A stretch of 64,000 nt of DNA. Source: SAR202 cluster bacterium bin16. Its GTDB lineage: Bacteria > Chloroflexota > Dehalococcoidia > Lucifugimonadales > Australimonadaceae. Shown in pieces: positions 1-64,000 of the stretch; the stretch's first letter is position 1, and each line of letters begins with the position of its first letter. The position numbers and the translations under genes are program-made. The stretch is taken from NCBI GenBank assembly GCA_002238425.1, contig MPMJ01000001.1, positions 62,001-126,000 of the forward strand. The letters run 5' to 3'. Below the pieces are notes generated by a model. That model was given only the letters and a program-made list of their open reading frames with translations, made no database searches and had not been told where the DNA came from.

Positions 1-1
1 G

Positions 2-1105
2 CACATCATGGAGCCGCCGGACCTCTGGCAGCGCTACATAGACGAGCGCTACAAGAGCGCCGCGCCGGTCGGCATCACCTCGGAGAACGTGCGCGACCTC
101 CGCATCAGTTGGCCCGACCTCGCGAAGATCGCCGATGGCACCGGCGCGGGCGGGACCACCATCAACCGCAGGGGCCACAACTACGAGAAGAACCAGGTGC
201 TCTACAAGGAGCACTCCTCGCGCGGGTGGGACTCCTACTGCCAGTTGGAGGCGATGGAGGCGGAAGGCATCGACGTCGCCGTCATGTTCCCCAGCCGCGG
301 CCTCAGCGTCCTCACCCGGCCCGACATCGACGCGGGCCTGGGCGCCGCGATCGCCCGCGCCTACAACGACTGGATGTACGACTTCTGCTCCGTCGACCCC
401 AACCGCATGTTCGGCGCGGGCATGATCTCCGTCTACGACATCAACGACGCCGTAGCGGAGGCGCGGCGCGCGGTGCAGGAGCTCGGCTTCAAGGCTGTCT
501 TCGTCCGCTCCAACGTCGTCAACGGCAGGAACTGGCACGACGCTTGGTACGACCCGCTGTGGGAAACGCTGCAAGAACTGGACGTGCCCATCGGCTTCCA
601 CGAGGCCTCCGGCTCCATGTCCAAGCAGGCCGGCGAGCACTTCGACAACTTCATGCTCCGCCGCGTCTACGCCCAGCCGTTCGAGCAGATGATGGGCCTC
701 GGCAGCTTCGTAGGTGGCGGCGTCCTGGAGCGCCACCCGGACCTTCGAGTCGCATTCCTGGAGGCCAACTGCGCGTGGATCCCCTGGTTGCTCTGGCGCA
801 TCGAGGAGATGCACGAGCTTGAACTCGATGCCTACATGCCGGAACTCCAGGAGAGCCCCATCGAGCTCTTCAAGCGCCAGTGCTGGGTCTCCATCGAGCC
901 TGACGAGGACCCCGCCAGGTACGCCATCGACTACATCGGCAACGACCAGCTGGTCTTCTCCACCGACTACCCCCACGGCGACTCGCGCTACCCGAACGCG
1001 GTCACAGCGTTCCTCGAGCTCGACATCACCGACGAGGACAAGCGCAAGATCCTCTGGGACAACTGCGCCCGCTTCTACAAGGTGGAGGCGCCGGTGCCGG
1101 TCTAG
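2..1105 (+). CDS. Amidohydrolase (ACMSD-like TIM barrel), 5' end outside window
   Basis: Metal-dependent hydrolase or decarboxylase of the amidohydrolase-2 family. The frame is open at the window edge: codons before the ATG at position 8 read His-Ile, followed by Met-Glu-Pro-Pro, which fits the usual DGH-x-x-EP metal-binding start, so the true start lies upstream. Later hallmarks are GFHEASG (an internal metal His), a conserved FLEANCAWIPWLLWR segment and FSTDYPHGD near the C terminus, which carries the metal-binding Asp. The substrate is unknown. In this family relatives act on aromatic breakdown products. A strong hairpin follows the stop. Relatives in this window lie at 40777 and, more distantly, 26101. 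Confidence 0.85.
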   Translation, partial: HIMEPPDLWQRYIDERYKSAAPVGITSENVRDLRISWPDLAKIADGTGAGGTTINRRGHNYEKNQVLYKEHSSRGWDSYCQLEAMEAEGIDVAVMFPSRGLSVLTRPDIDAGLGAAIARAYNDWMYDFCSVDPNRMFGAGMISVYDINDAVAEARRAVQELGFKAVFVRSNVVNGRNWHDAWYDPLWETLQELDVPIGFHEASGSMSKQAGEHFDNFMLRRVYAQPFEQMMGLGSFVGGGVLERHPDLRVAFLEANCAWIPWLLWRIEEMHELELDAYMPELQESPIELFKRQCWVSIEPDEDPARYAIDYIGNDQLVFSTDYPHGDSRYPNAVTAFLELDITDEDKRKILWDNCARFYKVEAPVPV

Positions 1106-1131
1106 ACCGCACGGCCAACGTTCGCACACAA

Positions 1132-1158
1132 GGGGGCAGGCACCAGTTGCCTGCCCCC
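1132..1158 (+). terminator. Intrinsic terminator after the amidohydrolase
   Basis: Perfect 11-bp stem (GGGGGCAGGCA at 1132-1142, complement at 1148-1158) with the 5-nt loop CCAGT, followed by a T-rich stretch (TCTTATGTCTC). It lies 27 bases after the stop codon and ends the upstream transcript. Confidence 0.85.
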
Positions 1159-1233
1159 TCTTATGTCTCATTTGTGCGTAACGGGCTATTGAGATACGCT
1201 TGCCCCACATTCAACAGAGTGAGGTGACGCCTG

Positions 1234-2388
1234 ATGGTTATGCAAGGCACCGACATGAAGGTGGCGGAGACGCCAACCGGTCAACTCGAAGACTTCCGCA
1301 TCCCCGACGCCTACGAGAACTGGCTGGAGAGCGAGGGAGTGATGGTCCACAAGACCTTCTACGTCCCCAACTGGCACGAGGTCGAGGTTGGCCCATGGGA
1401 GCGCAAGGGCGGCGAGGGCGCAGTCGTCCACATCGACAACGCCCACATGCCGAACGACCTCCACGTCGTGGACATCGTGCCCGGCGGCAAGTCCGAGCCC
1501 GAGCACCACATGTACGAGATCAACTTCTACATCGTCTCCGGGCGCGGCGCGACGACCGTCTGGATGGACGAGGACAGCAAGCAGACGTTCGAGTGGAGGG
1601 CCGGCTCTCTCTTCACCATCCCTCTGAACGCCTGGTACCAGCACTTCAACGGCTCCGGCGACGAGAAGGTGCGCTACATGGCCACCACAAACGCCCCGCC
1701 CATGATGCGCCTCTTCCGCGACACTGACTTCATGTTCAACAACGACTTCATGTTCCGCTCCCGCTACACGGACGACGAGTCCTACTTCAGCGGCAACGGC
1801 ACGCTCTACAACAAGCGCATCTGGGAGACGAACTTCATCCCCAATGCTCCGGACATGGCCCTCTACGGCTGGAAGGAGCGCGGCGCGGGCGGCATCAACG
1901 CCATGCTGCAGATGGGCAAGAACGACATGGGCAACCACATCTCCGAGTTCCCCATCGGCACCTACAAGAAGGCCCACCGCCACGGCCCCGGCGCCCACCT
2001 CTTCCTGCTCAGCGGCGACTCCGGCTTCTCCCTCCTGTGGACCAAGGAAGACCGCTCCGACATGATCAAGTGCGACTGGCAGATCGGCTCCATCGTCATC
2101 GTTCCCGGTGACGGCACCTACCACCAGCACTTCAACTCCGGCACGAAGCGCGCCCGCTACATGGCGCTGCGCGGCGGCAACGGCGGCTTCATCGGCCCCA
2201 ACCAGCGTGCCACCGCCGACGTCAGCATCAAGGAGGGCGGCATCCAGGTCGAGTACGAGGACGAGGACCGCGAGATCCACGAGATCTTCGAGGCCGAACT
2301 CGCCAAGTCAGGCGCCCAGTGCAACATGAAGGCGTTCATCCCCTACTGCACCGGTGTCGCAGGCGTCACCAGCGAGCGCGACACGTAG
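1234..2388 (+). CDS. Bicupin protein (paralogue 1)
   Basis: Protein of 384 residues with two cupin barrels. The N-terminal barrel carries PGGKSEPEHHMYE followed by VSGRG, a cupin motif 1 in which HH replaces the usual HxH. The C-terminal barrel carries KKAHRHGPGAH followed by LLSGDSG, with a full HxH plus third His, so a metal site is plausible there. Cupins of this architecture include ring-cleaving dioxygenases and sugar or small-acid binding proteins; the substrate cannot be read from the sequence. Start chosen at ATG 1234 because GAGGTGA lies 6 nt upstream. The next gene is a close paralogue, so this is a tandem duplication. Confidence 0.8.
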   Translation: MVMQGTDMKVAETPTGQLEDFRIPDAYENWLESEGVMVHKTFYVPNWHEVEVGPWERKGGEGAVVHIDNAHMPNDLHVVDIVPGGKSEPEHHMYEINFYIVSGRGATTVWMDEDSKQTFEWRAGSLFTIPLNAWYQHFNGSGDEKVRYMATTNAPPMMRLFRDTDFMFNNDFMFRSRYTDDESYFSGNGTLYNKRIWETNFIPNAPDMALYGWKERGAGGINAMLQMGKNDMGNHISEFPIGTYKKAHRHGPGAHLFLLSGDSGFSLLWTKEDRSDMIKCDWQIGSIVIVPGDGTYHQHFNSGTKRARYMALRGGNGGFIGPNQRATADVSIKEGGIQVEYEDEDREIHEIFEAELAKSGAQCNMKAFIPYCTGVAGVTSERDT

Positions 2389-2403
2389 GCGGCCTCCTAT
2401 CCT

Positions 2404-2430
2404 CCTCTCCCTCTGGGAGAGGGCCAGGGT
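2404..2430. repeat. REP-like palindrome
   Basis: CCTCTCCC (2404-2411), 3-nt spacer, GGGAGAGG (2415-2422), then GCCAGGGTGAGG. This is the form of short dispersed intergenic palindromes seen in many bacterial genomes. A hairpin of similar style (CCTTCCCCC with TCGAT loop) occurs at 40295. Confidence 0.55.
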
Positions 2431-2443
2431 GAGGGCGAAACAG

Positions 2444-2478
2444 GCGAAGGGCGGGGGCTGGTGCTCCCGCCCTTTCGC
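2444..2478 (+). terminator. Stem-loop between the two bicupin genes
   Basis: GCGAAGGGCGGG (2444-2455) pairs with CCCGCCCTTTCGC (2466-2478) with one bulged T. There is no long T tract, so it may be a partial terminator or an mRNA-stabilising processing hairpin. It lies just before the ribosome binding site of the second bicupin. Confidence 0.5.
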
Positions 2479-2502
2479 TATCAGAGCGGAAGGAGCAACG
2501 CC

Positions 2503-3669
2503 ATGACCACCAACGTCGGCGCCCAGGACGGCAGGATGCTGCGGGCGGAGGAGCCCGTCGAACCCCTCGGCGACTTCGAGGTCGACGACCCGTACATGGC
2601 GTGGGTGCGCGAGCAGGGCGTCCGGCATATCGTCGACTACGCCTTCGAGGACCTGAACGCACTCGAACTCTCCCCGTGGGAACCGAAGGGCGGCAGGGGC
2701 GCCATCATCAACATCCCCAACCGTCTCCTTCCGAACGACGCGCACGTCGTTGAGATTGCGCCCGGCGGCAAGTCGGAGCCCGTCCACCACATGTACGAGA
2801 CGCAGATGTACGTCCTCTCCGGCCGGGGCGCGGCCAGCATCTGGGTAGACGAGAGCCGCAAGCAGACGTTCGAGTGGAAGGCGGGCAGCGTCTTCGCCAT
2901 CCCGCTGAACGCCTGGTACCAGCTCTTCAACGGCTCCGGCGCCGAGCCCGCGCGCTACATCGCCGTCACCAGCGCGCCGCCCATCATGCGGCTCTACCGC
3001 GACAATCACTTCATCTTCAACCTGCCGTACGTCTTCTCCGGCCGCATCGCGGACGACTCCTATAACGGCAGCGGCAAGCTCTACAACGGGCGCATCTGGG
3101 AGTCCAACTTCATCCCCAACGCCGACAACATGCCGCTCTACGGCATGCCTCTGCGCGGCGCGGGCGGCATCAACGCCCAGTTGGAGATGGCGAAGAACAG
3201 CATCACCGCGCACATCTCCGAGTTCCCCGTCGGGACCTACAAGAAGGCGCACCACCACGGCCCCGGCGCGCACCTCATCATCCTCAGTGGCGACGCCGGT
3301 TTCTCGCTCCTCTGGAACGAGGACGACCGCTCCGACATGCGGAAGGTGGACTGGAAGAAGGGCTCCATGGTCGTCGTCCCCAGTGAGCGGACGTTCCACC
3401 AGCACTTCAACGCCGGCACGAAGCGGGCGCGCTACCTCGCACTGCGGCAGGGCGAGCACGGCCTCGTCGCCCCCTACGGCGGCTCCCGCCCCGGCGCGGA
3501 CCTCAGCATGAAATCCGGCGGCAGGCAGGTCGAGTACGAAGACGAGGCTCGCGAGATACACGACCTCTTCGAGGCCGAACTGGCGAAGAACGGCGCGACC
3601 TGCCACATGAAGAACTTCATCCCCTACTGCACCGGCGACGCCGCCGTCACCAACGAACGCGAGACGTAG
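2503..3669 (+). CDS. Bicupin protein (paralogue 2)
   Basis: Protein of 388 residues, clearly paralogous to the gene at 1234 along its full length. It shares PGGKSEP-x-HHMYE and SGRGAASIWVDE in the first barrel, KKAHHHGPGAH and LSGDAGFSLLW in the second, and a nearly identical ending FIPYCTG. The frame opens earlier at GTG 2461, but ATG 2503 is the better start: it is preceded by GGAAGGAG at 2488-2495 with 7-nt spacing and keeps the N terminus in register with the paralogue. Probably cotranscribed with it unless the hairpin between them stops transcription. Function unknown; the conserved HxH in the second barrel suggests metal binding. Confidence 0.8.
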   Translation: MTTNVGAQDGRMLRAEEPVEPLGDFEVDDPYMAWVREQGVRHIVDYAFEDLNALELSPWEPKGGRGAIINIPNRLLPNDAHVVEIAPGGKSEPVHHMYETQMYVLSGRGAASIWVDESRKQTFEWKAGSVFAIPLNAWYQLFNGSGAEPARYIAVTSAPPIMRLYRDNHFIFNLPYVFSGRIADDSYNGSGKLYNGRIWESNFIPNADNMPLYGMPLRGAGGINAQLEMAKNSITAHISEFPVGTYKKAHHHGPGAHLIILSGDAGFSLLWNEDDRSDMRKVDWKKGSMVVVPSERTFHQHFNAGTKRARYLALRQGEHGLVAPYGGSRPGADLSMKSGGRQVEYEDEAREIHDLFEAELAKNGATCHMKNFIPYCTGDAAVTNERET

Positions 3670-3672
3670 AAC

Positions 3673-3852
3673 GCAACACCCCCGCAGCATCGAGCAACGG
3701 AGATGCCGCACCGTGCAACGCGGATGCGACACAAGACGACGCGGATGCAACAGCCCCTCCACTCCTGAAGCGGAAGCCGTCAGGAGTGACGGCGGCGGGT
3801 GTGTTCCTGAAAACCGTTGCATCCTGTTGCATTCCCCTGCCGTCGTTCCCGC
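3673..3852. repeat. Short-word array (GCAAC / GTTGC) left of the AT-rich gene
   Basis: GCAAC words begin at 3673, 3693, 3715 and 3747, and the reverse-complement word GTTGC at 3816 and 3826 (10 nt apart). The decamer ACGCGGATGC occurs twice (3718 and 3739). No gene is supported in 3670-4054; this array and the repeat at 3889 are all I see there. Similar arrays occur at 5764 and 40454. Confidence 0.5.
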
Positions 3853-3888
3853 GCCCCAGCACGCCCCGGCATCTTCCGCTCCACCCAT

Positions 3889-3983
3889 GGAAACAGCGTA
3901 CGCAATCACGGTACGACCTCGAAAGAAGCGCGTGTCACGGATCCGGGGAATCAACATCGATGCACAGGATGGACAGGATGGGG
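3889..3983 (+). repeat. Left copy of an inverted repeat flanking the AT-rich gene
   Basis: Conserved blocks GGAAACAGCGTACGC, GTGTCA, GAATCAACATCGATG and GGACAGGATGGGGG. The same blocks, in the same order, occur on the opposite strand at 5641-5715. The first two blocks are separated by exactly 28 nt in both copies, about half of which match; the later blocks are separated by short gaps. Confidence 0.6.
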
Positions 3984-4054
3984 GATTTCGTCGTTCCCGG
4001 GCAGGCAGGAACTCACTTGGCAGCGAAAGTGCGATTTCTGCGAATTGCCGCTAT

Positions 4055-5452
4055 TCACTCTCGCTCCGGAGGTAATTGTTCCATCGGGCACCGCAGCAAA
4101 TCGACTACATCTTGAGCGGAAAGTCTGACTAGAGATCCGTCCACAGCGGTTACACGTCCATCTAGTCGGTGGACTCCTCTTTCAAACCAATGAGACGGAA
4201 ACTGCATGACAATGCGCTCCCCAGTTTTTATGCCATGATGGTCAGTCCACATGCGGAATTCATATTCGTTGTATAGAGTATTCTGAAATATGTCTTCATC
4301 AGTATCATCGGGAGATAGGCTTGTACCCTTTAGTTGGCTTTCAGGGTGATCCAGCACTGTATATGTCCACCGGGACTGAGAGGTTGTCGCGATATGAACC
4401 GGGACCGCCGCTTGGGCAATGATATAACGTTCCGCATCTTCGCGGGTCCAGGCCGCGGCAGTAGGAATTTCACCCATATGGACAAGCCATGCACCATCTG
4501 GCATCTGGCCAAGCCAAGCCAATAACTTTTCACCTGATGGGTCCCGAATTTCCGTAGTGTACTTACTAACAGGTGCTTTCTTGACCATCAGGCCTTGTGG
4601 TGCCTCTTGCGATCCCTCACGCAGGTATTCAAGCCGATGAGCCCAATAGCTGACCGCCCCGTCTTCATCGTGTGTGAGGTCATCCTTCACCAAGCGCAGG
4701 ATAGCCGATACCTTAGGTAATCCTTCCATCTGAAAATCAGTACAAGCAGCATCTTCCATCCCTTGCATATAGCGATACTGGCCAGTGCATGAACTCACCC
4801 ATCTACCGAGCTCATCACCAGCTTCGCGCAGAAGAAGAGCTCGGCGATTGAGCGCATGCATCACTTTGGTATCCACTCGCCAACAGACACCTTGCAAACG
4901 TTGCTCTTTCTCATACCGACGTCTTACCTGTATAGTGGCTATTGCGCGCAGCACTTCATAGTACAATTCTGCAACACGAGGTAAGAAGGCTCTCTGTACA
5001 GTTTCAACGGCTCTAGATTCCACTGTCCAATATCTGTATGATGTATAGAGGTCGCCATGACCAAACTGCTCCAGAAACGCCTTAAGCGACTGAAAGTATG
5101 ACGGGGTCTGACTATGGCATAATCTATAGAAACCCACTGCTTCTACAAACACTGCATTCAGATAGTCCGCTGCCACTCTGTCTTTCTTGAATAACACACC
5201 ATATATGTTACCCAAGGAATGGCCCTTCCGATAGTCGCTCAGCACTAGAGACTTGAGCCCTACTTCCACCACAGAATGGAGCATCGACTGAATCAGAGAA
5301 AACTTGGCTAAATTATAGCTTGGATCCATATCACTGAAATCTGGTTGCATATTCCGGTACTGGCTGATGGCCACCTTCACCAGAGCCATGGCACCTGAGT
5401 GCAAGAGATTGCTATCTTGCGTGTCCATGTGCGTTCTCTTGTTCCTAACCAT
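4055..5452 (-). CDS. Unknown protein, AT-rich island gene
   Basis: I do not recognise the family. The protein is 465 residues from ATG 5452, chosen because GGAAGGG lies about 8 nt upstream; the frame also opens at GTG 5521 and a further ATG is at 5428. Base composition is clearly more AT-rich than the neighbours and codon use differs, which suggests transfer. The first third is helical and contains ...LIQSMLHSVVEVGLKSLVL... followed by DYRKGHSLGN, which recalls HEPN-type helical domains (a Glu-x-x-Leu-Lys helix, then His-x-Leu), but a full R-x4-6-H RNase motif is not seen. The C-terminal part is mixed alpha/beta. It is bordered on both sides by inverted repeats and short-word arrays. A cargo or defence role is only a guess. 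Confidence 0.6.
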   Translation of the reverse strand: MVRNKRTHMDTQDSNLLHSGAMALVKVAISQYRNMQPDFSDMDPSYNLAKFSLIQSMLHSVVEVGLKSLVLSDYRKGHSLGNIYGVLFKKDRVAADYLNAVFVEAVGFYRLCHSQTPSYFQSLKAFLEQFGHGDLYTSYRYWTVESRAVETVQRAFLPRVAELYYEVLRAIATIQVRRRYEKEQRLQGVCWRVDTKVMHALNRRALLLREAGDELGRWVSSCTGQYRYMQGMEDAACTDFQMEGLPKVSAILRLVKDDLTHDEDGAVSYWAHRLEYLREGSQEAPQGLMVKKAPVSKYTTEIRDPSGEKLLAWLGQMPDGAWLVHMGEIPTAAAWTREDAERYIIAQAAVPVHIATTSQSRWTYTVLDHPESQLKGTSLSPDDTDEDIFQNTLYNEYEFRMWTDHHGIKTGERIVMQFPSHWFERGVHRLDGRVTAVDGSLVRLSAQDVVDLLRCPMEQLPPERE

Positions 5453-5640
5453 ACCACGACCCTTCCCTTTTCCTCCTACAGAATCAGCATCTTGTTCTGC
5501 GTATCCCCCACCAGCGAGCACGGGTCGACTAGAGGAAGCCTTGGATGCTCCCCATGCGCGGACACTCCGCTGCGCCCTCCTCGAGCGTCGTTAACGTCAC
5601 CCGGCGCCGCTCCGCCGCGAACACCCGCTGCGACAGCCCC

Positions 5641-5715
5641 CCTCCTGTCCATCCATGTTGATTCTCTGACACCGGCCCCTTCCGCGGTCGCGGTCCGACC
5701 GCGTACGCTGATTCC
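5641..5715 (-). repeat. Right copy of the inverted repeat flanking the AT-rich gene
   Basis: Read on the minus strand: GGAATCAGCGTACGC, 28 nt, GTGTCA, GAATCAACATGGATG, GACAGGAGGGGGG. It matches the copy at 3889-3983 in inverted orientation, with two short deletions relative to it. Confidence 0.6.
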
Positions 5716-5763
5716 GGCAGCGCTGCACAGGCGCCCGGCGGCGCAGCCGAGCCACTAATCAGG

Positions 5764-5897
5764 TGAGCAGTTATGAGCAGAAACGAACAGAAATGCACAG
5801 GGAATGAGCAGCGGATGAGCAGTTATGAGCAGCCGGGCTGCTCACGCGGAAGGCCGATTTCAGAGGTAGATCGGGGCTGATGAGCAGAAATGAGCAG
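5764..5897. repeat. Helically phased TGAGCAG word array
   Basis: TGAGCAG occurs at 5764, 5774, 5805, 5816, 5826, 5881 and 5891, with degenerate copies CGAACAG at 5784 and TGCACAG at 5794. Spacing within the first block is 10, 10, 10, 11, 11 and 10 nt, close to one DNA turn. One inverted copy, CTGCTCA, is at 5838. No gene is supported in 5453-5919; with the repeat at 5641 this array is what the gap holds. Confidence 0.6.
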
Positions 5898-5919
5898 CAT
5901 TTCCCCAAAAAACCTTTCC

Positions 5920-6633
5920 TCACCCTTGCTTGCGGGCGGCGCGACGGCCTGTCGCGCAGAGGTCGGAGAGGACGCAGGACGCGCATCGCGGCTCGCGCTT
6001 GGTGCACACGTCCTTGGCGTGAGCGTCCAGCAGCGCGTGGTACTCGTTGAAGAGCGCCGCGTCGTGGGGCAGGTGCCGCTCGAACAGCGACTGGTACGCG
6101 TCGTAGCCGCGCAGGCCGTGGCGCGGCAGCATCCGGTCCACGATCCGCTGGGTGTAGACGTCCATCACGAACGATGGCAGCTCCGCCACGTACAGCACGA
6201 TGTCGTCCGCCGTCTCCGGCCCGATGCCGTGCACCGACAGCAGCTCCTCGCGCAGCGTCTTCGGCTGCATGGCGCGCCACGCCTCCACGCTGTCGCCGTA
6301 GCGACCCAGGAAGTCGGCCATCGCCTTCAGCTTGCGTGCCTTGGCGTTGAAGTAACCGCTCGGGCGGACGACCTCGGCCAGCGCCTCCTCCGGCATCGCG
6401 CGCAGCGCAGCGGGCGACATCGCGTCCGCCGCCCTGAGGTTCGCAATGGCGCGCGCGGCGTTCGTCCACGCCGTGTTCTGCGTGAGTATCGCGCCGACGA
6501 TCGTCTCGAACGGGCCGTCGCCCGGCCACCAGCCCTGCGGGCCGTGATGCGTCAGCAGGCGGTCGTACGTCGTGGTGAGCAGCCGCGTAACGCGGGCGGA
6601 GCGGCGCATGGGGGCGGGGGCGGGTCGTGCCAT
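5920..6633 (-). CDS. Endonuclease III-family DNA glycosylase (MagIII-like)
   Basis: Base-excision repair glycosylase of the HhH-GPD superfamily, 237 residues. The helix-hairpin-helix is LLSVHGIGPETADDIVLY (131-148), the catalytic Asp is in FVMDVYTQR (D158), and a C-terminal [4Fe-4S] loop has C210-x6-C217-x2-C220-x5-C226. The lysine used by true endonuclease III for lyase chemistry is Glu140 here, as in monofunctional 3-methyladenine glycosylases of the MagIII type, so a lyase activity is unlikely. Start chosen at ATG 6633: a TAGCAT -10 box ends 7 nt upstream (6641-6646), which fits a leaderless mRNA. The start lies inside the 46-bp repeat that borders the DUF2806 insertion, and pyrF was probably its original divergent neighbour. 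Confidence 0.8.
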   Translation of the reverse strand: MARPAPAPMRRSARVTRLLTTTYDRLLTHHGPQGWWPGDGPFETIVGAILTQNTAWTNAARAIANLRAADAMSPAALRAMPEEALAEVVRPSGYFNAKARKLKAMADFLGRYGDSVEAWRAMQPKTLREELLSVHGIGPETADDIVLYVAELPSFVMDVYTQRIVDRMLPRHGLRGYDAYQSLFERHLPHDAALFNEYHALLDAHAKDVCTKREPRCASCVLSDLCATGRRAARKQG

Positions 6634-6669
6634 GCGCCCGATGCTACCAGCCGTCCGTGCTTGGTACAC
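6624..6669. repeat. 46-bp direct repeat, left copy
   Basis: Identical over all 46 bases to 7804-7849, offset 1180 bp. It starts GTCGTGCCATGCGCCC and ends CTTGGTACAC. It covers the 5' codons and -10 box of the glycosylase gene. Confidence 0.95.
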
Positions 6670-6697
6670 CTGTGACTAAGTCCTTTTACCTTCGGAT

Positions 6698-7720
6698 TTA
6701 AGGGTCAAGCCTGGTCAGTAGGTAGTCCTTAGTATCGAGAAACACCATCAATTCTTCCGTGTATTTCGGAACATTTTCAATGTTCACAACCGTGAATAGT
6801 TCTCGTCCTATGTCAGTGAACACAACAACACCGCTCAACTCGATTCTATTAGGTTGTTTGTTATTCTGATTGGGAGAAATCCACCATCGGCTACCTTGGT
6901 GAACCACTAGAGCGCCCGTGAGAACACTGCCTGCAGTTTGCCTGACTTTGGAGATCTCAATTGACCATGTCAAGTTATGCTCTGGAACCACCAATCCATG
7001 CTCAGACAGTCGCAGCAATGCACCGAACCCAAAGCCATGGTTATCTAGTCCGTCACTTCCAATATCTTTACCCAGTCCAGAAATAAACACTCGCGTGACT
7101 CTGTGATATGAACCCGGCGCTATAGCCAAGGAACATGCACGTCTGAAAAGCTTTGCCGTAGCCTGGTCTAAACTAGACAACGCTTTTACTGCTCTAATAG
7201 AAAATGACCCTGGTTCGCGAATTTCGCCTGCCAACATCTTAGCGAACGCATTCCGCATTTCTTCTGAACTCTTCTGCCTTCCTTCTGCCTCAAAGGCATT
7301 CAACCAATCATCGTCTATTGCTTGAGAGGAATCCTGTACTCCAGAAGAGTCCCCAAAATCAAGAGTTGCGATTATCTCTTCCAATGTCTTACTTGCTATA
7401 GAGTCTAGTCTGGCCTGTTCTCGTAGGATTTTTCGTCCAAATGCTTCGCCGGCCCAATCTACATACTCAGAGGGAACTTCCATCTGTTCAGCTATTCTCT
7501 CCGCAGCAGTCCTAGTCAGTAGAGCATTCGCATCATGCAATGCCCTTTGTTCACTGGATGGCTGCCTCATGCCTCTAAGTAGGTTGGAACCCAAATGCAT
7601 CAGTGCTTTGAATGCATTGCGCTTGATTTGAGGGGGTATCGGAACGCCTGTTACGCTATCAAGAATATCAGGCGTGAGGACGCCATCCATCATCGGCATA
7701 AGCTGTTCTTCATCATTCAT
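6698..7720 (-). CDS. DUF2806-family protein
   Basis: Protein of 340 residues matching my recollection of the DUF2806 family. The diagnostic central stretch runs DDDWLNAFEAEGRQKSSEEM, then FAKMLAGEIREPGSFSIRAV, residues about 136-180. The N-terminal part is helical; the C-terminal part is beta-rich with KVRQTAGSVLTG and ISPNQNNKQPNRI. No signal peptide or membrane segment is evident. The function of the family is not established. Composition is AT-rich compared with pyrF and the glycosylase on either side, and the gene lies alone between perfect 46-bp repeats, so it was acquired as a unit. Start ATG 7720 has only a weak GGGA upstream. Confidence 0.75.
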   Translation of the reverse strand: MNDEEQLMPMMDGVLTPDILDSVTGVPIPPQIKRNAFKALMHLGSNLLRGMRQPSSEQRALHDANALLTRTAAERIAEQMEVPSEYVDWAGEAFGRKILREQARLDSIASKTLEEIIATLDFGDSSGVQDSSQAIDDDWLNAFEAEGRQKSSEEMRNAFAKMLAGEIREPGSFSIRAVKALSSLDQATAKLFRRACSLAIAPGSYHRVTRVFISGLGKDIGSDGLDNHGFGFGALLRLSEHGLVVPEHNLTWSIEISKVRQTAGSVLTGALVVHQGSRWWISPNQNNKQPNRIELSGVVVFTDIGRELFTVVNIENVPKYTEELMVFLDTKDYLLTRLDP

Positions 7721-7803
7721 GCTGTTCCCGGCCTAGCCCACATGCTCTAACTGGCACACCGCGCCTCCTGCACCCAACCATACCAGACGCCGCGCAATCC
7801 CAA

Positions 7804-7849
7804 GTCGTGCCATGCGCCCGATGCTACCAGCCGTCCGTGCTTGGTACAC
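7804..7849. repeat. 46-bp direct repeat, right copy
   Basis: Identical to 6624-6669. Its last five bases, with the next T, form the TACACT -10 box (7845-7850) of pyrF. Confidence 0.95.
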
Positions 7850-7857
7850 TGAGGACC

Positions 7858-8685
7858 ATGAGCGCCTTCATCGAACAACTGGACACCGCCGCCGCGCGCA
7901 ACAGGAGCCTCCTGTGCGTCGGCCTGGACCCGTCGCTCCCCTCGATGCCCATCGACGACATCGCCGAGTTCAACCGCGCCATCATCGCCGCCACGAGCGA
8001 TCTCGTCTGCGCGTACAAGCCGCAGTGGGCGTTCTACGAGGCCGAGGGCATCCCCGGCATCGAGGCGCTGCAGGCCACCATCGAGGCCGTGCCCGACGGC
8101 GTGCCCGTCCTGCTCGACGCCAAGCGCGGCGACATGGACAACACCGCCCGCGCTTATGCGAAGGCGGCTTTCGAGCAGTGGGGCGCAGACGCCCTCACCG
8201 TGAACCCGTACCAGGGGCACGACGCCGTGCAGCCGTTCCTGGACTACGCGGACAGAGGCGTGTTCGTGCTCACGCGCACCTCCAACCCCGGCAGCGCCGA
8301 GTTCCAGGACCTCACCGTGCGCCGCAACGGGACGGAGGGCCCGCTCTACGAGGAGGTCGCGCGGCAGGCGGTCGCGTGGAACGACAACGGCAACATCGGG
8401 CTCGTCGTCGGCGCGACGGCGCCGGACGAACTCGCGCGGGTGCGGAGCATCGTCGGCTCGATGCCGATCCTCATCCCCGGCATCGGCGCGCAGGGCGGTG
8501 ATCTCGAGGCCGCCGTGCGGAACGGAACGGATGAGAATGGTCGCCGCGCGCTCATCGCCGCGTCCCGCAGCGTCATCTACGCATCGAAGGGCACGGACTT
8601 CGCAGAGGCCGCTCGCGCCGAGGCTCTGCGCTTGCGCGACGCCATCAACGCGGAGCTCGAGCGGATGAGCAGACCGTGGCCGTAG
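7858..8685 (+). CDS. pyrF: Orotidine 5'-phosphate decarboxylase, PyrF type 2
   Basis: Last step of UMP synthesis: decarboxylation of OMP in the cytoplasm. The protein is 275 residues, in the size range of the long (type 2) form. Motifs are LLCVGLDP near the N terminus, [18 protein letters not shown] (catalytic Lys-Asp array with the Asp of GDM), [13 protein letters not shown] and the phosphate-binding [11 protein letters not shown]. The frame opens at 7807, but ATG 7858 is right because a TACACT -10 box at 7845-7850 ends 7 nt upstream and the family N terminus begins here. The rest of the pyrimidine pathway is at 43619-51667, so pyrF is separate from the main operon. Confidence 0.95.
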
Positions 8686-8882
8686 AGTTCCACCTCGGCG
8701 AGCGGCTCACGCTCCGCAAACCGCACCCGTGCGGCGGGATTGAGTGGCGCGTCGAGCGGCTCGGCGCGGACGTCGGCATCCGCTGCCTCACCTGCGGCCA
8801 CTACCTGCTCACGCCCCGCCGCAAGCTCGAGCGCGCCACCAGATCGCACCAGCCGCCACTCTCCGTCGAATTGTCATGTTGA
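8676..8882 (+). CDS. DUF951 small zinc-ribbon-like protein
   Basis: Protein of 68 residues. The signature [11 protein letters not shown], then [15 protein letters not shown], identifies DUF951, a small family of unknown function common in Firmicutes and Chloroflexota. One Cys in PHPCGG and the CLTC pair may bind metal. GTG 8676 overlaps the last codons of pyrF, so the two are cotranscribed and probably coupled. The last few codons run into a dispersed repeat that begins at 8871, so the natural C terminus may once have been shorter or longer. Confidence 0.75.
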
Positions 8883-9116
8883 GCGGAGCCGGAGGCGAAG
8901 TCGAAACATCTCTCGGGGGAGGCAGAACCTTACCTGAACACGGTCCACGAAGGCCCCTACCCTGCCAGGTGACAAGGGGCAAGGGGCGAGGTTCTTGCCT
9001 CCGCAGGATGGTTCGACAGGCTCACCATGAGCGGAGAAGGGCGCCCACAAGGGGTGCCCCTACATCGGACAGGCTGCGAGGTTGCGCGCTAAAGCGCGTG
9101 CCTCCGCAGGAACGAC
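8871..9116. repeat. Cluster of dispersed intergenic repeats
   Basis: Four repeat-like pieces fill this gap. One is a GTCATGTTGAGCGGAG-type element (8871-8912). Another is GGTTCGACAGGCTCACCATG (9010-9029), whose ends ATGGT and ACCAT are complementary. A 27-mer at 9038-9064 recurs inverted at 51932-51958 with 25 of 27 matches. Finally there are two copies of GCGAGGTT...GCCTCCGCAGGA, the second holding the hairpin GCGCGCTAAAGCGCG. No gene is supported here. Confidence 0.6.
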
Positions 9117-9125
9117 GGGTTTCCG

Positions 9126-10310
9126 TTACGCCTTGCTCTCGCTCCGGCTGCGCGCTGCGGTGTAGAGCAACGGCGTGAGCAGCGCGGTCACGGTCATCAG
9201 AGCCCCCGCGGCGATGAAGGAGAAGGTGAGGCTCGTGACCGCGGCGAGCGGCCCGAACACCAACGGCCCCAGCATCTGCCCCGACGCCCAGTAGATGCCG
9301 ACCACAGCCATGAACACACCCCGCTGCTCCGGGCTGCTCACCATCGCCGTGACGCTCACGTTCAGCACCCGCCCGGCGTTGAACGACAGCCCGAGGATGA
9401 ACATGAGCGCGACCGCCAGCGGATAGCTGCTGCCCCACAGCACAATCCCGATGAGCGGCAGGCCGTGCAGCGCCATCGTCACTGCGAATGTCGGCCGCTG
9501 CCCTACCCGCTGCAGGACTCGTGCGAACAGGAACCCGGCCACTATCGCGCCGCCCGCATGGATGGCCATGAGCACGCCGAACGCATCGTCGGAGAGGCCG
9601 AACTCCTTGTAGACCGCCGCTCCGACGGAGGAGAGCACGGAGACGTGCAGCGAGGTCCCGAGCGCCATGACGGCGGGGAGCAGCGTTGCGCGGTTGCGGA
9701 AGACGCCGGGCACCGGCCCCAGTATCTCGCGCAGCGTCATCGCCGCCCGTCTCGGGAGTTGCGGCATGACCGCAACAACGAGCATGGCCGCCGCCGACAG
9801 CCCTGCTGCGATGAGGAACCCCTCCTGGTAGCCGAGGACGACCGCAACGAACCCGCCCCCCGCGTTCCCCGCCAGGCCGCCCACCGCCGCGAACCCGAAG
9901 AAGCGCCCCATCAGTGTCGTCGGGCGCGACTCGTCAATCCGGCTTCCGTAGGACTGGGAGGACGTCCAGTAGATGGCGCGGGAGCCGCCGAAGAGCACCT
10001 GCGCCGCAAGCAGTGCGAACAGCGAGGAGGAGAGCGCAAGACCGAGAGTCCCGACCACCAGCGCAGCGAAGCTCGCCTGGATCACCCACCGTTCGCCGAT
10101 GCGGTCGGAGATGACGCCGCCGAACATCCGAAGCGCCACCTGGAACAGCCCCTGTCCCGCGATGATGACGCCCAACCAGCCCGGGTTGTAGCCGAGCGAG
10201 ATGATGTACAGCGGCACCAGGACGATGATGCCGCCAAGCACGACGCTGTACGCAGTCGTATGTACGTAGAGGCCTGTTTCGGCAACGAATGGGCGGGGTG
10301 CGGCGGACAT
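9126..10310 (-). CDS. MFS transporter
   Basis: Major facilitator superfamily protein, 394 residues, about 12 hydrophobic segments. The loop between TM2 and TM3 reads GGVISDRIGERWV, the classic MFS G-x-x-x-D-R-x-G signature; a weaker counterpart (ARVLQRVGQRPTF) sits after TM8. Substrate unknown. It is monocistronic: repeats lie downstream and a TACCAT box lies 8 nt upstream of the ATG, consistent with a leaderless message. Confidence 0.85.
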   Translation of the reverse strand: MSAAPRPFVAETGLYVHTTAYSVVLGGIIVLVPLYIISLGYNPGWLGVIIAGQGLFQVALRMFGGVISDRIGERWVIQASFAALVVGTLGLALSSSLFALLAAQVLFGGSRAIYWTSSQSYGSRIDESRPTTLMGRFFGFAAVGGLAGNAGGGFVAVVLGYQEGFLIAAGLSAAAMLVVAVMPQLPRRAAMTLREILGPVPGVFRNRATLLPAVMALGTSLHVSVLSSVGAAVYKEFGLSDDAFGVLMAIHAGGAIVAGFLFARVLQRVGQRPTFAVTMALHGLPLIGIVLWGSSYPLAVALMFILGLSFNAGRVLNVSVTAMVSSPEQRGVFMAVVGIYWASGQMLGPLVFGPLAAVTSLTFSFIAAGALMTVTALLTPLLYTAARSRSESKA

Positions 10311-10383
10311 CGCCCCGCATGGTACCGCACCTGCGTGCGGAGCGTAGGCGCGGACTCTGCTGTCGCGCCGTACGCGGTTGCGC

Positions 10384-10512
10384 CTAGCCCTTAGCCTTCA
10401 ACTCGTCCAACTCGCTGCGCAGCGAAGCGACCTCAGTACGGAGCGATGCAAGCTCGACCCGCACCTGCTTGAGTTCGACTTCCACGACCGTCAGTTCCGA
10501 CTTGGTGACCAT
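10384..10512 (-). CDS. Small coiled-coil protein
   Basis: Predicted protein of 42 residues with strict heptads (VEVELKQVRVELASLRTEV then LRSELDELK), hence a short coiled coil. ATG 10512 has GGGAG about 9-10 nt upstream. It follows the FmdB gene by 26 bp on the same strand and is probably cotranscribed. Too short for family assignment; heptad regularity plus the ribosome binding site are the support. Confidence 0.5.
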   Translation of the reverse strand: MVTKSELTVVEVELKQVRVELASLRTEVASLRSELDELKAKG

Positions 10513-10538
10513 ACTGCTCTGCTCCCTGGATGTTGTGT

Positions 10539-10745
10539 TCAGCCCTGACCGGATTGCCCGGCGCGGAAGGCCCCGGCGCGCGGGACCCGCAGGGTGTAAC
10601 CGTCCTTCGAAGCGAAGACTGAAGGCAGCCTCGCTGCTTCCTTGCCACACGACGGGCACTCCGCCGGGCTGTCCGCTTCGCTCATCGGCTTGCGCTGCTC
10701 GAACTCCGTTCCGCAGTCCGTGCAACGGTACTCGTAAAGCGCCAT
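10539..10745 (-). CDS. FmdB-family zinc ribbon protein
   Basis: Protein of 68 residues starting MALYEYRCTDCG. Two Cys pairs, CTDC (8-11) and CPSC (30-33), form the zinc ribbon of the FmdB/CxxC_CXXC_SSSS family; the rest is a short disordered tail. The family was first noted near formamidase genes in a methylotroph, and its role is unclear. ATG 10745 has AGAAGGAG upstream. A longer frame over this region is spurious before the MALYEY start. Confidence 0.8.
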   Translation of the reverse strand: MALYEYRCTDCGTEFEQRKPMSEADSPAECPSCGKEAARLPSVFASKDGYTLRVPRAGAFRAGQSGQG

Positions 10746-10811
10746 CTGGTCCGCTCCTTCTGTGTCGTCAGGCAGCGGGTAGTTTATCGCGTCAGCCGGT
10801 ATGCTGTGGAT

Positions 10812-11234
10812 ATGCAGTTGAGCGCGGTCTTCTTCACGCTGGACAGCATCGTGGCAGACGGCGCGGCGAAGCCGGACGCCTCCGCAGTGGTCGATGCTCT
10901 GGACGCGCGCGGCGTCGTCTCCGCCGTGCTCACGAACGGCCCCTCCGAGCCCGCCAGGACACTCCTCGAAACGCTGGGGCTCATCCCGCATGCGCTCGTG
11001 GGAACAGACGATGGGCGGAAGCCGATGCCCGCGCCGGACGCGCTCTTCCGCGCCTGTGAGGTATTGGACGTGCCGCCGTGGGAGGTGCTGCTGGTGGACT
11101 CTTCGGACACCGGACGGCAGGCCGCAGCGTCCGCAGGGTGCCTCTTCGCAGGCCTGGGCACGTCCGGAGCGTTCACGATCGGCGAACCGGGAGAAGTGCT
11201 CAGCATCGTGGACGGCGCGGGCACGTCGCGTTAG
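10812..11234 (+). CDS. HAD-like protein lacking the nucleophilic Asp
   Basis: Protein of 140 residues with the order of HAD-superfamily motifs. Motif I is AVFFTLDS, where Thr9 stands at the nucleophile position and Asp11 is kept; motif II is LTNG; motif III is KPMPAPD; motif IV is LLVDSSDTGRQAA. Without the first Asp, ordinary phosphatase chemistry is unlikely, so it may be a binding or regulatory relative. No clear cap domain is present. ATG 10812 lies 6 nt after a TATGCT box (10800-10805), which fits a leaderless transcript. Its stop overlaps the stop of the convergent ABC gene. Confidence 0.65.
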   Translation: MQLSAVFFTLDSIVADGAAKPDASAVVDALDARGVVSAVLTNGPSEPARTLLETLGLIPHALVGTDDGRKPMPAPDALFRACEVLDVPPWEVLLVDSSDTGRQAAASAGCLFAGLGTSGAFTIGEPGEVLSIVDGAGTSR

Positions 11235-12343
11235 GCCGCGTGAGCGATGTCGTGAGCGGACGGCGGCGGGAAGGCCGCCACGAAACTGTTGACCCCCACC
11301 TTCACTGTCTCCCCCACCTCGGCGGGGATGTGCACGCCCATCACACAGCGCACCGGCCTGCCGGAACGGAGCCGCAGGTTCACCGCCTTGGAGGTGCCGT
11401 GGAACTCGACGGAGGTCACGACCCCCTCGACCGACGCGTCCGATTCCGTGTGCAGGCGCACCGTCTCCGGGCGCACACACACGATCACCAGCCCCTTCGG
11501 AGGGTCGGGATTGCCCACCGGAAGCACGCCCAGTTCGCAGCGAACGTAGCCGCCTGAGCACTCGCCGGGCAGGATATTGGCTACCCCCATGAACCGCGCG
11601 ACGCCGAGTGACGCAGGGTAGAGGTACACATCCTCCGGCGCGCCTGTCTGTTCGAGCCGGTTATCCAGCATGACGCACAGCTTGTCGGCGATGCTGAACG
11701 CCTCATCCTGGTCGTGCGTCACGAAGACCGCGGTGGTCTCTGCGTCCCGCAGTATCTGGCGGATGTGACCCCGCACGTGCCGCCGGAGGTTCGCATCGAG
11801 GTTCGAGAACGGCTCGTCGAGCAGCACTACGCTCGGCTTGGGTGCAAGCGCCCGCGCGAGCGCGACTCGCTGCTGCTGCCCTCCGGAGAGCTGGTCCGGC
11901 ATCCGCTCCGCCTCAGCCGTCATGCCAACGAGCTCCAACGCCTCCTGTACCGCCCGGTCATGACCGGGGCCGTGAGGAACGCCGAACGCCACGTTCTTGC
12001 GAACGGTCAGATGCGGGAAGAGCGCATAGTCCTGAAACACCATGCCCACACGGCGGCGCTCAGGCGGCAGGAACCTCCCCGGTCCAGCGACGGTCTGGCC
12101 GTCGATCGTGACGGTGCCCGCGTCGGGGGTCTCGAAACCGGCGACGAGCCGTAGCGTCGTCGTCTTGCCACCGCCACTCGGACCCAGGAGCGCGACCATA
12201 CTTCCGCGTTCGGCATCGAACGTGGCCTCGCGAAGGGCGGTTGTGCCGTTGAACGACTTGGCCAGCCCCGCCACCTGGACGGCTGGTCCGTCGCATGGAA
12301 CGGACGCCTCGTGCGTTCTGCGGCGTGGGAAAGATACGCGCAT
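11231..12343 (-). CDS. ABC transporter ATPase, Fe3+/spermidine/sulfate type, orphan
   Basis: Protein of 370 residues. Walker A GPSGGGKTT, Q-loop VFQDYALFPH, signature LSGGQQQR, Walker B VVLLDEPF and H-loop VTHDQ are intact. A C-terminal TOBE-like domain (about 270-360) places it with the CysA/PotA/FbpC group. No permease or binding protein lies next to it, so the partner must be elsewhere or the ATPase may be shared. TATCGT at 12350-12355, 6 nt before ATG 12343, suggests a leaderless transcript. Confidence 0.85.
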   Translation of the reverse strand: MRVSFPRRRTHEASVPCDGPAVQVAGLAKSFNGTTALREATFDAERGSMVALLGPSGGGKTTTLRLVAGFETPDAGTVTIDGQTVAGPGRFLPPERRRVGMVFQDYALFPHLTVRKNVAFGVPHGPGHDRAVQEALELVGMTAEAERMPDQLSGGQQQRVALARALAPKPSVVLLDEPFSNLDANLRRHVRGHIRQILRDAETTAVFVTHDQDEAFSIADKLCVMLDNRLEQTGAPEDVYLYPASLGVARFMGVANILPGECSGGYVRCELGVLPVGNPDPPKGLVIVCVRPETVRLHTESDASVEGVVTSVEFHGTSKAVNLRLRSGRPVRCVMGVHIPAEVGETVKVGVNSFVAAFPPPSAHDIAHAA

Positions 12344-12391
12344 ACGCCAACGATACGTCCAACCGATGCGCAGCGCAATGGGCGCACGTAG

Positions 12392-13606
12392 TCAGTCTCT
12401 GGTGTGGCCTTCCTCACCTGCCTCGGCGAGGCGGGCGCGAACGTCTGCCCGCACGAGCGCGTCTCGAATCACGCGCCACCTGCCCTCGTACGCCGCCGTG
12501 CTGATATTGTGCCGGTCGTATGCGTCGCGCAGGGTACGAGCCTCAGCGAGCAGTTGCTCCTTCGTAGCGCCGCCCATGGCTACCGCGCGGCGGCGGCGGA
12601 ACGAAAGCAGCAGGAGTGCTGCAGCTGCCAGGCCAACGACGGCAGGAACGATATAGCGGACGTACCACTCTCCGGCGGACTCGAGCGCAGCGTCCAACGC
12701 CGACTCGCCGGGCAGGCCGGAGACACCGAGCGGCAGCACCTCAGCGGGTGCGATGTCCTGTCCTTCCAGCAATCGCAGCAGACGGCCGTTGAGGTCCGTC
12801 GCGCCGAGGTCCGTCAGGCGGGCGGACGATGGCGTGGCAACATCCACCGGCACGACGAACCGCACCGACTCCGCGCCGAACCGCATCGTGCGCGAGAGGT
12901 CGATCGTGGGCTCGTCGTAGTCGAGGCGATAGACGAACTCGAACTGGTGAGGCAGTCCCGGAACGGTCGGAGGTACCGGCGAGTTGATCGCGAAGCCGCG
13001 GTCCACCTCCAGCACCTGCCCGCCGGTGATGTTCGACCGCACGTCCAGGTTGTACGCGCCGGGGGGAAGAGCGAAGCGCAGGAAGCTCAGCATAGCCGGG
13101 CCTTCAGCGTTCAGGTCAGGGGTCAACGTGAGGTTGCTGTCGTTCCTCACGATGACGCGCTCGAGTATCTCCACGAACCCATCCTCCGGCACCGCGCCGG
13201 TCACGATAACGGTGTGGCTCTGCACAGCGAGGACGGAGGTGTCATTCGTGGCGTCGAAGACGGTGATGACCACGGGCGCGCCCAGTTCGCTGGCGCCGCG
13301 CACGGCGGAGTAGCTCGCGCCCTGGTACTCGACGGAGAAGAAGTAGGTGCGCCCCTCAGCGGCCGTGATACTGAAACTGAACATGCCGGACTCATCGGGT
13401 TGGGTGGAGTCCTGCGAGACGAGGGTGATGCCCTCCAGCACGTTGAGTGTCACCCGTGCTTGCGTGGGGTCGAATGAGGCAGCGTCCGCCCCGTGTTCAA
13501 CGCTACCTGCAATCTCGATCTCTCCCACTTGCTGCGCGAGGGCCTGAGTGGGCAGCAGCAGTAGCGCTGCCAGCAGGACGACGACCGATGCGGTTGCGCG
13601 CATCAC
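12392..13606 (-). CDS. Membrane-anchored exported protein at the end of the ccm operon
   Basis: Protein of 404 residues. A signal peptide (about 1-25, ending ALAQ) is followed by beta-rich extracellular domains, then a single membrane span near 320-340 with an RRRR stop-transfer and a basic cytoplasmic tail with helices. The first beta domain (LVSQDSTQPDESGMFSFSI) resembles carboxypeptidase-regulatory-like folds. I do not recognise the family. It overlaps ccmI by 4 bp and closes the act-ccm operon, which suggests a role in cytochrome assembly, but that rests on context only. Confidence 0.7.
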   Translation of the reverse strand: MMRATASVVVLLAALLLLPTQALAQQVGEIEIAGSVEHGADAASFDPTQARVTLNVLEGITLVSQDSTQPDESGMFSFSITAAEGRTYFFSVEYQGASYSAVRGASELGAPVVITVFDATNDTSVLAVQSHTVIVTGAVPEDGFVEILERVIVRNDSNLTLTPDLNAEGPAMLSFLRFALPPGAYNLDVRSNITGGQVLEVDRGFAINSPVPPTVPGLPHQFEFVYRLDYDEPTIDLSRTMRFGAESVRFVVPVDVATPSSARLTDLGATDLNGRLLRLLEGQDIAPAEVLPLGVSGLPGESALDAALESAGEWYVRYIVPAVVGLAAAALLLLSFRRRRAVAMGGATKEQLLAEARTLRDAYDRHNISTAAYEGRWRVIRDALVRADVRARLAEAGEEGHTRD

Positions 13607-13965
13607 GCCTTTTCCTCACGCTCTTCGTCGCGTGGAAGGAGTTCCCGCAACTCATCGTCCACGCGGCTACCAATGGCGGCTGCGGTCTCGTTGACCTGCT
13701 GCTGTTCGCGGATCAGTTCCGCTGCGCGCTGACGCGCTGTTTGGAGCAGTGCCCGGTACTCGGACTCGGTCATATTTCCCAGGAAGTACTCCTGCTGGAG
13801 GGCACGGATCTCCTCGTAGACGCGGTCGCGGGCTCGGCGTATGCCAGCCTCAAGGTCACGCGCGGGGTCATCGAAGAGCACTCCGCCGTACCGTGCTGCC
13901 CAGAACGGGTAGACGAGGACGGCGATCGCCACGACGACGAGCAGTGTTAGGACGAGGATGGTCAT
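13603..13965 (-). CDS. ccmI: CcmI-like cytochrome c biogenesis protein
   Basis: Protein of 120 residues: one N-terminal membrane helix (about 2-22), then a long charged helical region that recalls the N-terminal part of CcmI/CycH. The TPR half of full CcmI is absent. In system I cytochrome maturation, CcmI holds apocytochrome for the CcmF/CcmH heme lyase. It lies between ccmF and an exported protein in one operon, in agreement with that role. Confidence 0.6.
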   Translation of the reverse strand: MTILVLTLLVVVAIAVLVYPFWAARYGGVLFDDPARDLEAGIRRARDRVYEEIRALQQEYFLGNMTESEYRALLQTARQRAAELIREQQQVNETAAAIGSRVDDELRELLPRDEEREEKA

Positions 13966-13998
13966 GGCTATCTTGCCGGGGCCAAGGCCGCAGCCAGC

Positions 13999-15999
13999 CT
14001 AGGGCGCTCCGCCGCTTGTCGCCGCACCTGGCACCTGGGGGATGGCGTAGGCAACCGCGCGCCGGCGTGCTGGCCAGAGCGCAACGACGGTGCCGAGGAT
14101 GACGAAGGGGCCCGCCAGCCACATCCACCAGACCATGGGGTTCACCAGCAGGCGGAACGCTGCCGTTTGTCCGTCCGGCTGCAGTTCGCTGAATATGACG
14201 TACAGGTCTTCCTGAGGCGTCGAGCGTATGCCTGCCCGGGTCGAGATCATGGAGAACGACGGGTAAACCCCCTGCCATGCGTTGAGCGTGCCGAGGCTCT
14301 CGCCTCCTCTCGTGACGTTCAGGATCGCAGTGCGCTCTGTGCGGTCGGCGAACGTCTCGGCGTCGACGTCCATGAACTCGACGGTGTACTCGCCTATCGT
14401 GGCCCGGTCGCCGACGGACATGAACACGTCCCGTTCCTGGTCGTAGAACGAGGAGCCCACGATGCCGAAGGCAAGCATGACGATTGCCAGGTGCACGATG
14501 TAGCCGCCATAGCGCGGCCGGTTGGAGGCGACCAGTTGGCCGAATGCCACGGGCCACATCGCGCCGGTGGAGCGGCTGCGCGCCAGCGTTCCCCGCACCC
14601 ATTCCTGCAGGATGCTGATGCCCGCGAACGTGCTGACCGCGATGCCGAGCACGACCACGGGCACCGTCACCTGGAAGAGAAGCGCGGCAACCGCGGTGAT
14701 GACGAGCGTAATCACGCCCGGAACGAGCAGCGCGCGGCGGACGCTCTGCCACGTTGCAGTGCGCCACGGCAGCAGCGGCCCGATGCCCATCAGCAGGATG
14801 AGCGCGAGCATGATGGGGCCGTTCACGCTATTGAAGAACGGCTCCCCCACGGTGATGGTATCTCCGGTCACCACCTCCGAGATGAGCGGAAAAACGACGC
14901 CCCACAGCGTAACGAACGCGATGCCGAGCAGGAGCAGGTTGTTTACGAGGAAGGCAGCCTCGCGCGAGAGCGCAGATTCGAGCGAAGAGGGGCTGCGCAG
15001 GACGGCCATCCGGTAGAAGAAAAGCGCGAACGATGCCACCGTTACCACGCCCAGGAATGTAAGGAACACCCAGCCAAGCGTGGACGCGCCGAACGAGTGC
15101 ACCGACGGCACAGGCCCGCCCCGGTTGATGAAGATGCCGAACGCCCCCAGGGTGAAGCTGATGTTGATGAGAGCGATGTTCCACATGCGGAACATACCTC
15201 GGCGCTTCTGCACCATGATGGAATGGATGAAGGCGGTGAGCGCCAGCCAGGGCATGAACGCGGCGTTCTCAACGGGGTCCCAGGCCCAGTAGCCGCCCCA
15301 ACCGAGGATCGTGTACGCCCACCACGATCCGAGCAGCAGCCCGATGGCCAGCAGCACCCACGCGGCCAGCCCCCAAACGCGCCCTGCGTCCACCCAGTCT
15401 TCGTCTATCCGACCTCGCAAAAGCGCCGCGACGGCCAAGGAGAACGGCACTGCTATCGCGACGAGGCCCGTCATGATGAGCGGCGGATGCGCGAACATGC
15501 CGGGGTGCGTAAGCAGCGGGTTAATGCCCTGCCCATCCGCCGGGGCCCGTTCCAGCGTGGCGAACGGATTCGCGAGGAAGAAGAGCACGACGAGGAAGAA
15601 GAGCAGGATGAGCATGAGCACGCCATTGGCGTATGGACGGAGCGCACCCAGCCGGTTGGGAGCGAGCGCCATGGAAAGCGCGGCCATGCCGCTCAACGCG
15701 AAGGCGACATACAGGAGGGATCCCGCGTTCCCCGCGTAGAACGCGACCCAGGTGTAGATGCGCGGCATGGCAAGATTGCTGTTCTCCGCCACGTACCTGA
15801 TGCTGAAGTCGTTCTCGAGGAACGCGTAGACGAGCGCGCCCATCGATACCGCCAACGTGAGCGTAACCAGGTAGTTCGCACGCTGAGCGCTGACGATTGC
15901 AGGAGCATCGCGTCGCTTCGCCCCCACGAACGACGTGAGCACGCTGTAGGCCGTAAGGAGCAGTGCTATGAGTATGGTCGCCGTACCGAGATTTGCCAT
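13999..15999 (-). CDS. ccmF: Heme lyase CcmF
   Basis: Integral membrane heme lyase of cytochrome c maturation system I, 666 residues with many membrane spans. The heme-handling WWD region is present as WWAYTILGWGGYWAWDPVEN (about residue 226-245), and conserved His residues occur in LLTHPGMFAHPPLIM and FIHSIM. The C terminus carries a periplasmic beta domain, as usual. It ligates heme to CxxCH apocytochromes, two of which (ActA, ActE) are encoded upstream in the same operon. It starts 4 bp after ccmH ends. Confidence 0.95.
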   Translation of the reverse strand: MANLGTATILIALLLTAYSVLTSFVGAKRRDAPAIVSAQRANYLVTLTLAVSMGALVYAFLENDFSIRYVAENSNLAMPRIYTWVAFYAGNAGSLLYVAFALSGMAALSMALAPNRLGALRPYANGVLMLILLFFLVVLFFLANPFATLERAPADGQGINPLLTHPGMFAHPPLIMTGLVAIAVPFSLAVAALLRGRIDEDWVDAGRVWGLAAWVLLAIGLLLGSWWAYTILGWGGYWAWDPVENAAFMPWLALTAFIHSIMVQKRRGMFRMWNIALINISFTLGAFGIFINRGGPVPSVHSFGASTLGWVFLTFLGVVTVASFALFFYRMAVLRSPSSLESALSREAAFLVNNLLLLGIAFVTLWGVVFPLISEVVTGDTITVGEPFFNSVNGPIMLALILLMGIGPLLPWRTATWQSVRRALLVPGVITLVITAVAALLFQVTVPVVVLGIAVSTFAGISILQEWVRGTLARSRSTGAMWPVAFGQLVASNRPRYGGYIVHLAIVMLAFGIVGSSFYDQERDVFMSVGDRATIGEYTVEFMDVDAETFADRTERTAILNVTRGGESLGTLNAWQGVYPSFSMISTRAGIRSTPQEDLYVIFSELQPDGQTAAFRLLVNPMVWWMWLAGPFVILGTVVALWPARRRAVAYAIPQVPGAATSGGAP

Positions 16000-16003
16000 C
16001 CGT

Positions 16004-16558
16004 TCAGCGTTCCTCCGTCCCTTTGGTGTCCTCGCCCAACTCTCTGTCCACGAGGTCGAAGGGCAAGGGCGGAGCGCCCGGAGCTGCCCCGAAGATTCCG
16101 CCGTCTCCAGCGGCGGCGGGTTCGGTCACCGGACGCCCGCGCATGTTACGTATCGTCAGGAGAACAACTGCTGCGCCGAGCAGAAGCGCGAACGGCGGGA
16201 CGAGCCAGGCCAGCAGGGAGAAGCCGCGCGTCGGGGGTGAGGCAAGTATCCCTTCTCCATATGATTGTACGAGGCTGTCCACTATGGCGCCGTCCGATGC
16301 CCCGTTGCGCAGTTGTGCCTTGATCGCCGTCCGCATGGCCTCAGCGATAGGTGCATTCGATTCGTCGATCGTCTGCCCTGCGCACTGAGGACACATGACG
16401 CCGGAGTAGATGCCCTGCGCACGCTCCTCCAGGTCGGGAGGGAGTTCCTCGTACGACTGGGCGCTCGCAGGTGCAACAGGGATAAGGGAAAGGACGGCAC
16501 ACGCCAACAGAAGCGATGCAACGCCACTGAGTCGCGGGGTGGTCTGGGCGGTCATCAC
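16004..16558 (-). CDS. ccmH: CcmH-like thiol-disulfide protein
   Basis: Protein of 184 residues: signal peptide (about 1-34), a periplasmic domain with the redox pair C56-P-Q-C59 in YSGVMCPQCAGQ, a membrane helix near 115-135 and a C-terminal cytoplasmic tail. In system I, CcmH reduces the CxxCH cysteines before heme attachment. The tail after the helix is longer than in short CcmH proteins and Pro-rich. It sits immediately before ccmF. Confidence 0.9.
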   Translation of the reverse strand: MMTAQTTPRLSGVASLLLACAVLSLIPVAPASAQSYEELPPDLEERAQGIYSGVMCPQCAGQTIDESNAPIAEAMRTAIKAQLRNGASDGAIVDSLVQSYGEGILASPPTRGFSLLAWLVPPFALLLGAAVVLLTIRNMRGRPVTEPAAAGDGGIFGAAPGAPPLPFDLVDRELGEDTKGTEER

Positions 16559-16594
16559 GGCAGCTGTCGCCCGGCGGCTGATAAGCCGCCCGCG

Positions 16595-17257
16595 CTAGAG
16601 CTGCCCCCGCAGCCGGAGAAGGTCGAGGGTGCGCTGCTCTTCCGGGATGTCGTTGATTGACTGGAGCACGGCCTGCCGCTCGTCAACGGTAGCGTCGATA
16701 AGCGTCACGAGCGCCCAGCGGTCCTCTACCGTGAGCAGAGGCTCGAACGCAGGCATGAAGCCCTTTCCACCGGAGATGTTGCCGAACGTCTCGCCGGGGC
16801 TTACCTCAGTCGTGCCGGTGTCACGGATGACTATCACGCCCTCACCGTCTCCGAACGCGGGAGGACGGGTGACGTTGTATTCGCTGAGCAATCCACCCAC
16901 GTACCCGTCGCCGCCTCCAGTGAGCCCATGACAGGCCGAGCAGTTCTGTTTGTAGAGCAGGGCGCCGCGGTGCAGCGCAAGCGGATCGCCCGCGAGGGGG
17001 TTCTCCAATTCCGCGATGTTCTCGATCTCGTCAACGGAGATGTAGCCGCCTTCCACCGGGTAGGAGTCCTCAGGCGGCAGGAAGCGAGGCGGCTCCTGCG
17101 ACTTCTGGGACTGGTTGTAGTGCATCTCCTGGAAGACGTCGATGGGGTACGAACCCGTTGAACGGAAGGGGTCTCCCGGAGAGCATGCTGCAGCGATCGA
17201 CGCCATCAGCACGGCGGCGGTGAGCAGCAATAGGATGTTGCGGCGGCTGGTTCGCAC
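16595..17257 (-). CDS. actE: Monoheme cytochrome c lipoprotein, ActE of alternative complex III
   Basis: Protein of 220 residues. A lipoprotein signal ends at IAAAC25, so the mature protein is membrane anchored. One heme site, CSACHG (C106-H110), lies in a class I cytochrome c domain, with GFMPAF as the likely Met ligand segment. In alternative complex III, ActE passes electrons from the pentaheme ActA towards an oxidase or a soluble carrier. It follows actD by 7 bp and precedes the ccm genes. Confidence 0.85.
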   Translation of the reverse strand: MRTSRRNILLLLTAAVLMASIAAACSPGDPFRSTGSYPIDVFQEMHYNQSQKSQEPPRFLPPEDSYPVEGGYISVDEIENIAELENPLAGDPLALHRGALLYKQNCSACHGLTGGGDGYVGGLLSEYNVTRPPAFGDGEGVIVIRDTGTTEVSPGETFGNISGGKGFMPAFEPLLTVEDRWALVTLIDATVDERQAVLQSINDIPEEQRTLDLLRLRGQL

Positions 17258-17264
17258 GGGTTAC

Positions 17265-17777
17265 CTAGCCCTCTTCCCTCTTTATCTCTTCGGCGCCCGC
17301 GCCCTGAAGCGCGGACTCGGCAGCGGTAGCGCGCTCCTCGGGGCAGTCGACGATAACGCCGATGTATCCCTCGGTGATGCGCTCATCGTAGAGGCCAAGG
17401 TTACGGCGCGGCAGGCGGGACTCGAAGAGCACGCCGAGCACCGTGAAGATGATCGCGCCGAGCATCGTGTTCTCGTACATGATGATGGTCATGGGCGGGA
17501 TGCTGAGCAGCGGCTTGCCGCCGGTGACCAGCGGGTAGGAGATCTGCGTACCGGCCGTCCACAGCAGGCCGATGGCGAATCCGACCAGCGCGCCCACCAG
17601 CGGGAACATGTACAACCGCATCTCAGGCTCGTGTTCGCCGAACGATCCCTCCGGGAACGGGCTGCCGGAGTAGACGTCCAGGTCTTCGACGGGGAAGCCA
17701 TCTTCCTTGAGCTTGGTCATGGCCCCCGCAGCTTGTTCGGGGTCCTGGAACAGCCCCATCAGTTTCGTATTTGCCAT
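17265..17777 (-). CDS. actD: DUF3341 membrane protein, ActD of alternative complex III
   Basis: Protein of 170 residues with the DUF3341 pattern: an N-terminal soluble segment (LMGLFQDPEQAAGAMTKLKE), two membrane helices (about 56-75 and 95-120) and a C-terminal regulatory-like segment (GVIVDCPEERATAAESAL). ActD is a structural subunit of alternative complex III. It sits between the second NrfD-type subunit and ActE, the common order. Confidence 0.9.
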   Translation of the reverse strand: MANTKLMGLFQDPEQAAGAMTKLKEDGFPVEDLDVYSGSPFPEGSFGEHEPEMRLYMFPLVGALVGFAIGLLWTAGTQISYPLVTGGKPLLSIPPMTIIMYENTMLGAIIFTVLGVLFESRLPRRNLGLYDERITEGYIGVIVDCPEERATAAESALQGAGAEEIKREEG

Positions 17778-17799
17778 CGAACTCTCCTCGCTCCGCCCG

Positions 17800-19173
17800 C
17801 TAGTGCTCTTTCACCAGAGCAGGAATCACACGGTCGCCAACCTTGACCTCGTCTATCAGTTTCTGACCTTCCTTCTCCTCCCAGACGGGGATGAGCGGGA
17901 AGAACTTGCTGAACAGCATCAGGAGTAACGCCACCAGCGCGATGGAGCCGACGATGAGCGTCACTTCCACAGCACTCGGGCGGTACGTGTCGTACGTGAA
18001 CACCCACGGTCCCTTCCGCATAAGCGCGGGAACGATGATGATGAGACGTTCCAGGAACATGCCGACGTTCACCATGAGGCTCGTCCAGAGCATCCAGGTG
18101 AAGCTCCGTCTAACGCGCCGGAACATCCATAGTGGCACCGGGATGATGTACGAGAAGACGATGAACGCCAGGAACAGCCAGCTCCACGGCGGCTCGAAGA
18201 GGCGGAGGTGCCAGACGGTCATCTCTTGCTCTTCTTTCAACCACAGGGCGAAGACCAGGTCCAGCCAGAAGAAGAAGAGCCATGCGGTGGCGACAACGAT
18301 GAGCAGCCTAGCCACGGCGTCGATGTGCTCTTCCCAGATGAAGTTCTCCAGCTTGTACAGCTTCCGCATCAGGATCATCAGCGTGACGACCGCAGACACG
18401 CCTGAGTGAACAGCGCCGATAACGAAGTACGGCGCGAATACGGTCACATGCCACGACGGCACGAGGCTCACGCCGAAGTCCCACGACACGATGCTGTGCA
18501 CGGAGACGAACACCGGCAGGATAAGGGCCGAGAGCAGGATGCCCGCGATGCCCTGCAGCTTCCACTGCCGCGGGTTGCCGTGCCAGCCGAGCGCCAGGAT
18601 GCCGTAGACCGTGCGGCGCCAGCCGGTGCTGCGGTCGCGGATGATGGCGAGGTCAGGTATGAGCGCGGTGTATACGAACAGCGAACTGGACGTGAGATAG
18701 GTGATGATGGCGGTGGGGTCCCACACCAGCGGCGACCGCACGTCCGGCCAGATGCCGCGCGCCCAGTCGTAGGGGAACACCCAGTAGAAGATGCGCCACG
18801 GCCTGCCCGCGTGGATGAGCGGTTGCAGCAGCGAGGTCATCAGCGCGAAGACCGTCATGGTCTCCGCCGCGCGGACCATCGGCCTGCGCCACTCTGCCTG
18901 GCTCAGGCGCAGGATGGCGGAGATCATCACCCCTGCGTGGCTGATGCCGACCCAGAAGATGAAGTTGGTTATGAAGAAGCCCCAGAAGATGGGCTGCTGC
19001 AAGCCGGTGACGCCCAGGCCCTGGTTCATCATGAAGCCGAACGCGCTCGCCGCGCCCGCTACGATGAGCCCCAGGCAAGAGACTATGACGACCCACCACA
19101 TGGGCGTCCTGAACACAACATCCAGGAGCTCCCTGTTTATCTGTGCGTCGGTTAGTGTTCTGCGGTAATACAT
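17800..19173 (-). CDS. actF: NrfD/PsrC-type membrane subunit, ActF
   Basis: Polytopic membrane protein of 457 residues with about 10 spans of the NrfD/PsrC family. Signature stretches are FFITNFIFWVGISHAGVMISAILRL in the early helices and FVSVHSIVSWDFGVSLVPSWHVT in the middle, which are typical of the quinol-oxidising subunits of alternative complex III. Two such subunits occur; which is ActC and which ActF is assigned by order only. It starts 25 bp after the other NrfD gene. Confidence 0.85.
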   Translation of the reverse strand: MYYRRTLTDAQINRELLDVVFRTPMWWVVIVSCLGLIVAGAASAFGFMMNQGLGVTGLQQPIFWGFFITNFIFWVGISHAGVMISAILRLSQAEWRRPMVRAAETMTVFALMTSLLQPLIHAGRPWRIFYWVFPYDWARGIWPDVRSPLVWDPTAIITYLTSSSLFVYTALIPDLAIIRDRSTGWRRTVYGILALGWHGNPRQWKLQGIAGILLSALILPVFVSVHSIVSWDFGVSLVPSWHVTVFAPYFVIGAVHSGVSAVVTLMILMRKLYKLENFIWEEHIDAVARLLIVVATAWLFFFWLDLVFALWLKEEQEMTVWHLRLFEPPWSWLFLAFIVFSYIIPVPLWMFRRVRRSFTWMLWTSLMVNVGMFLERLIIIVPALMRKGPWVFTYDTYRPSAVEVTLIVGSIALVALLLMLFSKFFPLIPVWEEKEGQKLIDEVKVGDRVIPALVKEH

Positions 19174-19198
19174 CCGGCTGTTGTCCGTGCCTGTGCGG

Positions 19199-20578
19199 CT
19201 AGTGCGACTTGGCTATCACTCTTGCGTAGCGGTTCAGGTAACGCCTCACCTTCACGAGTCTGAGTCCCTCGCCGATCTCCCAGATGGAGACCACCGGGAT
19301 AATCTTGCTGACGAGCATGAAGAGCAGCACGCATCCAGAGATGGCGCCGACAATGATGAGCAGGTCCGGCGCCTCAGGCCACTGCGTGGCCGGGCGCGGG
19401 TGCAGCACGTGCTGGCTCGGGTCTGCGACCGAAAAGGCCGAGACGTAGAGCCGCACCTGATTGACGAGCGCTCCGATGACCACGCCCGTTCCCACGAGCG
19501 CGGGTCCCCACACGCTGCGGCGCACGGGGTTCCAGACCAGCGCAATGAGCGGGCCGATGAAGTTGAGGAAGAATGAGATCATCAGCGCGCCCCGGTACTC
19601 GTCCAGCACCAGCAGGCGGATGACCTCGCTCTCGCCGGGCTGGCGTCCATACCAGAAGGTGATGAAGCTCGCCCACCAGAAGTAGAACCAGAGCAGGGAG
19701 AACGACAGCAACGGCTTGGAGAGCGCCCAGAACTGTTCCACGCTGAAGTACTTCTCGTAGTTCCCCAACCGGCGCATCAGGTACATGGTGAGGAGCGTCA
19801 TGCCCACCGCGCCCTGCAGGCCGTTGACCACCACCGTCGCGGGGATGATGGCGTCCTTCAGCCCCGGTATGAGCCCGTGGTGGAAGTCGGAGATCATGAG
19901 CGTCTGCACGAGCGGGTACGTGAGCAGGTACATCGCACCTGCGAGCAACGAGCCCTGGTAGAGCACGCGCCACTGGCGGACGCCACCGACCCACCCGAGC
20001 GACAACCAACCGATGACGCGCTGGCGCGTCGAGTTGGGGAGATGGTCCCGTGCCGCTGCGAGATCGGGCAGAGCGACGCCCCAGAGCAGGGCGAGGCCGA
20101 TGAACGCCAGTGTGCCGTAGCCGATGACGTCCCACACGCCGGGGGCGCCCAACGGGAATTCGAACCAGATGCTGAGCCTGCCGTCTATGGAAGGCAACGC
20201 GATGAGTGCGGGGATGAGCATCAGCACGACGAGCAGGCCAGTGATGGCCATGTTCTCCGTCACACGCGTGAGCGGCCGCCGCCAGTTCGCCTTCGCGAGG
20301 CGCAGCCCCGCTGAGATGACCGGCATGGCCGTGAACGTTGTGACGATGAATGCAAGCGTCGCGACGAAGTAGCCCCAGTTCGCGCGGTTCTCGTCGTTGA
20401 AGCCCTCCGAAAGGCGGATGATGAAACCGACGATGCCGAGGAGGAACAGGAACGCGAGCACGGTTACCCAGCCCCAGTACCGGTGTCCCAGGTCCTGGAA
20501 GCGGCCGAGCACGTCCCTCGCGACGTCTTGATGCGTCGGCAGAGGGCCGGCCGTGAATTCGTGTTCGCCGTTATGCAT
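19199..20578 (-). CDS. actC: NrfD/PsrC-type membrane subunit, ActC
   Basis: Polytopic membrane protein of 459 residues, paralogous to the gene at 17800, with about 10 spans. It carries the family pattern MLIPALIALPSIDGR and LMISDFHHGLIPGLKDAIIPATVVVNG. In alternative complex III, ActC works with the iron-sulfur protein ActB to oxidise menaquinol. The start overlaps the end of the iron-sulfur gene by 8 bp (ATGCATAA), a sign of translational coupling. Confidence 0.85.
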   Translation of the reverse strand: MHNGEHEFTAGPLPTHQDVARDVLGRFQDLGHRYWGWVTVLAFLFLLGIVGFIIRLSEGFNDENRANWGYFVATLAFIVTTFTAMPVISAGLRLAKANWRRPLTRVTENMAITGLLVVLMLIPALIALPSIDGRLSIWFEFPLGAPGVWDVIGYGTLAFIGLALLWGVALPDLAAARDHLPNSTRQRVIGWLSLGWVGGVRQWRVLYQGSLLAGAMYLLTYPLVQTLMISDFHHGLIPGLKDAIIPATVVVNGLQGAVGMTLLTMYLMRRLGNYEKYFSVEQFWALSKPLLSFSLLWFYFWWASFITFWYGRQPGESEVIRLLVLDEYRGALMISFFLNFIGPLIALVWNPVRRSVWGPALVGTGVVIGALVNQVRLYVSAFSVADPSQHVLHPRPATQWPEAPDLLIIVGAISGCVLLFMLVSKIIPVVSIWEIGEGLRLVKVRRYLNRYARVIAKSH

Positions 20579-21281
20579 GTGCGTCTACCTGCTTCAGGTA
20601 CTTCACGCTGGGGTTGGTGCCGAGCGCCTCGAGCACGCGGAAGGCGCGCTCGTCCTCCCACTTCTGCGAAACGCGAGAGTCGGGATTGTTCAGGTCCCCG
20701 AATGTCATGGCGTCGGTCGGGCACGCCTGCACGCACGCAGGGTTGAACGCCTGGTCCTCCACCTGTTTGCCGCCTCGGGTGCTCCGGCGGATGCGCTGGA
20801 TGCAGAAGGTGCACTTCTCCATGATGCCGCGCGTCCGCACGGTAACGTCCGGGTTCAACTGGTTCCGGAGGTCCTCCGGCCAGACCGGCTCCCAGTAGTT
20901 GAACAGCCGGGCGTGGTAGGGGCAGTTGTTGCCGCAGAAGCGTGTACCCACGCAGCGGTTGTACACCTGCACGTTGAGTCCCTCATTGTTGTGGTAGGTC
21001 GCATACACCGGGCAGACGGACTCGCACGGGGCGTTGTCGCAGTGCTGGCACAGGACGGGCAGGAAGCGCGCCTTGATGTCCGGGTAGTCCCCTTCCCAGT
21101 AGCGCTCCACTCGTATCCACTCGATGGCCCGGCCATCCAGGAATGCGGACTGATCGTTGAGTGGGATGTTGTTCTCAGACTGGCAGGCGATTACGCATGC
21201 CTGGCAGCCGGTACAGCGGTCCAGGTCAATGACCATCCCCCACTTGTGGTCTGCCCGTGTGCTCTGTGTACGCGTTGCCAT
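20571..21281 (-). CDS. Four-cluster iron-sulfur subunit, ActB2 of alternative complex III
   Basis: Ferredoxin-like protein of 236 residues with four Cys groups in the order seen in PsrB/NrfC-type subunits: CTGCQACVIAC, then CQHCDNAPC with VCP, then CVGTRFCGNNCP, and CTFCIQRI with CVQACP. These hold three [4Fe-4S] and probably one [3Fe-4S] cluster. In many organisms this domain is fused to the molybdopterin-like domain as ActB; here they are separate genes. Start ATG 21281 has AGGA upstream; a longer frame before MATRTQ is spurious. Confidence 0.9.
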   Translation of the reverse strand: MATRTQSTRADHKWGMVIDLDRCTGCQACVIACQSENNIPLNDQSAFLDGRAIEWIRVERYWEGDYPDIKARFLPVLCQHCDNAPCESVCPVYATYHNNEGLNVQVYNRCVGTRFCGNNCPYHARLFNYWEPVWPEDLRNQLNPDVTVRTRGIMEKCTFCIQRIRRSTRGGKQVEDQAFNPACVQACPTDAMTFGDLNNPDSRVSQKWEDERAFRVLEALGTNPSVKYLKQVDAHA

Positions 21282-21297
21282 TGCAGGTCCTGCTTTG

Positions 21298-23532
21298 CTA
21301 TGCCTTGTGCACGAATATGAGTTCTTCGCCGTGGAGCTGGCGAGCGGGCTCGATGCCCTCCAGCTTCGGAACCACCTTCGTCCGGGTAGTGCCGGAGATG
21401 CGCACTCGGGTAGCGCCCCAGGCGAATGCTCCGGTCTCTGCGTCTTCCGCGGGCTCCAGTATGTCCAGCACGTTCGCGCCACGCCGGGCCGCATAGCTCG
21501 TAAAGGCGCGGTGGCCCTGCCCCATGGGCACGGCGGCCACGGCGGGAGGCGTGGCGGGGTTGATGTACACCGATGCGCGGATGGTGCGGCCCGTGGCCGA
21601 CTCCACGATGACGACGTCGTTGTTCTTGAGCCCCATCTCATCGGCGGTGTGCGGGTTGAGCTCCACCCACGTGTCCCAGGCAGCACTGGTGATGGGGTCC
21701 GGCGCCGACTGCGCCCATGGCAGGTGCGAGTATTGGCCTGCGCCCACCCCGATGCCCTCGAACGGCACGAGGTGCAGCGGGTAGCGGTTCGGGTCTGCCG
21801 ATGAATCCGCCGGTGCGCTCGTCGGAAGGGCGGGAAGGTCAGGCCGGGAACCGTCCGCAGTTGCGCCCGTGTCCCACCAGCCGCCACGTTCCAGTGTCCG
21901 CTTCCAGAACTCGGCGAACGTGGGCTGTACGACGGAGCCGCGTCCCTGCGCGTGGAGGTCCTGCGCCAGAGCGCGTACCGCCTCACGCATGTTCTCCCAT
22001 GGCATGTCGGGCAGGCCGAGCTGACTCCCAGTCTGCAGCAGTACGTCGCCGAAGCTCAACGTGCCGTAACCCGGAGTGTTGTGGAAGCGGTTCACTGCGG
22101 GCTGCTGGAAGCCGATGGTCGTGTAGCCGGGGCCGGGGTTCGGCTCGTCCGTGCCCCACTCTTCCAACGGCGTGTGGCACGGCAGGATGAGGTCGGCAAG
22201 CTCGCTCGTCTCGTCAAGGAAGCTTGAGAAGCTGACGATGGTGTCGACGCTGCGCAGCGCGGCTCGGGCATCGAGCGCGCCGGGCAGGCCGTAAGCGAGG
22301 TCCGCCTCGCGCACCAGCACGGCGGTGATGTCGCCGGAGCGCATGTCGGCGAGCGTCTGCTTCCATTCGCGCAGTGAGGAAGAACTGACCCGCCCGCTGA
22401 TCGGTTCAGGGTTGAAGACGAGTCCACCGGGCCGGTTCACCGACCCGACGAGCGCATTGAGGGCGTAGACCGCCATCATGTTGAACAGACCGTTCACCTG
22501 GGCCGCTGCCGGACCGCCCCCCATGACGAGCGCGGGGCGATGCTTCTTGTCCGCCAACTCGTGGGCCAGCTCGGTAATCACGTGCGCGTCGACGCCCACC
22601 TGCGCGGCCACGCGCTCGGGTGCGAAGGCCTGTAGCGCCCTCGCTCCTGCTCCGCCTGTCAGCGCGGACGCCGCGTCCGAGTCAGCCGTGCCTTCGTCAA
22701 TCATGGTGTACGCGATCGACATCGCCAGCAGCCCCTCTGAACCGGGGGTTGCGTACACCCAGTGGTCGGCAGCGGCGGCTGTCGTGGAGTAACGCGCGCC
22801 AATGTGCACCAGGCGTCCTCGTGAGCGGCCGTCGCCCTGGCGGAACTCGCCATAGCCGCGCGAGAAGTGCGTGGGGTTGATCCAGGTGCCGAGGAAGTCG
22901 GCGCCGAAGTTGAGTATGTAGCTCGCATGCGCGATGTCGAAGTCGGGTTGTGCGTTCTGGCCGTAGAGCTGGCGCAGCGCCTCCCGAGTGACGCTTTCGC
23001 AACCAAGCGCATCGAAGCCCTGGAGCCGTATGCCGGAGCCGTCGGCGAACGCCTGCACGACGTCGGCAACACGCCCGCGGAGCAGCGGAGTCGCGAGCAG
23101 CACTTCGCTCGACGGTCGGTCGCTGATGATGGCAGTAAGGCGCTGGATGCCCTCTGCCCAGTCGATACGGCGGTACGGGCCGCCCTTGGCGATGCGGAGC
23201 AGCGGGTGCTTGATCCTGTCCGGGTGGTAGAGCGCCTGTAGCAGAGCCTCGGCGCGGATGCCGTGCTTGCCGGTGTTCACCGGATGGTCAGGGTTGCCCT
23301 CGATCTTCTTGGCACGACCCTCCATCACGCGGACGAGCAGTCCCTCGCTCGCCGCACCAATCTGGGCAGTGGTGGCGTAGTAGTTGTCTCTGCCGGTAAC
23401 GAGGTCTTCCGGCATCTCGACAGGGCTCTGAACCTGAATCTCGTGGTCCGGCACCCGGCAGCCGTTGAAGACGACAGCGCCTATGCCGGTCACGCCCGCC
23501 CATTTCAGAAACTGTCTGCGAGTCAGCGCCAT
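21298..23532 (-). CDS. actB: Molybdopterin-oxidoreductase-like subunit without cofactor, ActB1
   Basis: Protein of 744 residues with a Tat signal (LTRRQFLKWAG, 3-13). The fold is that of molybdopterin oxidoreductases (NPDHPVNTGKHGIRAEALLQ, LYHPDRIKHPL), but the N-terminal Cys residues for an iron-sulfur cluster are missing: the equivalent region reads TAQIGAASEGLLVRV. That loss is normal for ActB of alternative complex III, where the domain is structural. It faces the periplasm and lies between the pentaheme cytochrome and the iron-sulfur gene. Confidence 0.9.
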   Translation of the reverse strand: MALTRRQFLKWAGVTGIGAVVFNGCRVPDHEIQVQSPVEMPEDLVTGRDNYYATTAQIGAASEGLLVRVMEGRAKKIEGNPDHPVNTGKHGIRAEALLQALYHPDRIKHPLLRIAKGGPYRRIDWAEGIQRLTAIISDRPSSEVLLATPLLRGRVADVVQAFADGSGIRLQGFDALGCESVTREALRQLYGQNAQPDFDIAHASYILNFGADFLGTWINPTHFSRGYGEFRQGDGRSRGRLVHIGARYSTTAAAADHWVYATPGSEGLLAMSIAYTMIDEGTADSDAASALTGGAGARALQAFAPERVAAQVGVDAHVITELAHELADKKHRPALVMGGGPAAAQVNGLFNMMAVYALNALVGSVNRPGGLVFNPEPISGRVSSSSLREWKQTLADMRSGDITAVLVREADLAYGLPGALDARAALRSVDTIVSFSSFLDETSELADLILPCHTPLEEWGTDEPNPGPGYTTIGFQQPAVNRFHNTPGYGTLSFGDVLLQTGSQLGLPDMPWENMREAVRALAQDLHAQGRGSVVQPTFAEFWKRTLERGGWWDTGATADGSRPDLPALPTSAPADSSADPNRYPLHLVPFEGIGVGAGQYSHLPWAQSAPDPITSAAWDTWVELNPHTADEMGLKNNDVVIVESATGRTIRASVYINPATPPAVAAVPMGQGHRAFTSYAARRGANVLDILEPAEDAETGAFAWGATRVRISGTTRTKVVPKLEGIEPARQLHGEELIFVHKA

Positions 23533-23541
23533 TCGCTCTTC

Positions 23542-24117
23542 CTAGTAGTGGCACGTCGTGCAATCGGTCGGTGCCTCGTTGTCGCGGTGGCAGTCGACGC
23601 AATCGCGCATCTTCAAGTTTCGGACCTGCTCAACGACCTCCATGCTCGCGATGTCGCCGTGGCAAGTCGAACAGGAGAATCCCTGCTGGATATGCGGGGC
23701 GTGCACGAACTGCACGTGGTCGGGGAGCCGATGGACTCGCACCCAGTTGATCGGGTCCGGCCCTTCCAGCGGGTCTCCGATCAGTTTGGCAATCTCAGTT
23801 TCCGCAGTCGGAGAGTCGGACTCCTCGCCTGTGATCCGGGTGAAGTCGTGGCAGAACTGGCACTGCGCCACAGCGGGCACGCCAGCGGCCTCTTCCGTTG
23901 ACGCAATGCGGTGGCAGAACTGGCAGTCCAGACCGGCAGTGGTGACGTGCACCGTGTGAGGGAACGCTATCGGCTGCGTCGGACCGTCGCCGAAACCGAG
24001 GACCGCGGGAGGCTGCGACCACCAGGCCAGCACGAAGAAGTAGGCCACGAAGGCGAGAACCAGAGCTGCAACGAGACCGATGACCGGAACCGCTATCTTG
24101 ATCAGGGAGTTACTCAT
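23542..24117 (-). CDS. actA: Pentaheme cytochrome c, ActA of alternative complex III
   Basis: Protein of 191 residues: an N-terminal membrane anchor (about 8-31), then five CxxCH sites at 65, 86, 149, 173 and 186, with several spare His residues for bis-His ligation. Five hemes and one anchor match ActA. ATG 24117 was preferred to GTG 24126, three codons upstream; ribosome binding sites for both are weak. It is the second gene of the operon. Confidence 0.9.
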   Translation of the reverse strand: MSNSLIKIAVPVIGLVAALVLAFVAYFFVLAWWSQPPAVLGFGDGPTQPIAFPHTVHVTTAGLDCQFCHRIASTEEAAGVPAVAQCQFCHDFTRITGEESDSPTAETEIAKLIGDPLEGPDPINWVRVHRLPDHVQFVHAPHIQQGFSCSTCHGDIASMEVVEQVRNLKMRDCVDCHRDNEAPTDCTTCHY

Positions 24118-24143
24118 AGCTTGCACGCCAAGAAGCCCCGGCT

Positions 24144-24446
24144 CTACTGCGCCCCCCTGTAGAAGAGATCAGAGATGAAGTCCAGCCTCTCGATGAAGAG
24201 CGAGAGTGCATAGAACCCGAGTAGCAGGAACAGGACTGCTCCCGCGTACAGCGGGATGCGGATACGGCGAGCCACGTGCCCTGGGATGTCCCTCGTGATA
24301 GCGAGGGACGGAATCATGCCGTGGGCCAGGAGCATGCACGCTCCGAAGCCAAGGGCCGATCCGAGCAGGAACCACAGCGCTGCGAGGAGGTCAGCCGTCG
24401 CCGCCCAGTCAGATGCTGTTATAAACGTGGGGTCTGGGCCGGTCAT
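24144..24446 (-). CDS. Small two-helix membrane protein, first gene of the act operon
   Basis: Protein of 100 residues with two membrane helices (about 20-45 and 65-85). I do not recognise a conserved motif. Chloroflexus-type alternative complex III has a small membrane subunit (ActG), and position and size make that a candidate. It is the first gene after the promoter at 24567-24594. Confidence 0.6.
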   Translation of the reverse strand: MTGPDPTFITASDWAATADLLAALWFLLGSALGFGACMLLAHGMIPSLAITRDIPGHVARRIRIPLYAGAVLFLLLGFYALSLFIERLDFISDLFYRGAQ

Positions 24447-24566
24447 TTACATCGTCCGAGGGCCTGCGTTTTCAACAGCGTCGCCGGAAGCCCTGCCTGC
24501 TTCTGGATTGGGCGGAGAGACGCTGTGCGAACATACCATCGGCGATCCTCCCGCCAGGAAGAGCAC

Positions 24567-24594
24567 GTTAAACCACCTCTAGGGTGGGTGTCAA
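24567..24594 (-). promoter_or_regulatory. Sigma-70-type promoter of the act-ccm operon with a dyad in the spacer
   Basis: On the minus strand TTGACA (24594-24589), 16-nt spacer, TTTAAC (24572-24567). The spacer contains CCACC-5-GGTGG (24573-24587), a possible operator. The leader to the first gene is about 110 nt. The rest of the 24447-24759 gap shows no gene. Confidence 0.7.
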
Positions 24595-24759
24595 CAGTTT
24601 GTGATGAATTTCGCACACGGGTTGGGCAGATGCACTGAGACGCTCGATCCCCGAGACCTCCGGCGTCCCCTCTTCAGTGGATACGGGCACTTGCAATCCC
24701 CCGGCATCCGCCTACAATTGTTCGTCGCGGCCAGCTTGGCCGCAGGAGCGCAGCAGACG

Positions 24760-25047
24760 ATGGCAGGCCAGAACGAAGCGACCGCCCGAAACACCGTAAC
24801 CCGTCGCGGCTTCCTGAAACGCGTTGCTTTGGTAGGCGCGGCGGCCTCCGCGTTGGGCATCCTCTCCAGGGGGCGCATCGGTGGCATCGGACAGCAGGGA
24901 CGCTCCACTCCTGCCGACCTTCCAGGCGCAGGCTCCATCTTCCAGCCCCGCGGCGACTCGCGGATCCAGCCTGAGCGTTACGAATCGCGCTTATTTTCGT
25001 TCATTCGTAAGGAACGCGTCGCAGATACCCCCCCTCACGGCGATTAA
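24760..25047 (+). CDS. Small Tat-signal protein
   Basis: Protein of 95 residues from ATG 24760, with AGGAG 11 nt upstream. A twin-arginine signal (VTRRGFLKRVALVGAAASALG, split here as TRRGFLKR plus a hydrophobic stretch) is followed by a short, Gly/Pro/Arg-rich mature part with no recognised domain. Short Tat-signal proteins next to respiratory operons can be anchors or chaperone-type partners; here it is divergent from the act operon. Function unknown. Confidence 0.55.
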   Translation: MAGQNEATARNTVTRRGFLKRVALVGAAASALGILSRGRIGGIGQQGRSTPADLPGAGSIFQPRGDSRIQPERYESRLFSFIRKERVADTPPHGD

Positions 25048-25189
25048 CATTCCTCTCTTCGTTGACGATGCATGAATCCTCTTATACGATGCACTTGGTT
25101 CAACTGATGCTGCACCAGTGCGGGGCAGCACACCGGTAGAGGGCGTACCGGCCAGCAAACCACGCAACGCTTGTGTGCGGAGGGCAGCC

Positions 25190-25633
25190 TTGGACAACAT
25201 AGACCGACGGATCATCGAGACGCTGCAGCAGGACGGCCGCGCCTCCCACGCGCAGATGGCCCGCGAGCTGGGGCTGAGCGAGGGAACGGCGCGCCGCCGG
25301 TTGGCCAAGCTGTTGCAGGACAAGGTCATCAAGGTCGCCGCGATCCCGGACCCGGAACGTCTCGGCTATCACACGTCCGCATTCATCGGGCTGCAGGTCG
25401 ACCCCTCGCGGGTCGAGGCCGTAGCCGATGAGCTATCCGAGTTGACGGAGGCGGAGCACGTCTCCATCACCACGGGGAGCTACGATATCTTCATCTGGGT
25501 GAACCTGACCAGCTCCGAGGCTCTCGCCTCGTTCCTGCACAACAAGGTGGGCATCGTGCAGGGCATCCGGCATACGGAGACGTTCGTGAGCCTTGAGACG
25601 CGCAAGCGCGCCCTCGGCGCTGGGCTCTTGTAG
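25190..25633 (+). CDS. Lrp/AsnC-family transcriptional regulator
   Basis: Protein of 147 residues, the normal family length. It starts LDNIDRRIIETLQQDGRASHAQMARELGLSEGTARRRL, split here by helix: an N-terminal helix-turn-helix, followed by a RAM/AsnC ligand domain (about 65-140; GYHTSAFIGLQVD, TGSYDIFIWV). TTG 25190 is the likely start because GGAGG lies 6 nt upstream and the family N terminus begins there; the frame opens earlier at 25118. The regulated genes are not clear. tRNA genes follow. Confidence 0.85.
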   Translation: MDNIDRRIIETLQQDGRASHAQMARELGLSEGTARRRLAKLLQDKVIKVAAIPDPERLGYHTSAFIGLQVDPSRVEAVADELSELTEAEHVSITTGSYDIFIWVNLTSSEALASFLHNKVGIVQGIRHTETFVSLETRKRALGAGLL

Positions 25634-25646
25634 CGGTCCTCTCCGG

Positions 25647-25675
25647 TTGACACGATTCAGGCCGCTCCGTAGCAT
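25647..25675 (+). promoter_or_regulatory. Promoter of tRNA-Phe
   Basis: TTGACA (25647-25652), 17-nt spacer, TAGCAT (25670-25675). The tRNA begins 11 nt after the -10 box. Confidence 0.75.
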
Positions 25676-25686
25676 GAAATAACCGG

Positions 25687-25762
<76 letters not shown>

Positions 25763-25789
25763 GGCTGTAAGGGCCCGGTGCTGGCACGA

Positions 25790-25864
25790 GCGGAAGTGGC
25801 TCAGGGGTAGAGCGTCTCCTTGCCAAGGAGAAGGTCGCGGGTTCAAATCCCGTCTTCCGCTCCA
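25790..25864 (+). tRNA. tRNA-Gly (GCC)
   Basis: Acceptor GCGGAAG pairs with CTTCCGC, discriminator T, CCA encoded (75 nt). The anticodon stem CTCCT/AGGAG encloses TTGCCAA-type loop with anticodon GCC. The T loop is GTTCAAATC. Confidence 0.95.
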
Positions 25865-25954
25865 GCTCCAACCTCCAAGGAGTGTGTCCACCCTACGTCT
25901 GCGCAGGTTGCTCTCAGCGTGTGCTGCGGGCAGAGTCAGCGCGACGCGCTTCGC

Positions 25955-25960
25955 TATAAT
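25955..25960 (+). promoter_or_regulatory. -10 box of tRNA-Leu
   Basis: TATAAT 10 nt before the mature 5' end of tRNA-Leu. No convincing -35 box was found. Confidence 0.6.
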
Positions 25961-25970
25961 CCGAACCAGA

Positions 25971-26056
25971 GCCGAAGTGGCGGAATGGTAGACGCGACGG
26001 TCTCAAAAACCGTTGAGGGCAACCTCATGCCGGTTCGAATCCGGCCTTCGGCACCA
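25971..26056 (+). tRNA. tRNA-Leu (CAA)
   Basis: Class II tRNA of 86 nt with a long variable arm (TGAGGGCAACCTCA). Acceptor GCCGAAG pairs with CTTCGGC, discriminator A, CCA encoded. The anticodon loop CTCAAAA gives CAA. Confidence 0.95.
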
Positions 26057-26100
26057 CTCCCACAGCCCACGAGCATGCACTAGCAGTGCAGCCGCCTCCC

Positions 26101-27096
26101 CTACGAGAACCGCTTGCCGTACACGCTCCGGGTGTTGCCCTCGTAGATGGCGCCCCTGTCCTCGTCCGACAGGAAATCGATGTCGTCGATGAGAGGCTTC
26201 GTGTTGTCGTACCACTCGCCGGTGCGCGGGTTGTCGGCCGACCCCGCACCCGGACGCTCGGTGCCGAACAGGCAGCGGTCCGTTCCCACGATCTTGAACA
26301 GAAGCTCCAGCGACTCCTGGTTGTAGAGGCAGGTGTCGTAGTAGAGGTTCTTCACGTGACGGTCGAACGTCTCCTCCCCGTTCGCGCCTCGCATACGCGC
26401 CCGCCAGCGCCCTATCTGGTAGGGGATCGAGCCGCCGCCGTGGCTCATGATGATCTTGAGTCCCGGGAAGTCGTCGAACACCGTGGACTTGGCGAGCGAC
26501 AGGATGGCGATGCTCTCCTCCGTGATGAAGTGGTTGTGGAACGACTCGCGCAGGTCCTTGCAGCTAGCCGGGTGGATCAGCGCCGGTATGTCTTCTTTCT
26601 CCATCTTCTCGTAGAGCGGGTACCAGTACTCCTCGCCCATCGTCGGTGTCGTGTGCTGCCCCTCGCTCGGGTCCGGGTTGATCATGATGCCGATGAACCC
26701 CAGGTCGTTGATGCAACGGTCGATCTCTTCGAACGTGTCGGTCACGGGCGCCCCATCGCACTGCGGCAGGCCCGCGACGCCCCTGAACCGGTCAGGCTCG
26801 TTCTGCACGGCCAGCGCGATCGCATTGTTGTTCGCCTCGCAGAACCAGTGCACGATCTTGTCCGGCTTCTCTGAGTGCATCAGCGAGTACGGGCGCGGAG
26901 ACAGGAACGCCATGTCCGTTCCCACGTCGTCCAACAGCTCGGAGTGACTCTTGCCCGCAGTCTTCCAACTGGCAACGGTCTCCGCCGTGACGCCCGGGTG
27001 TCCCTTGCCGTGGAACCCGCGCCCGTTGATGAGGAACGCCTGATACTGACCGATCTGCGACCCTGTAACCAGATGCTGGTGCGCGTCGATAATCAT
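26101..27096 (-). CDS. Amidohydrolase-2 family protein (oxalomesaconate hydratase/LigJ-like)
   Basis: Protein of 331 residues. It begins MIIDAHQHL (HxH metal site), has LIHPASC (third His) and IIMSHGGG, and near the C terminus RCLFGTERPG, where Glu stands in place of the usual Asp. The SHGGG and FGTE-type endings recall 4-oxalomesaconate hydratase, an enzyme of protocatechuate/gallate meta-cleavage, but the substrate is not certain. Monocistronic; the stop lies 45 bp from tRNA-Leu. Confidence 0.75.
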   Translation of the reverse strand: MIIDAHQHLVTGSQIGQYQAFLINGRGFHGKGHPGVTAETVASWKTAGKSHSELLDDVGTDMAFLSPRPYSLMHSEKPDKIVHWFCEANNNAIALAVQNEPDRFRGVAGLPQCDGAPVTDTFEEIDRCINDLGFIGIMINPDPSEGQHTTPTMGEEYWYPLYEKMEKEDIPALIHPASCKDLRESFHNHFITEESIAILSLAKSTVFDDFPGLKIIMSHGGGSIPYQIGRWRARMRGANGEETFDRHVKNLYYDTCLYNQESLELLFKIVGTDRCLFGTERPGAGSADNPRTGEWYDNTKPLIDDIDFLSDEDRGAIYEGNTRSVYGKRFS

Positions 27097-27258
27097 CCTC
27101 GCCTCCTCTGCGACCTAGTGGCCGCATTATCCTCCAACCGCGCCCCAGCGCAACGTGCTCCCCGAACGACCGATCCGAACGCAGTCACGTGAGTGGAACC
27201 TGCCCCTCCTGGAGACTAGACTCGGCAGACCAGTGAGTCTCGGAGGAGGTGCGAGAGC

Positions 27259-28644
27259 ATGACCGATCCCATCGTTGAACGACTTACGAAGTACGCGGCC
27301 AGCCTCGGGTACGACGGCTTGCCCCCCGAGGTCGTGCACCAGGTCAAACGGCTCATGATCGATTCACTGGGCTGTGGACTGGCAGCCAGCGATGCCGACC
27401 CGGTGCGCGCCGCTCGAGACCTGGCACTCGATGTGCAGGGGGCTTCGCCGGCCACGCTGCTGGGCACCGCCGGCACGACCACGGCGGACATGGCCGCCTT
27501 CGTGAACGGCACGATGGTGCGCTATCTGGACTTCAACGACTCCTACAACGGAAAGGACATCGCCCACCCTTCCGACAACATCCCCGCAGTGCTGGCCGCT
27601 GCGGAGGCGCACGGAGCGTCGGGCCGGGACCTGATAGCGGCTGTTGCCCTCGCCTACGAGGTTCAGGCTGCATGGGCGGACAGCTTCCAACTCGCATCAG
27701 GTGGCGCCTGGGACCAGGCCGCATATGCCGCCATCTCTGCGCCGCTCGGAGCGGGCAAGGTGACAGGCCTCGCGGCGGAACAGCTTGCGGAAGCGCTGCG
27801 CATCTCAGTGGTCAGCAGCATGACGCTTGGCGAAGCACGGCGCGGGACCATCTCCCACTGGAAGGCGGCGGCTGTCCCCAACGCAGGCAGGAATGGCGTC
27901 TTCGCAGCCATGCTCGCCCAGCGCGGAATGACAGGCCCACCGGAGGTGTTCTCCGGTTCGCACGGGTTCTTCGCAGGAGTGGCTGGCGCCCCCATCGAAC
28001 TTGAACCACTGGCGAAGGAGGACGGCAACGACCGCGCGTTCCGGCTCATGGAGTCGCGCTTCAAGCGGTTCCCAGCGGGCTTCGTCTCCCAGACTGCGAT
28101 CGAGGGTGCGATGGAGGCACGCGAGGCGCTCGGTATCGCCGACACGGAGGACATCGCCAACGTCCACATCCGGACATTCGAAAGCGGCAAACGGATCATG
28201 GCGGGCGACCCCACCCGCTGGCGCCCTGAAACGCGGGAGACTGCCGACCACAGCATCCCCTTCGTCGTTGCTTGCGCCCTTCGGTTCGGCACGGTCGAGC
28301 CCGCGCACTTCGAGGACGACGTCCTGCGTGACCAGGCGTTGCTGGACCTGATGCAGCGCATCGAGGTCGTACAGGACCCGGAGTGTGACGCAGCCTGGCC
28401 AGAGGCCATCCTCAACATCCTGACGGTGCAGACCTCCGATGGCCGCCAGCACACGGCGTCCGTTCCCTACTACACCGGGCACTTCAAGAAACCCATGACC
28501 GACACCGACATCGAGGACAAGTTCCGGCGGCTCACGACCGGCCTGCTCGATGAGTCCCGCCAGCAGGCAGCCCTGGACCGCCTCTGGCATCTCGAGGAGC
28601 AGACCGACCTTGGTCAAGTCATGGCATCGATGGCAATTACATAG
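27259..28644 (+). CDS. MmgE/PrpD family protein
   Basis: Protein of 461 residues of the 2-methylcitrate dehydratase family. Typical features are MIDSLGCGLAAS, FVNGTMVRYLDFNDSY, HPSDNIPAVLAAAE and the C-terminal lid (about 260-440) with TADHSIPFVVA. Relatives include 2-methylcitrate, aconitate-like and iminodisuccinate-acting enzymes; with no prpB/prpC nearby the substrate is open. ATG 27259 has GGAGGAGG upstream. It ends 47 bp before selD, which has its own -10 box. Confidence 0.8.
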   Translation: MTDPIVERLTKYAASLGYDGLPPEVVHQVKRLMIDSLGCGLAASDADPVRAARDLALDVQGASPATLLGTAGTTTADMAAFVNGTMVRYLDFNDSYNGKDIAHPSDNIPAVLAAAEAHGASGRDLIAAVALAYEVQAAWADSFQLASGGAWDQAAYAAISAPLGAGKVTGLAAEQLAEALRISVVSSMTLGEARRGTISHWKAAAVPNAGRNGVFAAMLAQRGMTGPPEVFSGSHGFFAGVAGAPIELEPLAKEDGNDRAFRLMESRFKRFPAGFVSQTAIEGAMEAREALGIADTEDIANVHIRTFESGKRIMAGDPTRWRPETRETADHSIPFVVACALRFGTVEPAHFEDDVLRDQALLDLMQRIEVVQDPECDAAWPEAILNILTVQTSDGRQHTASVPYYTGHFKKPMTDTDIEDKFRRLTTGLLDESRQQAALDRLWHLEEQTDLGQVMASMAIT

Positions 28645-28679
28645 GCATCACCAGGACAGCGCTCGGCATTGCGAGCGTC

Positions 28680-28685
28680 TATAAT
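28680..28685 (+). promoter_or_regulatory. -10 box of selD, leaderless type
   Basis: Perfect TATAAT ending 6 nt before the ATG of selD, so transcription should begin at or next to the start codon. The dyad GCTCG-6-CGAGC (28661-28676) lies just upstream. No good -35 box is seen. Confidence 0.6.
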
Positions 28686-28691
28686 CACTCC

Positions 28692-29741
28692 ATGCAACAG
28701 AAAGAAGTCCGCCTGACCAGCCTGGCCACTTGCGCGGGGTGAGCGGGGAAGTTCAGCCCTGAGGACCTCGGCGAGGTTCTGAGCCACCTTCCCCACGTGC
28801 AGCACGATGACTTGCTCGTGGGATTCGACACGAGCGACGACGCAGCTGTCTACCGCCTGACCGACGACATCGCCGTCGTGCAGACGATCGACTTCTTCCC
28901 GCCGATCGTGGACGACCCCTATGACTTCGGCGCCATCGCAGCGGTGAACGCCCTGAGCGACGTCTACGCCATGGGGGGAACCCCCCTCCTTGCGCTCAAC
29001 ATCGTCTGCTTCCCCGAGGACCTGCCAAAGGAGGTGCTCGGGCGCATGCTGCTCGGTGGCATGGACGTCGCGAAAGAGGCGGGCATCGTCATCGCCGGTG
29101 GCCACACCGTGAAGGACCGCGAGCCGAAATACGGACTGTCGGTTACCGGCATCGTCCGGCCCGACAGCATCGTCACCAACGCCGCCGCAGCGGCTGGTGA
29201 CGACCTCGTGCTGACGAAGCCGCTCGGCTCGGGGATCATCACGACCGCGGCCAAGGCAGGGGTCACCGATGACGCGACGCTCAACGGCGCTGTCGAGACG
29301 ATGCGCCAGTTGAACCGCGCCGGCGCCGAGGCCATGGTGGAAGCGGGAGTCAAGTCCGCCACCGACGTCACCGGCTTCGGATTGGCGGGCCATCTGCTCG
29401 GCATGCTGAAGGCGAGCGGGACCGCCGCGAAGCTCCGCTTCTCCGACATCCCACTCCTGCCCGGAGTGCGGGAACTCGCCGACCAGGGTGTTGTTCCAGG
29501 CGGAACGCGGAACAACCTCGATGCGTTCGACCCGGACATCGCCTGGGGCCCCGATGTCACCGACGAGGAGAAGCTCATCTTCTGCGACGCGCAGACGTCC
29601 GGCGGTTTGCTCATCGCCGTGCCGTCTACCTCGACCCAGACAGTCCTGGACGGACTTACCAAGCGGGGGGCTACTGGAGCGGTGATTGGCCGCGTCGTCG
29701 CCCCTGAAGACGCCGCCAACACGCTCGAGGTCGCGGCCTAG
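28692..29741 (+). CDS. selD: Selenophosphate synthase, selenocysteine-containing (SelD/SenC)
   Basis: Makes selenophosphate from selenide and ATP. The reading frame runs from ATG 28692 through an in-frame TGA at 28740-28742 to 29741, 349 residues. The N terminus reads MQQKEVRLTSLATCAG-Sec-AGK, so Sec is residue 17 and the catalytic Lys residue 20, the same positions as Cys17 and Lys20 in E. coli SelD. Downstream are the ATP-binding stretches FDTSDDAAVY, VQTIDFFPP and VNALSDVYAMGG and the C-terminal half with VTGFGLAGH. A gene call that stops at TGA would miss the catalytic N terminus. The UGA implies that SelA, SelB and tRNA-Sec are encoded elsewhere. The next gene starts 18 bp downstream. 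Confidence 0.93.
28759..28783 (+). promoter_or_regulatory. Candidate bacterial SECIS hairpin
   Basis: CTGAGGACCTC (28759-28769) pairs with GAGGTTCTGAG (28773-28783) with one mismatch and one G-U pair, 16 nt after the selD UGA. Position and size fit a bacterial SECIS element; the loop is only GGC, so the true fold may differ. Confidence 0.5.
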
Positions 29742-29759
29742 CGTGAGGCAATCGTTGCC

Positions 29760-31070
29760 ATGAGCACGTATGACCTCCCGCCCGCACCTTCGCGCAGAAC
29801 AGATGACCTCGTTGCGGAAGCACTGGACGCGGTCGAGACCGTCCTTGCTCTGACTGCCGACCTCAACACCCTCCAGCAGCAGGGCCCCATGATCCCCATC
29901 GTAAACCCGGCACTCTGGGAAGTCGGCCACGTGGGGTGGTTCTTCGAGAAGTGGACGCTGCGCAATCTCTACGAAGCGCAGACCAAGATCCCTCAGTCCG
30001 ATGCTCTCTACGACTCAGCCGCCATCGCGCACGACACCCGCTGGCGGCTGAGCTTCCCTTCCTGGGAGGACACTCGGGCCTTTGCGCGAAAGGTGGCCCA
30101 CGACGCGACCGGACGCCTCGGACGAGATGAACCGGATGCGCTGGAGCAGTACTTCATCCAACTCGCCACCATCCACGCCGACATGCACGCCGAGGCGTTC
30201 ACGTATACGCGGCAGACGCTCGGATTCCCCGAACCAGTGCTTCCATCGACGGCTGCTCCCTCACCACAGTCCGATTTCGAACCCCACGACGTCGCCATTC
30301 CCGGCGGGACGTTCACGCTGGGCGCCATCGAAGGCGAGCTGCCATTCGTGTTCGACAACGAGAAGTGGGGGCACGAGGTCCACGTCGAGCCGTTCGCGAT
30401 GGCAGCCACTGCGGTGAGCAACGGCGAGTACCTCCGTTTCGTCGAGTCCGGCGGCTACCGCGACCGCTCATGCTGGACGGACGAAGGATGGTGGTGGAAG
30501 CAGGCGCTCGGTGCGGAGCACCCGGTCTACTGGCGCCGCGAGAGCGACGGTACGTGGCTGGTCAGGCGCTACGACGCCTGGGTACCCATCGATCCGCACA
30601 CCGCGATTATCCACGTGAACTGGCACGAGGCGAATGCCTACTGCGCCTGGGCCGGCAGGCGGTTGCCGACGGAGGCCGAGTGGGAGCTGGCGGCAGCGGG
30701 CGGCGCGAATGGTTCCTCGAAGCGTCGCTACCCCTGGGGCGACGGGCCCTCGACAGACGGCCGCGCGAACCTCGATTTCCGAGGCCGGGGCACCGTCGAC
30801 GTACGCGCGTTCCCCGCGGGAGACACGCCCTTGGGGATCAGGCAGATGTTGGGCAACGTCTGGGAGTGGACCTCGACAGCATTCGGGCCGTACCCGGGTT
30901 TCATCGCCGACCCCTACAAGGAATACTCTGAACCATGGTTCAGCGGCCACAAAGTGCTTCGCGGAGGAGCGTGGAGCACGCGCAGCCGCCTGATCCGCAA
31001 CACCTGGCGCAATTTCTACCCGCCCGATCGTCGCGACGTGATGTGCGGTTTCCGCACCTGCGCGGCCTGA
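29760..31070 (+). CDS. senA: EgtB-like non-heme iron enzyme, likely selenoneine synthase SenA
   Basis: Protein of 436 residues. The N-terminal DinB-like domain carries the three iron ligands of EgtB enzymes: His57 (WEVGHVGWF) and His139-x3-His143 (TIHADMHAE). The C-terminal formylglycine-generating-enzyme fold (about 180-435) has HVNWHEANAYCAW, RRLPTEAEWE, LGNVWEWT and VLRGGAWSTR. EgtB joins sulfur from gamma-glutamylcysteine or cysteine to hercynine; its homologue SenA joins a selenosugar to hercynine. The gene is flanked by selD (18 bp) and a SenB-like gene (19 bp), and no egtA/egtC is present, so SenA is preferred. The sequence alone cannot fully exclude EgtB. Confidence 0.8.
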   Translation: MSTYDLPPAPSRRTDDLVAEALDAVETVLALTADLNTLQQQGPMIPIVNPALWEVGHVGWFFEKWTLRNLYEAQTKIPQSDALYDSAAIAHDTRWRLSFPSWEDTRAFARKVAHDATGRLGRDEPDALEQYFIQLATIHADMHAEAFTYTRQTLGFPEPVLPSTAAPSPQSDFEPHDVAIPGGTFTLGAIEGELPFVFDNEKWGHEVHVEPFAMAATAVSNGEYLRFVESGGYRDRSCWTDEGWWWKQALGAEHPVYWRRESDGTWLVRRYDAWVPIDPHTAIIHVNWHEANAYCAWAGRRLPTEAEWELAAAGGANGSSKRRYPWGDGPSTDGRANLDFRGRGTVDVRAFPAGDTPLGIRQMLGNVWEWTSTAFGPYPGFIADPYKEYSEPWFSGHKVLRGGAWSTRSRLIRNTWRNFYPPDRRDVMCGFRTCAA

Positions 31071-31089
31071 CCCTCCGGAGGTATCGCTC

Positions 31090-32052
31090 GTGTACATCGG
31101 CCTCGTGACGCCTGCCCCGCCGTACAGCCGGAACGGCAACCGCGTCACGGCGAACCGCTGGGCCGGGATCCTGCGGAGTCTGGGCCACCGCGTCACCATC
31201 AGCCAGACCTACAACGGACAGGACTTTGACCTGCTCGTAGCGATCCATGCGCTGCGGAGTGCAGAGGCCGTCGTGGCGTTCAAGGCCCGCCGACCGGCCA
31301 ACCCCATCGTCGTACTCCTTGCAGGAACTGACGTCTACGGGCCCCTCTACGAGGAAGGCGGAGGCCCCGTCCTTGACGCGGCAGACCGTCTCGTCACGCT
31401 CCAACGCCTCGCCGTCGACGAGCTCCGGCCAGAACACAAGGACAAGGTACGTACCATCGTCCAGTCCGCCAGGCCCACGCCGACTTCAGGCCCGTCACCG
31501 AACGCACGTCACTTCGATGTGACCGTCGTGGGGCACCTGAGGCCGGTAAAGGACCCCTTCCTCACAGCCGAAGCAACCCGCCGCCTTCCACGCGAATCCC
31601 GCATCCGAGTGCTGCAACTCGGCGACTCGATGGGCTCCGCCATGACCCGTAGAGCAAGTGCATTCGCTGCAAGGAACTCGCGGTACACCTGGATACGCGG
31701 CTTGCCCGCGTGGCGCGCCCGGCGGTTGCTCAAGAGGTCTCAGGTGATGGTGATCTCCTCGCTTTCGGAAGGGGGCGCGAACGTCGTCTCTGAGGCTGCG
31801 GTCGACGGCGTCCCGATACTGGCGTCCCGGATGCCCGGCAACGTCGGCCTGCTGGGCGACGACTATCCGGGATACTTCCCCGTGGGAGATAGCTCGGAGC
31901 TGCGGCGCCTGCTGCTCTGTTGCGAAACCGACCCCACCTTCCTCACCCACCTTCGCGAAGCTGAAGCGCCGCTCCGTTCGCTCCTCGATCCCCAACACGA
32001 GTGTGCCGACTGGGCAGCGCTCCTCGATGAGATCGCGCTGGGCGTCAGCTAG
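31090..32052 (+). CDS. senB: TIGR04348-type glycosyltransferase, likely selenosugar synthase SenB
   Basis: GT-B fold protein of 320 residues. The N-terminal half has MYIGLVTPAPPYSRNGNRVT and WAGILRSLGHRVT; the C-terminal half has VVGHLRPVKDP and SLSEGGANVVSEAAVDGVPI, the usual nucleotide-sugar binding region. This matches my recollection of the TIGR04348 family, to which SenB belongs; SenB makes a seleno-N-acetylglucosamine from UDP-GlcNAc and selenophosphate. GTG 31090 has GGAGG about 9 nt upstream. Its TAG stop shares CTAG with the stop of the convergent transporter gene. Confidence 0.85.
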   Translation: MYIGLVTPAPPYSRNGNRVTANRWAGILRSLGHRVTISQTYNGQDFDLLVAIHALRSAEAVVAFKARRPANPIVVLLAGTDVYGPLYEEGGGPVLDAADRLVTLQRLAVDELRPEHKDKVRTIVQSARPTPTSGPSPNARHFDVTVVGHLRPVKDPFLTAEATRRLPRESRIRVLQLGDSMGSAMTRRASAFAARNSRYTWIRGLPAWRARRLLKRSQVMVISSLSEGGANVVSEAAVDGVPILASRMPGNVGLLGDDYPGYFPVGDSSELRRLLLCCETDPTFLTHLREAEAPLRSLLDPQHECADWAALLDEIALGVS

Positions 32053-32924
32053 CGCGCCAGCCGCCGCATCGCGGCTGACACGATATCGACCCCCAGCACC
32101 AGCAACAGGTACCAGATGAGGAGCAGGGTTACGGTCGTGTAGTGGAAGTGGCTCAGGGCGAGCCGGAACTCCATGCCCAGCCCGCCTGCCGCGACGAGTC
32201 CGACGACGAGGGTCGTCCGGATGATGACCTCCCAGCGGTAGAAGAGGTACGTGATGAACCGTGGCAGCGCCGCAGGCAGGATGGCGTACGCGATGACCTG
32301 GAACCAGCCGGCGCCCGACGTCCTGAGAGCGCGTGCCGGGCGAGTGTCTAGTCCCTCCACCACCTCCGCCGAGAGTTTGCCAAGGATCCCGAAGTTGTGG
32401 ATCGCGAGCGCCAGCGCTCCGGGAAGGATGCCCGGCGAGAAGATGAACACCAGCAGCATCGCCCATATCAGTTCCGGTACCGAGCGGCTCAGCGCGTAGA
32501 AGAGCCGTACGATCCCGAGCCACGCTACCCAGACCGGACTCCGGTAGGGCGCCAGCTCGCCCGACATGACATTGCGCGCCGCGAACATGAACGTAAGCAG
32601 TGCCCCGACGGCGGCGATTCCTGCGGCGAGCACGCTCATGGCGAGGGTCGCTAGCGCCAGCCGGCCAGCCTCCGCCCACGCTGCTCCGTCCAGATAGGCA
32701 GGCGTCCCCTCACGGCCTTTGCCTGCCAGGTCACCAAGGAACGACCACGCCCGCGAAGCCGTCTCTCCGGAGAAGAAGCCATGGCTAGGCCACGACTGCC
32801 CGAAGGCGATGTACGTCCACGAGCAGATGATGAGAACGAACATCGCCAACACGGATCCCGACACGAACGTCAGCCTCAGCGGCCTGCTCTCTGGAGTCTG
32901 GGCAGCGGTCGGCGTCGCACTCAC
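32049..32924 (-). CDS. PhnE-type ABC permease 2
   Basis: Inner-membrane permease of 291 residues with about six spans. The cytoplasmic coupling (EAA) loop is EVVEGLDTRPARALRTSGAG followed by ILPAALPRFITYLFYRWE. GTG 32924 overlaps the stop of permease 1 (GTGA), so expression is coupled. It is the last gene of a four-gene operon with a PhnD-like binding protein. Confidence 0.85.
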   Translation of the reverse strand: MSATPTAAQTPESRPLRLTFVSGSVLAMFVLIICSWTYIAFGQSWPSHGFFSGETASRAWSFLGDLAGKGREGTPAYLDGAAWAEAGRLALATLAMSVLAAGIAAVGALLTFMFAARNVMSGELAPYRSPVWVAWLGIVRLFYALSRSVPELIWAMLLVFIFSPGILPGALALAIHNFGILGKLSAEVVEGLDTRPARALRTSGAGWFQVIAYAILPAALPRFITYLFYRWEVIIRTTLVVGLVAAGGLGMEFRLALSHFHYTTVTLLLIWYLLLVLGVDIVSAAMRRLAR

Positions 32925-33736
32925 GGCGCGAGCCTCCGCCGCACTTGCGAACTCCAGAGGTCCACGAGCACGACCATGCCCACCAGCACCCAGAGGAACG
33001 TCCAGACGCGCGAGTACGCAAGGTCTTCGAGCGCGATCTGCACCTGGAACCCCAGCCCGCCAAGCCCGACCCAGCCAAGGACCGCCGCCGACCGTATGCC
33101 GCACTCCAACCGGTAGAACGTGTACGAGACCATGTCGGGTAGCGCCATCGGCAACCGCCCGAACAGGAACACCCGCCACTCCGACGCTCCGGAGCGCCGC
33201 AGCGCATCGAGGGGCGCCTGTGGCACGTCCTGGAGCAGCTCTGAGTAGATGCGGCCCAGGATTCCTCCGTAGGGGATGCCCAGCGCCAGCACCGCCGCCA
33301 TCGGCGAGAGGCCTATGGCGGCAACGAACAGGAGCGCCCATACGAGCTCATGGATGGCCCGGAAGAAGGCGAGGACGGCCCGTGCGGCGGCGATCTGGGT
33401 GACGGCCCCCAAACGCGAGCGCGCAATGGAGCCGGATGCGATCACTCCCAGCGGGACACCGATGAGCAGGGCGACCGTCAGCCCGGCGACCGCATAGACC
33501 AGCGTCTGCCACGCGGCAGCCGCGGCTTTCCTGAGGAGTTCGGGTGAGAGGTCGGGCCGGAAGAGCGCACCGAGCGTCTCTACGATCGCGATCAGACCCC
33601 GTGGCCTGAAAACGCCCTCGCTCCAGTCGACGCCCAGCAGGCTCAGCGCGAACGCGCCGATGAGGATGAGGGTGATGGCTCGCCGGCTCTCGATCGCTCG
33701 CGGACGCCCCCGGGATGCGGGCGGCTCAGACCTCAC
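32921..33736 (-). CDS. PhnE-type ABC permease 1
   Basis: Inner-membrane permease of 271 residues. Coupling loop: ELLQDVPQAPLDALRRSGAS followed by LPMALPDMVSYTFYRLE. GTG 33736 overlaps the end of the ATPase gene by 11 bp; longer frames upstream are shadows. Together with permease 2 it probably forms a heterodimeric channel. Confidence 0.85.
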   Translation of the reverse strand: MRSEPPASRGRPRAIESRRAITLILIGAFALSLLGVDWSEGVFRPRGLIAIVETLGALFRPDLSPELLRKAAAAAWQTLVYAVAGLTVALLIGVPLGVIASGSIARSRLGAVTQIAAARAVLAFFRAIHELVWALLFVAAIGLSPMAAVLALGIPYGGILGRIYSELLQDVPQAPLDALRRSGASEWRVFLFGRLPMALPDMVSYTFYRLECGIRSAAVLGWVGLGGLGFQVQIALEDLAYSRVWTFLWVLVGMVVLVDLWSSQVRRRLAP

Positions 33737-34535
33737 TCCGGAGCCCCTCGATCTCGTACAGATCATCAAGCACGTGGTCGCCGATGCTGAACGCGGGCAC
33801 ATCGAACTGCACGAGCCCGTTCCGCAGTCCCACGATGCGGTCGAAGAACTCGCGCGCAAGTTCGATCGAGTGGATGCTGGCGACGAGCGTTTCGCCCTGC
33901 TCCTCGGTTACGTCGGTGAGCAGGCGGACCACCTCTCTCGCTCGCGCGGGGTCGAGCGAGGCCACGGGCTCGTCCGCGAGGACGACGGTGGGGCGCTGGA
34001 CGAGAACGCGGGCTATCGCGACCCGCTGCTGTTCGCCTCCGGAGAGGTGTCCGGTGCGCTGGTGCGCAAGGTGCGTGACGCCGACGCGCTCGAGTGCGTC
34101 GAACGCCAGCCGCTGATCGCGGGGCCAGACCAGCGAGAGCAATGACTTGCCGAAACTCCACTCGCCGAGCCTGCCGGCCAGCACGTTGTGCAGCACCGAC
34201 AGGTTTGGGACGAGGTCGAACTGCTGCGCGATCATGCCAACGAGGCGGGCGAGTTCGCGGCCAGGACGAAGGTTGGCGAGGTCACGCCCGCAGAGCTCGA
34301 CAACACCGGTCGTCGGGGCGGCGGCGCCCGCCATGAGGCGCAGGAGCGTCGTCTTTCCGGCGCCGCTCGGCCCGATCACGGCCACCCGGGTGCCGCGCTC
34401 GACAGCGAAATCCAGCGGCGCCAGCACGGTCGTTTGGCCGTAGCGCATCGAGACGCCGTCGAAGCGGACGGCGGGGACCGCCGTCGCCGCGACTGACGTC
34501 TCGCTACTCGATAATGCCGAATTCGCGTGCAGCAT
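33726..34535 (-). CDS. PhnC-type ABC ATPase
   Basis: Protein of 269 residues. Walker A GPSGAGKTT, Q-loop MIAQQFDLVPNLSV, signature LSGGEQQR, Walker B VVLADEPVASLD and H-loop SIHSIE are intact. ATG 34535 lies 32 bp inside the end of the binding-protein gene; no better start is seen before the conserved core. It energises the transporter with the two PhnE-type permeases. Confidence 0.85.
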   Translation of the reverse strand: MLHANSALSSSETSVAATAVPAVRFDGVSMRYGQTTVLAPLDFAVERGTRVAVIGPSGAGKTTLLRLMAGAAAPTTGVVELCGRDLANLRPGRELARLVGMIAQQFDLVPNLSVLHNVLAGRLGEWSFGKSLLSLVWPRDQRLAFDALERVGVTHLAHQRTGHLSGGEQQRVAIARVLVQRPTVVLADEPVASLDPARAREVVRLLTDVTEEQGETLVASIHSIELAREFFDRIVGLRNGLVQFDVPAFSIGDHVLDDLYEIEGLRSEV

Positions 34536-35373
34536 CCTCAATCGCTTGGTACCTGTCGTTGCTCGTGCGAACGAACCGTTCGCCATTGAAGGACTCGGCG
34601 ATCTCCTTCGCCTGCCCGCCCCGGTCAACGTCCACGGTGAGCAGCGCGTCGGTGATGTCATCCAACACGTCCTCGCCGAACTCGTCGGCGATCGCGGGGT
34701 GCGCCACCCAGTGGTAGTTGACGTACGCCGGCGTTCGGTAGAACACGTCGACCTTGGACGTGTCGACCTCGCCGTTCGCGACGCGTCTCTCCCACACGGC
34801 CTCGCTGAGCGCGCCGGCGTCAAACGAGCCAGCCTCCACGAGCTTCCACGTGGTGTCGTGTGAACCGCTGAAACTGAGGGCGCCCAGCTCCGTCTCCGTG
34901 TCGACTCCCGCCTGGCTCAGGTAGTAGCGGGGCATCAGGTGCCCGGAGGTGGAGCTCTCGGAGCCGAACGTCACCGTCTTGCCGCGCAGGTCTTCGAGGC
35001 TGCTGATGCCCGAGCCGGGCGCCGCGACGAAGACGGAATGGAACTCGCCGTCGCGCGGGCGGTGTGCGATCGCGTCGGCCTCGGGGACGTTGATTCGTGC
35101 CTGCACGCCGGTGAGTGCGCCGTACCACACGAGATGGATGTCGCCCTGCTTGAAGGAGGTGACGACGGCGGCGTAGTCCGCCTGCGGCACGTAGCGCACT
35201 TTCAGGCCCGTTTCCTCGGCGAGGTACTCGGCCAGGTTGTTGAAACGCGCTTCCAGCAGGCTCACATCCTGATCGGGGATGCCGGCGATAAGCAGCTCCT
35301 GCTCTTCCTCACTCGAACATGCAACCATCACTGCCAGTAAGGCAACGGCCAACACAACGACGATCTTCCCCAT
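34504..35373 (-). CDS. PhnD-like substrate-binding lipoprotein, candidate selenium-oxyanion binder
   Basis: Lipoprotein of 289 residues; signal MGKIVVVLAVALLAVMVAC with lipobox Cys19. Two-lobed binding fold of the phosphate/phosphite/phosphonate group, with LVWYGALTGVQAR and GSESSTSGHLMPRYYL (anion-binding Ser/Thr loop), then SFSGSHDTTWKLVEAGSFDAGALSE. I recall a PhnD-like family annotated as putative selenate-binding proteins encoded near selD; this gene would fit it. No C-P lyase or phosphite genes are nearby. Start ATG 35373 gives a clean lipoprotein signal. Confidence 0.8.
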   Translation of the reverse strand: MGKIVVVLAVALLAVMVACSSEEEQELLIAGIPDQDVSLLEARFNNLAEYLAEETGLKVRYVPQADYAAVVTSFKQGDIHLVWYGALTGVQARINVPEADAIAHRPRDGEFHSVFVAAPGSGISSLEDLRGKTVTFGSESSTSGHLMPRYYLSQAGVDTETELGALSFSGSHDTTWKLVEAGSFDAGALSEAVWERRVANGEVDTSKVDVFYRTPAYVNYHWVAHPAIADEFGEDVLDDITDALLTVDVDRGGQAKEIAESFNGERFVRTSNDRYQAIEDAAREFGIIE

Positions 35374-35411
35374 GATTCTTTGTAACTCTCCGTCGTTACG
35401 TGATGAAGTGC

Positions 35412-35424
35412 CGGTATGATACCG
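35412..35424. promoter_or_regulatory. Palindrome in the divergent transporter/LysR promoter region
   Basis: CGGTAT-G-ATACCG is a perfect 6-1-6 inverted repeat in the 98-bp gap. It overlaps -10-like TATGAT (plus strand) and TATCAT (minus strand), so a bound regulator could control both genes. LysR proteins often act at such sites. Confidence 0.5.
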
Positions 35425-35471
35425 TCTCGTGATAGCTGGCATGAGAGACGATTACGAATTATCATCGAACC

Positions 35472-36395
35472 ATGGACGTGAGCGCGCTGAGGAGCTTCGT
35501 TGCCGTATGCCGTTCCGGCAGCTTCCGGGAGGCAGCCCGTGAGCGGCATGTCAGTCAGCCAGGCGTGAGCCGGCACGTGCAACGGCTCGAGTCAGAGCTT
35601 GGTGTGATCCTGCTGGCCCGCCACCGGAAACGCGTGGTGCCAACCGCCGCAGGCAGCAGGCTCTTCGCTTACGCCGTGGACAGCCTTGCTGCACACGACC
35701 GCATCATCGAGTCGCTCGCGCGGGATGATGCGGCGGTCAAAGGAGAGCTCCGCATCGCGGCCAGCACCGCGCCGGGCGAATACTTGCTGCCGGGCCTGCT
35801 ATCGCAGTTCACCGAGATATACCCCCGGGTGCGGCCACACGTTGCCGTCACTGACTCAGCATCGGCGACTGCACAGGTCGTGGATGGCCAGTCCGCACTG
35901 GGCTTCGTCGGAATGAAGGTGGCGCACCCGTCTCTCGAATGGACGGTCGTCGCTGAAGACGAATTGGTGCTTGCGGTGCCCGGAAGGCACCCATTCGCTG
36001 GCAGGACTTCGGTTGACGTGACCGAGCTGAACGGCCTGCCGTTCATCGAACGGGAGCCCGGGTCGGGCACCTGGACCGGTCTTCGCGGCGCGTTGGAAAG
36101 AGCGGGCATCAAGGAGCCCGGGTACATCCCGGTCATGGTCGTAAACTCAACGCACGCGACACTGGCAGCCGTCAACAACGGCTTCGGGTTCAGCATCGTG
36201 TCGTCGCTCGCGGTCCACGAGCACGAATTCGACCAGGTCTACCCGGCGCACCTGACCGGCCTCGACACGACGCGAAGCCTGTACATGGTTAGGCGGATCT
36301 CGCTCGATTCCTCCGTCGCCCAGGCCTTCGGAGATTGGGTGTCGACCCGCTTCGCAAAGGGGCGCGAGACGATAGAACAGGGGTCAATGCGATGA
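35472..36395 (+). CDS. LysR-family transcriptional regulator
   Basis: Protein of 307 residues. The N-terminal winged helix-turn-helix reads LRSFVAVCRSGSFREAARE then HVSQPGVSRHVQRLESELG; the effector domain follows (about 90-295; GELRIAASTAPGEYLLPGLL). Divergent from the transporter operon and overlapping egtD by 4 bp (ATGA), so it likely regulates the selenium/hercynine genes. The effector is unknown. Confidence 0.9.
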   Translation: MDVSALRSFVAVCRSGSFREAARERHVSQPGVSRHVQRLESELGVILLARHRKRVVPTAAGSRLFAYAVDSLAAHDRIIESLARDDAAVKGELRIAASTAPGEYLLPGLLSQFTEIYPRVRPHVAVTDSASATAQVVDGQSALGFVGMKVAHPSLEWTVVAEDELVLAVPGRHPFAGRTSVDVTELNGLPFIEREPGSGTWTGLRGALERAGIKEPGYIPVMVVNSTHATLAAVNNGFGFSIVSSLAVHEHEFDQVYPAHLTGLDTTRSLYMVRRISLDSSVAQAFGDWVSTRFAKGRETIEQGSMR

Positions 36396-37372
36396 CCGGT
36401 CGGTTCAGTGTCACGGTCTGCACTTCCGCGGACGAAGAACGCATGTTGGCGGTGCAGGAGATCGTTCGAGGCCTGACCGCTGAACCGAAGACGCTTAGCC
36501 CCAAGTTCCTCTATCACGAGGAAGGCTCCGGCCTGTTCGATGAGATTACGCACCTGGAGGAGTACTACCCCACCCGCATCGAGCGTTCGTTGCTCGATGG
36601 CTTTGGCGCCGGGATAGTTCACGATGTCCAACCCCACGAGATCGTCGAGTTGGGGCCCGGCAACAGCGCCAAGAGCGGGACGCTCCTCGGGCCCGCCCTG
36701 CAAACCGGAACGCTGAAGCGTTACATCCCGTTCGACATCAGCGAGTCGGCCGTACGGGAGGGTGCGCGAGCCCTGTTCGATATGTACCCGGACCTTGGCG
36801 AGATCGCCGCCGTCGTCGGCGATTTCGAGCGCCACCTCCCCGCCATACCCGATCCGCAGGGAACGCGACTCATCGCTTTCCTGGGGTCCACGATCGGAAA
36901 CCTGCACCCGGCCGAGCGGAGCCGCTTCCTCGAGGAGGTCCGAGCGCTGATGCCCCGGACCGAGGACGCACTCCTCGTGGGTGCGGACCTCGTCAAAGAC
37001 ACACGCATCATCGAGGCGGCCTACAACGACGCCAGGGGCATTACGGCCCTGTTCAACCTCAACTCCCTGAAGGCGGTCAACGATCTGCTGGGCACGGAGA
37101 TCGACATCAGCCTGTTCAGACACTACGCCTTCTTCAACGCCGAGCACTCGCGGATCGAGATGCATCTGCAGGCCGAGGCCGACGTAGCGTTCACCCTGCC
37201 GGCAACCGGCGACGTGGTTCGCGTCCAGGCGGGAGAGACGATCTGGACCGAGAGTTCCTACAAGTTCACGAGGGACAGCTTCGCCGGGGCGCTGCACGAC
37301 GCCGGGTTTGGCAACGTCCGCTGGTTCACAGACCCCGACGAGATGTTTGCGCTGGTGCTAGCCCGACCGTGA
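36392..37372 (+). CDS. egtD: L-histidine N-alpha-methyltransferase EgtD
   Basis: Makes hercynine (histidine betaine) from histidine with three SAM-dependent methylations. 326 residues, the family length. Motifs are KFLYHEEGSGLFDEIT and EEYYPTRIE at the N terminus, ELGPGNSAKS (86-95, SAM), PFDISESA, FLGSTIGNL (the Asn that binds the substrate amine) and IWTESSYKFT (the Glu and Ser that bind the imidazole). ATG 36392 overlaps the LysR stop. Hercynine is the acceptor for both ergothioneine and selenoneine; with selD, senA and senB 5 kb away the latter fits. Confidence 0.93.
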   Translation: MTGRFSVTVCTSADEERMLAVQEIVRGLTAEPKTLSPKFLYHEEGSGLFDEITHLEEYYPTRIERSLLDGFGAGIVHDVQPHEIVELGPGNSAKSGTLLGPALQTGTLKRYIPFDISESAVREGARALFDMYPDLGEIAAVVGDFERHLPAIPDPQGTRLIAFLGSTIGNLHPAERSRFLEEVRALMPRTEDALLVGADLVKDTRIIEAAYNDARGITALFNLNSLKAVNDLLGTEIDISLFRHYAFFNAEHSRIEMHLQAEADVAFTLPATGDVVRVQAGETIWTESSYKFTRDSFAGALHDAGFGNVRWFTDPDEMFALVLARP

Positions 37373-37379
37373 TTCGGCG

Positions 37380-38348
37380 TCATCCGCCGGCGGACGCAGA
37401 CTTCAAGCGGCGGTACGCAGCCACCACCGCCGCCCACGCCACCTGCGCCTGCTCTGAGCGGATCGCAGTCATCTGCTCACCCGCGCGGTAGCACCACGTC
37501 GATACGTTGGCTATCCCTGCTGCGGCCATCGCCTCTGCAGCCTGGCTGATCTCGTACTCCTGTCCGGCAGGTATCGAGAACGCCTGAAGCCACGCCATAG
37601 GCTCCTGCCCGGATTCGCCGCATGCGGCGGCGACCACTGTGCACGCGTCGTACACGTACGGGGAGACGGCCTGCCCGTGCGCTCGCCACAAGGGCGACAC
37701 CGCGATTACGTCAGCCGCCCGGGCAGCCGTCATCTGCTCCGGAAGGCTTGCCCCGGGGAGCACACCAACTGCAGTGCGCAGGCCAAGACCACGGGCGCTT
37801 CCGCACGCGTCCTCTATCAAGCGGACAAGACCCCGCTGCAGGGTTGTCCGTCCGCCCACCCGGCCTGCGCTCCCCGGCTCATCCGCTGTGGAAAAGACAG
37901 ATTGCGCTTCCTGGCAGCCATCGCAGACGCAAGCCTCCATGGCAGGAACCAGCGGGTCGTCGAAGAACACAGCGTCGGCGCCCGCTCTGGCAGCCGCCTC
38001 GACCCAGGTCTGAAGCAACTCACGGAAGGCGGGCGCGTTGGGACAAGCCACGGGGATTCGCCCCCCATCAGGTCGGACCTGCCAGGCTTCGGGATGCCGG
38101 AGCAGGAGATCGCTGAACGCCTCGCCTGCGAAGAGGCCACCAAGCCCCCAGCAGTCCAGCCATGCCTCGAGCCCGGCCTCATGAGTGGCGTCCACCAGGG
38201 CCCTGATCTCACCGGAGTGGAAGGCGAGGTCGTACTCGCTGAAGGTATGGACGACGTAATCGCACCCGGCTTCGACGATCTCAGGAAGGTCCCGTTCCGC
38301 GTAATGCCGGACGAACCGGTTGCCGAGATACGTGACGCCGAGTTGCAT
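37380..38348 (-). CDS. TIM-barrel-like protein of unknown function
   Basis: Protein of 322 residues. Alternating strands and helices such as EIVEAGCDYVVHTFSEYD, GLEAWLDCWGLGG, AGADAVFFDDPLVP and ADVIAVSPLW suggest a glycoside-hydrolase-like TIM barrel; FFDDP could carry acidic catalytic residues. CVCDGCQ (about 139-145) is a possible metal site. No signal peptide. It follows glmS by 15 bp and is convergent with egtD (7 bp), so it probably belongs to the glmS transcript. Confidence 0.6.
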   Translation of the reverse strand: MQLGVTYLGNRFVRHYAERDLPEIVEAGCDYVVHTFSEYDLAFHSGEIRALVDATHEAGLEAWLDCWGLGGLFAGEAFSDLLLRHPEAWQVRPDGGRIPVACPNAPAFRELLQTWVEAAARAGADAVFFDDPLVPAMEACVCDGCQEAQSVFSTADEPGSAGRVGGRTTLQRGLVRLIEDACGSARGLGLRTAVGVLPGASLPEQMTAARAADVIAVSPLWRAHGQAVSPYVYDACTVVAAACGESGQEPMAWLQAFSIPAGQEYEISQAAEAMAAAGIANVSTWCYRAGEQMTAIRSEQAQVAWAAVVAAYRRLKSASAGG

Positions 38349-38363
38349 ACGCGCGGCCCCGCG

Positions 38364-40217
38364 CTACTCGACGGTGACGCTCTTCGCCAGGTTACGCGGC
38401 TGGTCGACGTCGTTGCCCAGCAGGTCCGCCATCCGGTAGGCGAACAACTGCAGGGGTACGACCGCCACCATCGGCTGTAGCAGAGTTGGACACTCCGGCA
38501 TCCACAGCACGTCGTCCGCGTACGCCGTGGTCTCGGCGCTCCCGGCCGTTGCCGCGGCAATGACATTCCCCCCGCGAGCGCGCACCTGCGACATGCTGAT
38601 GAGCATCTTCTCGTACAGCACGTTGCGTGGCGCGACCGCGACCACCGGCGTCTCCTCGTCGATGAGCGCGATGGGGCCGTGCTTGATCTCCGCGGCGGGC
38701 ATGCCCTCCGCGTGGATGTAGCTCGTCTCCTTCATCTTGTACGCGCCCTCGCGCGCCACTGGCTCCATGAGCCCGCGTCCCAGGAAGAGGAACCGCCGTG
38801 CGTTCATGTAACGCCGCGCGACCTCCTCCACATCTCGTTCCGCCATCTCGAGCGCGGCTCCGAGCAAGGCTGGCAGGCGCGTGATCTCCTCCACCGAACG
38901 CGCCGCGCTCTCCGCGTTCAGCGTGTCGCGCTGTTGCCCCAGCGCGCAGGCCGCGAGATACATCACAACCATCGAATTGACCATCGTCTTCGTCGACGCG
39001 ACACCAACCTCGTGACCCGCGTGCATAAGCAGCGGATACTCCACGGCGCGGGTGGCCTCGCTCTCCGGAACGTTCGTGATCACCGCGGTCCGCGCCCCGC
39101 GCATCCGCGCCTCATGCAGCGCCTGCAGCGTGTCCGCCGTCTCGCCAGACTGCGTGACGCCCACGACCAGCGTGTGCCGGTCCAGCACAGGCTCGCGGTG
39201 GAGGAACTCAGCGGCGTTCTCTGCCCACGCCGGGATGCGGGCGAGCGTCTCCGCGTAGCGTGCGCCCACCATGCCCGCATGGACGCTCGTGCCCATGCCC
39301 AGGAACAGCACACGGGTCAGCGCCATCGCCTCTGCGTCGGTGAAGGGCAGCAGCAACTCGTCCAGTTGCGCTTCACCCTGTGAGAATGCGATGCGTCCAT
39401 GCAGCGCGCTCATCGCGGACTCCGGCTGCTCGTGTATCTCCTTCAGCGTGAAGTGCTTGTAGCCGCCCTTGGCCGCAGCTCCTCCGCTCACACCCACCGG
39501 GCGCAGCGCGCGCGTGGACGCGCGGCCGCCCAACGTCCGAAGCTCGAAGCCTTCCGGCCGCACCACTGCCGACTCGCCCGGCTCCAGGAAGATCGCAGTC
39601 GACGTATAGGGCGTCAGCGCCGGCAGATCGCTCGCGATGAGCATCTCGCCGTCCCCCGAGCCCACGGCGATGCCGCCCGCATTGCCTATGCGAGCGACAA
39701 CGATTGTCTCCGGCGTTCGTGCGTGCATGCACGCTATCGCATGTGCGCCGCGCAGCCGTCCTGCAGCGAGACACACCGCCTCCTCGAACGGGAGCCCGTC
39801 CGCCATCAGCTCCTCGATCGTGTGGGGGATGATCTCGGTGTCCGTCTGCGAATGGAACTGGTGGCCGTTCGCGATCAGTCGCGCTTTGAGCTCGGCGTAG
39901 TTCTCGACGATGCCGTTGTGGACGACCACGATTTCGCCGGTGCCGTCCGTGTGCGGGTGCGCGTTGATGTTGGAGGCGGGGCCATGCGTGGCCCACCGCG
40001 TGTGGCCGATGCCCTGCCGTCCGGTGACGGGTTCGTTCTCCACCAGCCGCCGCAGATTGTCCAGCTTCCCCGCCGCCCGCCGTATCGAGAGGTGCCCGAA
40101 ATCGTCGACAACGGCGACACCTGCGCTGTCGTACCCGCGATAGGAGAGCCGCGTGAGCCCATCCAGCAGGATGCTGGAGGCGTCACGAGGACCGGTGTAT
40201 CCGAATATCCCGCACAT
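38364..40217 (-). CDS. glmS: Glutamine-fructose-6-phosphate aminotransferase
   Basis: First step of UDP-GlcNAc synthesis: fructose-6-P plus glutamine gives glucosamine-6-P. 617 residues. The N-terminal glutaminase starts MCGIFGYTG with nucleophile Cys2, then HTRWATHG and HNGIVENY; two SIS domains follow (MGTSVHAGMVGARY and VGVTQSGETADT), ending LAKSVTVE. Start ATG 40217 is required by Cys2; a longer frame upstream is spurious. TACACT at 40230-40235 is 12 nt upstream. No glmS ribozyme was noticed. UDP-GlcNAc is also the donor expected for SenB. Confidence 0.95.
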   Translation of the reverse strand: MCGIFGYTGPRDASSILLDGLTRLSYRGYDSAGVAVVDDFGHLSIRRAAGKLDNLRRLVENEPVTGRQGIGHTRWATHGPASNINAHPHTDGTGEIVVVHNGIVENYAELKARLIANGHQFHSQTDTEIIPHTIEELMADGLPFEEAVCLAAGRLRGAHAIACMHARTPETIVVARIGNAGGIAVGSGDGEMLIASDLPALTPYTSTAIFLEPGESAVVRPEGFELRTLGGRASTRALRPVGVSGGAAAKGGYKHFTLKEIHEQPESAMSALHGRIAFSQGEAQLDELLLPFTDAEAMALTRVLFLGMGTSVHAGMVGARYAETLARIPAWAENAAEFLHREPVLDRHTLVVGVTQSGETADTLQALHEARMRGARTAVITNVPESEATRAVEYPLLMHAGHEVGVASTKTMVNSMVVMYLAACALGQQRDTLNAESAARSVEEITRLPALLGAALEMAERDVEEVARRYMNARRFLFLGRGLMEPVAREGAYKMKETSYIHAEGMPAAEIKHGPIALIDEETPVVAVAPRNVLYEKMLISMSQVRARGGNVIAAATAGSAETTAYADDVLWMPECPTLLQPMVAVVPLQLFAYRMADLLGNDVDQPRNLAKSVTVE

Positions 40218-40272
40218 ACGACAGAGAGGAGTGTAGCACTCCGCCCGCCACCGCTGGGTGAAGGCGTTGGTT

Positions 40273-40317
40273 CCCTCCCCCTCGATGCTTGATCCCTTCC
40301 CCCTCGATGGGGGAAGG
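40273..40317. repeat. REP-like palindrome
   Basis: CCTTCCCCC (40295-40303), loop TCGAT, GGGGGAAGG (40309-40317), preceded by a partial copy CCCTCCCCCTCGATG (40273-40287). A dispersed element rather than a gene. Confidence 0.5.
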
Positions 40318-40453
40318 TCAGGATGGGGGTGATGGGAGCGAGCCCCTTGCCATACTACGCACAACGCCATCTGCCCCTTGTGCGAGCGAAACGCCCCTGC
40401 GTACCCTATTCCTAGGCCGCCGACCTCCGCCTTTGCGCCCCACGGAAGACCCT

Positions 40454-40490
40454 GTTGCAGATCGTTGCATTCCCGTTGCTCTTCCGTTGC
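40454..40490. repeat. Helically phased GTTGC word array
   Basis: GTTGC at 40454, 40464, 40475 and 40486 (spacing 10, 11, 11), with further GTTGC/GCAAC words up to about 40590. The gap 40218-40776 (559 bp) holds no supported gene; it contains this array and the palindrome at 40295. The words match those at 3673-3852. Confidence 0.55.
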
Positions 40491-40776
40491 TTTCCGTCCG
40501 CATCACCGGTGCGGGTCGCAGCCCGCTTGTTGCAATAAAGGGCCCGAACCACGAGAGAAGAACGCCTGATGCAGCAGAAAGCAACAGAAAACAGAAAAAC
40601 GCGCCTTCACGCCCCTCAGCAGTCCTTCGTCCCGAGGTTGGCGATTGAGGTCGGTAGGGTTACTATCCTGGCGGCGCGCTATGGAGAATCCCCCCATGTG
40701 GGACTCCATTCGACGGGATAGACCCGGCGTCCGTCAGCCGGACGCCGCTGGCCCAGGTGGCCTTGAGGAGGGCAAC

Positions 40777-41823
40777 ATGGCACGAGGTCCAGTGATCGAC
40801 GCGGACGGCCACATCCTGGAGCGCTCCCAGGATGTGTGGCGGTACATCGAGCCGCCATTCGATAAGCGTGGGGGCGGTCTCTGGCCGGGAGGTCATCCGT
40901 GGGATGCCGAGCTGGCCGGGACGCTGACCAACCACGATTACAAGGACGGAGGTCTGGAGCCCGAGCGCCAGGTCGAGACGTGGCTGCGCATCGCTGACCG
41001 GGAGAACATCGAAACCGCGGTCCTCTTCCCCACCGGCTCCGGACACGTCGCCTACATCCCCGAGCCCGAGTGGGCGATCGCCGTCTCGCGCGCGACCAAC
41101 ACCCACTTCGCGACTGACTACGGCGCAGCATCGCCGCGCCTCCGCCCCGTCGGCGTCCTGCCCATGCGCGACCCGCATGCAGCAGCGGAAGAGCTCCGCC
41201 GTGCGGTTACGGAGCTTGGGCTGGTCAGCTTCGAGATCCTCTCACAGGGGCTTACCCTGGGATTCGGCGACCCCTTCTATGACCCCATCTTCGCCGAAGC
41301 CGAGCGCCTTGGCGTGCCGCTCTGCATACACGGCACACGCTCCAGGCCCGAGGAGGTGGGCGCCGACCGGTTCAAGACGTTCGCCGAGGTGCACACCTAC
41401 GTCTTCCCCGCGTCCGTCACCCTGCACTTCGTCAGCGTCATGGCGAACGGGGTGCTCGAACGCTTCCCGAAGCTGAAGCTCGCCTTCCTGGAGGTCGGCG
41501 CGACGTGGTTGCCCTACTGGCTGGACCGGCTGGACGAGCACTGGGAACTCCGCGGCGCGGTGGAGTTGCCGTACGCCACGAAACGGCCAACGGACGTCTT
41601 CCGCGAGCACGAGATCTACGTGAGCGTGGAGCCGGAGGAGACGTTGCTCTCCCAGACTATCGAACACCTCGGAGACGACCACTTCCTGTTCGCATCCGAC
41701 GTCCCGCACTGGGATGCCCGGTTCCCCGAGAACCTCGAATACCTCGAGTCTCGGCAGGACATCCCTGCAGCGAGCCTCCGGAAGATCACGTACGACAACG
41801 GGAAGCGCCTCTTCGGGCTCTAG
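40777..41823 (+). CDS. Amidohydrolase (ACMSD-like TIM barrel)
   Basis: Protein of 348 residues related to the gene at the left window edge. It begins MARGPVIDADGHILE (metal site), continues with IHGTRSRPEE (internal His), HFVSVMANGVLERFPKLKLAFLEVGATWLPYWLDR, and ends with LFASDVPHWDA, which carries the metal-binding Asp. ATG 40777 has GAGGAGGG upstream; the frame opens earlier at 40645 without family similarity. Substrate unknown. Confidence 0.85.
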   Translation: MARGPVIDADGHILERSQDVWRYIEPPFDKRGGGLWPGGHPWDAELAGTLTNHDYKDGGLEPERQVETWLRIADRENIETAVLFPTGSGHVAYIPEPEWAIAVSRATNTHFATDYGAASPRLRPVGVLPMRDPHAAAEELRRAVTELGLVSFEILSQGLTLGFGDPFYDPIFAEAERLGVPLCIHGTRSRPEEVGADRFKTFAEVHTYVFPASVTLHFVSVMANGVLERFPKLKLAFLEVGATWLPYWLDRLDEHWELRGAVELPYATKRPTDVFREHEIYVSVEPEETLLSQTIEHLGDDHFLFASDVPHWDARFPENLEYLESRQDIPAASLRKITYDNGKRLFGL

Positions 41824-41830
41824 CCTTGCC

Positions 41831-43585
41831 TCAACGCTGAGGGACGGCCTTCGGCTCCACGGGCTGCAGCACCCCGATGTACGGCAGGTTGCGGTAGCGC
41901 CCGCCGTAGTCCAGCCCGTAGCCGATGACGAACTCGTCCGGCACCTCGAAGCCAACGTAGCCTATGGGCACGTCCGCCATCCGGCGCACGGACTTGTCGA
42001 GCATCGTGCAGACGCGCACACTCGCGGGGCCCTTCGCCTGCAGGTACTCCAGCAGGTAGCGCAACGTGAGTCCGGTGTCCACGATGTCCTCGACGATGAT
42101 CACGTGCCGCCCCTTGAGCTCAGTCATCACGTCGCGGATAACGTCGATGCTCTTCTCCCGCTCCTCGCCGTAGTGGGTGATCTCCATGAACTCGACCTGC
42201 ACCGGCAGGTTCATGGCCCGCATCAGGTCCGCCATGAACACGACCACCCCTCGGAGGATGCCGATGAGCACCGGCTCCTCCCCGGCATAGTCCTCCGTGA
42301 GCTGAGCGCCGAGTTCCCGTACGCGCCTCTGCACGGTGGCCTCATCGAACAGCACACGCTCCGTCCCCTCGACCGATACCTCCGAGAGTGGCCCGAAACC
42401 GTACTTGCCCATCAGCCGCATCAGGTCGCGCCGGTAGAGCAACTGCACGTTCACCTCCGGATACATCTCCCGCACATGCCGGAGCTTCCGGTTCTTCTGG
42501 GTGACCAGGTTCTGCTTCATCGTGGTCAGCTCGAAGTACTGGTCGTACTCCGGCAGGTAGAAGTCCGGCGTGAACATCTCCACGACACGGCTCCCATCCC
42601 AGCGCAGAGGGAAAGAGCGAGGCTCGTAGAGGTAGTTGATGTGGTAGTAGTCGAGAAGGTCGGCGAACTCCTTCTCGCTCGGGTGCATGAAGGCCTTGGT
42701 GGGAGCCACCTCGTCCGTGTCACGACGGCTGCCACGACGCCCTCTCCTCCCTCCGCCTGCGTCCCGGTCCCGTTCTGTCGCTCGCGGTTCATTCGATGGG
42801 GGAGGCATTCCAAGCGCAGCGCGTTCCGCGGTTTGCCTGCCCCGGCCGCGACGACGTGATGGGGTTCGTTGCCCTTCGCCAGGACCAGCGTCTTCCGCTG
42901 GAGGCTCGCTCACCTCCTCGGGTGGCTGCGCGGCAGCGATGCCGGGCGAACGGCGTCCGCGACGACGCGTCGGCTCCCTCTGCGGCTCTTCAGAAGCAGT
43001 GTCCTGCGCAGGCGATTCGCTTGGCTCATCGGAAGCAGGTGCTCCAGCTATCCCGGGTGAACGACGCCCACGGCGGCGCGAAGGTGCGCGCTGCGGTTCC
43101 TCGGCAGCAGCATCGTCTGTAGGCGCTCCGTTCACTTCCTCCGAAACAGGTGCGGCAGCTATGCCGGGCGAACGACTCCCGCGGCGACGCGTGGGTGCGC
43201 GCTGCGGTTCCTCGGCAGCAGCATCCTCTGCAGGCGCTTCGCTCACTTCCTCCGAATCAGGTGCAGCAGCTATGCCGGGCGAACGACGTCCGCGCCGACG
43301 CGTTGTAGCCCGCTGTGGTTCCTCGGGTGCGGTGTCGTCCTGCGCAGGCGATTCGCTTGCTTCATCGGACGGCTGCGCGGCAGCGATGCCAGGTGAGCGA
43401 CGCCCGCGACGCCGCGCAGGCGCGCGCTGAGGTTCTTCCGAAGCGGCCGATGATTCGTTCACCGCATCGGTCGTAGGCGCGCTTTCGGTTGTGGCGTCCG
43501 CAGTACTGCCACGTGTGGCCCTGCGCCGTCGAGGGCGCGGTTCCGGGTCCTCGGGGGGGTCTGCCTGCTGGGGATCCTGCACCAT
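41831..43585 (-). CDS. hpt: Hypoxanthine phosphoribosyltransferase fused to a nuclease-like domain and an Arg-rich repeat tail
   Basis: Protein of 584 residues with three parts. Residues 1-300 are disordered: five full 37-38-residue repeats (from residue 50, EEPQRAP-x-RRRGRRSPGIA) plus a partial one. Residues about 300-395 look like a restriction-endonuclease-like fold: HPSEKEFADLLDYYHINYLYEP, then FTPDFYLPEYDQYFELTTMK. Residues about 410-584 are a purine phosphoribosyltransferase: VLIGILRGVVVFMADL, ITHYG, the PRPP loop VIIVEDIVDTGLTL, and FEVPDEFVIGYGLDY. Ordinary Hpt is about 180 residues. The enzyme part salvages hypoxanthine or guanine; the role of the rest is unknown. Convergent with the amidohydrolase, 7 bp apart. 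Confidence 0.85.
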   Translation of the reverse strand: MVQDPQQADPPEDPEPRPRRRRATRGSTADATTESAPTTDAVNESSAASEEPQRAPARRRGRRSPGIAAAQPSDEASESPAQDDTAPEEPQRATTRRRGRRSPGIAAAPDSEEVSEAPAEDAAAEEPQRAPTRRRGSRSPGIAAAPVSEEVNGAPTDDAAAEEPQRAPSRRRGRRSPGIAGAPASDEPSESPAQDTASEEPQREPTRRRGRRSPGIAAAQPPEEVSEPPAEDAGPGEGQRTPSRRRGRGRQTAERAALGMPPPSNEPRATERDRDAGGGRRGRRGSRRDTDEVAPTKAFMHPSEKEFADLLDYYHINYLYEPRSFPLRWDGSRVVEMFTPDFYLPEYDQYFELTTMKQNLVTQKNRKLRHVREMYPEVNVQLLYRRDLMRLMGKYGFGPLSEVSVEGTERVLFDEATVQRRVRELGAQLTEDYAGEEPVLIGILRGVVVFMADLMRAMNLPVQVEFMEITHYGEEREKSIDVIRDVMTELKGRHVIIVEDIVDTGLTLRYLLEYLQAKGPASVRVCTMLDKSVRRMADVPIGYVGFEVPDEFVIGYGLDYGGRYRNLPYIGVLQPVEPKAVPQR

Positions 43586-43618
43586 CTCGTCAGACCTCTC
43601 GTTCCAGGTTTGTCAGAT

Positions 43619-46600
43619 TCATAGCGTGGAGTGCTGCTCTTCCACCCGTAGTGCGCCACGTACGTATTCCGCGGTGGTCGCAACGTTGTAATCGGACCCG
43701 CCCAACACCAATGCCTCGACCGCCGCGCGAGCCGTGTCCATGGAGGTATAGCACGGTATCCTGCGCTCCGTCGCTGCGCGGCGTATCTCGAACCCGTCGC
43801 GCAATGCCTGTGCGACCTCTTCAACCGTGTTCAACACGGCGTCCACCGTCCCATCCGCCACCACGGAGTAGGCGTTGGGGTAAGGCTCAGCCGCCTTGTT
43901 CACCTCGGTGACCGTCAGACCTAGCCCGCGCATCAGCGCGGCTGTGCCGTGTGTTGCATACAGTTCATAGTCCATGGAACCCAGCATCTTCAACCACGCA
44001 ACGGCGTCAGATTTGTCCCTGTCCGCAATGGTGATGAGGATGCGACCGGAAGGCGGCAGCATGAGTCCCGCTGCCATGAGCGCTTTCGCCACCGCGGGCC
44101 GGGTGCTCACGTCTATCCCCATCACCTCCCCGGTGGACTTCATCTCTGGACCCAGATACGTGTCCACTCCCGCAAGCTTGGACATGGAGAATACCGGCGC
44201 CTTCACACTGGTCATGGGCGGGTCCGGCTGCAGTCCGCCGGTGTAGCCCTGCTCTGCTATAGAGTGCCCGAGCATCACGTTGGTCGCCAGTTGCACCATC
44301 GGGATGCCCGTAACCTTGGAGATGAACGGCACCGTACGGCTCGACCGTGGATTGACCTCGATGACGTACACCGACGACAGCCCGCTGTCGGCGGCAACCG
44401 TCAGGCCGAACGGTCTGCTCTCGTCCACGATGACGTACTGGATATTCATCAGGCCGCGCACACCAATGGCGAGCCCGATGCGTGCGGTGTAGTCGACGAG
44501 CAGGTCCCGTTCGTGCTCCGATATCCCTTCCGCGGGGTAGACCGCCATCGAGTCCCCGGAGTGGACGCCCGCGCGCTCGATATGCTCCATGATGCCGGGG
44601 ATCAGCACCTGCTCGCCGTCCACGACCGCATCCACCTCCACCTCACGTCCCTGCAGGTACTTGTCGATCAGGATGGGGTGGCCCGGCGCGGCCTCGAATG
44701 CGCGCGACAGGTAGCGCCGGAACTCCGTCATGTTGTCCACGATCTCCATCGCCCGACCACCGAGCACGTAGCTCGGCCTCACCACCAGCGGAAAGCCGAG
44801 CCGCTCCGTTATCGCGTTCCCCTCGTCGAGCGAGGTCGCCGTGTCGCCCATCGGCTGCGGTATGCCGAGGCTCTCCATGAGGTTGCCGAACCGCTCGCGG
44901 TCGGAGGCGATGTCTATCGCGTCCGCGGACGAGCCGAGGATGGGCAACCCCACCGCGCCGATCGACTGGCTCAGGTTGATAGCGGTCTGCCCGCCGAACT
45001 GCACGACCGACGGCGGGTACTCCCCGCCTACGCCCTCGTTCTCGATGATGTCGCGGACGCTCTCCTCATCGAGCGGTTCAAAATAGAGGCGGTCGCTCGT
45101 GTCGAAGTCGGTCGAGACCGTCTCCGGGTTGGAGTTGACCATGATGGAGTTGACGCCCGCGTCGTCCAGCGCCCACGCCGCGTGGACCGAGCAGTAGTCG
45201 AACTCGATGCCCTGTCCGATGCGTATCGGCCCGCTGCCGATGACCACGGCCTTGTCTCCCTGAAGCGGCTCCGCCTCGTTCTCCTGTTCGTAGGTGCTGT
45301 AGAAGTACGGCGTCACCGCCTCGAACTCGGCGGCGCAGGTGTCCACCATCTTGTAGACCGGTCGCAGACCGAACTCCTGCCTGATTGAGCGCACTTCCTC
45401 GTGCGTACGGCCTATGAGCGCAGCGATGACCTCGTCCGGCATCCCCAGGCGCTTGGCATCCCACAGCAGGTCGCGGGAAAGGGATTCGGAGCGCAGCCGC
45501 TCCTCCATGCCGATGATCCGCAGGAGGCCGTGCAAGAACCACGGGTCGACGTGCGTTGCCTGCGCCAGCGCGTCTGGCGTCATGCCTCTGCGGAGCGCCG
45601 CTGCCATCGCCCACAGACGCTCATCCGTCGGCTCGAGCGGAAGTTCCTCGGCTGCGAGCCCGTCCCACTCCGGCGACTCCCACAGCAGCGTGCGGCCACC
45701 GAGCTCTATCGAGCGCACCGCCTTCTGCAGCGCAGCCTCGAACCCCCGGTCGATCGCCATCACCTCGCCCGTCGCCTTCATCTGCGTGCCGATGGCGCGG
45801 TCGCCCCGTGCGAACTTGTCGAACGGCCAGCGCGGCGACTTGATGACGCAGTAGTCCAGCGCAGGCTCGAATGCGGCCCTCGTGCGCTGCGTCACCGCAT
45901 TCGGGATCTCATCCAGCCTCCGCCCGACCGCGATCTTGGCCGCAACGCGGGCGATGGGATAACCCGTTGCCTTGGACGCCAGCGCGGATGAGCGGCTCAC
46001 GCGCGGGTTCACCTCGATGACGAAATACTGCATCGGGTCGGGTACGCCGCCCGGCAGCACCTCGCCGACGGTCGGATGCGGCGACAACCCGAACTGGATA
46101 TTGCATCCGCCCTCGATGCCCAGTGCCCGGATGATGCGGATGCTCGCGGAGCGGAGCATCTGGTACTCCTTGTCCGAGAGCGTCTGGCTCGGCGCGATGA
46201 CGATGCTGTCTCCGGTGTGGACGCCCATCGCGTCCAGGTTCTCCATGTTGCATATCGTGATGCACGTGTCGGCGGCGTCGCGCATCACCTCGTATTCGAC
46301 CTCGCGCCAGCCGCGCATCGAACGCTCCACCAACACCTGGTGGATGGGGCTGGCCGCGAGCCCGCTCGTGACCACCGTCTCCAACTCCTCCATCGTCGTG
46401 GCGAATCCCCCGCCCGTGCCGCCCAGCGTGTACGCCGGCCGCACCACCAGCGGCAGACCCAGCTCGCGCCCCACCCGCATCCCTTCTTCCAGCGAGTTCG
46501 CAATCTCGCTCGGCGGGGTGGGTTCTCCCAGTCGGTTCAGCAGGTCACGGAAGAGCTCCCGGTCCTCTGCCGTCTTAATCGTCTCGATGGAGGTGCCGAG

Positions 46601-46945
46601 CAGCCGGACGTCGTACCTGTCGAGCACACCCGCCTCATGCAGCGCGACCGCCAGGTTCAGCCCCGTCTGCCCTCCGAGCGTCGGCAGCAGGCCCTCTGGA
46701 CGCTCCCGCGCGATGATGCGCTCTATCACCTCGACCGTCAGCGGCTCGATGTAGACCGCATCCGCCACCCCGTCGTCCGTCATGATGGTCGCAGGGTTGG
46801 AGTTCACGAGGACGACGGAGATGCCCTCCTCGCGCAGCGACTTGCACGCCTGTGTCCCCGCGTAGTCGAACTCGGCCGCCTGCCCGATGACGATCGGCCC
46901 GCTGCCGATGACGAGCACCTTGTGGAGTCCGTGGGTAGCGCTCAC
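43619..46945 (-). CDS. carB: Carbamoyl-phosphate synthase large subunit
   Basis: Makes carbamoyl phosphate for pyrimidines and arginine with CarA. 1108 residues, slightly above the usual 1070. It shows the expected internal duplication: two ATP-grasp halves starting KVLVIGSGPIVIGQAAEFDYAG and AVVIGSGPIRIGQGIEFDYC, each with SNPATIMTD / SNPETVSTD and VIEVNPR. The C-terminal allosteric domain (about 940-1108) has the MGS-like fold. GTG 46945 overlaps the vapC stop (GTGA), so carB is translated in the wake of a toxin gene. Confidence 0.95.
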   Translation of the reverse strand: MSATHGLHKVLVIGSGPIVIGQAAEFDYAGTQACKSLREEGISVVLVNSNPATIMTDDGVADAVYIEPLTVEVIERIIARERPEGLLPTLGGQTGLNLAVALHEAGVLDRYDVRLLGTSIETIKTAEDRELFRDLLNRLGEPTPPSEIANSLEEGMRVGRELGLPLVVRPAYTLGGTGGGFATTMEELETVVTSGLAASPIHQVLVERSMRGWREVEYEVMRDAADTCITICNMENLDAMGVHTGDSIVIAPSQTLSDKEYQMLRSASIRIIRALGIEGGCNIQFGLSPHPTVGEVLPGGVPDPMQYFVIEVNPRVSRSSALASKATGYPIARVAAKIAVGRRLDEIPNAVTQRTRAAFEPALDYCVIKSPRWPFDKFARGDRAIGTQMKATGEVMAIDRGFEAALQKAVRSIELGGRTLLWESPEWDGLAAEELPLEPTDERLWAMAAALRRGMTPDALAQATHVDPWFLHGLLRIIGMEERLRSESLSRDLLWDAKRLGMPDEVIAALIGRTHEEVRSIRQEFGLRPVYKMVDTCAAEFEAVTPYFYSTYEQENEAEPLQGDKAVVIGSGPIRIGQGIEFDYCSVHAAWALDDAGVNSIMVNSNPETVSTDFDTSDRLYFEPLDEESVRDIIENEGVGGEYPPSVVQFGGQTAINLSQSIGAVGLPILGSSADAIDIASDRERFGNLMESLGIPQPMGDTATSLDEGNAITERLGFPLVVRPSYVLGGRAMEIVDNMTEFRRYLSRAFEAAPGHPILIDKYLQGREVEVDAVVDGEQVLIPGIMEHIERAGVHSGDSMAVYPAEGISEHERDLLVDYTARIGLAIGVRGLMNIQYVIVDESRPFGLTVAADSGLSSVYVIEVNPRSSRTVPFISKVTGIPMVQLATNVMLGHSIAEQGYTGGLQPDPPMTSVKAPVFSMSKLAGVDTYLGPEMKSTGEVMGIDVSTRPAVAKALMAAGLMLPPSGRILITIADRDKSDAVAWLKMLGSMDYELYATHGTAALMRGLGLTVTEVNKAAEPYPNAYSVVADGTVDAVLNTVEEVAQALRDGFEIRRAATERRIPCYTSMDTARAAVEALVLGGSDYNVATTAEYVRGALRVEEQHSTL

Positions 46946-47337
46946 GAGGCAAGCCGTCCAGGTTGATACAGGCGTATCCCCGGGATGCGGTCGAAGTCGC
47001 TGTCCCGTGTGTACACTTCGTGTCCGCCCTCAATAGCAAGAGTGGCGATCAGGGCGTCTGCCATGTGGACGGTGGTCCCCTTCGCGCGCAACTGTCTCTC
47101 GATGTTGCCGCAGTTCATCCAGGTCTCCTTCGTTACCTCCACGTACGGGAGTTCACTCATGAGTCCAGCCAGCAGGTGGTATTCGCGGTCGGACCGCACG
47201 CCGCGGAGCACCTCAGCGAGAACCACCCCGGTCATTATCACCTCGTCCCCCTCCAACAGATTTCTGAGGACGTCCTGAACGGGAGAATTCTTGGAGCGAA
47301 AGTACTCGATCCATACTGAGCTGTCCGCGATAACCAT
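46942..47337 (-). CDS. vapC: VapC-like PIN-domain toxin
   Basis: PIN-domain ribonuclease of 131 residues. The acidic residues are in place: Asp5 (VIADSSVW), Glu42 (LAEVLRG), Asp94 (HMADALIATLA) and Asp112/Asp114 (TRDSDF). GAGAGGGAAG precedes ATG 47337. It is paired with the antitoxin gene 12 bp upstream and overlaps carB by 4 bp. Targets of VapC are tRNAs or rRNA; here unknown. Confidence 0.9.
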   Translation of the reverse strand: MVIADSSVWIEYFRSKNSPVQDVLRNLLEGDEVIMTGVVLAEVLRGVRSDREYHLLAGLMSELPYVEVTKETWMNCGNIERQLRAKGTTVHMADALIATLAIEGGHEVYTRDSDFDRIPGIRLYQPGRLAS

Positions 47338-47349
47338 GCGACTTCCCTC

Positions 47350-47601
47350 TCATTGACCGGTTCTTGCCGACCGTCGGCCTATGCCGTGGAGCCGCTCCTG
47401 CCGTTCAGTGGCCATCCTCCGCCGCTCTTCTCTGTCATCCACGATGTCTATCTGACCCGCAAGTGCGATGAGTTCCCTGACAGCCTCGGACCGAAGGTAC
47501 GCTTGAAACGCCTTGTTCGCTGCCCTGCTCCGGTTCTTCTCTCCGGTACGCTCAACCACCTCGCGGAGGAGCCGCTCATCTATGTCGAGTGTTGTCCGCA
47601 T
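47350..47601 (-). CDS. vapB: VapB-like antitoxin
   Basis: Protein of 83 residues. The N-terminal part MRTTLDIDERLLREVVE, then KNRSRAANKAFQAYLRS, is a ribbon-helix-helix-type DNA-binding domain of the DUF2191/VapB group; the charged C terminus (DDREERRRMATERQERL) would wrap the toxin. ATG 47601 has AGGAGACGCGAG upstream. It lies 64 bp after carA, which leaves room for an internal promoter. Confidence 0.85.
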   Translation of the reverse strand: MRTTLDIDERLLREVVERTGEKNRSRAANKAFQAYLRSEAVRELIALAGQIDIVDDREERRRMATERQERLHGIGRRSARTGQ

Positions 47602-47665
47602 CTCGCGTCTCCTATGTTCAAATGAATCAATGCAGCGCACCAATAATTCGCATCAGAATACCACA

Positions 47666-48775
47666 TCATTTCACCATGTCCAGGAAGCGGTCGAAGATGT
47701 ACTCGTTGTCGAGCGGCCCCGGCGACGCCTCCGAGTGGTACTGGATGGTGAGCACCGGCAACTCGCGGTGCCGGATGCCCTCTATCGTCCCGTCGTTCAG
47801 GTTCCGGTGCGTCACCTCGATGGCGCCCGGCAGCGCGTCGTCGGACACGGCGAACCCGTGGTTCTGTGCGGTGATGTAGACCCGCCCGGTGGCGGTGTCC
47901 TGCACCGGATGGTTTCCCCCGCGGTGACCGAACTTCAGTTTGTACGTCTCCGCGCCAAGCGCGCGGGCGATGATCTGGTGCCCCAGGCAGATGCCGAGCG
48001 CAGGCACCCGTTCGATGACCGCGCGTGCCGTCCCGACGGTAGGAGCGTTATGCACCGGGTCGCCCGGCCCCGGCGAGAAGACGACGCCGTCCGGGCTGTC
48101 GCGCAATACCTCGTCCGCCGTGGCCGCTGCGGGTTGCCCCCCACCCCGCCACCCCCCCGCCGCCGTGGCCCCCGGCGGATGCACCCGCACCCGGCCCCCG
48201 CGCTGCGTCAACAGCCGCAGGATGTTGTACTTCACGCCGCAGTCCACCACCGCGATGCGCCTGCTGCCCTCACCGCTCCACTCATACGCCTCCTCCACCG
48301 TCACGCGGTCGACGAAGTTCACCGTGTCGTACGAAGGCAACGACGCCAGTTCACGGAGCGCCGCCTGGGGGTCGCGCGTGGTCAGCACGCCCATCATCAC
48401 TCCGTGGGAGCGGATGCGCCGGGTGATGGCCCGCGTGTCCACGCCCCAGATGCCCGGGACACCCTCGTCGGCGAGGTACGTGTGGAGCGTGCGCGTCGAG
48501 TCGTAGTGGCTCGGCGTCGACGAGTGCTCGCGCACCACGAACGCCGCAACCTTGATGTCCTTCGATTCCGAGTCCGAACCGTTGATGCCGTAGTTCCCCT
48601 GCATCGGGTACGTCGGCACGAGGATCTGCCCTGCGTAGGAAGGGTCGGTCAGCATCTCCTGGTAGCCGGACATGCTCGTATTGAAGACCACCTCGCCAAA
48701 AGCATCGCGCTCGGCCCCGAATGCATAGCCCTCGTACACGGTCCCGTCGCTCAGCACGAGATATGCCGCCGTCAC
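47666..48775 (-). CDS. carA: Carbamoyl-phosphate synthase small subunit
   Basis: Glutaminase subunit, 369 residues. N-terminal domain with GYAFGAERDAFGEVVFNTSM; class I amidotransferase domain with FSPGPGDP, catalytic Cys in LGICLGHQ and His-Glu in IQYHSEASPGP. An extra Gly/Ala/Pro-rich piece (about residues 204-219, GGWRGGGQPAAATA) interrupts the start of the glutaminase domain. GTG 48775 overlaps the pyrC stop (GTGA). Confidence 0.95.
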   Translation of the reverse strand: MTAAYLVLSDGTVYEGYAFGAERDAFGEVVFNTSMSGYQEMLTDPSYAGQILVPTYPMQGNYGINGSDSESKDIKVAAFVVREHSSTPSHYDSTRTLHTYLADEGVPGIWGVDTRAITRRIRSHGVMMGVLTTRDPQAALRELASLPSYDTVNFVDRVTVEEAYEWSGEGSRRIAVVDCGVKYNILRLLTQRGGRVRVHPPGATAAGGWRGGGQPAAATADEVLRDSPDGVVFSPGPGDPVHNAPTVGTARAVIERVPALGICLGHQIIARALGAETYKLKFGHRGGNHPVQDTATGRVYITAQNHGFAVSDDALPGAIEVTHRNLNDGTIEGIRHRELPVLTIQYHSEASPGPLDNEYIFDRFLDMVK

Positions 48776-50108
48776 TGCCCCGCCTCCCCGAACGCGATCT
48801 GTCCGCCTGCGATAGTCATCCTCACCCTGCCCTGCAGTGTTTGTCCGGCCAGCGGCGTGTTCTTCCCCTTCGACGCGAACCGGCTCACGTCCACCGTCCA
48901 GCGCTCCTCCGGGTCGAACAGCACGATGTCCGCGGGCGTACCGGCAGCCAGCGAGGCCAGGTTCGCGAATCGCTCGCCCAGCACCGACGCAGGCCCTGTC
49001 GTGAGGCGCGCAACGAGCGTCGGCAGGTCTATCGCGCCCGACCGCACGAGGCTCATCAGCGAACCGAACGCCGTTTCGAGCGTGGAGATGCCGACGGCCG
49101 CCTCGTCGAACGGCGTCGCCTTGTCCCCGAACGTATGAGGAGCGTGGTCGGTCGCCACGGCGTCTATCGTGCCGTCGCACAGCCCTTCCACTAGAGCTTC
49201 GCGGTCGGTGCGCGACCGCAGCGGTGGGCTGACCTTGGCCCGCGTTTCATACGCGGCGAGCGTGAGCGGTCCGGCGATGCCGCCCGCCGTGCCGTTCACG
49301 CCAAGCACCCACTCGTCTGTCATCGTCAGGTGATTGGGCGTTACCTCGGCCGTGACGCGCAACCCGCGACGTTTGGCCATACGCACCATCTCGACGCCGC
49401 CCGCCGTGCTGACGTGCGCAACGTGGAAGTGCCCGCCGGTCAGGCCGAGCAGTGCGATGTCCCGCGCGACGAGCGATTCCTCCGCAGCCGACGGATACCC
49501 CGCGAGTCCCAGTCTCGAGGCGACCGCCCCCTCGTGCATGCCCAGCCCCGCCGTGATGGAGTGGTCCTCGCAGTGGTCCATCACCGGCAGGCCGAGTTCG
49601 CCCGCGTAGAGGAGCGCATGCTCCATGAGCAGACCCGTTGCGACCGGGCTCCCGTCGTCGGTGAACCCGACGACTCCCGCCTGCGCAAGCTCCTCCATGT
49701 CTGTCAATTCGACGCCCTTGCGTCCCCGCGAAACTGCGCCGAACGCCAGCACCCGCACGGGTCCGGCCTCTTTCGCACGGTGCGCGATGAAGTCAACAAC
49801 CGCCGCCGTGTCTATCGCCGGCGACGTATTCGGCATCGCGCAGACCGTCGTGAATCCTCCGGCTGCGGCAGCCGCGGTACCCGTCTCGATGGACTCCTTG
49901 TCCTCGAACCCTGGCTCGCGCAAGTGCGCGTGCAGATCGATGAACCCCGGCGCGGCAACGAGCCCCTTTCCGTCTACGACGAGCGCGTCCGCGGGAGTCG
50001 TCTCCGGCGCATCCGCGATGACGCCGTCCCGCATGAACAGATTGCCCGTGCCATCTGAGCCCGAGACCGGGTCGATGATGCGTGCGTCCGTGATGAAGAT
50101 GGGCCTGC

Positions 50109-50112
<4 letters not shown>
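48772..50112 (-). CDS. pyrC: Dihydroorotase
   Basis: Third step of pyrimidine synthesis: ring closure of carbamoyl-aspartate. 446 residues, class I type. Metal motif DLHAHLREPG, then MPNTSPAID, HCEDHSI, HVAHVSTAGG and ATDHAPHT with the catalytic Asp. GTG 50112 overlaps the pyrB stop (GTGA); a longer frame upstream is spurious. Usually works in a complex with PyrB, whose gene precedes it. Confidence 0.93.
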
Positions 50113-51769
<1,657 letters not shown>

Positions 51770-51785
51770 GGTTTAAAGGTCGGTT

Positions 51786-51958
51786 GCGGTGCAACACCGC
51801 ACCGGAAGTATAGGCGGCGCAGCCCAGCGCTGCAACCGCCCGCCCCACGTGATGCGTGGTGAAAGCAGGGTCCTCCCTCCCTTGAGAAGAGGGGGTGGCG
51901 GTGACCGGCAGGGAGGTGTGGGGAGTTCTGGTGTAGGGGCACCTCTTGTGGGTGCCCT
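51786..51958. repeat. Hairpin and dispersed repeats upstream of the pyr operon
   Basis: GCGGTG-CAA-CACCGC (51786-51800) is a perfect small hairpin next to a TATACT box read on the minus strand (51808-51813), a possible pyr promoter. A purine-rich repeat follows (about 51875-51925), then a 27-mer at 51932-51958 that matches 9038-9064 in inverted orientation, 25 of 27. The remainder to 52074 shows no gene. Confidence 0.5.
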
Positions 51959-52074
51959 GCCCGGGGCAATGCGGAGGAATACCCCTTTCACGCGGTGTGG
52001 CGGTCTCCCCCACAAGCGCTCCGGGCGGGTGGGTGGGAAAGGCTGCGCCCGCCCAGCGGGACGACGCGCCGTCC

Positions 52075-52734
52075 CTAGTTCTCGGAGAAGCCGTGCGAGG
52101 GCCGGCGTCGACTGCGCCGCTCCAACTGCTTGCGGGCGTCCTTCAGCAGTTCCAGCTCATCCCAGAGCCGGTCGAACGCCGGCTGCTCCAGTAGCTTCTG
52201 CTGCACTCCGAGGTTGCCCTGGAATATCTGCGCCACCTGGTACGAGAGCACCTCCGGGTCGTCCGGGAAGTTGACCTCCCGCACGTAGCCGCCGCGAGAG
52301 GCCACAAGCTGACGCACGAACGAGGCAGCGTCGAAGCGCACGTTCTCGACTAGCGATGGGTCCACCATCTCGTGGCTTTCGTCTTGCAGGTACTCCACGT
52401 CGGCTGCGAGGTAGGCGTTGTCGCGCAGGAACTCCCGCACCTTGAATCGGCGACCGCCGACCGCAACGACGCTCAACCGGCCTCCTCCTGCCTCGCTCGT
52501 CGTCATGATGTGCGCGGTCGTGCCGGTCTCGAACGGCGTTACCTCGCTCGTCCCCACTTCGCCGCCTTCCCTGAGCAGCAACACGCCGAACGGTTCGTCG
52601 TTCGACAGGCACTCGTCGGTCAACTGGAGATACCGTGGCTCGAACACGACGAGCGGCAACTCCATCCCCGGGTACAGAACGACGGCCTGCAGGGGAAAGA
52701 GGCGGAGATAACCGGTTTCAGGGCTTTCGGCCAT
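52075..52734 (-). CDS. Lon N-terminal (substrate-binding) domain protein
   Basis: Protein of 219 residues made of the Lon N-terminal PUA-like domain and a helical extension: LRLFPLQAVVLYPGMELPLVVFEPRY, FGVLLL, GTTAHI and GGRRFKV. No AAA or protease domain is attached. Such stand-alone proteins are common in bacteria and their function is unclear. TACACT at 52741-52746 ends 6 nt before ATG 52734, so the message is probably leaderless. Confidence 0.85.
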   Translation of the reverse strand: MAESPETGYLRLFPLQAVVLYPGMELPLVVFEPRYLQLTDECLSNDEPFGVLLLREGGEVGTSEVTPFETGTTAHIMTTSEAGGGRLSVVAVGGRRFKVREFLRDNAYLAADVEYLQDESHEMVDPSLVENVRFDAASFVRQLVASRGGYVREVNFPDDPEVLSYQVAQIFQGNLGVQQKLLEQPAFDRLWDELELLKDARKQLERRSRRRPSHGFSEN

Positions 52735-52785
52735 GCCGAGAGTGTACAGACGCAGCCTCGTGCGTCAACCGCCCTTGCCCCCGGA

Positions 52786-54204
52786 TCACTGGTCCCCGAC
52801 GGTGCGAACGTTGATGTCGTTCGGTATGCCGCCCGCGCCGATGCGCGTCGCCCCGAACACGACCACGCGGTCGCCCGGGGCGACAGCGCCGCGTTCGCGG
52901 AGCGTGGTGAAGGCCTGCAGCACGCGCGTCTCGGTGCGGTCGGAGAGGTCCGCATGGATGGGGCGCACACCGTAACAGAGCGCCAGCCCGTTGCAGACCG
53001 CAGGGTCGGGTGTGAATGCGTAGACGGGGGCCTTCGGCCGCAGGTGGGAGATCGTCTTCGCTGTGTGGCCGGACTGCGTGAACACCACCAGCGCCTCGGC
53101 CTGCAGCCGCTCCGCTACGAAGCGCGCGGCCTCGGCCATCGCGTGGGACTCGTCATGTGGGTGGTTGACGTGGAACGGGGTCTCGGCGGTCTCCGCCTGC
53201 AGCGCGATTCGCCCCATCGTCGCTATCGCTTCCACGGGGTACTGCCCGACTGCCGTCTCCTCGGAGAGCATCACCGCGTCCGTGCCGTCCAGGATCGCGT
53301 TGGCGATGTCGCTCGCCTCTGCCCTCGTGGGGATGGGGCTGTCCATCATCGAACCCAGCATCTGCGTGGCCGTGATGACGGGCTTCCCTGCCTCGTTCGC
53401 CTTGCTGATGATGAGCTTCTGCAGCAGCGGTACTCGCTCCGGCGAGACCTCTACCCCGAGGTCGCCCCGCGCAACCATGATGCCGTCAGATTCTTCGATG
53501 ATCTCATCGAGGTACTCGATCGCCATCGGGTGCTCGATCTTCGAGATGATGGGCGACGCTGAGCCCATCTTCTGCAGCAGCTCCCGGCAGGAGCGCACGT
53601 CGTCGCCACTGCGGACGAAACTCATCGCAACGTAGTCCACGCCGATGAACACGCCGTAAGCCAGGTCCTTCCGGTCCTTCTCGGTCAGCGGGTCCGCCGT
53701 AACCCTGGAGTCCGGCAGGTTGACCCCCTTGTGCGACGTCAGCACACCACCCGCAACGACGGATGCGCGCAGGTCGCTGCCGTTCACCTCGGCGACGCGC
53801 AACACGAGGTTCCCGTCCGCGATGAGGATGCGGTCGCCCTTGCTGACGTCGCTCGCGAGCCGCGGGTACGGAATCGCAACCGAGCCCAGCGTGGTCGGCA
53901 CGTCGTCGGACACGACGCGCACCGTCTCCCCTGGTGTGAGCCGGACGCCGTCGGGTTCCTCCACGACACTCGTGCGCAGGCGCGGCCCCTGGATGTCCTG
54001 CATCAGGGCGACGGTGCGCCCGATCTCGCGGCTGACAGCCTTGATGCGAGGAACGGTCTGCTCCAGCTCCTCGTGCGTTGCGTGTGAGAAGTTGAGGCGG
54101 AAGACGTCCACACCTGCCGCGATGGCCTGTCGCAGGTGCTCATCCGAAGCGACCGCAGGCCCAAGCGTGGCGACGATCTTGGTGTGGCGCGGAAATCCAT
54201 TCAT
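52786..54204 (-). CDS. pyk: Pyruvate kinase
   Basis: Phosphoenolpyruvate plus ADP gives pyruvate plus ATP. 472 residues. TKIVATLGPA, FRLNFSHATHEE, MQDIQGPRLR, ISKIEHPMAI (catalytic Lys), GIMVARGDLGVEV (metal) and ATQMLGSMMDSPIPTRAE are present; the C-terminal domain (about 350-472) is complete. ATG 54204 or 54210: the TATCAT box at 54213-54218 lies 8 nt before the former, which is preferred. Confidence 0.95.
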   Translation of the reverse strand: MNGFPRHTKIVATLGPAVASDEHLRQAIAAGVDVFRLNFSHATHEELEQTVPRIKAVSREIGRTVALMQDIQGPRLRTSVVEEPDGVRLTPGETVRVVSDDVPTTLGSVAIPYPRLASDVSKGDRILIADGNLVLRVAEVNGSDLRASVVAGGVLTSHKGVNLPDSRVTADPLTEKDRKDLAYGVFIGVDYVAMSFVRSGDDVRSCRELLQKMGSASPIISKIEHPMAIEYLDEIIEESDGIMVARGDLGVEVSPERVPLLQKLIISKANEAGKPVITATQMLGSMMDSPIPTRAEASDIANAILDGTDAVMLSEETAVGQYPVEAIATMGRIALQAETAETPFHVNHPHDESHAMAEAARFVAERLQAEALVVFTQSGHTAKTISHLRPKAPVYAFTPDPAVCNGLALCYGVRPIHADLSDRTETRVLQAFTTLRERGAVAPGDRVVVFGATRIGAGGIPNDINVRTVGDQ

Positions 54205-54301
54205 ACGCATAGATGATAGCCCCCGCCGGTTCCCATCAGGAACCACCTACTGTGACATCCGCCCCTTACCCGGTCGCCCCTGCCTCCGCTACGCTGGGCA
54301 T

Positions 54302-54613
54302 ATGACTAACCCTCAGGCCCGACCTATAGACCCCGTCTATGGCTGGCAACCGCACCCATCGACAACGCCTATGACTCGGGCTCGAACTTTTGAAAACACT
54401 GGCCTTCTTGAGATTCTTGATGCTCCGAAAGCCGAGAAGCAGGCCACGGCCACGAAAGCGCTCCGATCAAGGATCTCAAGGAGGCCAAACGGCATGGCCG
54501 GTTTACTCGTAAACCACCGATCAAGGCGGCCAGATTTCGGCGGGGTTGGCATTCTTGATACGCGTCGGAGGCCACTGACTCGGCTAATCAAGGTTGGGCG
54601 CAGGATGTGGTAA
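54302..54613 (+). CDS. Small hypothetical protein
   Basis: Open frame of 103 codons. The product is basic with no recognised motif; GLLEILDAPKAEKQATATKA, then RSRISRRPNG, looks partly helical. Support: a TACGCT box (54290-54295) ends 6 nt before ATG 54302, the spacing seen at real genes in this window. Against it: internal short repeats (GATCAAGG, GGCCA) and lower GC than the neighbours, so it may be a repeat or remnant. Nothing else is seen between pyk and sdhA. Confidence 0.3.
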   Translation: MTNPQARPIDPVYGWQPHPSTTPMTRARTFENTGLLEILDAPKAEKQATATKALRSRISRRPNGMAGLLVNHRSRRPDFGGVGILDTRRRPLTRLIKVGRRMW

Positions 54614-54739
54614 AGTTGCGCACGAGAGGGCGCTTCCCAACATGGAGCCGGACGCTCCGAGCGCGATGCGCCATGATTCGGATGAGGCCGCGAAGGGCGC
54701 GCTTCCCGCATCATCAAGACATACACGGAGGGAGAGCAC

Positions 54740-56248
54740 ATGTATGACGTGCTCGTCGTTGGCGGCGGGATAGCCGGGCTCCGCGCCGCGGTGGCGGCGA
54801 AGGGAGCAGGCGCATCGGTAGCGCTGATCACCCAGTCGCACCCCACCCGCAGTTACTCGGTCACCGTACAGGACGGCATCAACGCGCCGGCCAGCGCCGA
54901 TGGCCGCGAGAGCCACATCAGCGAAACGCTCGCCGCCGGAGCGGGACTGAACGTCGCTTCGGTGGTCGAAAGCGTCTGCAGCGAGGCAGCAGGCCTCGTT
55001 GAGGAGCTCGACCGCATGGGCGTCCCCTTCAACCGCGTCGGCTCCGTCATAGACCGGGCGAGCGTCTCTGGCTCTGGCGACTCCCGGGCTGCCTTTGTAA
55101 ACGACATCACCGGCCTCGCCGTCACGCAGACCCTCTGGGAACAGGCCATCGGCGCGGGCGTGGACATCTTCGAGGAATGGATCGTCCTCTCGCTGGTCAT
55201 AGAGAACGGAGAATGTGCGGGCGTCGTCGCGCTCCAACTCGCTACCGGCGAGGTGGAGCCGTTCCGCGCGAAGGGCATCGTGCTCGCTACGGGCGGGCCG
55301 CGCCGCGCATTCGAGCCCAGCACCGCATCCCTGCTGTGCAGCGGCTCCGGCATCGCACTTGCGTACGGGGCCGGCGCGGCGCTCGCGGACATGGAGTTCG
55401 TCCAGTACTACCCCGCAGTGTTGAGCGGCAGCCACCTCGCCCTCTCCCCACTCCTGCTCGGAGCGGGCGCAGTGCTGGAGGACGGCAACCTCCGGCTGAA
55501 CGGCGCCCCGGACAACGCACAGATTGAGGCACGCTTCCCTGACACGCTACTTCGCGTGGACGCGCTCGCCGGCGTGAACCTGCTTGAGGACCCCGCGCCG
55601 GTTCATCCGGCGATGTCCCGGCTGCTCGGCGGCATCGACGTAACCGTACAGGGGGAGTCGTCCCTGGCAGGACTCTTCGCAGCCGGTGAATGCGCGGGCA
55701 ACGGCTTCCACGGCGCACAGGGGCTGGACGGCAACTTCCTCCTGGCATCGATCGCCTCCGGCAAGAGCGCCGGGTTGGCAGCAGCAGCGCAGGTGCGCCC
55801 GTTCGGCGACAGCGCCGTGGGCGAGCAGGCCGCAGGCGCCGTGCGCTCGGAGTTAGACGCTGCGCTGGGCCGCCCCGGTGGGGCGCCCGTCGCCGCCCTG
55901 CGAAGCGAGCTTGCTTCGCTCATGCATGAGAAGGTAGGCGAAAGCCGCGACGCGCAGGGCCTCGGCGAAGCCCTGCAACGCATACGCGCGATGCGCGAGG
56001 AGCACGCGCAACTCGGCGCGGGCTCCAGCGCCCGTGACTACAACTTCGGCCTTGTCCAGTATCTGGAAGTTGGCTGGCTGCTGGACGTCGCGGAAGCCAT
56101 CGCCGCGAGCGCCTTGGAACGCACCGAGAGCCGGGGCGTCCACAAGCGCACCGACCATCCGGCACAGGACGACAAGCAGAGCTCTCGCCTTCGGGTCACG
56201 AGAGGCGAGAGCGGAGCACAGGTGAGCAGGGAGACCGCTCCCGCATAG
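54740..56248 (+). CDS. sdhA: Succinate dehydrogenase/fumarate reductase flavoprotein subunit
   Basis: FAD-containing subunit, 502 residues, shorter than the usual 570-590. FAD-binding VLVVGGGIAGLRAAVAA, then THE SYSVTVQDGINA stretch near the flavin His region, ATGGPRRAFEPS, and the late GLFAAGECAGNGFHGAQGLDGN followed by LLASIASGKSAG. GGAGGGAGA precedes ATG 54740. Next are the iron-sulfur and HdrB-like subunits in one operon. Direction (succinate oxidation or fumarate reduction) cannot be told. Confidence 0.88.
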   Translation: MYDVLVVGGGIAGLRAAVAAKGAGASVALITQSHPTRSYSVTVQDGINAPASADGRESHISETLAAGAGLNVASVVESVCSEAAGLVEELDRMGVPFNRVGSVIDRASVSGSGDSRAAFVNDITGLAVTQTLWEQAIGAGVDIFEEWIVLSLVIENGECAGVVALQLATGEVEPFRAKGIVLATGGPRRAFEPSTASLLCSGSGIALAYGAGAALADMEFVQYYPAVLSGSHLALSPLLLGAGAVLEDGNLRLNGAPDNAQIEARFPDTLLRVDALAGVNLLEDPAPVHPAMSRLLGGIDVTVQGESSLAGLFAAGECAGNGFHGAQGLDGNFLLASIASGKSAGLAAAAQVRPFGDSAVGEQAAGAVRSELDAALGRPGGAPVAALRSELASLMHEKVGESRDAQGLGEALQRIRAMREEHAQLGAGSSARDYNFGLVQYLEVGWLLDVAEAIAASALERTESRGVHKRTDHPAQDDKQSSRLRVTRGESGAQVSRETAPA

Positions 56249-56294
56249 CAGAGTTGGCAGCGAGCGTAGAGATTCGCAGAGAGGAGTCGCGCAG

Positions 56295-57260
56295 ATGGAG
56301 ATCACCTTCAAGTTCCAGCGCGGAGGTACGCGGGCGCAGCCCGAATACGTCGACTACCAGATAGACGTGCCGCCTGAGATGACGGTCTTCGATGCGCTCG
56401 TTGCTGTGCGCGAGACCCAGGACGGCACGCTCGCCTTCAGGGGCAACTGCTCCGTGGGCTTCTGTGGCGACTGTACCCTCAGCGTCAACGGCGCGCAGAA
56501 AGTCACCTGCCTCATCAACGTCGGCAAGACCCAGAAGGAAGGCGTCATCACCGTCCAGCCGATCCGGTACGCACCGGTGGAGAAGGACGTGATGCACGAC
56601 ATGCGCAAGTTCCTCTGGGACAAGGTGGATGTCTTCGCCCGCGGCGTCGTTCCCAACGGCGGCCACCCCGTCACTGACGAGGAGCTCCGTCCCGTCCGCA
56701 AGGCGATGCGCTGCACCACCTGCGGCCTCTGCGACGAGGGATGCACGGTGATAGACGTGAACCTCGACTTCTACGGCCCTGCGGCGCTCACCAAACTCTA
56801 CCGGTTCGCGTTCGACCCCCGCGACGGCATCACTTCCGAGCGCCTGCGTGAGGGCAGCGAGGTCCACGGCATCTGGGACTGCGTCCACTGCTGGGAGGCG
56901 ACGGAGCACTGTCCGTTTGGACTGGAGCCCACGCACCTCATCATGGACACGAGGGACCGGGCTGTCGCTCACGGCATCAAGTCCGGCTACGGCAACAAGA
57001 TGCTGGAGCGTCACTACGACGCGTTCGAGGAGTCCATCTCCCGCAAGGGCTGGCTCGACGAGCGCTCCGTCGCGCTCCAGACCTACGGCGGCCTCATCAA
57101 GGGCGGTATCAAGACACTCCCCCTCGGCCTACGCGCCCTCCGGAAGGGCAAGGCAACCCTGAAGCCGCACTACAAGCGTCCGGGGGCTGAGCACATCAGG
57201 AAGATATTCGACAGGTACAACCGCGACAACGCGGGGTTGCGAAAGGAGAAGCAGCGATGA
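56295..57260 (+). CDS. sdhB: Succinate dehydrogenase/fumarate reductase iron-sulfur subunit
   Basis: Protein of 321 residues. The [2Fe-2S] domain has CSVGFCGDC and a fourth Cys in KVTC; the [4Fe-4S] and third cluster ligands are CTTCGLCDEGC and CVHCWEATEHCP. A C-terminal extension (about 245-321, basic) goes beyond the normal SdhB. ATG 56295 has GAGAGGAG upstream. Overlaps the next gene by 4 bp. Confidence 0.9.
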   Translation: MEITFKFQRGGTRAQPEYVDYQIDVPPEMTVFDALVAVRETQDGTLAFRGNCSVGFCGDCTLSVNGAQKVTCLINVGKTQKEGVITVQPIRYAPVEKDVMHDMRKFLWDKVDVFARGVVPNGGHPVTDEELRPVRKAMRCTTCGLCDEGCTVIDVNLDFYGPAALTKLYRFAFDPRDGITSERLREGSEVHGIWDCVHCWEATEHCPFGLEPTHLIMDTRDRAVAHGIKSGYGNKMLERHYDAFEESISRKGWLDERSVALQTYGGLIKGGIKTLPLGLRALRKGKATLKPHYKRPGAEHIRKIFDRYNRDNAGLRKEKQR

Positions 57261-58150
57261 GCCACCGGTTCGCCTTCTACCCCGGATGCGTTTCCAAGGG
57301 CTTCTGCCCTGAACTCTACGAGTCGTTCGTGCGGGTCGCAGCCGAGTTCGACATCGAAGTGGAAGAATTGAAGGATGTCGGCTGTAGCGGCGCAGGACTC
57401 ATCCCGGCTGAGATATCCGACCCCATCAACGCTCGCACGCTCGCCAAGGCGGAAGCGATGGGCCTCTCGCTGCTCACCATCTGCAGCACCTGCCAGGGTG
57501 TCATCGGCGGGAGCGCGCTCCGGCTGACGGACCCGGCCTACCGCGCCCGCATCAACCGCGAGCACCTGGCCGATCAGGGGCTCGAATACCAGGGCACGAC
57601 GGACGTGAAGCACTTCCTCTGGGCACTCGTCGAAGACGTGGGACTGGACGTCGTCCAGAGCAAGATCAAGCGCCCGCTGGACGGCCTCGGCTTCTCCCCC
57701 TTCTACGGCTGCTACCTCCGCCGCCCCATAGACGTCATCCAGCGCCCGGAGCGCAAGCTCTACCTGGAACAGGTCACCGAGGCGCTCGGCGGCACCAACG
57801 TCGACATCAGCGGCAAAGGCAAGTGCTGCGGCTTCCCGTCGCTCACCGCCAACGAGGAGAACGCCTTCGCCATGACCGCGAAGCACCTCGGCGAAGCGGT
57901 CAGCAAGGGCGCGGACGCCATGGTTGTGCCCTGCCCGCTCTGCCACCTTGAGATGGACGGCGAGCAGAGCGAGGTGGAAAAGGCCACAGGCCGCCAATTC
58001 GATCTCCCCATCCTCCACCTCCCCCAGATCGTTGGCCTCGCCATCGGCCTCGACCCCAAGGAACTGGGCCTCTCCCGGCACATGGCCTCCACCAAGAAGT
58101 TCGTCGCGCAGCTCCAGCCTGTCGGCTCTCTCGTCGGAGCCGGAAGCTGA
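57257..58150 (+). CDS. HdrB-like CCG-domain subunit of succinate/fumarate reductase (SdhE type)
   Basis: Protein of 297 residues with two Cys-rich CCG domains: FYPGCVSKG then VGCSGAG and CSTCQG; FYGCYLRRP then GKGKCCGFPS and CPLCHLEMD. These bind noncubane [4Fe-4S] clusters as in heterodisulfide reductase B. With SdhA and SdhB this makes a type E (SdhE) or thiol:fumarate-reductase-like complex. No classical SdhC/SdhD membrane anchor follows; a hairpin does. Confidence 0.88.
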   Translation: MSHRFAFYPGCVSKGFCPELYESFVRVAAEFDIEVEELKDVGCSGAGLIPAEISDPINARTLAKAEAMGLSLLTICSTCQGVIGGSALRLTDPAYRARINREHLADQGLEYQGTTDVKHFLWALVEDVGLDVVQSKIKRPLDGLGFSPFYGCYLRRPIDVIQRPERKLYLEQVTEALGGTNVDISGKGKCCGFPSLTANEENAFAMTAKHLGEAVSKGADAMVVPCPLCHLEMDGEQSEVEKATGRQFDLPILHLPQIVGLAIGLDPKELGLSRHMASTKKFVAQLQPVGSLVGAGS

Positions 58151-58180
58151 CCAACACTCGTCACACGAGACGTTACCTCT

Positions 58181-58207
58181 GCGGGCTGCCTGCTCTAGGC
58201 AGCCCGC
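58181..58207 (+). terminator. Stem-loop ending the sdh operon
   Basis: Perfect 11-bp stem GCGGGCTGCCT / AGGCAGCCCGC with loop GCTCT, 30 bp after the stop. It is not followed by a T tract, so termination may be partial or factor-assisted. Confidence 0.65.
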
Positions 58208-58267
58208 AAACGTGAGACCAGCACCTGTCGGTTACCTTCCACCCTTATGTCGGTTAACATACCCACC

Positions 58268-58978
58268 ATGGCTGGCGCCAACCCCTTTTCGGTCAACAAC
58301 ACGCGTGTACGCAGGCTAACCGTCAACGGCGAATCGCTCGTCGAAAAGACGATTCACCGCAACGCGCCGCTGGCGGTAACCTCCGCCGACCTCAAGGCGG
58401 AGATGGACACGTACCGCGAGCAGCTCACCGCCGCAGGCGTCCCGATGCCGCGTGTCGCCGACAGCCACGTCACTGACGACACCATCGTCTACCTCTGTGA
58501 GGATGGCGGCCTCAACTTGGTCGAGCGCTACGAGCAACCAGAACTCCTGACCAACGGACGCGCTGACGTGCTGACGAGCGCCATCGACATCATCAAACGG
58601 GCCATCGACGCCGGGCTCGCCATCGACCCACACATCAAGAACTTCGTAGGCGAGGACGCAGACCTCGCCTACGTGGACTTCTCGCCGCCGCTGACCATGG
58701 CCTACGTCGAGGCGCGTTGCGCGGTCGCCAAAGACACCGAACGGGACATCCTGCGGGAGAACTTCGCCTACTTCACGCCGTATTTCCTCCCATACCACTT
58801 CGCCGGTGACTTTCTCAACGTCGACCCCACGGCGGACAGGCTCTTCCCCGCTCTCCACTCATTGCTGACGGATACCGGACTTCTCTCCGGCGTCCCGCTC
58901 CCGGAGTTCGTCTCTCAAGCCCGCGCCATCCGCGCATTGGAAGACCGCCGTCTGCAGGAACGCATCTACCTGATCTAG
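58268..58978 (+). CDS. Unknown protein with kinase-like features
   Basis: Protein of 236 residues. IDPHIKNFVGEDADLAYVDFSPPL (about 124-147) recalls the catalytic and metal loops of aminoglycoside-phosphotransferase-like kinases (D-x-x-x-x-N ... D-F), but the glycine loop is not obvious, so activity is uncertain. No signal or membrane segment. ATG 58268 was chosen because TAACAT (58255-58260) ends 7 nt upstream; ATG 58247 is in frame too. Confidence 0.6.
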   Translation: MAGANPFSVNNTRVRRLTVNGESLVEKTIHRNAPLAVTSADLKAEMDTYREQLTAAGVPMPRVADSHVTDDTIVYLCEDGGLNLVERYEQPELLTNGRADVLTSAIDIIKRAIDAGLAIDPHIKNFVGEDADLAYVDFSPPLTMAYVEARCAVAKDTERDILRENFAYFTPYFLPYHFAGDFLNVDPTADRLFPALHSLLTDTGLLSGVPLPEFVSQARAIRALEDRRLQERIYLI

Positions 58979-59046
58979 GCTAACGACAGTCTGCTGACGA
59001 GGGCCCTCCGGGCATCCTGAACGCAGCGCCCACTCGGAGAGTTCAC

Positions 59047-59916
59047 ATCGACCCACTGAACGGCATTTTCTGGGGCAGCCTCGGCCTTCTCTCCTGGGGT
59101 ATCGCGGACTATCTCGCTCGTTCGGTCTCCGTACGCGTCGGGAGCCTGAGCACGACCATCCTGGTTCAGGTATTCGGACTCGCTCTGCCGCTGCCGTTCG
59201 TCATCGCCGAGCTTGCCGCAAACGGACTCGATGTGGACTGGGGGGCCATGGCGATCTGGGCCCCACTATGCGGAGCATGCCTCGGCGCCGGTTACCTCTG
59301 CTACTACACTGGCCTGCAGCGCGGCTCTGTTTCAGTCGTCTCGAGCGCGGCATCAGCCTGGCTCGCAGTGACGGTCACCGTCACGGTTCTCCTGTTCGGA
59401 GAGCACATCTCGCTGCCACAAGTCTTGCTGATGGGGGTCGTGCTGGGCGGCATCCTCATGCTCTCAGCACAGCCGTCCACCAGTTCCGGCAACAGCACAG
59501 GACTGCTCTGGGGGGTGGGCGCGATGTTCGCACTCGGGCTCGCACTTGCCCTGCTGGACCGTGCCACCGAAGCGTCCAGCCCGATGGTCGCGGTGCTCAT
59601 CGTCAGGGCGCTCTCCATGATCCCTGCTTATCTCTTCATCCGGTCGCGCGGCGAGGTCATCCGCCTGCCGCAGGGATGGAATGGGAAACGCCTCCTGCTC
59701 GGAGCGGCACTGCTGGACGCCGGGGGCTATGTCACCTACAACCTGGGCATCGATACTGCGCCGGTACCAGTCGTCGCGCCGATCGTGGCCGCACACCCCG
59801 TCGTGACGGTCGCGCTCGCCATCGTCCTGCTCCGCGAGCGTCCACGCTCGCTGCAATGGGCCGGCGCGGGCGTTACTGTGGCCGCGGTCATCGCGCTGAG
59901 CGCGGTCGCGGCATAG
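59047..59916 (+). CDS. EamA/DMT-family transporter with apparent AUC start
   Basis: Membrane protein of about 289 residues with ten spans in two EamA halves; the second half (APVPVVAPIVAAHPVVTVALAIVLLRERP) is typical. The first span begins at once: DPLNGIFWGSLGLLSWGIADYLA. No ATG, GTG or TTG exists in frame between the upstream stop (58981) and GTG 59233, which would remove two spans. GGAGAG (59036-59041) stands 5 nt before ATC 59047, so initiation at AUC, or a mutated/misread ATG, is likely. Confidence 0.75.
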   Translation: MDPLNGIFWGSLGLLSWGIADYLARSVSVRVGSLSTTILVQVFGLALPLPFVIAELAANGLDVDWGAMAIWAPLCGACLGAGYLCYYTGLQRGSVSVVSSAASAWLAVTVTVTVLLFGEHISLPQVLLMGVVLGGILMLSAQPSTSSGNSTGLLWGVGAMFALGLALALLDRATEASSPMVAVLIVRALSMIPAYLFIRSRGEVIRLPQGWNGKRLLLGAALLDAGGYVTYNLGIDTAPVPVVAPIVAAHPVVTVALAIVLLRERPRSLQWAGAGVTVAAVIALSAVAA

Positions 59917-59990
59917 ACGGTCCGCACTAGCCTGCCCCACAGCCCGGAGCAAGGTACAATCCCCGCCTACATCCATCTGGAGGCAGAGCG

Positions 59991-60305
59991 ATGCTCGTTC
60001 TCGTAGTGAGTGTGAAGGTGAAGCCTGGACGCGCGGACGATTACATAGCCGCGGTTCAGGCGGACGGCGAAGGGACGCACGCGAACGAGGAGGGCAACTT
60101 CCAGTTCAGCTGCGTCCGGGACCAGAACGACCCCGACCGCTTCTTCCTGTACGAAGTGTATAAGGACGAGGCGGCGCTGGAGGCGCACCGCGGCATGCCG
60201 CACTTCCTGAAGTACCGCGAGGCGACGGCGGACATCTACGCCGAGGACCCCATGCGCCACATGTGCACCAACGTCTTCCCCCCGGACTCCTGGTGGACGT
60301 CCTGA
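59991..60305 (+). CDS. ABM/YgiN-type monooxygenase-like protein
   Basis: Protein of 104 residues, dimeric ferredoxin-like fold of the antibiotic biosynthesis monooxygenase family: MLVLVVSVKVKPG, NFQFSCVRDQNDPDRFFLYEVYKDE and AHRGMPHFLKY are characteristic of putative quinol monooxygenases. ATG 59991 has GGAGG about 8 nt upstream, and TACAAT at 59955-59960. The MFS gene starts 7 bp downstream. Confidence 0.8.
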   Translation: MLVLVVSVKVKPGRADDYIAAVQADGEGTHANEEGNFQFSCVRDQNDPDRFFLYEVYKDEAALEAHRGMPHFLKYREATADIYAEDPMRHMCTNVFPPDSWWTS

Positions 60306-60312
60306 CTCTCCC

Positions 60313-61557
60313 GTGAGGCCTGAGCGCTGGCCGTTCTTCTACGGCTGGGTCATCGTCGGGGTTGCGTTCGTCGCCTCCGGCATCGGCTCTGGAGTCGCGA
60401 TATGGGGGCCGAGTGTCCTGCTCCTCCCGATGACCGAAGAACTCGGCTGGTCACGGGCTGAGTTCTTCTCCGCGTTCTTGGTGCGGGAGCTGATCATCGG
60501 CCTCGCCGCGCCGTTGGTCGGTCCGCTCTACGACACGAAACACGGCCCGCGTGTGCTCGCGCTGGCAGGCGCGGTACTTCTCGGTGTCTCGATGGTGTTC
60601 ATAAAGAACGTCACGGACCTGTGGCAGTTCATCGTCCTCTTTGGCGTGCTGGGTGGGATTGCAGAGCTGGGCGGCGGCTTCTTCATCTCCCAGGCGCTGG
60701 TCCCCAAGTGGTTCATACGGAAGCGCGGGCGGGCGCTCGGCGTCTCCATAATGGGCGTCGGATTGGGAGCCCTCGTCTTCCCCACCGCCATCTCCTTGCT
60801 CATCGATTCTGTGGGCTGGCGCGGCGCATGGCTGTGGTTCGGCGTGGGGGTCGGCATCATCGCGTTCGCGCTCGCGTTGCTCCTTCGCACGACACCGGAA
60901 GAATCGGGGCTGCTGCCGGACGGCGTCACTACCCGTGCGAGCACCCAACCCGGCGCATCCGCGACCGCAGAGGAGCGCTCTCTCACGCGGCGGGAGGCCG
61001 TGCGGACACCGGCGTTCTGGCTGCTGCTTGCGGCGTTCAGCCTCGTCGGGCTCGGCATCACCGGCTTCCAGAGCAACTGGCACCCCTTCCTCGTGGAGAC
61101 GGGGTTCGGCCCTGCGGAGGCGTCGTTCGGCATCGCCATATACGGGCTCGTGTCAGGGCTTGTGCGGCCCGGATGGGGACTGCTCGGCGAACGCTACCCG
61201 GCCCGCTATCTCCTAGGCGGTGTCTCCGTCGCGACCGCCGTGCTCATCATGGTTTTCCTGAACGTACGCGGGATGGCAGCGCTGGTGCCCGTTATGTTCA
61301 TGGCCGGATTCATCATGGGTGGTTACCTCATCCTGCGCGCGCTGCTGACTGCCAACTATTTCGGCAGAGCGCATCTCGGCGCGGTAAACAGCCTCTTCAG
61401 GCCGATCGTCATGGGCACCGGCGCAGCAGGACCGATCATATTCGGAGCGCTCTACGACCTGCAGGGCGGCTACACACTAGCGTTCCTCACTGCCGCGCTG
61501 GCGTGGGGCGCCTCAGGCGTTATCGTCCTGCTGGCGAAGCCTCCCCGCCCTCGTTAG
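60313..61557 (+). CDS. MFS transporter (OFA/monocarboxylate-like)
   Basis: Protein of 414 residues with about 12 spans. Between TM2 and TM3 it has PLYDTKHGPR, and in the second half GWGLLGERYPAR; the early FFYGWVIVGVAFVASGIGSG resembles oxalate/formate and monocarboxylate carriers. Substrate unknown. GTG 60313 follows the preceding gene closely, so both form one transcript. Confidence 0.85.
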   Translation: MRPERWPFFYGWVIVGVAFVASGIGSGVAIWGPSVLLLPMTEELGWSRAEFFSAFLVRELIIGLAAPLVGPLYDTKHGPRVLALAGAVLLGVSMVFIKNVTDLWQFIVLFGVLGGIAELGGGFFISQALVPKWFIRKRGRALGVSIMGVGLGALVFPTAISLLIDSVGWRGAWLWFGVGVGIIAFALALLLRTTPEESGLLPDGVTTRASTQPGASATAEERSLTRREAVRTPAFWLLLAAFSLVGLGITGFQSNWHPFLVETGFGPAEASFGIAIYGLVSGLVRPGWGLLGERYPARYLLGGVSVATAVLIMVFLNVRGMAALVPVMFMAGFIMGGYLILRALLTANYFGRAHLGAVNSLFRPIVMGTGAAGPIIFGALYDLQGGYTLAFLTAALAWGASGVIVLLAKPPRPR

Positions 61558-61726
61558 TGGCTGTATCAATGGCTCGGAACATGCTGCGGAACCTGTGCCA
61601 TATACACGGAAATGAAAGGATTTGCTTCAGCACAGAACTATAGCTTGTGCAAGTTGCATAAATCATGCTATCGTTGACTTGACTCTAGAATCAGGCGGTT
61701 ATGCTGCCGAGCATGAAAGGTGGTCC

Positions 61727-61900
61727 ATGCGCCCTGGATTCGTCTTCATAGGTCTCTTCGCTCTGCTCATGGTCGTGTACTTCAGCTTCCAGAGCACGCT
61801 TGGCACCGTGACGACCATCGTGCTCCAGGCAGCAATCGTACTCGCGCTCCTGGGCTCCGCGCTCTGGCTGCGGAAGCGGTTCTCCCCCCCTGAGAGCTAA
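61727..61900 (+). CDS. Small two-helix membrane protein
   Basis: Protein of 57 residues: two hydrophobic helices (about 4-22 and 27-46) and a basic C terminus WLRKRFSPPES. ATG 61727 has AAAGGTGG upstream; the frame opens earlier at 61622 but without a ribosome binding site. TTGACT at 61679-61684 and TATGCT at 61700-61705 (15-nt spacing) may be its promoter. Function unknown. Confidence 0.55.
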   Translation: MRPGFVFIGLFALLMVVYFSFQSTLGTVTTIVLQAAIVLALLGSALWLRKRFSPPES

Positions 61901-61953
61901 CGCTCAAGCACAGCTGGCGATTGCCCGTTCACTTCCATGAGTTCTCCGCCTGT

Positions 61954-63432
<1,479 letters not shown>

Positions 63433-63506
63433 ACCGGAATTGTACCGCGCCGTGCTCGGCGGGCTGCCGTCCCTCGACGCTCCGCCGCTCCCGGTGTGCT
63501 CTGCGC

Positions 63507-63512
63507 TATAAT
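63507..63512 (+). promoter_or_regulatory. -10 box of gatB
   Basis: Perfect TATAAT 9 nt before the ATG of gatB; the leader would be only 2-3 nt. Confidence 0.6.
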
Positions 63513-63521
63513 CGAAACCCC

Positions 63522-64000
63522 ATGACCGAGTACGAACCAGTCATCGGCCTCGAAGTGCACGCGCAACTGCGAACGAGCAGCAAGATGTACTGCGCTTGCC
63601 CCGCCGACTACCAGGACGCCGAGCCCAACACCCGGGTCTGTCCCGTGTGTCTCGGATTGCCGGGCTCCCTGCCCGTCATCAACCGCGAGGCCATCCGCTC
63701 CATCATCATGATCGGACTGGCGCTGCACTGCAGCATCGCGCCTCACAGCAAGTTCGACCGCAAGAACTACCCCTACCCCGACCTGATGAAGGGGTACCAG
63801 ATATCCCAGTACGACCTCCCGCTCTGCAACGACGGCTACCTGGACGTCTCGGTGGACGGTGAGCGACGCCGTGTCGGCATCGAGCGCGTTCACATGGAAG
63901 AGGACGTCGCCAAGCTGAGTCACCTGAGCGACCCTGCCACCGGCGAGGGCTACTCGCTCGTAGACGTGAACCGCTCCGGCGTGCCGCTGGTGGAGATGGT
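63522..64000 (+). CDS. gatB: Asp-tRNA(Asn)/Glu-tRNA(Gln) amidotransferase subunit B, 3' end outside window
   Basis: First 159 codons of GatB, which phosphorylates the misacylated Glu/Asp on the tRNA before transamidation. It begins [18 protein letters not shown]; zinc Cys residues are in [14 protein letters not shown] and [14 protein letters not shown], then [20 protein letters not shown] and HMEEDVAKL. The frame stays open to the window edge, so the gene continues outside. Confidence 0.95.

Follow-up and report, generated by a model that had tools for sequence, protein, structure and literature searches.

A DUF2806 gene recently inserted in the divergent glycosylase/pyrF promoter of a SAR202 cluster bacterium, with an unusually long target duplication

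How does a single accessory gene that brings no mobile element of its own enter a chromosome? Such events are poorly explained generally, and the question is raised by a locus in the 64,000 bp stretch of DNA from SAR202 cluster bacterium bin16 analysed here (the window), in which a DUF2806 gene lies between two copies of a 46 bp sequence drawn from the divergent promoter of a DNA glycosylase gene and pyrF. The states before and after the event are both seen at base resolution, and the 46 bp scar narrows the mechanism. The features of the locus, in window coordinates, are as follows.

5920–6633, minus strand: HhH-GPD DNA glycosylase/endonuclease III-like gene, the left neighbour (PF00730, E 3.5e-13)
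6624–6669, no strand: left copy of the 46 bp duplication, with the glycosylase promoter in use and the first codons of that gene; its pyrF box is cut short (TACAC, then C)
6641–6646, minus strand: glycosylase -10-like box TAGCAT in the left copy, extended (TGG ahead); second copy at 7821–7826
6670–7803, no strand: inserted segment, 1134 bp, 47.7% GC, not in the four congeneric genomes
6698–7720, minus strand: DUF2806 gene, 340 aa, the cargo (PF10987, E 4.8e-19; GC3 0.43)
7733–7813, minus strand: chimeric 26-codon leader ORF, in which the glycosylase ATG GCA CGA C runs on into insert sequence; it stops 12 nt short of the DUF2806 ATG
7804–7849, no strand: right copy of the 46 bp duplication, with the pyrF promoter (base 7850 finishes TACACT) and an extra glycosylase promoter and start that point toward DUF2806
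7845–7850, plus strand: pyrF -10-like box TACACT, 7 nt ahead of the pyrF ATG and kept in relatives
7858–8685, plus strand: pyrF, orotidine 5'-phosphate decarboxylase, the right neighbour (PF00215, E 1e-34)

The duplicated divergent promoter and its empty site

When recomputed, the two copies are identical at 46 of 46 positions, as an earlier note on this DNA had it, with a start-to-start spacing of 1180 bp; the expectation of an exact 46-base match by chance, with every pair within the window considered, is ~2e-17. The note took the repeat to mark an insertion and proposed that sister genomes be searched for an empty site with one copy, and both the site and the reading of the 46 bp as a target duplication are borne out. 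The pyrF flank was compared with 59 related genomes and the DUF2806 protein with 98. In four congeneric species (G002 to G005) the glycosylase and pyrF blocks meet exactly through a single copy of the 46 bp, whose edges line up with those of the repeat. The DUF2806 gene is missing from every other genome of the genus, five in number, and in the family as a whole from all 15 other genomes tested; it is present in four of the 98 relatives, the window's own genome included.

The single copies in the sisters differ from the window sequence at 7, 3, 2 and 2 of the 46 positions, and both window copies bear the species' own bases, as expected of a target-site duplication. Because the window copies are identical to each other while the sister copies differ, the extra copy was most likely made recently, in this lineage and from its own target; the basis for this is the sister-genome comparison and not the repeat alone. 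An assembly artefact might be feared in a MAG of 101 contigs, but separate spanning k-mers are needed for each junction, 46 bp is less than an ordinary read length, and taking one copy and the insert out of the window restores exactly the sister arrangement, so that this explanation is highly improbable. We conclude that the insertion of this gene is real, recent and cleanly documented; its target duplication is unusually long, and it brought no mobile-element machinery.

The flanks bear on a further possibility, namely homologous import from a conspecific strain in which DUF2806 already preceded pyrF, the left junction being illegitimate (homology-facilitated illegitimate recombination). Import of this kind gives the same final structure, and the 44 bp copy beside an AbiP2 gene on another contig (C12, see below) could be read in the same way. 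However, the first 250 bp to the right of the junction are 91–92% identical to G003, G004 and G005 and the left flank is alike within noise, so there is no step in identity to the sisters at the junction; on this ground we reject another lineage as the source of the pyrF side. The homology-based insertion entertained in the earlier note would need a donor with exactly the recipient's sequence at the site, and it does no more than shift the origin of the insertion to another strain; we regard it as unlikely.

At one edge the duplication takes in the first ten bases of the glycosylase coding sequence (ATG GCA CGA C), and at the other the first five bases of the pyrF box. TAGCAT and TACACT each have TGG ahead and an ATG 7 nt after them on their own strand, and both boxes are largely conserved in the sister species, as is their spacing; the 7 nt between box and ATG suggests leaderless transcripts for both the glycosylase and pyrF. 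The earlier description of the repeat as a bidirectional promoter is right in outline, with the TAGCAT and TACACT boxes recognised, the glycosylase start inside the 46 bp and the final T of TACACT outside, but needs correction in two respects. The left copy reads TACACC; this left pyrF box is broken and pyrF is served by the right copy only. The second departure is that the right-hand glycosylase promoter and start codon face DUF2806, by way of the 26-codon leader ORF (MARLGIARRLVWLGAGGAVCQLEHVG) that the insertion created. Judging from this arrangement, the spare glycosylase promoter probably transcribes DUF2806 through the leader ORF.

Since the 46 bp covers both promoters, the left copy leaves the glycosylase its promoter (with the insert now as upstream DNA) and the right copy leaves pyrF its own, in agreement with the earlier proposal that each neighbour is left with one, and both neighbours should keep working after the insertion. 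An insertion without such a duplication would cost one of them its promoter, and the promoter-preserving outcome may therefore be what selection let survive. The locus illustrates a tolerated insertion in a divergent housekeeping promoter, and shows how a newcomer there can gain a promoter at once.

The insert and its DUF2806 gene

Gene calling and family profiles reveal no transposase, integrase or tRNA in the insert, and DUF2806 is its sole gene with a family match, which upholds the view of the cargo as a single AT-rich gene with no recombinase (GC3 is 0.43, versus 0.93 in both neighbours). The insert has no terminal inverted repeats, the longest shared inverted end being 5 bp. A search of Rfam gave no match. 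Insertion sequences and transposons are similar in that direct repeats of the target flank the insert and the empty site has one copy, but a transposase and terminal inverted repeats are both lacking here, and the duplication of 46 bp is far above the 2–14 bp that is usual for transposons.

Integrative mobilizable elements with att sites also have direct repeats of tens of base pairs, and the earlier note had likened the 46 bp to an attachment site. Site-specific integration would have a circle of 1180 bp inserted by a recombinase of the tyrosine or serine type that is supplied in trans; 46 bp is a typical length for att cores, at least two tyrosine-recombinase-like proteins are encoded elsewhere in the genome, and there is an inverted TACCA/TGGTA pair inside the repeat. 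This pair is accounted for by the two divergent TGGTA promoters, however, and the integrases are on other contigs, the insert itself coding for no recombinase. The 46 bp contains no tRNA and has no other occurrence in the genome, and its exact 46-mer has no match in the genome and viral collections searched. Moreover, both copies carry species-private bases, and an incoming att would have needed these same bases, different from those of every sister. The attachment-site reading fares poorly against these observations, and site-specific integration seems unlikely.

The DUF2806 assignment itself stands, at 69.5 bits for PF10987 against a gathering cut-off of 24.5. The match to TIGR03899 (E 1.6e-18) scores 67.2 bits and falls below the NCBIfam cut-off of 155.65, and the protein is thus a distant member. 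Searches of PADLOC gave no match and of PDB by sequence no significant match, and a structure prediction from a five-row alignment has a mean pLDDT of 39 and is too poor for use. Its best relatives are 22–35% identical. DUF2806 relatives occur elsewhere as lone genes. One is amid the tail genes of Paracoccus phage Pkon1, a second is close to an end of Sinorhizobium phage phi3LM21, and a third, in a Methylocella prophage, is on the opposite strand and flanked by two terminase-like genes (so named from our own reading of the translations). Relatives are also found on Phaeobacter plasmids and on hundreds of enterobacterial plasmids, IncX4 plasmids among them, and in a survey of the phylum five of 400 genomes had a match. 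An mcr-1 cassette is reported to interrupt the enterobacterial plasmid gene, and both papers found on DUF2806 deal with mcr-positive E. coli, one of them saying nothing of function in its title and abstract.

This distribution is that expected of an accessory moron, and the cargo resembles such a phage 'moron': it is a lone accessory gene of foreign composition, with relatives at variable places in phages. As with phage morons, one AT-rich gene is set between conserved genes (e.g. in Pkon1 and the Methylocella prophage). It departs from them in that its neighbours are the glycosylase and pyrF, a chromosomal housekeeping locus and not a prophage, and in the 46 bp target duplication around it. 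The phage and plasmid copies have no such duplication, and a search for long direct repeats around other DUF2806 genes, as proposed in the earlier note, gave none of note. A role in defence or exclusion is a guess.

Possible routes of insertion

Four observations need to be explained together: the empty sites in the sisters, the duplication of the species' own target, the foreign composition of the insert and the absence of an encoded recombinase. Our preferred explanation, which we hold tentatively, is that ~1.1 kb of foreign DNA with one moron-type gene was captured at a chromosome break, with duplication of the 46 bp target and joining by Ku and a ligase. Two nicks ~46 nt apart on opposite strands of the divergent glycosylase/pyrF promoter would produce a break with long overhangs, which would be filled in, and Ku with its partner ligase would then join the foreign fragment in between. 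The genome encodes Ku (PF02735, E 2e-50) in a gene adjoining that for an ATP-dependent ligase (PF01068, PF04679); a LigD domain of the PF13298 type was not found in the genome search. In mouse cells, joining of breaks with protruding ends yields direct duplications of the overhang segment (PMC5730883). The likeness is that the segment between staggered nicks is directly duplicated, and the dependence on end joining belongs to the mouse system; those duplications are mostly without a kilobase insert, and end joining is a proposed route here. Counting against capture by end joining, it does not by itself predict the similar lengths of the duplications in this genome (46, 44 and 45–47 bp), of which there are a tiny number.

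The same scar would also result from replication. MMBIR-like template switching would give an insert together with an upstream duplication and need no mobile enzyme: replication would move over to a foreign fragment and then return 46 bp behind the point at which it had left. There is no clear microhomology at either junction, however, as far as the recipient side shows; we consider this route rather improbable.

Parallel duplications and other features

A scan for near-perfect direct repeats, with paralogues and dispersed repeats excluded, covered 2.11 of the 3.22 Mb of the genome. Within it, the 46 bp pair is the only non-paralogous exact repeat of that size around an AT-rich insert, and there are two notable parallels. 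First, on contig C12 (18466–19519) two perfect copies of the 44 bp 3' end of a gene enclose a RAYT-like gene accompanied by REP-like repeats (NF047646, E 5.8e-13, below the cut-off), and four congeneric genomes have one copy of this 44 bp sequence. Next to the outer copy, at about 19580–21262, is an AT-rich AbiP2 reverse-transcriptase gene (PADLOC, E 6.7e-195). We downgraded this case as a clean RAYT target duplication: G004 has a RAYT gene at the same place without a second 44 bp copy, and which part of the C12 region moved is therefore ambiguous. The AbiP2 gene is a second phage-type accessory gene in the genome.

In the second parallel, on contig C75 (11476–12537), the 5' half of a tRNA-Arg(CCT) gene is duplicated (45 of 47 positions) around a PEP-mutase gene, with the tRNA half upstream of that gene and the intact tRNA behind it. 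The upstream half is decayed in G004, and this duplication, being common to at least G002 and G004, is older. We discounted the remaining direct repeats of the scan, which belong to paralogous genes, dispersed repeats of the REP-like type or tandem arrays. As the cases are few, the likeness in length is a lead and not a result; the 44 bp and 45–47 bp parallels make a census across the genus worthwhile.

One way to account for such lengths is an unrecognised transposition-like enzyme that makes target duplications of ~45 bp and moves short single-gene segments. The 46 and 44 bp cases are the only recent single-locus duplications of that size in the 2.11 Mb, with the older tRNA case at 45–47 bp, and both recent duplications begin at GG/GTCG (P ~0.004 for a six-base run). 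Yet there are only two of these, their right-hand edges have no convincing match, the ends of the inserts are unrelated, and the moved segment is ambiguous in the 44 bp case; known transposases duplicate far fewer bases. We think such an enzyme very doubtful. The sequences of the 44 bp and 45–47 bp duplications are unrelated to the 46 bp, which is a further point against site-specific integration. A lineage with a recurrent pathway, in which single foreign accessory or defence genes are inserted with target duplications of ~45 bp and no encoded transposase, would be a long shot.

Several other features of the window were noted. On the other side of the glycosylase is a second AT-rich orphan gene (4055–5521, minus strand, 488 aa, GC3 0.47), which has no match in Pfam, NCBIfam, PHROG, PADLOC or PDB. 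The stretch that bears it (3670–5935) is 0.3–0.5 kb long and different in G004 and G005, and is without long flanking repeats. Downstream of the glycosylase, at 5759–5898, are repeated units of the ATGAGCAG type (TGAGCAGTTATGAGCAG) that are not seen in the aligned stretch of the sisters. Tandem paralogous genes that are 75–80% identical occupy 1392–3669 with a spacing of ~1.28 kb, and at 42890–43447 there are five tandem units of 111 bp that are 67–79% alike.
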